The notes under the pieces were generated by a model. It did not search any database and was not told where the DNA came from. It saw only the letters and a list, made by a program, of their open reading frames with translations. This document shows, in pieces, positions 1-26,139 of a DNA stretch of 26,139 bases. This stretch comes from a virus. The stretch is taken from positions 1-26,139 of the IMG/VR virus record IMGVR_UViG_3300049482_000073. One strand, 5' to 3'. Every line of letters starts with the position of its first letter. Within the stretch, counting starts at the first letter, position 1. The translations under genes and the position numbers were made by a program.

Positions 1-390
1 GGTGTCCATAGTACTATATATTATGAGATAAGAACTAGTAAATTTTATCAAGTAGTTATTACAACTACAGGAGCAGCTACATGGCTAGAAGTTGTATTTG
101 GAGAAAGAGATGGAGTGATAGAAACAACTAGATATAATGTTAACCCTTCAAAGCCAGATTTAATTGATCTGGATTTAATTGATCTGGATTTTAAACAAAA
201 AAGAAGTGTAGAAGATACAGAAGAAGTATTTAAAGAGTTTGAAAAATTATTACCGGCAGATTTAAGCGATAATAAACAGAAAAATAAAATTGTATCAGAA
301 GAACACGATATTAAACCTAACAAAAAAACGGAAAATTGGAATCCACAGCCAGATTTATATAGGATTGTGGCAGACCCTTACCGAGAATAG
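1..390 (+). CDS. Unknown phage protein, 5'-truncated by the window edge
   Basis: The reading frame is open from the first base, so the start lies outside the window; 129 codons are visible before a TAG stop. I do not recognise the family. The visible part begins with a hydrophobic, beta-like stretch (residues about 1-35), followed by a charged, probably disordered linker containing a duplicated DLIDL motif made by a 15-bp tandem repeat. It ends in an acidic and lysine-rich C-terminus. Codon use (GAT, AAA, TTA, GTA) matches the rest of the window, which supports coding. A second open frame runs past the TAG to a TAA at 464-466 and also looks protein-like, so the annotated end may be a frameshift artefact or a programmed shift. 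It lies upstream of the small-gene cluster that precedes terL and is on the same strand. Confidence 0.7.
   Translation, partial: GVHSTIYYEIRTSKFYQVVITTTGAATWLEVVFGERDGVIETTRYNVNPSKPDLIDLDLIDLDFKQKRSVEDTEEVFKEFEKLLPADLSDNKQKNKIVSEEHDIKPNKKTENWNPQPDLYRIVADPYRE
157..191 (+). repeat. 15-bp tandem repeat, two perfect copies
   Basis: The unit GATTTAATTGATCTG occurs at 157-171 and again at 172-186, followed by a partial third copy (GATTT). The 15-bp length keeps the frame and encodes DLIDL twice. This is most easily explained by replication slippage in a linker. Confidence 0.85.
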
Positions 391-401
391 ATTGTTATCC
401 G

Positions 402-424
402 CTGAAGACTTGAAAAAGCTTCAG
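402..424 (+). other. Small hairpin with GAAA tetraloop
   Basis: CTGAAG (402-407) pairs with CTTCAG (419-424), and CTT (409-411) pairs with AAG (416-418). This leaves a bulged A at 408 and a GAAA loop at 412-415, a stable GNRA-type cap. It sits just after the TAG of the left-edge gene and before the next ATG at 477. There is no T-tract, so it is not a standard terminator; an mRNA processing or stability role is possible. The same bases lie inside an alternative open frame, so the pairing may be coincidental. Confidence 0.4.
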
Positions 425-476
425 ATCAGGATTGCTGTCTCTAATCCACAAACTTTTACTTTCTAATACTTACCAA

Positions 477-848
477 ATGCCAGTGTTTAAAATAAAGATT
501 CAAAATTCAAAACAATACCTGCATGCTATAGCAGGAGTTACAAAACTTACCAGAAAAGAAGCTGATATGCTGGGAGAAATTATTGAATACATGCAGATTA
601 AGAAACTTAATGTTTTAGATGACAGTGTAAAAAATCATATCATTAAAACAGCTGGTTTTGGAGGTAAAAAACCTGAACAGAGTTATTATAATTTTATAGC
701 CAGTTTGAAAAAGAAAAAGCTGTTGTTAAATTCACGTAATAAGATACAATTACGAACTATGCTGTTACCTGGTACCACATTAGAAATAACATTTGAAAAC
801 CCGGTTAATTTATCAGATTTAAAAATATACGAAGCCGCTGAAGTATGA
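477..848 (+). CDS. Small conserved phage protein, possible winged-helix DNA-binding protein
   Basis: 123 aa from ATG 477. An in-frame TTG at 432 would add 15 residues of poor quality, so the ATG is preferred. The N-terminus (about 1-20) looks like a beta strand. Residues about 24-50 read as helices beginning LTRKEADMLGEII, as in helix-turn-helix or MarR-like folds. Residues about 66-86 form a second helix ending in a run of lysines (SLKKKKL) that could act as a recognition helix. The C-terminus (about 90-110) resembles a beta wing, ending in the LEITFENP segment. It could be a small terminase subunit or a regulator because it lies upstream of terL, but no specific signature proves either. It overlaps the next gene by 4 nt (ATGA), which suggests translational coupling. 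Function unknown. Confidence 0.72.
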   Translation: MPVFKIKIQNSKQYLHAIAGVTKLTRKEADMLGEIIEYMQIKKLNVLDDSVKNHIIKTAGFGGKKPEQSYYNFIASLKKKKLLLNSRNKIQLRTMLLPGTTLEITFENPVNLSDLKIYEAAEV

Positions 849-1198
849 AAGCAAAGTCAGTTTCCAAAGTAGCTACAGTAAATGAAAGGTTGTATTTAGA
901 AGTTGCAAGAGAGTTGGACATACCTGTCAAAACTATTAAAGATGTAATTGTTAATGGGCAAAGTAAGTTTACAGCTTACACTATGGCAAGCAATACTTTT
1001 GATGGAGTGCGCTGGCCTTACTTTGGAGTTTTTAAAGCCAAGCATAAAGTGATACAAGTTTATAATCATATGAAAGGACTGGATGAAAATCAAAAACAAT
1101 TCTTCAAAGACATGATCTATTTAAAGTATCTGGCTATGAAAAATAAAAACAAGTTCTTAACTAATTTACCTTTTCCAGATAAAAATGAAAATGAATAG
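845..1198 (+). CDS. HU/IHF-like small DNA-binding protein (truncated fold)
   Basis: 117 aa, starting in an ATGA overlap with the upstream stop. Residues about 14-35 (LYLEVARELDIPVKTIKDVI) match the first two helices of HU/IHF proteins. Residues about 54-64 hold the strand motif VRWPYFGVFKA, equivalent to the GFGTF turn of HU/IHF. The DNA-clasping beta arms and C-terminal helix of canonical HU are not evident; instead there is a helical lysine-rich tail. IHF-like proteins are reported for crAss-like phages, and this gene fits that pattern. It may bend or organise DNA for packaging or transcription. A non-DNA-binding derivative of the fold is also possible because the arms are missing. The final 14 nt overlap the next gene. 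Confidence 0.68.
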   Translation: MKAKSVSKVATVNERLYLEVARELDIPVKTIKDVIVNGQSKFTAYTMASNTFDGVRWPYFGVFKAKHKVIQVYNHMKGLDENQKQFFKDMIYLKYLAMKNKNKFLTNLPFPDKNENE

Positions 1199-1430
1199 AA
1201 GATCTTTCTTAGGTAGTTTGTTTAAAGCTGCAATAGTAGCTGCTATAGCTCCCGATGTAGTAACTGCATTAAAAAACTTTACAACTAGTAAAAAGATTTT
1301 AACTTTAACTCACAACGGTAAAGAATTCTGGTATGATGTAGAAGAATATGAAGCTATGAAATCTTGGCACGATGATCTGGAAAGAAAATATTTTGATTTT
1401 AGATATAAGAATAACTTTTACATTACATGA
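1185..1430 (+). CDS. Small protein with twin-arginine (Tat) type signal sequence
   Basis: 81 aa from ATG 1185; a second ATG at 1191 gives MNRRSFLG at the very N-terminus and may be the true start. Residues 4-10 (NRRSFLG) fit the Tat consensus (S/T)-R-R-x-F-L-K. A hydrophobic h-region follows (about residues 11-29, rich in Ala, Ile and Val), with an APDVVTA region that could host cleavage. The mature part (about 30-81) is short and charged: a two-strand-like TLTHNGKEFWYDV segment, then a helix. This implies export to, or anchoring in, the inner membrane. The substrate or partner is unknown. It overlaps its upstream neighbour by 14 nt (or 8 nt) and its downstream neighbour by 4 nt (ATGA), so it is firmly inside the late operon and not a spurious frame. 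Confidence 0.72.
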   Translation: MKMNRRSFLGSLFKAAIVAAIAPDVVTALKNFTTSKKILTLTHNGKEFWYDVEEYEAMKSWHDDLERKYFDFRYKNNFYIT

Positions 1431-1981
1431 AACTGTTTCAGATAGATAACTTTGAACCTGTACCTACTGATGAATTCTTCATGATAGAAGAGTTTAAGGA
1501 ATTATACACGGTTAAGTATAACATGTCAGATGATGACAAATCAGGTAAACTGCGTAGAAGAGGTTTGTCAGAAGCCAGGTATATTTATTTTATGTATGAT
1601 CATAAGTCAGAGTTTGCCAAATACTCTGCTGAAGAAAGACATCAGGAATCTTTAAGTGCTGCGGGTTTACCTATAGATTACAAAGTATCTGTAAAGTTGC
1701 AGGCAGCTGTTGACAGGTATGAAAAATTAAACAACTCCCGTAATTTACGTTTATTAAGAGGAGCTAATGCAGCTGTTGATAAATTATCAGATTACTTTAA
1801 TGCTGTTAACTTTACACCTGTAGAAGGAGAGATGGCTTATGATCCTAAAGATTTAATATCTAACATTGGTAACCTTGGAAAAATCATTGAAGGTTTAGAT
1901 AAGTTAGAAGAAGCTGTAATGAAAGATGAAGGGTCTGAATCAGGGACAAGAGGTACTGCAGAAAAAGGTAGATTGGAATAG
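1427..1981 (+). CDS. Conserved helical phage protein upstream of terL
   Basis: 184 aa, starting in an ATGA overlap with the Tat-signal gene. It appears mainly alpha-helical. A conserved-looking core (about residues 50-75) contains ARYIYFMYDHKSEFAKYS followed by an E-R pair. A second helical region (about 88-125) carries LQAAVDRYEKLNNSRNLRLL and an Ala/Leu-rich helix. The C-terminus is acidic and probably flexible (DEGSESGTRG). I recognise the pattern as one recurring near packaging genes of Bacteroidota phages, but I know of no proven function. Its position makes a small terminase or terminase-accessory role conceivable; the length and helical content would allow it, but no helix-turn-helix is obvious. 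A 22-nt gap separates it from the next gene. Confidence 0.75.
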   Translation: MKLFQIDNFEPVPTDEFFMIEEFKELYTVKYNMSDDDKSGKLRRRGLSEARYIYFMYDHKSEFAKYSAEERHQESLSAAGLPIDYKVSVKLQAAVDRYEKLNNSRNLRLLRGANAAVDKLSDYFNAVNFTPVEGEMAYDPKDLISNIGNLGKIIEGLDKLEEAVMKDEGSESGTRGTAEKGRLE

Positions 1982-2003
1982 CAAAATACTAACTAATAGA
2001 ATT

Positions 2004-2348
2004 ATGAAAGTACTGCAGGTTAATATCTTATGTAACAAAGATGAAAGAGATGAAGAGGATTTGAAAGTAGAAGCCCAAATGAAAGATATGGGCATTAAAA
2101 TAGATGATAAAGTTGTACAGGAATGGAGATCTGGGTTTATAATTATAGATCATATTGAAGCTTTCTATCCTCATGGTAAAAAACCTGAATACACTTTAAT
2201 GCATATGACTTCTAATAATGTAATAACATTAAAAGAATCTGTAGATGATATTATAGAATTACTAAACAAACTAAACAACTCACCAAATGAGCAATACAAA
2301 CACAGTTATACAGCAATTATTGGTACGGTTCCAGAAGGAAACGACTGA
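2004..2348 (+). CDS. Small unknown phage protein, FlbD-like beta fold suspected
   Basis: 114 aa from ATG 2004. The frame could extend upstream to 1926, but that part lies inside the previous gene and adds low-quality sequence. Residues about 43-92 read as strand, strand, helix: SGFIIIDHIEAF, a loop, EYTLMHMTSNNVITL, then ESVDDIIELLNKL. The order resembles the short FlbD-type pattern of N/D-hI-E, strand, then an E-s-v-e-e-i helix, but this is a weak resemblance. The N-terminal third is acidic and helical. The last 62 nt overlap the next gene in another frame, which is long even for a phage. Function unknown. Confidence 0.68.
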   Translation: MKVLQVNILCNKDERDEEDLKVEAQMKDMGIKIDDKVVQEWRSGFIIIDHIEAFYPHGKKPEYTLMHMTSNNVITLKESVDDIIELLNKLNNSPNEQYKHSYTAIIGTVPEGND

Positions 2349-2604
2349 AGTTTATGTAGACATTACATCTTCTGAACTTGCACATCCTTTATGGGGTACA
2401 GGATGCAGATATAAAAGCTATCCTGCCACTACATCTTTAGAAAACATCTTACCTGATATAGCAGACTACTTAGATTGGAAAATAGTGTGTTCTACATGTC
2501 ATCGTGATAAAGAAGATGTAAATGGTACGTTCTGCAGTAATAGTTTTCATTTACAAGCAGGTGAAAACTTATTGAAAATGTTTGATGAACCAGAAACTAA
2601 CTAA
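2287..2604 (+). CDS. Small unknown protein, possible zinc-binding
   Basis: 105 aa from ATG 2287, inside the 3' end of the previous gene (62-nt overlap). No later in-frame ATG would retain the body of the protein. Potential metal ligands are C40, C68, C71, H72, C83 and H88; the CSTCH ... FC ... FH grouping suggests a small zinc-binding knuckle. The N-terminal 25 residues are helix-like and the middle (TSLENILPDIADYLDW) is a second helix. The family is not recognised. The TAA stop is followed by a 26-nt A/T-rich leader and the next small gene. Confidence 0.65.
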   Translation: MSNTNTVIQQLLVRFQKETTEVYVDITSSELAHPLWGTGCRYKSYPATTSLENILPDIADYLDWKIVCSTCHRDKEDVNGTFCSNSFHLQAGENLLKMFDEPETN

Positions 2605-2630
2605 CTATATAAAACTATAATAATTAAAAC

Positions 2631-2807
2631 ATGAAAACAGATAAAACACAAACTACTAAAGGTTCTTATCTTTTTGGTGAATATGTGGATATGGCAAATA
2701 CAAAACAAGTAGCTATTGTTATTAGGTTACCTTACAGACCAAGTTGGATAAAAAGATTTTGTATGAAACATTTACTGGGATTTAATTGGATAGATAACAA
2801 ACAATAA
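2631..2807 (+). CDS. 58-aa conserved-looking small protein
   Basis: ATG 2631 to TAA 2805-2807, 58 codons, in the gap between two clear genes. A 26-nt A/T-rich leader (ATAATTAAAAC) precedes it, like those of its neighbours. The C-terminal half is basic and aromatic: RLPYRPSWIKRF, then MKHLLGFNWIDNK. Arg/Lys-rich short proteins with a P-x-W-x-x-R ... LG-x-x-W-hydrophobic-D pattern recur in Bacteroidota phages in my recollection. It fills an otherwise unexplained 218-nt gap, uses typical codons and has no competing frame. Function unknown; it could be membrane-associated or bind nucleic acid. Confidence 0.6.
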   Translation: MKTDKTQTTKGSYLFGEYVDMANTKQVAIVIRLPYRPSWIKRFCMKHLLGFNWIDNKQ

Positions 2808-2822
2808 TTTAACAATAATTTT

Positions 2823-3152
2823 ATGAGACACGTAGAAAAAGCTTTATTAAAAATGTATCCTAATGGAGGAAGTGAATTTATTAAACTTCAAAATATAGCA
2901 GATGTAAAAGGAGTGGCTCCTATTGTATCTTTTATATTACAATCAGATCCTGTTAAAGAAGTAGGTGTAAATGGATGTCAAGCTTTAGATATGCTGGTAT
3001 ATACTAAATGTTTATTTGAAAGTTTAAACGAAGCCTTTCCATGTCGTGAAAATTCACTAACAATCACAAAGATTGAGGAAGCTATTCATTGGCAACATGC
3101 CAGGACTCGTGACAGAGAAAAAAGAAATGTAGAAGGAGAAAACAAAGCTTAA
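2823..3152 (+). CDS. Acb2/Tad1-domain-like protein (candidate anti-CBASS cyclic-nucleotide sponge)
   Basis: 109 aa from ATG 2823. The key segment is residues 73-91: PCRENSLTITKIEEAIHW, followed by basic ARTRDREKR (about 93-101). This matches the Acb2 signature as I remember it (P-x-x-R-E-x-S-L-A-x-T-K-L-E-E-A-x-x-W-A), including the R-E pair and the T-K-x-E-E helix. Acb2 proteins from Pseudomonas phages and T4 Vs.4 form small helical hexamers that bind cyclic di- and trinucleotides and block CBASS. The N-terminal about 45 residues here are an extension compared with short Acb2 proteins. An alternative is a helical structural or packaging accessory that merely shares the helical pair; family identity is my recollection, not a search result. 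Its stop overlaps the terL start by 1 nt (TAATG), so the two are co-translated, and it is probably made late in infection. Confidence 0.62.
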   Translation: MRHVEKALLKMYPNGGSEFIKLQNIADVKGVAPIVSFILQSDPVKEVGVNGCQALDMLVYTKCLFESLNEAFPCRENSLTITKIEEAIHWQHARTRDREKRNVEGENKA

Positions 3153-5293
3153 TGCTAATAAATACCGAATATTTTTCTGAATCTGCTAAGTATAAACTTA
3201 AAAATGGAGTTTATACTGCAGCTCCTTTTGGTTCAAAGGAGTACAGAGATTATTGGGAAGAAGAAGATAAAAGGTGTTTAGAAGGTTATAGTGTAGGAGG
3301 TACTAAAATTACAGGGCAGCACTATTTCTTTCTTAACTTCAAACAGCTGGAAACAGTTCGTGATGTTAAAGCTGTAGCTTCTACAAAAGATAAAACCTTT
3401 CCAAGATTCTGGGAAGCCCACTATAAATTCTTTCATGCTTTAGAAGAAGCTGAGTTAGCAGGTAAACACATGTGCATTCTTAAACCCCGGGGATCTGGTT
3501 TTTCAGAGATCATGTCCAGTGTTGGTGTTTATTACTATACGTTAGTAAGAGGATCTAAATGTTTTTATTTTGCTTCCAATGAAGGATATTTAAATAAAGA
3601 TGGTGTTATTACCAAGTGTTGGGACCACCTGGAATTTCTTAATGCAGAAACTCACAAAGCTTACCGGCACCTGAGACAGAAAAAGGATCAGGATCTGCAT
3701 AAAAGAGCTTCTATGGTGGACCCCAAAACTGGTAATGAATATGGATACAAATCTGAAATCATTGGAAGAGTTATTGATCACCCTAGAAAAGTTAGAGGAG
3801 CTAGAACTGGGTCCAGAGGAAAAGTATTCTTTGAAGAAGGAGGTTCTTTCCCAAATCTCAAAGATGCGGTTATCACTACCAGACCACTTGTTGAACAGGG
3901 GGGAATAACTACAGGCCAGATAATTTTATGGGGTACCGGAGGTGAAAAAGGTCCAGGCATAGAAGGATTGGAACATATATTTTATCATCCTGATGCTTAT
4001 AACATGATGAGCTGGGAAAATATATGGGACGAAGACAGGAATGATACAAAGTGCTGCTACTTTATTCCTGTTTACGATACTATGGATAAGTACATGGATG
4101 AAAATGGTAATGCTTTAAAAGATGCTGCCAGATCTTCCCATGAAAAGGAAAGAGCTAAAATTCATGTACAGGACCCTACAGCTGAAGATAAGTACATAGC
4201 TGAATTTCCATTTACTCCTAGTGAAGCTTTAATCAGATTATCAGATAATATTTTTCCTGTTGTAGAATTACAGAAGCAATTATTAAAAGTATCTACAGAC
4301 AGAAACATCCAGGGATTTCTGAAAAATGGTTGGATGTATACAGATGTTACAGGTAAACCTAAATTTAGAATAGATAGAAATGCCAGACCTATTGTAGAAT
4401 TTCCACACGGTGCCGGAGATAATTTAAATGGATGTGTTACCATAGTAGAATCTCCATATAAAGATCAGCTTGGCAGAGTACCTGATGGAATGTATTTAAT
4501 AGTAGTAGATCCTTATTATAAAGATAATTCCGAATCTAAAATTTCACTAGCATCTGCTTATATCTACAAGCATTATAATAATTCTTCACCTACAGAAGAT
4601 GATATTATTGTAGGATGGTATACATCAAGACCAGAGAAGTTAGATGACTTTTACAGGCAGCTGTTTATGCTGGCTGAATATTACAATGCTACTATTCAAG
4701 CAGAGATTGCAGGTGGAGGTAAAGGTATTTTAGATTATGCTACTTTTCATAAACTAAAACAATACTGTGAAAAAGAACCTGATATTGTTTACAACAAAGA
4801 AAATGCTGTTAAAGCTTTTAACAAACCTTACTTTATGAATATGGCTGGTGACAGACCTCAACTGGCATTAGCATATTTATCAGACTGGTTACGTCAGGAA
4901 AGATCTGCTATTGATGATAATGGAGAAGTTAAAAGTATCATGAACTTACATAAAATTTATGATGAAGGTTTACTAAAAGAACTTATCAAATTTAATGCCA
5001 GTGAAGGTAACTTTGATAGAGTATCTGCAATGAGGTTACTTCCTTTTATGATTAAGGAAAGATCTAACCAGGAATATAAAATCAGACAAGAAACTTCTCA
5101 GAAATCTTATTGGGACAGAGAATTTCACAGTGATGGTGTAGCCGAAGATCCTAGTTACCAACTTACCCAGTGGGAGTTAATGGCAGCCATGAATAAAGAA
5201 TCTGAAGAGAAATACGAGGTTTTTACAGAAAACACTAAAGGAGTAAAAACATCTTATAGTAATAACGCAGTGTATCCTGAAGATTTAGAATAG
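3152..5293 (+). CDS. terL: Terminase large subunit (packaging ATPase and nuclease)
   Basis: 713 aa; start ATG 3152 overlaps the previous stop. TerL drives DNA into the prohead by ATP hydrolysis and cuts the concatemer. The N-terminal segment (about 41-62) carries CLEGYSVGGTKITGQHYFF, typical of large Bacteroidota-phage terminases. The ATPase has a Walker A-like KPRGSGFS at 111-118, a Walker B-like KVFFEEGG at 224-231 and a coupling motif ILWGTGG at 258-264. The Walker A is the variant R-G-x-G form rather than GKS/T. The C-terminal RNase H-like nuclease shows acidic residues D453 (VVDPYY), E518 (AEIAGGGKG) and D622 (NFDRVSA), the usual triad pattern. The protein is longer than the common 450-600 aa, as in crAss-like phages. 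It is followed by a hairpin and then the portal gene. Confidence 0.95.
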   Translation: MLINTEYFSESAKYKLKNGVYTAAPFGSKEYRDYWEEEDKRCLEGYSVGGTKITGQHYFFLNFKQLETVRDVKAVASTKDKTFPRFWEAHYKFFHALEEAELAGKHMCILKPRGSGFSEIMSSVGVYYYTLVRGSKCFYFASNEGYLNKDGVITKCWDHLEFLNAETHKAYRHLRQKKDQDLHKRASMVDPKTGNEYGYKSEIIGRVIDHPRKVRGARTGSRGKVFFEEGGSFPNLKDAVITTRPLVEQGGITTGQIILWGTGGEKGPGIEGLEHIFYHPDAYNMMSWENIWDEDRNDTKCCYFIPVYDTMDKYMDENGNALKDAARSSHEKERAKIHVQDPTAEDKYIAEFPFTPSEALIRLSDNIFPVVELQKQLLKVSTDRNIQGFLKNGWMYTDVTGKPKFRIDRNARPIVEFPHGAGDNLNGCVTIVESPYKDQLGRVPDGMYLIVVDPYYKDNSESKISLASAYIYKHYNNSSPTEDDIIVGWYTSRPEKLDDFYRQLFMLAEYYNATIQAEIAGGGKGILDYATFHKLKQYCEKEPDIVYNKENAVKAFNKPYFMNMAGDRPQLALAYLSDWLRQERSAIDDNGEVKSIMNLHKIYDEGLLKELIKFNASEGNFDRVSAMRLLPFMIKERSNQEYKIRQETSQKSYWDREFHSDGVAEDPSYQLTQWELMAAMNKESEEKYEVFTENTKGVKTSYSNNAVYPEDLE

Positions 5294-5302
5294 GTCTTTT
5301 TA

Positions 5303-5334
5303 AGTAGTTTTACTGTATTCATAAGTAAACTACT
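5303..5334 (+). other. Hairpin immediately upstream of the portal start
   Basis: AGTAGTTTTACT (5303-5314) pairs with AGTAAACTACT (5324-5334), forming an 11-bp stem with one bulged T and a 9-nt loop. The portal ATG begins 4 nt after the stem, so the structure would cover the ribosome landing zone. There is no U-tract, so a Rho-independent terminator is unlikely. It may tune portal translation or mark an mRNA processing site. Confidence 0.6.
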
Positions 5335-5337
5335 CAT

Positions 5338-7842
5338 ATGATAAAAGCTCCTATCCAAAGAGATGTCCATAAAAGAGATCCTTATAAAGGAATAAAGCCA
5401 CTTCTCAGAGTTTCAGAAGCTGAAAAAACAGCTAATGATTTTTCACATTGTAAAGATGTTGTAGATTATTTAATAGGTTCTACCTATTTTCAGGATGTTA
5501 CCGGACAACGTAATTCTAACTACAGAGATTTGTATGTGCTTTACAATGTTTATAACAATGTAATACCGGAAGAGTATTTTTCATATGTTACAAATCCTTT
5601 AAACTCTGTTAAAAAACAACACACTTCTTTTCCCGCTAAAATAAGACCTTATAACATTATAAGGCCAAATTGCGACCTGCTATTTGGAGAATTTGATAAA
5701 CGTCCTAAAAATTATACAGTTTGGGTAAGTGATGGAGAAGCTATGAATAATGCTGAAGAGCAGTTGTATTCAGCTTTACTTTCTAATTTACAGCAACGGT
5801 TTATCAATAAAGTTAACGAGTTATCAGGTGGTAATGAAGAAGCTACCGGAGTAGAGTCACAACCTGTTGAACTTCCTTTAAAACTTAAAGCTAAATTTCT
5901 TTCTAATTATAAAGATGAACGTGCTCAGTGGGGACAAGTTAACTTAGAAGAAATTGATCATGATGTGCAAACTACAGAACAGTTTGCCAGAATGTTTAAA
6001 GATTTTGTGATTGCAGGAGAGTGTTATAGTTTGAAAAGAGTACATAAAGGAAGAATTTCTTATGAAAGAGTTTCTCCTATGGATGTTGATTATGATAAGG
6101 CACCTGATAATAAATATGTAGAAGATGCTTCCTGGGTAGTAAGACGTAAGTATGTATTACCTTCTGATGTAGTTTCTCAATTTTACGAAGAGTTAAGACC
6201 TACGCAAATTGATAAAATGGAATCTCAGGATGCGGGATTGCCTTTTACTACTCCTTATTTTAATACGTTGTTTGGTAATACTTATAGACGTGAAGAAGAT
6301 TTAAAGAGAACCAAACTTACCCAGTATCACATAACCTGGAAGTTTTATAAAAAAATAGGAGTATTAGCATATGCTGATGAGATGGGAATGCCACAGCAAA
6401 TGGAAGTAGATGAAAATTACAAAGCAGATAAAAATGTTGGAGAATCTGTAGAATGGATATGGGTACCGGATTGGTGGGAAACTTACCGGGTAGATACTCC
6501 TAATATAAATGCAGATCCTAAAAGTTCTAATAGCGAGATTGATACTTTGTACCTAGGTACCCGCAGAATTGAAGAACAACGTACAGAGGAGTTTGATTTT
6601 GGATATTGCAAAGGTCCTTTCAATGGTATACGGTTTTCAGATGTGCACTCCAGAAACACTTCAATTGTAGAACTAGGTCTTCCTTACCAGATCATGTACA
6701 TCATTTTACATTACAGACTTGAGCTGGCACTGGCAAAATCTAAAGGTAAAATAGCGTTATTGGATATCAATACAATTCCTAACACTAAAGGTTGGGATGA
6801 GGAAAAGTTCTTTTATCATTCAGAAGCTAACGGCTATGCTTTATTAAACAGAAACCAGTTGGGTGTAGATAAAGGCTGGAATCAATATCAGGTTTTAGAT
6901 CTGTCTCTTTTTGAGCACATAGCTAATCTTATAAAGATTATGGATTATGTCAGGACTGAGTGGGATCAATTAGTAGGTTTTACACCGCAACGCAAGGGAC
7001 AAGTTGCAGCTTCAGAAACAGCTTCTGGAGTAGATGCCGCCAGGTACCAGTCTTCAGTAATATCAGAAAGACTTTTTCAGGGTTTTGATGAATTCATTAG
7101 AACTGAAAGACAAGGTTTGCTGGATCTTTCCAAGTTTACAAATCTAACTGGACGTAGAGCTATTCATTATGGAGATGATATGCAAAGTCAGATGTTAGAG
7201 ATAGATCCTGCAAGATATACTGAAACAACTTTTAATATACATGTTAGTAATTCCTCTTCTGATTTGGAGGATGTACAAACTATGAAGGGACAGGCTGCAA
7301 ACTTTGCGGCTCAAGGTTCAAGACCTTCTGTTATTGCTGAAATTCTACAAGCTAAAAATATTAGTAAGCTTAAAGGTATTTTAAAAGCTATGGAAGCTGA
7401 GGAAATGGAAAAAGCTGATAAGCAGTCTCAAGCTGAAAATCAGATTGCTACTCAGAAAATGGAAATTGAAAAACAATACAGGGAAATTGAATTCACATTT
7501 GATAGTCTTCTGCAAAAAGAGAAGCTGGAAGGTGATAAAGAACTGGCTCATATTAAAGGGCAATATGCATTGGCAGATACCAATACTCCAGGGGATGAAT
7601 TAGATCCTTTAGCAGTAGAAGATCAGCTTATGAAACGTGAAGAGATGCTTGGTAAATCTGCAGAAGCTCGGGAAAAGATATTATTAGAACATAAAAAACT
7701 TCAGGATCAGAAAATTATGCACGATGATAAAATGAAGACTGAAAAATATAAAGCAGATACCTCTCTTAAGATTGCAAAAGAAAACCAAACTGTTTCTGAA
7801 CTCAAACAAAAACAAAGTAAAAGAGCAGCTACAAAAAAGTAA
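5338..7842 (+). CDS. Portal protein
   Basis: 834 aa from ATG 5338, the first gene after terL, where a portal is expected. Portals form the dodecameric ring through which DNA enters and leaves the head. Residues about 20-110 contain the wing-type start region, with a segment (about 100-120) around RPYNIIRPNCDLLFGEF. A long mixed alpha/beta body follows. A conserved-looking helix near residues 555-600 contains AASETASGVDAARYQSS and then SERLFQGFDEFI, like the crown/stem helices of large portals. From about residue 665 to the end the protein is a long, charged, Lys/Glu/Gln-rich helical tail, an extension beyond most portals. The length fits crAss-like portals. Identity rests mainly on size, position and overall pattern. 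The 44-nt upstream gap holds a hairpin; the 92-nt downstream gap is an A/T-rich leader to the scaffold gene. Confidence 0.87.
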   Translation: MIKAPIQRDVHKRDPYKGIKPLLRVSEAEKTANDFSHCKDVVDYLIGSTYFQDVTGQRNSNYRDLYVLYNVYNNVIPEEYFSYVTNPLNSVKKQHTSFPAKIRPYNIIRPNCDLLFGEFDKRPKNYTVWVSDGEAMNNAEEQLYSALLSNLQQRFINKVNELSGGNEEATGVESQPVELPLKLKAKFLSNYKDERAQWGQVNLEEIDHDVQTTEQFARMFKDFVIAGECYSLKRVHKGRISYERVSPMDVDYDKAPDNKYVEDASWVVRRKYVLPSDVVSQFYEELRPTQIDKMESQDAGLPFTTPYFNTLFGNTYRREEDLKRTKLTQYHITWKFYKKIGVLAYADEMGMPQQMEVDENYKADKNVGESVEWIWVPDWWETYRVDTPNINADPKSSNSEIDTLYLGTRRIEEQRTEEFDFGYCKGPFNGIRFSDVHSRNTSIVELGLPYQIMYIILHYRLELALAKSKGKIALLDINTIPNTKGWDEEKFFYHSEANGYALLNRNQLGVDKGWNQYQVLDLSLFEHIANLIKIMDYVRTEWDQLVGFTPQRKGQVAASETASGVDAARYQSSVISERLFQGFDEFIRTERQGLLDLSKFTNLTGRRAIHYGDDMQSQMLEIDPARYTETTFNIHVSNSSSDLEDVQTMKGQAANFAAQGSRPSVIAEILQAKNISKLKGILKAMEAEEMEKADKQSQAENQIATQKMEIEKQYREIEFTFDSLLQKEKLEGDKELAHIKGQYALADTNTPGDELDPLAVEDQLMKREEMLGKSAEAREKILLEHKKLQDQKIMHDDKMKTEKYKADTSLKIAKENQTVSELKQKQSKRAATKK

Positions 7843-7934
7843 AAACATGTTAGTATAATAATGAAACCAACTTACCAAAGAACAATTTACTCACTTATAT
7901 AGATAATTAATTTTAAACACTAAACTTTACAACA

Positions 7935-9176
7935 ATGGCTAAACAAGACACATCTACCTTACCAACGCTGGATGATTTTACAGAAGTAAACGATCTGGCA
8001 GGATCTCCTGGATTTTCAGGAAAAGCTGCTACTATTAATGTTGTTGATGACGATGACGATGATGAAGCTCTTAAACTTAAAGCAGAAGAAGCTAAAGTAA
8101 AGTTAGCTACAGAAGCAGCTGCTAAATTAGCTGCAGATACTGCTGCTAAAAAGAAAGCTGATGAAGCTAAACTAAAAGGTACTGCACCCGCAACTGCAGT
8201 TAAACTTACAGAAGTTGAGACTGAAGCTTTAATAAAAAAAGCTGAAGAGAAACCTGAAGAGCTTACTGAAGATGAAAGGAAATATCTGATTGACAACAAA
8301 CTGTTTGAAGAAACAGGGAATTTTTGGGAGGATGTTGAAAAAGAACATGGAATTAAAGTGGAAGTAGATTTTGGGGATGTTGATCCTGAATCCGCTAAAG
8401 GAGCTGCTATGAGAGATCAAGCTTTGATGAGCATGGCAGCAAATAAACAACTTGAGTTCCTGCAAACTACTTATCCGGAAGCTTATCAGATTTTAGAACA
8501 TGTCAGCAATGGAGGTAATATCAAAGATTTGATTAACCCTGAAGAACCTGATTTTTCTAAAATTACTTTAGACAAAGAAGATAAAGAAGCTCAAAAAGAT
8601 TTGCTATTAAACTATTACATGAATAAAGGCTTTGATGAAAAAAGAGCTAACAGAATGGTAGAAGCAGATGAAGATTCTGCAGAAGGTTTGTTAGTTGTAG
8701 CTCAAGAAGCTTTAAAAGAACTTGGAGCTGCTCAAACACAACGTAAAAATATAGCTATAGAAAATCAAAAACTTCAAAAGGCAGAAGTAGAAAAAAGAAA
8801 CCAGGTTTTTAAACAAACTGTAAAACAAGTTACAGATGTTGGAAAACTAGGGGATTTTACAATAACTAATCCAAAAGACAAATCTGATTTTTATCAGTTT
8901 GCAGTAAATAACATTTACTCAGATGGTAAAGATGGATATCAGGTAGTGTTGCCAGTAAATGGAGACACTATGGTGCCGGTATTACAACAATTGTTTTTTG
9001 GATTCAAAAAAGGAAAGCTGGATGATTATGTGAAAAGAGAAGCTCAAACTCAAAATGTAAGAAAATTACAACGTAGAGTATCTCAAAGTACAGTTAAATC
9101 CGGTGGACAAGAAAGTGGAAATACTAATGGAGGACAAAAAAATCTACCAACATTTGATTCTTTTAAATCAGAGTAA
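7935..9176 (+). CDS. Candidate scaffolding protein
   Basis: 413 aa between portal and capsid genes, the usual scaffold position. The sequence is low in aromatics and strongly charged. It has six consecutive Asp at 38-43, an Ala/Lys/Glu-rich coiled coil at about 44-84 resembling TolA-like repeats, and an acidic helical middle (about 100-250). A second coiled coil spans about 255-300, and a basic C-terminal segment (about 365-395) contains KKGKLDDYVKREAQ then RKLQRRVSQ. A basic C-terminal helix is how several phage scaffolds contact the capsid protein, so the layout fits. The role is assembling the prohead and then leaving or being cleaved; no protease gene is visible nearby. An alternative is a capsid-internal protein. 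The leader shares AACACTAAACT (7916-7926) with the leader of the gene at 12320. Confidence 0.75.
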   Translation: MAKQDTSTLPTLDDFTEVNDLAGSPGFSGKAATINVVDDDDDDEALKLKAEEAKVKLATEAAAKLAADTAAKKKADEAKLKGTAPATAVKLTEVETEALIKKAEEKPEELTEDERKYLIDNKLFEETGNFWEDVEKEHGIKVEVDFGDVDPESAKGAAMRDQALMSMAANKQLEFLQTTYPEAYQILEHVSNGGNIKDLINPEEPDFSKITLDKEDKEAQKDLLLNYYMNKGFDEKRANRMVEADEDSAEGLLVVAQEALKELGAAQTQRKNIAIENQKLQKAEVEKRNQVFKQTVKQVTDVGKLGDFTITNPKDKSDFYQFAVNNIYSDGKDGYQVVLPVNGDTMVPVLQQLFFGFKKGKLDDYVKREAQTQNVRKLQRRVSQSTVKSGGQESGNTNGGQKNLPTFDSFKSE

Positions 9177-9217
9177 TAATAAAGTAAACAATAATTAAAT
9201 TTTAACATCTAAAAACT

Positions 9218-10768
9218 ATGGCATTAAGTAACAGAACCAACAAGTTCCAGTTCCAGGTGCAAGCTGACATCTTTGATGGCAAAGACCTCCTTGACGAACA
9301 GAACTTTTATCATCAGCGTTATGGAAAACCTGATGAGTTGTCTCAGAAACTTACCTGGTTGTTAGGTGATAGCACACGCTCCTTCCCTCTGGCAATGTCC
9401 ACGATGGGGGACGTTGTATCACCAAATGGTTTCAAAGCCAATAACACCAAGGTGAGAGAGATGAACGACATCCAGTACACGTACCCTGTCATGTCCAGAC
9501 TTAATAAAGCTATCACAGTAGCTGAATCAAGTACTGTAACTGATGCGGGTTATGGCAATTCGCCATTTACTATCACATTCACTGACAACTGGGCAAAGCA
9601 GAATTACATGATTGAATCTCCACTTGGAGTTCAGGCATATATTCTACAACCTCCGGTTAAAGTTCAACAAGGCTGGCAGTACACAGTGCAGCTCAATGCT
9701 GTATCTGATAAAACCATCTGTCCTATTGGGGAACTTACTGCTGGTGTGAAATGGGTAGAACTTAACACTTTTAACCCTGAATCTGAATCTCGTGGTACAG
9801 CTTTCAAAAGAGTTGCTCCAGGTAAATTCAAGAATCAAATGTCCATTATCCGTTTGTCACATGCCTGGGCAGGTAATTCTGCTAACAAGGTAATGCCAAT
9901 TAAGATTTCTCATGAAGGTAAAGCTGATATGAGTCTTTGGATGGATTTTGAACATTATCAGTTTGAAAGGGCTTGGCTTGAAGAAGTAGAACACATGTTC
10001 TGGTATTCCAGATACAATCGTAGAGCTAACTCTACTATTGATTTGAAAGATCTTCTTTCAGGTAAAGTAATCCCAACAGGATCTGGTATCCTTGAGCAGG
10101 TAAATAACTATTCTACCTACAGTTCTTTGACTTATAACTATCTTCAAAATACAGTTGCTAATGCATTGTTTGGACAGTCAGATACTGACGGTATGAGCAT
10201 TACATTGTACACTGGTCGTGGAGGTATGAGAGAATTTGATGCAGCTATGAAATCTGCAGGTGTAACTCAGCTGGCAATTGCTGGTGGTGGTGACATTGCA
10301 CATAAGTTTGTAGGTGGAAACAACTACAACCTTACTGCGATGGGTTTCTTTGATAGTTTTTACCACATTGATGGTTACTATATCAAAGTAAAGCACAACC
10401 CTGTATTTGATTATGGCCGTAGAGCTTTAAAGTCACCTCTGCACCCTGATACTGGCTATCCTTTGGAAAGCTACAGAATGGTGTTTGTAGATGATGGTAC
10501 TTATGATGGAGAACCAAACTTGCAGTGTGTGACTGAAAAAGGACGTAGATTCCTTCATGGAGTTGTTCCTGGTATGTCTCCACTTCCACGTCAGTATCAG
10601 ATTCTTCAAGGAGCTGGTAACCTGAATTCAGGTAATCTTGCTCTGGTGACTACAGATGTTGATAAGAGTTCTTACCATAGACTTATGGTAGGAGGTTGCC
10701 AATTGCGTAGAGGTAATACCTCATTGCATCTTGAATGCATAAGTGGTATTGGTAACATCGTTGTTTAA
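9218..10768 (+). CDS. Major capsid protein
   Basis: 516 aa from ATG 9218, directly after the scaffold candidate. The length fits crAss-like HK97-fold capsid proteins. Features consistent with a shell protein are a long N-terminal arm (1-50), a beta/alpha body with an EHYQFERAWLEEVEH helix (about 245-260), a loop-rich Gly-containing middle (GRGGMREFDAAMKSAG, about 333-348) and a hydrophobic strand-rich C-terminus. Codon choice differs from the neighbours: the first half uses many C-ending codons (TTC, AAC, ATC, GAC, CTC), a common sign of very high expression. The stop is followed within 60 nt by the strongest terminator in the first half of the window, which would set off an abundant transcript. 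HK97 fold is inferred from position and size; no motif proves it. Confidence 0.88.
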   Translation: MALSNRTNKFQFQVQADIFDGKDLLDEQNFYHQRYGKPDELSQKLTWLLGDSTRSFPLAMSTMGDVVSPNGFKANNTKVREMNDIQYTYPVMSRLNKAITVAESSTVTDAGYGNSPFTITFTDNWAKQNYMIESPLGVQAYILQPPVKVQQGWQYTVQLNAVSDKTICPIGELTAGVKWVELNTFNPESESRGTAFKRVAPGKFKNQMSIIRLSHAWAGNSANKVMPIKISHEGKADMSLWMDFEHYQFERAWLEEVEHMFWYSRYNRRANSTIDLKDLLSGKVIPTGSGILEQVNNYSTYSSLTYNYLQNTVANALFGQSDTDGMSITLYTGRGGMREFDAAMKSAGVTQLAIAGGGDIAHKFVGGNNYNLTAMGFFDSFYHIDGYYIKVKHNPVFDYGRRALKSPLHPDTGYPLESYRMVFVDDGTYDGEPNLQCVTEKGRRFLHGVVPGMSPLPRQYQILQGAGNLNSGNLALVTTDVDKSSYHRLMVGGCQLRRGNTSLHLECISGIGNIVV

Positions 10769-10777
10769 TTGACGAAT

Positions 10778-10798
10778 CTTACAAGGCGCTTTGGTAAG
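10778..10798 (+). other. Minor hairpin in the capsid 3' untranslated region
   Basis: CTTAC (10778-10782) pairs with GTAAG (10794-10798), with some wobble pairs continuing inside after one mismatch. It is weak alone. It lies just after the capsid stop and upstream of the main terminator, and might protect the 3' end of the abundant capsid mRNA. Confidence 0.35.
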
Positions 10799-10820
10799 CA
10801 GTTTGTGAGTTTAGTGAACG

Positions 10821-10854
10821 AACCCCGGGTTAAAATCCGGGGTTTTGCTTTTTT
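10821..10854 (+). terminator. Rho-independent terminator after the capsid gene
   Basis: AACCCCGGG (10821-10829) pairs with TCCGGGGTT (10836-10844) around a TTAAAA loop, giving a 9-bp GC-rich stem in very AT-rich DNA. It is followed by TTTTGCTTTTTT. This is a textbook intrinsic terminator that would end most transcripts of the terL-portal-scaffold-capsid block. The T-tract also contains the -33 element of the promoter that follows. Confidence 0.92.
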
Positions 10855-10876
10855 ACTGGATTTTACGTTAACTTTG
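10844..10876 (+). promoter_or_regulatory. Bacteroidota-type promoter overlapping the capsid terminator
   Basis: TTTG at 10844-10847 and TAACTTTG at 10869-10876 (fits TAnnTTTG) are separated by 21 nt, matching the Bacteroidota housekeeping-sigma promoter consensus of -33 TTTG and -7 TAnnTTTG with a 19-21 nt spacer. Initiation would fall just before ATG 10892, leaving a very short leader. It would restart host-polymerase transcription exactly where the terminator stops the capsid transcript. Single consensus matches can arise by chance in AT-rich DNA; the location makes this one credible. Confidence 0.6.
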
Positions 10877-10891
10877 TTTAAACAAGAAACT

Positions 10892-11206
10892 ATGGATACA
10901 TCCGCAGTTGAACTATTTAAGGAACTGGAAAAACAATATATTGTAGCTAGTTCCTACCAAGTAGGTTTTAGTAAAGAACTTTCAACTGGTGTTTTAAATG
11001 TTATAGAACATCTTAAAGGAGATCTTCATCCTGAAGACCTGGTACCTATTCCTACTATGTTAACAGTAGTTTTAAAACATAAAGATAAAGTTACTCATCC
11101 AATCTTAGATACTTTTCATCAATCCAGCGCTGTTTACATGGAAAGCTTTGACAGGGATGCTTTTGAAAAATGGGCAGAAAGTAAACTAAGCGTACTTAAT
11201 AACTGA
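10892..11206 (+). CDS. Small unknown protein after the capsid gene
   Basis: 104 aa from ATG 10892. The same frame can be opened from TTG 10769, but that would translate straight through the terminator hairpin and give an unlikely N-terminus, so the ATG is preferred. It looks all-helical: a long N-terminal helix (about 1-30), a second region (LSTGVLNVIEHLKG), a loop with HPEDLVPIPTM, and an acidic C-terminal helix. Family not recognised. It is the first gene after the terminator and promoter. The TGA stop lies in a heptamer tandem repeat that carries stops in all frames. A head-completion or accessory role is only a guess from position. Confidence 0.72.
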   Translation: MDTSAVELFKELEKQYIVASSYQVGFSKELSTGVLNVIEHLKGDLHPEDLVPIPTMLTVVLKHKDKVTHPILDTFHQSSAVYMESFDRDAFEKWAESKLSVLNN

Positions 11207-11228
11207 TAACTGATAACTGATAACTAAT
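11201..11228 (+). repeat. Heptamer tandem repeat carrying stops in all three frames
   Basis: AACTGAT is repeated at 11201, 11208 and 11215, with a fourth diverged copy AACTAAT at 11222. The unit is 7 bp, so each copy shifts frame: TGA at 11204, 11211 and 11218 falls in all three frames. The first TGA is the stop of the 104-aa gene. Confidence 0.9.
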
Positions 11229-11257
11229 TAATAACTTAACTAAATAAACAAATTACC

Positions 11258-12271
11258 ATGCCTAGTAAAATCGTAGAAATTCACAGAGCTGCTAACTTTA
11301 TTCAAGATAGCAACCAGGACGCAGAAGTACAGGAATATTTTGGAATGGCTTTTAAAGCTGTAGGATCTTACTGGAAAGAAGTAGGAACTGTTTATGCAAC
11401 AGGACTTACCCGACAAGAAGAAGATGCTTTGATGCCAGAACTTATTGGAAATCTGGATCCTAACAAAGAACAAAGAGAATTCAGAATGAAAGTACAGGAA
11501 TTCTTTAAAAATGTCAATCATAAAATACCCCCTGAAGGTTTTAAACTAGAGGTAGGCTTGGAAGGAGAAAGTGATGATATTTTCAGGAGAAATGATAAAG
11601 GGGAAATTGTAAGAGATTCTTTTGGTAATGCTATTGTAGATAATCCTCCTCTTAAAGTAATGGATTATGTGCGCTACAAGCATATTATTAACCATCCTCA
11701 TGTAGCTAAAAACAAAGATGAATCTGATAGATATCAATACAAACAATTTTATGTTTTAGATAAAGCTGCCAATACCAGTCAGAAATCTAAACTCAGAGAT
11801 AAAGAAGATCTTGCTCAACGAGAATATTTGGGTATTAATAAAGATTTTCAAAAATCAGAAATGGTTCTTACTCTACTTGGAGTTAATACCAGAAACATGG
11901 GTAATGACGCTTTGATTTTAGAATTAAAAGCTCAAGCTTCCATAGATCCTGAAGCAGCTGATGTAGTTAACATTGAAAGACTTGACAGGTTTGTCAAGAT
12001 AGTAAATGACAAAGAACTTGCTGCTAAGTACGATATTATGGAAATGGTAAGATTTGGTTTGCTGGAAAGAATCCGTACTAAAGTATTAATCAAAGAATCC
12101 GGAGATACTATCGGAGAAGATCTACGTGAAGCTGTAGATTGGTTATTGGATAAGAAAAATTCTAAACTGGTAAACTCTATGTATGCACAGTTAGATGCTC
12201 TTGGCAAAGACAGGAAAATTAAACACGCTTCTCCTCATTTAACTGATCCTAAAAAAGAAGCTGTAGTTTAA
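11258..12271 (+). CDS. Conserved virion-associated candidate downstream of the capsid gene
   Basis: 337 aa from ATG 11258, preceded by an A/T-rich leader ending CAAATTACC. It appears helical and charged. The N-terminal third (about 25-85) contains EYFGMAFKAVGSYWKEVG then GLTRQEEDALMPELIG, a pattern I associate with a conserved protein of Bacteroidota phages. Residues about 93-103 (PPEGFKLEVGLEG) and 131-160 (PPLKVMDYVRYKHIINHP) look like conserved strand and helix elements. The C-terminal half (about 195-320) is a helical bundle ending in basic residues. Its position between capsid and neck genes suggests a head or connector component. No enzymatic motif was seen. Function unknown; naming it structural is inference from context. 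Confidence 0.82.
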   Translation: MPSKIVEIHRAANFIQDSNQDAEVQEYFGMAFKAVGSYWKEVGTVYATGLTRQEEDALMPELIGNLDPNKEQREFRMKVQEFFKNVNHKIPPEGFKLEVGLEGESDDIFRRNDKGEIVRDSFGNAIVDNPPLKVMDYVRYKHIINHPHVAKNKDESDRYQYKQFYVLDKAANTSQKSKLRDKEDLAQREYLGINKDFQKSEMVLTLLGVNTRNMGNDALILELKAQASIDPEAADVVNIERLDRFVKIVNDKELAAKYDIMEMVRFGLLERIRTKVLIKESGDTIGEDLREAVDWLLDKKNSKLVNSMYAQLDALGKDRKIKHASPHLTDPKKEAVV

Positions 12272-12319
12272 TAACAGATAAAAAATTAACACTAAACTCA
12301 CAAATTACCAAAGTCAATT

Positions 12320-12766
12320 ATGAAACTAAAAAATTATTCTCCTGCAGGAAATGAAGTACTGGTAGAGTTAAAAGAATATTCTTCCGGTATAGTTATTCAA
12401 GTTAAACCTGAACATGAAAAAATCATGAAGGTTTTAAAAGTAGGTCCAACGGTTACAGCCTTGAATCCACTTACAGGTAAAACTGTAGCTCCCGGAGATT
12501 TTGTTATGCTGGTAGCAGCAAACCTGTTACAACTTACTTTTGAACCCCTAACACCTGAAGGCTATAAAGTACAGGCTGTACAGGCTAAAGAATTTGCAAT
12601 AGGTGCTTATTATTTACCAGATTCTGACGAAACTAAATTCTTTCCGCATATTGAAGATGCTCCTGTAAGTGAAGAAAGAGATATGAAAATATTTGATAAT
12701 CCAGGTATAGAGCACTCACCTTATTTAAAAGAAGAAGCTGAAAACAAATTACATTTAAATAACTAA
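12320..12766 (+). CDS. GroES-fold protein, candidate phage co-chaperonin
   Basis: 148 aa from ATG 12320. Residues 7-67 follow the GroES order: P-x-G-N-E-V-L-V-E-L-K-E as the first strand (equivalent to PLHDRVIVKRKE), SSGIVIQV at the mobile-loop side, then KVLKVGP, and TVAPGDFVMLV as the conserved V-K-V-G-D-x-V strand. The segment AVQAKEFAIGAYY (about 91-103) corresponds to the closing strand where GroES has E-S-D-I-L-A-I. Typical GroES is about 97 aa, so the acidic about 45-aa C-terminal tail is extra. T4 gp31 is the known precedent, a phage GroES substitute that folds the capsid protein with host GroEL; this gene lies 1.5 kb after the capsid gene. The mobile-loop hydrophobic tripeptide that contacts GroEL is unclear, so the fold may instead serve as a structural protein. 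The leader holds AACACTAAACT and CAAATTACCA. Confidence 0.62.
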   Translation: MKLKNYSPAGNEVLVELKEYSSGIVIQVKPEHEKIMKVLKVGPTVTALNPLTGKTVAPGDFVMLVAANLLQLTFEPLTPEGYKVQAVQAKEFAIGAYYLPDSDETKFFPHIEDAPVSEERDMKIFDNPGIEHSPYLKEEAENKLHLNN

Positions 12767-12768
12767 GT

Positions 12769-13896
12769 ATGTACACCACTGCTTTAGAATATCATATCGG
12801 AGTTCTCCAAGGTTTGCAAAAAGTATCTGCATATACAGATGATATGTTTAACCCGGAAGAAATTGATTTGCATTTAACAAAGCAGCAAAGCAGATTAGTA
12901 GAAGAAATTGTAAATAAAAGATTTGAAGACTTACAAACGGGGTTGGATTATATCCAGCCCCTTATTGTAAAAAATAAATCTTTGCAGGTTTTTTTACCAG
13001 ATGTAGCAGCTCTTAGTTATGAACCTTCTATGGTTTATTCTGTACTACCTCCAAATTATCTTAATCTAATCACAGACCGATCTCAGGTTGTTACTTCCAA
13101 TTCTGTATTATATTGTTCAGATATCAGCGCTTTTAAAACAAACGTAAGTTTTCAAAGTATTTACACAGAGTATATCAGCGCTGTTCCTATGGTAATTTCT
13201 ACAGCTACTATAGCTCCTTTTTATTACAATTTTACAATGACTATTACGAAGTCAGGCAATCCTATTTCAGTTTCGGTACCCACAACCTGGAACATTTCAT
13301 CTATCAATTCTAACTTTCAGGTTATAAACTATGTAATGGAAAACTTCAGTTTTGATGGAGTATCTATTTACTGGGAAAATTACAGGGGTGTTCACTATGC
13401 AAATTCATTTGTGCTGGTAACTACAGATGCTACTATTACCAATGTAACTTTAAACACTACAAAGTCAGCAGTAGACATATCTAATGGAGGATCTTCCACA
13501 GCAACTTTTACAGGAACAGCTTATAAAGTTCCTAATTATGCTGCCATTCCCGGGTATCTTGTAAACTATGCAGGTAATACCTTAACTGAGAACGATGATA
13601 TCTATACTCAAAACAACAATGTGTTTTACAGATCTAAGGTACAAGCTCCAAAATCTCTGATTGCAACAGATAATTTACTGGCTTATGAGAGTAAAAACTT
13701 CTTAATAAGTAAGATGGTGATAGATTACGTTAGAATACCTCGTCAGATTTCTCTAAGTTTAAATCAAATATCAGAACTGGGAGGAAATGCTCCAAGTATT
13801 ATAGTGGATAGAACAGTAGAATATTTAAAACTTGCTATTGAAAATCCAAGTTACCAAGCAGTTCTGAATGATAATAAACTTAGAAATCAAATTTAG
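12769..13896 (+). CDS. Neck/adaptor-type structural candidate with an inserted beta domain
   Basis: 375 aa, ATG 2 nt after the previous stop. The ends look conserved and helical: residues about 27-70 hold IDLHLTKQQSRLVEEIVNKR and the GLDYIQPLIVK segment, and residues about 318-375 contain DYVRIPRQISLSLNQ and then DRTVEYLKLAIENPSYQ. The first resembles adaptor helices that sit under a portal. Between them lies a beta-rich, Thr/Ser/Asn-rich region (about 110-290) that reads as an inserted domain. The terminal regions match a family that recurs in structural clusters of Bacteroidota phages by my recollection, with the middle varying. A ring or neck role is plausible from position but unproven. 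TAG stop, then a 31-nt leader. Confidence 0.78.
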   Translation: MYTTALEYHIGVLQGLQKVSAYTDDMFNPEEIDLHLTKQQSRLVEEIVNKRFEDLQTGLDYIQPLIVKNKSLQVFLPDVAALSYEPSMVYSVLPPNYLNLITDRSQVVTSNSVLYCSDISAFKTNVSFQSIYTEYISAVPMVISTATIAPFYYNFTMTITKSGNPISVSVPTTWNISSINSNFQVINYVMENFSFDGVSIYWENYRGVHYANSFVLVTTDATITNVTLNTTKSAVDISNGGSSTATFTGTAYKVPNYAAIPGYLVNYAGNTLTENDDIYTQNNNVFYRSKVQAPKSLIATDNLLAYESKNFLISKMVIDYVRIPRQISLSLNQISELGGNAPSIIVDRTVEYLKLAIENPSYQAVLNDNKLRNQI

Positions 13897-13927
13897 AAAC
13901 TAATTAAAACCTTAAAATAAAAACATC

Positions 13928-15190
13928 ATGGCAGCTTCAAAACGTAATAGGTACTCAAGATCCACAACTGGCCTTAATGCCATTGGATTTTTCAGTCCTG
14001 CACTAGCTTATACAAGTGCAGCCACTTATAGTTTATTTGTAACTTCAGCAGCAACTGTTGCTAATAACGGACAAATGGGAATTTTCCTGTATCCGGCTAA
14101 CACTCTGCAATCTGCAGCAGCTAACCTGAATGCTGGAGATAGATTTTTCATTGCACAAATTGTGGATGGTGATATTAAGAAAACACCAGTCATGACTTAT
14201 GATTCTCTGGCAACTTCTTTTACTAACCCAGCTCCTGCAGCTACAGTACAAGTTAGGAAAACTGCTTATTCAGCTCCAGTACTTCAAAGTATTGCTCTTG
14301 GATTTAATGGTACTTCCGGAGATCTTGGAATGCCTGCTACGGCTCCAACTACTCCTATTACTTACAGTGTATCAGCAAGAGACACCTCACCTTCTACACA
14401 ACCCTTTCCAGTACAATCTGGAAGTATTGTGAATAAAATAGCTTCTTCTAAAACAGATTTGGCTTTGGTTTTAGCAGCTGATTTTGTTAATGCTACAGAT
14501 TTTGAGAGAAATTCTGATAGCGCTTTTATTACTTGTGATGTTAAAACTAACGGTACCGCTACTGCTATTGCAGTTGTAACAGCTACTTTTATTAACAACT
14601 CCAATATTGTAACGTACTCAAGTACTTCTACACTAGCTGTAGCTGATCTTCTTGAAGTAACAGCTACAGGTTTTACTTATAAAATTGTAGGTATTATCTC
14701 TACTACTGTAGCTATTTTAGATAGACCTTATCAAGGAGCTAGTTTTACTTCTGCTGGCGGTGGTACTGCTAAGAAAACAGCTGTTACTCAAACTGGTTTG
14801 TATTTCACAGCAGTAGCTGAAGATACTACTTTTGTATTGAGTTACTCTTCTATACCTGTTACTATTCCTCCTACGGTTATCACAGCATGGAAACAAGGTT
14901 CCGGAGCTGCTTGGCAAATGGCAGATATGGAACGTGATACTGCAGTTATGAGTGGTTACACAAATGCTAACCACCCTTGGGTAGAAGATATGGGTAAGCC
15001 TACTTATTTTGTAACTAGCCCTGAAACCAGCGCAGTAACTTTTACAAGTTATTTCATCAGGTTTAAAAACTCAACGGAGTCTATGGCTTTTGCCAATGAA
15101 CAGGTTTCTAGCTTTGGTTATGTTATTCTTGGTATCCCGGCTTCAGGTGGACCTGATGCAGCTATCAGCAAGATTCTGACTAACGTGTAA
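13928..15190 (+). CDS. Abundant beta-rich structural protein, type unknown
   Basis: 420 aa from ATG 13928. It is rich in Ala, Thr, Ser and Val, poor in charge and probably all-beta. A short basic N-terminus (KRNRYSR, residues 5-11) precedes a strand-rich region with GDRFFIAQIVDGDIKKTP (about 77-94). An Ig-like or jelly-roll middle spans about 190-290. A more conserved-looking C-terminus (about 318-420) includes AWQMADMERDTAVMSGY and later YFIRFKNSTES. No family was recognised with confidence. It is followed by a strong terminator, like the capsid gene, which suggests a highly expressed virion component such as an auxiliary capsid or tail-tube protein. Codon use is slightly C-enriched compared with the fibre genes. 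Confidence 0.8.
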   Translation: MAASKRNRYSRSTTGLNAIGFFSPALAYTSAATYSLFVTSAATVANNGQMGIFLYPANTLQSAAANLNAGDRFFIAQIVDGDIKKTPVMTYDSLATSFTNPAPAATVQVRKTAYSAPVLQSIALGFNGTSGDLGMPATAPTTPITYSVSARDTSPSTQPFPVQSGSIVNKIASSKTDLALVLAADFVNATDFERNSDSAFITCDVKTNGTATAIAVVTATFINNSNIVTYSSTSTLAVADLLEVTATGFTYKIVGIISTTVAILDRPYQGASFTSAGGGTAKKTAVTQTGLYFTAVAEDTTFVLSYSSIPVTIPPTVITAWKQGSGAAWQMADMERDTAVMSGYTNANHPWVEDMGKPTYFVTSPETSAVTFTSYFIRFKNSTESMAFANEQVSSFGYVILGIPASGGPDAAISKILTNV

Positions 15191-15200
15191 TAGAACTTAT

Positions 15201-15250
15201 AGGGGAGGAATCCTTCTACTTTAAAAAGGGGATTCTTTCCCCTTTTTTTA
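15201..15250 (+). terminator. Rho-independent terminator after the 420-aa structural gene
   Basis: AGGGGAGGAATCC (15201-15213) pairs with GGATTCTTTCCCCT (15230-15243): 13 pairs with one G-U and one bulge, followed by seven T (15243-15249). A shorter alternative, AAAAGGGG (about 15224-15231) with CCCCTTTT (15239-15246), uses the same right arm. Either form terminates; mutually exclusive folds could allow partial read-through into the appendage genes. Confidence 0.92.
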
Positions 15251-15280
15251 TTTTACATCGTAAATAATAATTACACTATC

Positions 15281-15991
15281 ATGGCTTTAGATTTAAAACT
15301 AGCAAAAGGTACAGTAGACAGTGAACTGGCTTTTTTTCATATTACAGACAGCACTGGAGCTTATTCTGTTACAAATCCAGGTGGGTACAACACACCTAAT
15401 CCTGCACGAAATACTCTAGCTTTATATTTGTATGGGTATGAGTATAGAGAAACTGTAGATGATGTTCTTCTTGTAATTAACAACACAATACCTCTAACAG
15501 TTACAGAATGGCAAATTGATGTTACTACAGATAAATACAGGTATTTTACTTTATTGGGAATTCCCATCTGGACTACTGCAGCTTACACATTTAATGCTGT
15601 GAATCCCCCCTTAGTGCATTACAATTCTGTTTATTACAAGTGCCTTCAAAGTTCAACTAACTTAAATCCTATTAATAACCCTCTATACTGGGAAGTTATA
15701 TCAGATCTAACTACAGCAGCTATTCTAGCTAATACTACAATTTATACAGATCGTTTAGATTTGGTTACAAATTGGAACGCTAAACAATGCTATCAATCAC
15801 AGATTTTTGCAGAAGCACGGGATTGTGACTGCAAAGGAACTAACAGGGCTGAAGTAAGGCCCTATCAAAAAATATTTGTACAGATTTATGCTGCAGGTTT
15901 AAAATGTGCTCAAGGGCAATATGCTCAAGCTGATGATATACTTACAGCTGTTAATGAATATTGCTCTACTTTAAATTGTGAAGGATGCTAA
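15281..15991 (+). CDS. Appendage protein with carbohydrate-binding-like motif
   Basis: 236 aa from ATG 15281, first gene after the second terminator. Residues 1-95 are a beta-rich domain. Residues about 97-139 carry W-T-T-A-A-Y, then HYNSVYYKCLQSSTNLNP, then LYWEVIS. This aromatic pattern (A-Y ... V-x-Y-N-x-x-x-Y-x-C ... P ... W) is typical of small CBM5/12-like chitin-binding modules found in phage tail proteins. The C-terminal 65 residues are helical and Cys-rich (C170, C182, C184, C209, C228, C233, C236) and may form disulfides or bind metal. It overlaps the next gene by 7 nt. The likely role is host surface binding or fibre attachment; specificity is unknown. Confidence 0.72.
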   Translation: MALDLKLAKGTVDSELAFFHITDSTGAYSVTNPGGYNTPNPARNTLALYLYGYEYRETVDDVLLVINNTIPLTVTEWQIDVTTDKYRYFTLLGIPIWTTAAYTFNAVNPPLVHYNSVYYKCLQSSTNLNPINNPLYWEVISDLTTAAILANTTIYTDRLDLVTNWNAKQCYQSQIFAEARDCDCKGTNRAEVRPYQKIFVQIYAAGLKCAQGQYAQADDILTAVNEYCSTLNCEGC

Positions 15992-17091
15992 CTACAGATC
16001 AGAAAAATCTAATACTGTATCAAGCACAAGTATGGGTATCTGATACAGGAAGTACTATTCTAGCTAAAGAACAATATTCTGAAGTTTGTGATGATTTATA
16101 TGCTAAAAGCTTTATAGCTATTAACTATCTGATGACTTTGCAAGATGCAGAGTTAGATTTGTTTTTAGATAATAAACAAATTGAAGCTATTTATAAATGT
16201 TTACAAGATACTTTAGAACTAGGTAATTATCCTGTAGCTGGTTTTCCATTTACATTATCAGATGGTTTTGATATTTCTCAAGGTGCCCAGGGCTTACCTG
16301 GAACTCCAGGAGCTCCCGGTATAAATGGAACTGACGCTAATCAAAATACTGTCGGAGATCCTGATGGTAATATTACAGTTACTGAAAGTGTTGTACTCGG
16401 CATTAGAACTTTTTCTATAAAACTAACGCCTTATGTCCTACCTGGTATTAGTATTTTATTGGATGAAGGAGTTATTCCAGATCCTAATCAGGCCAGAGTA
16501 GTTGAAATAGGAAATGTAATAGCCACATTAAGTGTTAATGTTACAGTATCTAAAGGTAGAAATAATGTTATATCTGCATCAGTAACAACTCCAGGAGCTT
16601 TAAATACACCTTTTCAAAGCAGTTTAAATCTAACTACTATCAACACCAGTGGTTCTCAGATAGTAGCTTTGACAGATACTAACGTATCCACTAATGCTAC
16701 GTATGCTGCAACGGTATCAGATGGTTTTAATAATCCAGCTGTGTCTACTAGTATTACTTTTGTGTATCCATATCTGTATGGTAATACTAATACTACAAGT
16801 ACGGTAGGTTTATACAGCGCTTTAACAAGACTTGTTAAAACACAAGCTACTCAAGTAGTGCCTTTTGCAGCAACAGATGACTACTTCTGGTTTGGTTTAC
16901 CTGTGGAATATGCAGCATTAGTTCAAATCAAAGATGAAAATGGTTTTGTTGTAACAGGTGCCTGGACACTGGTAGCCACTGTTGCAGTTACATCCACAGG
17001 TTTTGGAGGTAGTAACTGGACACATAATTATAATTTTTACAGATCTACCGTAGCAACAACTATTAACGGTAGTTTTACTTTTGTTAAATAG
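15985..17091 (+). CDS. Collagen-like fibre protein with beta tip (paralogue of 19072-19866)
   Basis: 368 aa; ATG inside the end of the previous gene. Residues about 1-85 are helical, a likely anchor. Residues 100-117 are six G-x-y triplets (GAQGLPGTPGAPGINGTD), a short collagen-like trimerisation stalk. A beta-sandwich (about 125-275) ends in a VSDG ... ITFVYPYLYGN motif. The C-terminal tip (about 276-368) contains YFWFGLPVEYAALVQI, DENGFVV and a closing YNFYRS. The same VSDG ... ITF ... Y-x-G, then Y-x-W-F-x, then Y-x-x-Y-R-S order appears in the 264-aa protein downstream, so the two share a receptor-binding type tip. I infer a trimeric head or tail fibre. The stop lies in a GTTAAATA tandem repeat. 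Confidence 0.78.
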   Translation: MLTTDQKNLILYQAQVWVSDTGSTILAKEQYSEVCDDLYAKSFIAINYLMTLQDAELDLFLDNKQIEAIYKCLQDTLELGNYPVAGFPFTLSDGFDISQGAQGLPGTPGAPGINGTDANQNTVGDPDGNITVTESVVLGIRTFSIKLTPYVLPGISILLDEGVIPDPNQARVVEIGNVIATLSVNVTVSKGRNNVISASVTTPGALNTPFQSSLNLTTINTSGSQIVALTDTNVSTNATYAATVSDGFNNPAVSTSITFVYPYLYGNTNTTSTVGLYSALTRLVKTQATQVVPFAATDDYFWFGLPVEYAALVQIKDENGFVVTGAWTLVATVAVTSTGFGGSNWTHNYNFYRSTVATTINGSFTFVK

Positions 17092-17104
17092 TTAAATAGT
17101 TAAG
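17083..17104 (+). repeat. 8-bp tandem repeat over the stop codon
   Basis: GTTAAATA occurs at 17083-17090 and 17091-17098, followed by GTTAA. The gene stop (TAG 17089-17091) straddles the copies. The repeat also supplies TAA at 17093 and TAG at 17097 in the other frames. Confidence 0.8.
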
Positions 17105-17120
17105 TTAAAATAGAATTCAC

Positions 17121-19061
17121 ATGGCAGGTATACCAATTATAACAGGATTTGATTTAAGTGCACCATCTGCTTTAGATAGAAGAACTGTTGTAGCAGATAC
17201 AACTGCCAGATTGGCTTTAGTGTGGGTTTATAAAGGTTTACTTGTTTATCAAGTAGATACTAATACTTTTTATAAATACACAGGTACTCCACCTGCTAAT
17301 ACTGCTCCTGATTGGACAGTGGTATTATCTACTGGAGCTGCTGGGGCACCTGGTTCTGTGTGGTATGATGGTTCTGGGGTACCTTCAGGAGGATTAGGTA
17401 TCAATGGAGATTACTATCTGGAAAATACTTCTGGTGATGTTTACAAGAAAGTTACTGGTACCTGGGGAATTGTAGCTAATATAAAAGGTCCTGTAGGTGC
17501 TTCAGGAACTTCTGCAGGTGACTTTGCAACTTTAGTAGTTACTGGAGGTGCTACAGCACAAGCTTTAACCACTAGTTATGCTAAAGTAACGCAATTTGTC
17601 ACTAACGGACCTTATTCAGGATCTGTACCTAATGCCACTAACAATTTAATCACTGTCACTAATCCAGGAGATTATTTATTTTGGCTTAATGCTGATGTGC
17701 TGGGAATTGTTAATAGAACATATACTTTAGTTTTATACGTAAACGGAGTTATTTCTAATATAATAGGAACATTTGACTGTACCAGTAACCCTACGCCTAA
17801 CGTATCTTTTCAATTACCTATTAATATAGCTACAACTTCTTCTGTTGTAGAACTTTACGCTAAATCCAGTGGTTCTTTTAATCTTACTTTTATAACAGGT
17901 TCATGGGGATGTGCTGGATTAAATGCCAAAGGAGCTACAGGAAATGCGGGTAAAGCTTTAATACATACAGAAGCTGATATAACACTTAATGATGCTAAAG
18001 TCACTGCAGTGCAGGCAGGTTCCTGGACTTCTATATTACCTTGGTCAGCTTCTGTAGCTTCTGATGCAAGATCTTCTTACAGTACCCCTATTGGTATTAC
18101 AGGTAGTAAATTAGGGCATAGTATTTCTTATAATGGTGCTAACTGGTCTGATAATGGAGTTTGGAGAGGTCCAACAGGATCTGCAGGTTCCACAGGTGCT
18201 ACTGGAGCAACAGGACCTGCTGGGGCAGCTGGATTAATTCCTTTTAGTCAAGCTCCAAGTCCTACTATGCAAAATTTAACTTTAGGTTGGTACTTTTACG
18301 ATCAGCTTACAGCATTACCAGTAATTTTTGGTGGGAATAATGCATTGGGAACTACAGTTACTGTATGTAGAACTGTAGGTGGTACAGATGTATCCATTCC
18401 TGCAGATAGCACATTTGCAAGTGCTACTATAACTACGAATGCAAATGCAACTTTAAATCATAAAGGTAGATATGTATCATCAATACCATTTTCTACAAGA
18501 AATATTACTTTTCAAGTAGTTGCCACCCTTGCTGGTGTAGATCACTGGAAAGTAATTGGAGAAGATCAATACATAGATCCAGCCAGTTACTTACCTACAA
18601 CCCGAGCTAATTTTCAATTTTCAAATGCTGTAATTAATACCACTTCTTTTGAAATAGGATCTAATGGAGTAGGAGGTGGAAGTTACACTTATACAGGAGC
18701 TACTTATGTTCCTTATATATTACAAGGAAGGCAGTTTAAACCTCTTATAATTACAGAAGTTTCATTGTATGCAGATAGCGGTCCTGGTACTAGTTTTATA
18801 GCTACTTTAGAATTATTAAGATCTGTAGATTTTGGAGCTTTCACAACAATAAAAACAAGATCTGTTAATATCTATGTATCTACAGGAGCTAGTTTTCACG
18901 TTAGAGATTTTATAATGCATCATGCAGACACTGGATTACCTAGCAGTTACACGAGTATAGACTATAGTTTAAAAGTTACTAAAACAACAGCATCAGGTAG
19001 ATTATTTAGAATGGGTTCTATATTAGATATAACAGTGTCTCCTATTTTTGCAGGTGATTAA
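17121..19061 (+). CDS. Large collagen-like fibre protein
   Basis: 646 aa from ATG 17121. The N-terminal 70 residues hold ITGFDLSAPSALDRRTVV and then a small strand-rich attachment domain (YQVDTNTFYKYTG). A short G-x-y stretch near 110-170 leads to a C1q/TNF-like beta domain (about 170-270) with the NPGDYLFWLNADV and LYVNGVISNI strands. A second attachment-like segment follows (about 275-345). The collagen-like stalk (about 349-372) contains GSAGSTGATGATGPAGAAG. The rest (about 373-646) is beta-rich, ending in a jelly-roll-like domain with no recognisable enzyme motif. The likely role is a trimeric receptor-binding fibre or a whisker on the head. The C-terminus differs from the 368- and 264-aa fibres. 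A short 10-nt A/T gap separates it from the next gene. Confidence 0.8.
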   Translation: MAGIPIITGFDLSAPSALDRRTVVADTTARLALVWVYKGLLVYQVDTNTFYKYTGTPPANTAPDWTVVLSTGAAGAPGSVWYDGSGVPSGGLGINGDYYLENTSGDVYKKVTGTWGIVANIKGPVGASGTSAGDFATLVVTGGATAQALTTSYAKVTQFVTNGPYSGSVPNATNNLITVTNPGDYLFWLNADVLGIVNRTYTLVLYVNGVISNIIGTFDCTSNPTPNVSFQLPINIATTSSVVELYAKSSGSFNLTFITGSWGCAGLNAKGATGNAGKALIHTEADITLNDAKVTAVQAGSWTSILPWSASVASDARSSYSTPIGITGSKLGHSISYNGANWSDNGVWRGPTGSAGSTGATGATGPAGAAGLIPFSQAPSPTMQNLTLGWYFYDQLTALPVIFGGNNALGTTVTVCRTVGGTDVSIPADSTFASATITTNANATLNHKGRYVSSIPFSTRNITFQVVATLAGVDHWKVIGEDQYIDPASYLPTTRANFQFSNAVINTTSFEIGSNGVGGGSYTYTGATYVPYILQGRQFKPLIITEVSLYADSGPGTSFIATLELLRSVDFGAFTTIKTRSVNIYVSTGASFHVRDFIMHHADTGLPSSYTSIDYSLKVTKTTASGRLFRMGSILDITVSPIFAGD

Positions 19062-19071
19062 ATATTAAATT

Positions 19072-19866
19072 ATGGCAGAAGCAACAAGTAATTGTGGATG
19101 TAGTGGTGGAGATATAATCCTGATAGGAGGGGGTGCACCTGGTCCTCAAGGACCTCCTGGACCACAGGGTCCCGCAGGTCCCGGAGTAACTTATCCAATT
19201 CCTGCAAGCAGTATATCTGTAACTAACCCAGGTTTTGCTAACTTACAGATATTGTTAGATTATTTACTTTATGATCCTATGGTAATAACTACATTCACTG
19301 CAAATCCTACCACTTATTTAATAGGTTCTGTAGTAGGTATAATTAACTTTATATGGGCATTAAACAAAGTAGCTATTACTAAGACCATTACAGGTCCTAA
19401 TTTACCTACTTTGGCTATTACAACTTCCCCAACAGCAGCTGTTTTATCTTCTCCTTTAGTACCTGTTAATGTAGGAGATGTATTTACTTATGTATTAGCT
19501 GTTTCAGATGGTACTACTTCTCCAACAGCTGCTGTAAATATTACTTTTTTAAATAATGTATATTTTGGAGACAGTGTGATACCTGGAGCTATTAACTCAG
19601 CATTCGTAAACAGTCTTGGATTCTTTATGCAAGCTGGACTAGCTAAAACAGTTTTTTCAAATGCTACAGGACCTACTACATATGCGTGGTTTGCTCATAG
19701 ATCTGTTTTAGGAACTGCTATTTTTACAGTTAATGGATTTCCAGGAGGTTTTGAAACTCCGGTATCTATATCTGTAACTAATTCAGCAGGTTATACAGAA
19801 GCTTATAAAGTTTACAGATCTACTAATCCTGGAATTGGACCCGTCACTTATGTCACTAGTACTTAA
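19072..19866 (+). CDS. Short collagen-like fibre protein (paralogue of 15985-17091)
   Basis: 264 aa from ATG 19072. The N-terminus has a tiny Cys/Gly knot (NCGCSGGD, 7-14), then six perfect collagen triplets at 21-38 (GAPGPQGPPGPQGPAGPG). A helix-like connector (about 50-70) contains FANLQILLDYLLYDP, followed by a beta-sandwich (about 75-163) that ends AVSDGTTSPTAAVNITF. The tip (about 164-264) includes VYFGDS, FFMQAGLAKTVFSNATG, TYAWFAHRS and AYKVYRSTN. The sandwich and tip align in order with those of the 368-aa fibre, so these are paralogues with different stalks. I infer a receptor-binding trimer; the ligand is unknown. Confidence 0.78.
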   Translation: MAEATSNCGCSGGDIILIGGGAPGPQGPPGPQGPAGPGVTYPIPASSISVTNPGFANLQILLDYLLYDPMVITTFTANPTTYLIGSVVGIINFIWALNKVAITKTITGPNLPTLAITTSPTAAVLSSPLVPVNVGDVFTYVLAVSDGTTSPTAAVNITFLNNVYFGDSVIPGAINSAFVNSLGFFMQAGLAKTVFSNATGPTTYAWFAHRSVLGTAIFTVNGFPGGFETPVSISVTNSAGYTEAYKVYRSTNPGIGPVTYVTST

Positions 19867-19890
19867 TTTATATCAAGTTTAAATTTAGCT

Positions 19891-22800
19891 ATGAGCAAAG
19901 TTACTGTTATAAATACATTTCAAAGAGGGGGTTTAGGTACTGCTCAGTTTGCTATTACAGAAGATGCTGATGTACAAGCAGCTTATACTGTTGTAGCAGA
20001 TTTAACTGCAAGAAATAATCTTCCTGTATGGAAAAGACTTCCATACATGCGTGTATATACTACAGCTACAAATCAAGAATTCAGATTAGGATCTGATATA
20101 ACTTTAGGAGGACAAGTCTGGACTTTAGTGGAATCTTTTTCCAGTTACCAGTTATTATCTGAAAAAAACCAACCTAATGGATATGTAGGTTTACAAAGTA
20201 ATGGTAAGATCAACCCAGCCTTTATAGAGAATATTTATGCTAATGCGTCTTATGTAACAGCAAACACTACTACCCGAAATGCTTTAACAACATTAACAGG
20301 AGATATTATCATCACTACAGATGATAGTAAAATATGGGTTAAACTAAATAACAACCCTCCTATAAACGTATCTGGAGATTTTGCAGAATTGTTATTTCCA
20401 GGTTTAGTATTATCTGTAAATGGAATGACAGGCGCTGTTTCTGTAACAATAGCTAATTTGTTATTGTATGGTTCTGGAACTACAGATTTTAATAATCAGG
20501 TAGCTATTGCTCCTGCAGTTACTAGTTTAAATTCTATTACAGGTACTCACACTACCAATATCAGTACCCTGTTTACACAAGTTAGTAATGTACAGACTTA
20601 TACTGAGACTCATATTGGACAGGCTACTTTAAATACTACAGCAGCTAATCCCACAGGCGCAGAAATTGGTTATAGTTTAATATGGAATGGTACTGAATAT
20701 ATCTTAAGTAATATATCCGGAGGTGGTGGAGGATTTACCAATCCTATGACAACTCTTGGAGATTTAATACTTGGTGGCGCTAGTGGATTTCCTAACAGAT
20801 TAGCTATTGGTGCAAATACCTATGTACTAACTTCTAATGGAACTACAGCTAGTTGGCAACCTGGTGGCGGTGGGCATGTTATAAAAAACAACGGCACTTC
20901 ATTAACACAGCGGGCAAATTTAAATATTTTAAACGGATTAACGGCTTCAGATAACACTCCAGATACAAATATTAAATTTGGAGGTGCTTTAGTTGATGCG
21001 GTTACTAATATTACAGGTGCAGTAGGTACAAAACAATTACATCTTGGCATTGAAGATGATGAATTACTTTCTTTTACTGTTGAAGCTAAAGCTACAGCAG
21101 CTAATATAAGTTTTATAAATACAGCCAGCGCTGGAAGTGTTTATAATACCTTTTTAATGGATTCTAACGGTCAGAAGTTAAGAGCCACAGATGCAGGTGC
21201 CAATGAGTCATATGTTTCTGTCAATAAGAATTTACTACAATTATATAATGCGATAACCTATGGAACAGGGTTTACTACTATTAAACTTGATGCGAGTAAT
21301 TTATGGACTCAGATTTCTGGTAGTACTGGATTCAAAGGGGCTGTTTATCTTGCAGACTACTCAGCAAACTACACTACTAGGTCTTTAATTGATAAAGGAT
21401 ATGCAGATAGTAGATATGCTCTGGCTAGTGGTGCTATGGTATATCCCGGTGCTGGCATTGCTCTATCAACAGGCTCTGCGTGGGGAACATCAATAACAGA
21501 TAACTCCGCTAACTGGAACACGGCATATACGAACAGGATCACCTCACTGACTACAACGGGAACAAGTGGTGCGTCTACACTAATTTCTAACACTCTCAAT
21601 ATTCCTACCTACACATTGGCAGGGTTAGGTGGCCAACCTCTGAATACAAATCTAACATCCTTATCTGGATTAAGTTTTGCATCAACTTCATTTGTAAAAA
21701 TGACATCAGCAGGGACGTTTGCTTTAGATACAAACACCTATCTTACTTCTCTTTCTGGAGCATGGTTACTTGCCAGTGGTGGTACTTTAACAGGAACAAA
21801 TAGTGTGGCTATGGCTACATTTAATCTGGCTCTTACCAATGGCAGGGTATTGATGGCACCAACAGGAACAACCATTGATACTAATGCTCGCCTTCATATA
21901 AAATCTGTTGGAGCTACTAGTAACAAAGCATTCTATGTTGAGAACAGTGCTGGTACTAACCTGATTACTTTAAATGAAAATGGAAATCATACTATAGGTT
22001 CTGTAACAGGATCTCCTGATGCTTTTTTGAGTGCCGGAACTTGGTATATTAATAATGGTCTGGCCGTAGGTAAAGTCTCAGGAAGAACTTATGCCTTTGA
22101 GGTAGTGGGAAAGGTTAAAGTAGAATACCCAACTGCTGGAACAATTGTATGGCAGATTTCAGATTACAGTCAGATCGCTCATACCATTACAATGCAGGGT
22201 TTATCTCAAAACTTCTACGTAATCAGTGGAAGTATTACAGGTGTGAATCTTGACTACAACCTGATGTATCTGGCGCCTACTATTAATCAGACTTTTGGCA
22301 CATCTACAGTAGTTGGATATCGTTACCAGCCTGCATTAACAAATGTTGCAGGAACTACTAATCACTATGCTTTTATTTCAAGTGCAGGTAGGCACGGATT
22401 TGGAACTATAACACCCACAGCAAAAGTTCACGTAAAAAGTGATGGCACAACTACAGGAGTAGCTTTTAAAGTTGATGATAGTGCGGGCACTGAAAGATTC
22501 AGCATTCTTGATAATGGTACGGGGTTATTTGCTAACATTCTGGGAGTAGGTGTAACGCCTACCTATGCGCTGCACGTAAAAGGTACTTCTGCAAATCAGA
22601 ATCTTTTTGTCGTACAGGAAGATGGGGGCACTAATTTAATTGAAGCTAAAGAATCCGCTGGTGTTAATCAGTTAGGATTCTTTGCAGCTACCCCAGTGGC
22701 AAAGCCAGCAGCGGTAACCACACCACAAGGTATTGCAGATGCGCTTACAAGTTTGGGATTACTTACCAGTTCTACTATTGCTGGTGGTGGAGGTGGCGAT

Positions 22801-24423
22801 ATGCTACTTGGAACTATTCAAACTGTAACAGCATTAAAAACATTTAATACAGGCACATTTGCACTTAGAAATCCTGGAAATACATTTAGTTATAATTTTT
22901 TAGGAACAGCTATTGTTGCTAATAGAACTGTTACGTTACCATTACTGACTGGTGACGATGAGTTTGTAATGAAAGACTTTACGCAGACTCTGACTAATAA
23001 AACACTAAGTACAGGGGTAGTGTATAATGGAGGGGTAATAGCAGGGCAGTATGGCGGAACTGGTGTAGCAAATACAGGTTTCACAATAACACTTGCTGGT
23101 AATTTAGTAACTACAGGTGCATTTAATACAACATTTGCACAAGCTGCTACTACTACAGTTACATTACCATCTACTTCTTCCACTATGGCAAGAATAGATG
23201 CAGGACAAACTTTTACAGGGATACAGACTTTCAGTACCGCTATTGCTTCTACAAGTGGTGGAACTGGATTTGGCACTACTGCTATAGGTGATCTTTTACA
23301 AGGGGATGCTACTAATACATGGGCTAAATTAGCTTCTGTATCAGCGGGGTCTTTCTTAAGAAGTGGTGGAGTTACTACAGCTTCTACATGGAGTACTGTA
23401 AAGCTGCCTGATACAATGAGTGCATTAGGTATTTGGGTTGCTAACTCTGCAAATACAACAGTTAATTTAACTGCAACAGCAGGACAATCTATAAGAGTTA
23501 ATGGAGGTGGTACAGCTTGGGAAGCTTTTACACCATCAGGAACTGGTGATATGGTATTAGCAACAGCTCAGACATCTACTGCAAAGAAAACATTTTCAGT
23601 AACAGGTAACATAGCTGGTATAAACATAGGAGCTAATGCTACAGATCCTACAACTACTTTAGCAGCTGGTGATATATATTATCAATCTGGAGTCGGTGTA
23701 AGAATTTATTCAGGATCTGCCTGGAGTACTTTAGGTGGAGGAGGCATAGCAGGACATGTTATTCAAAATTATACAACTGGTTTAACTCAAAGAGCTAATT
23801 TAAATTTTACAGGAGGTTTAAGTGCTGTTGATAATGCTGGAAATACATCTTCAGATGTTTCTCTTGGAGGAATTTTATCAGCTACTGTAACAACACTTAG
23901 TTTAAATGCAGCAAGCAAAAGCATTGAAATAACTAATGGAGGTTCAGATTATTTCAGGAACGAAAGGAATGCAAGCGATAATTTTAATACTTCTGGTTAC
24001 TATTCAAATCCTTTAAATGCCGGTGATTTTCAGGTAACAACTATCAACTATGCTACTGCTTATTTTTCTATACTTACAGCATTAGGGGCGCAGTCATTTT
24101 TTGATTTGAATCAGGGTTATTTTGATTTATCCGCAGCAAATGCAGCAGGATTTGGGTCAAGATTAAAGGCTACGGGTCCAAGTCTTGTTTTAACACAAGG
24201 AGCAACGGGTAGATTTTTTGGTGAAGCTGCTGACTATACGGCTTCTTATGTAGCTAGATCGTATGTGACTAAATCTTATGTAGATATTGGAAGTGTAGAA
24301 ATAGCTCCAGCCGCTGATAAAACATTAGTAGCTGGATTTGCTTTTTATATATCAAGTGAATATGAAGTAGTAGACACTTATACGTTAGATATAGGATCAG
24401 GAGCTGTTTTAGAAGTAGGTTAA
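19891..24423 (+). CDS. Very long repetitive tail fibre protein
   Basis: 1510 aa from ATG 19891, the largest gene in the window. N-terminal attachment-like region about 1-105 (VVADLTARNNLPVWKRLPYM). Gly-rich hinges occur near residues 275-280, 324-328, 965-969 and 1280-1284. A module starting HVIKNNG then LTQRANLN is present near 329-510 and again near 1289-1470 (HVIQNYT). Three repeats resembling A-x-L-H-I-K-S ... F-x-V-x-x-S-A-G-T lie in about 665-930. Residues about 1012-1039 hold RTVTLPLLTGDDEF then FTQTLTNKTL, a widespread phage fibre motif, followed by YGGTG and QTFTGIQTF repeats. No peptidase S74 chaperone is visible at the C-terminus. The middle of the gene is visibly richer in G/C than the ends, suggesting module exchange. 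The role is host recognition. Confidence 0.85.
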   Translation: MSKVTVINTFQRGGLGTAQFAITEDADVQAAYTVVADLTARNNLPVWKRLPYMRVYTTATNQEFRLGSDITLGGQVWTLVESFSSYQLLSEKNQPNGYVGLQSNGKINPAFIENIYANASYVTANTTTRNALTTLTGDIIITTDDSKIWVKLNNNPPINVSGDFAELLFPGLVLSVNGMTGAVSVTIANLLLYGSGTTDFNNQVAIAPAVTSLNSITGTHTTNISTLFTQVSNVQTYTETHIGQATLNTTAANPTGAEIGYSLIWNGTEYILSNISGGGGGFTNPMTTLGDLILGGASGFPNRLAIGANTYVLTSNGTTASWQPGGGGHVIKNNGTSLTQRANLNILNGLTASDNTPDTNIKFGGALVDAVTNITGAVGTKQLHLGIEDDELLSFTVEAKATAANISFINTASAGSVYNTFLMDSNGQKLRATDAGANESYVSVNKNLLQLYNAITYGTGFTTIKLDASNLWTQISGSTGFKGAVYLADYSANYTTRSLIDKGYADSRYALASGAMVYPGAGIALSTGSAWGTSITDNSANWNTAYTNRITSLTTTGTSGASTLISNTLNIPTYTLAGLGGQPLNTNLTSLSGLSFASTSFVKMTSAGTFALDTNTYLTSLSGAWLLASGGTLTGTNSVAMATFNLALTNGRVLMAPTGTTIDTNARLHIKSVGATSNKAFYVENSAGTNLITLNENGNHTIGSVTGSPDAFLSAGTWYINNGLAVGKVSGRTYAFEVVGKVKVEYPTAGTIVWQISDYSQIAHTITMQGLSQNFYVISGSITGVNLDYNLMYLAPTINQTFGTSTVVGYRYQPALTNVAGTTNHYAFISSAGRHGFGTITPTAKVHVKSDGTTTGVAFKVDDSAGTERFSILDNGTGLFANILGVGVTPTYALHVKGTSANQNLFVVQEDGGTNLIEAKESAGVNQLGFFAATPVAKPAAVTTPQGIADALTSLGLLTSSTIAGGGGGDMLLGTIQTVTALKTFNTGTFALRNPGNTFSYNFLGTAIVANRTVTLPLLTGDDEFVMKDFTQTLTNKTLSTGVVYNGGVIAGQYGGTGVANTGFTITLAGNLVTTGAFNTTFAQAATTTVTLPSTSSTMARIDAGQTFTGIQTFSTAIASTSGGTGFGTTAIGDLLQGDATNTWAKLASVSAGSFLRSGGVTTASTWSTVKLPDTMSALGIWVANSANTTVNLTATAGQSIRVNGGGTAWEAFTPSGTGDMVLATAQTSTAKKTFSVTGNIAGINIGANATDPTTTLAAGDIYYQSGVGVRIYSGSAWSTLGGGGIAGHVIQNYTTGLTQRANLNFTGGLSAVDNAGNTSSDVSLGGILSATVTTLSLNAASKSIEITNGGSDYFRNERNASDNFNTSGYYSNPLNAGDFQVTTINYATAYFSILTALGAQSFFDLNQGYFDLSAANAAGFGSRLKATGPSLVLTQGATGRFFGEAADYTASYVARSYVTKSYVDIGSVEIAPAADKTLVAGFAFYISSEYEVVDTYTLDIGSGAVLEVG

Positions 24424-24455
24424 TATGATATAAGTTAAAATAAAAAATAAAAGTC

Positions 24456-25700
24456 ATGAGTAAAATAACGTTAACAAGAGTAGCAACACCAGCAGTTCCA
24501 GCAGCTAATAAAGTATCAATATTTATAGATACTGCAGATCGTAAACTTAAAGCTATTGATGATAATGGCGTTATTAGTACTATGGTTAATGATGGTTTGC
24601 AAGATAGAAGTTTAATTACTAATGGAGGCATGTCTGTTCAACAAAGAGTAGCAACGGCTTCTACAGCTATTACAGGTATTTCAACTACTACCAGAGCTGG
24701 ACAAGTAGCTGATAGATGGGCTATAACTACTTCTGTAGCTTCTAACTTAAACTGGGCACAAATTGATACACAAGCTTCCCCAGAAACAGGTTTATTAGCC
24801 AGATACTACGGTTCTATAATATCTTCTACAGCAGGTAAAAAAGTAATGATATCTCAATGGATTATTAATGCAGAAATGGCACATGTCAGAGGACAAAAAG
24901 TAAGAGTATCTGTTAAGCATAACCAAAAAGTAGGTTCCGCTCAAACTTATAAATTAGGGTTGTTACAATTAACATCTGCAGGTACAGTAGACGTATCTCC
25001 AGCATTTCTTTCAGGAGCCTGGTCTACCACTAACTCTGTAGATCCTACTTGGGGAACTAACATAGCTGCTATAACTCCTGACGCTTCTCCTACAGGTGAA
25101 AATGGCACTATTACAGGTTCTTATCTTAATGTTACCACTGCGGCAGGAAACTGGGTACGTTCAAGTGCAGTCTTTACAGTACCTACTACAGCTAAAAATT
25201 TAATAGTAGTATTTTTTTCTGATATTACCGGAGGTACTGCAGATAATATTTCTATATCTGAAATTCAATTAACACAAGGACCTGATATTGTAGATTACAA
25301 AGAACCACCATCAGCAGAAACTCTTATGCGCTGTCAAAGATTTTTTTGTAAATCATTTCCTATTAACGTAGTTCCAGCAGCTTCTGTAGCTGTAGCTACT
25401 GGAGGTAATGGTGAAACCAGTATAATTGGTAAAGCAGTTGCAACAGCCTTAGCTTCTGCTATACAAATAAGATTTCCAGTAAGGATGTTTAAAACTCCAA
25501 CTTTAACTTTATTTACACCAACTGCAGCTGGAGCAGTACCTTTCAGACTTAACGGAACTACCCCAGCAGCTCAGACTGCAGCAGCAACTACCGGATTACT
25601 TGATATGGGAGCTGTAGTAACATCTACAGGAGATGCTGCAGGTGCTATTGGGGATTTAGTAGGAGTGCATTATACTGCAGAAGCTGAATTTATTACTTAA
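24456..25700 (+). CDS. Tail fibre/appendage protein with jelly-roll domain
   Basis: 414 aa from ATG 24456. The N-terminal about 45 residues form a fibre attachment motif (NKVSIFIDTADRKLKAIDDNG). Residues about 52-80 carry LITNGGMSVQQRV and then ADRWAI, matching the N-G-x-x-x-x-Q-R ... D-R-W signature of many phage fibre and receptor-binding proteins. A jelly-roll or carbohydrate-binding-like domain follows (about 85-275), closing with the EIQLTQGPDIVDYKEPP segment. A further signature, A-E-T-L-M-R-C-Q-R-F-F (about 289-299), equals the familiar E-x-x-x-C-x-R-Y/F-F motif. The last about 115 residues are a beta C-terminal domain. Likely a trimeric, glycan-binding appendage; it shares no obvious homology with the collagen-like fibres. 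Confidence 0.82.
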   Translation: MSKITLTRVATPAVPAANKVSIFIDTADRKLKAIDDNGVISTMVNDGLQDRSLITNGGMSVQQRVATASTAITGISTTTRAGQVADRWAITTSVASNLNWAQIDTQASPETGLLARYYGSIISSTAGKKVMISQWIINAEMAHVRGQKVRVSVKHNQKVGSAQTYKLGLLQLTSAGTVDVSPAFLSGAWSTTNSVDPTWGTNIAAITPDASPTGENGTITGSYLNVTTAAGNWVRSSAVFTVPTTAKNLIVVFFSDITGGTADNISISEIQLTQGPDIVDYKEPPSAETLMRCQRFFCKSFPINVVPAASVAVATGGNGETSIIGKAVATALASAIQIRFPVRMFKTPTLTLFTPTAAGAVPFRLNGTTPAAQTAAATTGLLDMGAVVTSTGDAAGAIGDLVGVHYTAEAEFIT

Positions 25701-25748
25701 TTTGTAATTATAATTGACTTACATTTATTAAATATTAAATATAAAATT

Positions 25749-26111
25749 ATGGCACAACTTACACTAACAGAAAAAAACTCGCTGGCTGAAACTCCTAGTT
25801 TTAGAGGTAGAGTATTTCAAGGATTATTCAGCAAAGCCAACTTCTTTGAAGCTCAAACAGGTACTCCTGCTAATCTTAAAGCCCAGAAGCAAAGAAATTA
25901 TGCCACTCCTTTCCTTAAAGGTGGAGCTAATACCATTGACATATACGCAGTAAGTAGAACATGGCTATCTAATTATAATGCTGATCCTCCAGACCTTGAT
26001 GTAAATAATCAACCTACTGATGATGCTATTCTTAACACAGCCTCATTAGATACGGTTTACAATTTACTTGCTGGAGTTAATGATGGAGATGAGTTATTAC
26101 CAATTGTTTAA
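25749..26111 (+). CDS. Small conserved phage structural candidate
   Basis: 120 aa from ATG 25749, preceded by a 48-nt A/T-rich leader. Residues about 16-33 (PSFRGRVFQGLFSKANFF), about 46-60 (QKQRNYATPFLKGGA) and about 86-115 (NQPTDDAILNTASL then VYNLLAGV) look like conserved alpha/beta blocks. I recall similar small proteins in large Bacteroidota phage genomes but know of no assigned function. It ends in TAA 27 nt before the window edge, complete. Its position after the fibre genes suggests a virion or baseplate component, but an unrelated role cannot be excluded. Confidence 0.72.
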   Translation: MAQLTLTEKNSLAETPSFRGRVFQGLFSKANFFEAQTGTPANLKAQKQRNYATPFLKGGANTIDIYAVSRTWLSNYNADPPDLDVNNQPTDDAILNTASLDTVYNLLAGVNDGDELLPIV

Positions 26112-26139
26112 ATTTATAATCTTAAAATAACTTTTAAAT

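Follow-up and report, generated by a model that had tools for sequence, protein, structure and literature searches.

A predicted Tad1-family immune-signal sponge gene in a variable slot before terL of a crAss-like phage

The locus described here lies in a viral sequence of 26,139 nucleotides (IMG/VR virus record IMGVR_UViG_3300049482_000073), the whole of which is called the window below. A short ORF encoding 109 amino acids is placed directly before the gene for the terminase large subunit, in the company of other small genes and of genes for packaging and head formation. The genes, and the parts of the ORF that are referred to later, are as follows.

1427..1981, + strand: conserved gene at the upstream edge of a variable slot
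2004..2348, + strand: slot gene, 114 aa, shared by two close kin (37-41%)
2287..2604, + strand: slot gene, 105 aa; no relative found
2631..2807, + strand: slot gene, 58 aa; no relative found
2823..3152, + strand: tad1-like gene, predicted Tad1-family immune-signal sponge, 109 aa, ATG to TAA
2823..2939, + strand: N-terminal region (residues 1-39), the Tad1 N-terminal beta region, with helix 3-11 and strands 20-23 and 34-37
2940..2975, + strand: loop Q40-S-D-P-V-K-E-V-G-V-N-G51, conserved in the family, N50 and G51 invariant
2982..3122, + strand: C-terminal helical hairpin, the Acb2/Tad1 hairpin domain (PF24729, AlphaFold2), helices 54-71 and 75-100
3111..3143, + strand: C-terminal tail DREKRNVEGEN (97-107), Tad1-typical by residue comparison and conserved in the family
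3152..5293, + strand: terL, crAss-like terminase large subunit, 713 aa (phrog_6681, E 3e-107; ~35% to crAss-like terminases)
5338..7842, + strand: gene called portal-like from its position and size; syntenic in crAss-like kin
9218..10768, + strand: crAss-like major capsid protein (MCP), by tblastn to annotated crAss-like MCPs (E ~1e-51)

The terL and MCP sequences identify the phage as crAss-like, and gene order is kept in its kin, running from gene 845 through gene 1427, the slot, terL, the portal-like gene and a scaffold-like gene to the MCP gene. The gene at 1427..1981 is possibly terS, to judge from its position; it is syntenic in L074, L075, L076 and L094 and in most of the records L103-L132 where the region is present. 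A first-pass annotation of the sequence had put the tad1-like gene in a late packaging operon and had it overlap terL by one base, and both observations hold: base 3152 is at once the last of the tad1 TAA and the A of the terL ATG. The join is not the special feature that it was then taken for, as the terL genes of L075, L076 and L103 overlap other upstream genes by one base too, and translational coupling with terL specific to tad1 was rejected because this one-base join recurs in kin with different genes upstream. A promoter of its own was also rejected for tad1: the Bacteroidota-type pattern TTTG-N-TANNTTTG is absent nearby, and its frequency in the window is no higher than chance.

The ORF at 2823..3152 is a real protein gene under purifying selection. 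The frame is recovered, the start and the residues MRHV are common to most close relatives, the alignment spans the whole length, and dN/dS lies at 0.09-0.24 against relatives with computable dS, dS itself being near saturation. The initial assignment to the Acb2/Tad1 superfamily had been made from a single motif, PCRENSLTITKIEEAIHW, which is present as described except for its span: its 18 residues occupy positions 73-90 of the product, not 73-91. The motif is not a chance resemblance, because Pfam PF24729, PHROG 2428, the structure 8kbb and the Tad1 of phage SBSphiJ7 all match the protein, and the superfamily call is supported by these family matches. For PF24729 (Acb2_Tad1_hairpin) the match has E 9e-4 and 19.8 bits against a curated cut-off of 27, and the model hits 35 of the 41 family members at E <= 0.01; PHROG 2428, a family of unknown function, gives E 6.5e-17. 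A phmmer search of the PDB with the protein returned CmTad1 (8kbb, 5e-12), CbTad1 (1.5e-5) and phiKZ gp184 (1.9e-5), and a profile built from the 41 members returned the same three at 6e-29, 5e-20 and 8e-17. Acb2 chains are absent from both searches, the profile search having been followed up to E 10. SBSphiJ7 Tad1 was matched among GenBank phages with 39% identity over 86% of the query (E 1e-10).

The 109-aa protein belongs to the Tad1 branch of the Acb2/Tad1 hairpin superfamily and not to Acb2; membership of Acb2 was rejected since the profile search (to E 10) and the 50 best Foldseek matches contain Tad1 structures but no Acb2, and the Acb2-type label of the first-pass annotation has to be given up. 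The "45-aa N-terminal extension" that had been attributed to the protein is the ordinary Tad1 N-terminal region, as the profile match to CbTad1 covers chain residues 14-125 of 125. Taken by itself, the protein is an unremarkable member of a family already known.

An AlphaFold2 monomer modelled with the family alignment (pLDDT 92.1, pTM 0.82) has a helix at residues 3-11, strands at 20-23 and 34-37, and helices at 54-71 and 75-100. The Tad1 architecture, in which two long C-terminal helices come after an N-terminal beta region, is present in the model, with fewer strands than the four given for Tad1 (PMC12043709); that of Acb2, a short N-terminal helix and two helices with no N-terminal beta region (PMC12043709), is not matched. 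The Foldseek comparison proposed at first pass as a check on an Acb2 fold came out for Tad1: ranks 1-18 in the PDB are all Tad1 structures (prob 0.98-1.00, TMq 0.48-0.65), some of them in complex with gcADPR, cAAA and cAAG, the E value at rank 19 is 1.6, and Acb2 is absent among the 50 best matches. Superposition on the PDB structures gives a high rmsd, 5-10 Å, at TM-scores of about 0.48-0.65, and parts of the monomer model are therefore oriented differently from the Tad1 crystal structures. In the viral library Foldseek gives five matches with E better than 0.001, two of which are named Acb2/Tad1 hairpin domain proteins.

Invariant or nearly invariant in the family are Q40, P43, E46, G48, N50, G51, F72, C74, R75, E76 and N77 and, in the C-terminal half, T82, K83, E86, W90, R94, R98, R101, V103, E104 and G105. 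The hairpin carries CREN (74-77) and TKIEEAIHW (82-90), and the Q40-G51 loop, whose residues are mostly identical in CmTad1 and SBSphiJ7 Tad1, is presumed to contribute to the predicted ligand pocket. Nineteen of 23 conserved or pocket-candidate positions are identical to CmTad1, and the four that differ are conservative or hydrophobic (L68/F, F72/Y, R101/K, V103/I). The predicted pocket residues Q40, P43, E46, G48, N50-G51, C74-N77, R94, R98 and E104-G105 are kept, as judged by sequence. The ligand contacts F82, N92, R109 and R113 of CbTad1 correspond to L68, N77, R94 and R98 here. The Tad1 signature residues are kept except for one Phe to Leu change at position 68, which is common to the close clade and a Brochothrix phage protein and accompanies a loop one residue shorter; with both changes, the choice of ligand may differ from that of CbTad1. 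The Tad1 pocket has been described as made up of four conserved loops and the C-terminal tail of one protomer together with the two helices of the other (PMC12043709), a layout that the conserved blocks of the 109-aa protein fit.

Comparison with kin showed that, in this crAss-like group, the region before terL is a cargo slot of variable content. Between gene 1427..1981 and terL (window 1982-3151) the distance ranges in kin from -53 to 1547 bp and the gene content varies. Tad1 was found in no kin slot between the homologue of gene 1427 and terL, and is absent from L074 and L075, with terL 76-78% identical, and from L076, with terL 66% identical. In kin the slot is empty or holds other genes; from a reading of the sequences we take one of these to encode a GroES-like protein (L122 2239-2610), and others a HAD-like phosphatase and a nuclease-like protein (L125 2676-4212). 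Beside tad1, genes 2287-2604 and 2631-2807 are candidate accessory or counter-defence genes; assignment of either to a known counter-defence gene was rejected on finding no relatives.

Relatives of the protein at 66-78% identity sit in phages with different terminases. In L002 the Tad1 is 78% identical and terL only 24%, and L031 has a Tad1 relative together with a phrog_2 terminase. Since close relatives occur in unrelated phages, the gene is taken to be mobile and, on these sequence comparisons, to have been gained horizontally by the crAss-like phage. Among 29 crAss-like records searched in full, many of which are fragments, a single one has a divergent Tad1 (L131/G073, 39%), 4.3 kb upstream of terL and on the same strand as it, and none of the 85 matching GenBank phage records (E 0.01) bears crAss, Bacteroides or Flavobacterium in its name. 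The divergent Tad1 4.3 kb upstream of terL in a crAss-like phage other than that of the window (L133 6729-7079, - strand) belongs to a different Tad1 lineage and is apparently an independent gain. Plasmid copies were looked for, and none was found. The genome of Sporomusa ovata DSM 2662 (L084) contains a Tad1 relative that equals that of phage contig L055 in identity and coverage, and the two are probably the same prophage.

The position beside terL had been regarded at first pass as unusual, but it is not unique: terminase-adjacent tad1 recurs in several unrelated phages, without being the rule. The gene lies between terS and terL in L014 (466-807) and L015, with L031 and L061 of the same type, 18 bp after terL in L033 (2907-3230), immediately before terL, which it overlaps by 4 bp, in L046 (4905-5270), before terS in L052 (3792-4196), and between a head-tail connector gene and the MCP gene in L055 (5809-6225). 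In L012, L020, L041, L069 and L072 it is found amid primase, helicase or polymerase genes. Within 200 bp of terL it occurs in 3 of the 20 records with an identified terL, where random placement would give 0.42 (p ~0.007), but p is 0.05 at 500 bp and 0.2 at 1500 bp, and the 200-bp threshold was picked after inspection of the data. Strong enrichment next to terL was rejected on these grounds, and the statistic is suggestive only, a lead and not a result.

Tad1 proteins sequester gcADPR and the di- and trinucleotides of CBASS (PMC12043709; PMC12657218), and the 109-aa protein is probably a counter-defence sponge of this kind. The best explanation of the locus, in which we have considerable confidence, is a horizontally acquired, late-expressed Tad1-family sponge for Thoeris and/or CBASS signals. 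The gene would have entered the cargo slot between gene 1427-1981 and terL, and would be transcribed along with the packaging and head genes, so that its expression, as gene order suggests, would be late. The protein, with its N-terminal beta region, helical hairpin and VEGxN tail, would assemble as dimers and then as a hexamer, and would bind gcADPR (Thoeris) and/or cyclic di- and trinucleotides (CBASS) tightly and without degrading them, so that the effectors of the host stay off. In staphylococcal and streptococcal Thoeris, major capsid proteins can act as the trigger (PMC12578639), and a sponge encoded in the packaging and head operon would then be produced along with that trigger. It is plausible by analogy that late timing pays for this reason, the MCP coming from the same module. 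The more specific proposal, that some phages put tad1 in the packaging and head operon so that the sponge coincides with capsid-triggered Thoeris or else is loaded into virions for the next infection, is a doubtful one, though with some chance of being right. A sponge timed to the moment when the capsid, a known Thoeris trigger, is made is offered as an idea; if it were true, late timing would have left its trace in Tad1 genes inserted repeatedly and independently next to terminase genes.

Virion delivery as an explanation of the locus in its own right is improbable. Carried in or on the head and injected, the sponge could be active right from the opening minutes of the next infection, and the place of its gene in the packaging operon would be accounted for. 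There is a precedent in phiKZ gp184, whose C-terminal Tad1-like domain is matched by the family profile as given above, which is part of a solved structure (8y6v) and annotated as a structural protein, and which has been validated as an injected protein (PMC10449902); relatives in P59 and CM1 are also annotated "putative structural protein". However, some 120 residues that could serve as an anchor precede the Tad1-like domain of gp184, whereas the 109-aa protein has no such extra part, and gp184 is changed at conserved sites (R75 to E, T82 to N, E86 to R, W90 to A). Relatives also lie among replication genes, and tad1 is not conserved with the head and packaging module, being absent from kin that have it.

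That the fold serves as a structural or packaging part, an accessory of the terminase or head and not a sponge, is very improbable. The late-operon place, the overlap with terL and the recurrence of terminase adjacency in the unrelated phages listed above (L014/L015/L031/L061, L033, L046, L052) would be in its favor, but phages with terL 66-78% identical do without tad1, its relatives accompany unrelated terminases or lie far from terL, and the Tad1 signature residues are kept rather than lost. A role as a structural core gene was rejected, tad1 not being conserved in close kin. The original reading, of an Acb2-type protein that has gained an N-terminal extension and acts solely against CBASS, can point to the common hairpin motif, to PF24729 taking in both families and to the ability of Tad1 proteins themselves to bind CBASS nucleotides (PMC12043709), but the profile search (to E 10) and the 50 best fold matches are free of Acb2 structures and the N-terminal region and VEGxN tail are those of Tad1, so that as a classification it is largely refuted and retains hardly any likelihood.

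The preferred reading is that a crAss-like phage carries a Tad1-family sponge gene in its late operon; the type of protein is known and the place is less usual. Among known systems, Acb2 has the helical-hairpin superfamily (PF24729) in common with the protein, a direct match being below detection. In phiKZ gp184 (8y6v chain I), a virion protein of 230 aa, the C-terminal Tad1-like domain is shared, and the differences are a long N-terminal part, partly changed conserved residues and injection into the host; it is encoded at L080 2536-3228, and its Tad1-like domain is diverged. The founding anti-Thoeris sponge, Tad1 of the Bacillus phage SBSphiJ7, is the gene from which anti-Thoeris Tad1 was selected (PMC12043709), and in the stretch read its flanking genes are annotated only as hypothetical. 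CbTad1 (7uav, 7uaw, 8smd, 8kbe) is matched by the profile over nearly its whole length at ~29% identity, with REN, T, EEA, W, R, DR, R, V and G conserved, but its NG loop and the cysteine of CREN are changed. The best match in both sequence and fold is CmTad1 (8kbb, 8kbc, 8kbd), which has the Q-x-x-P-x-K-E-x-G-x-N-G loop, CREN-xx-ITK, RTxDRE and the EG tail in common with the 109-aa protein; relative to CmTad1 the loop before CREN is shorter here by one residue, Phe is replaced by Leu at 68, and the N-terminal part is shorter and diverged.
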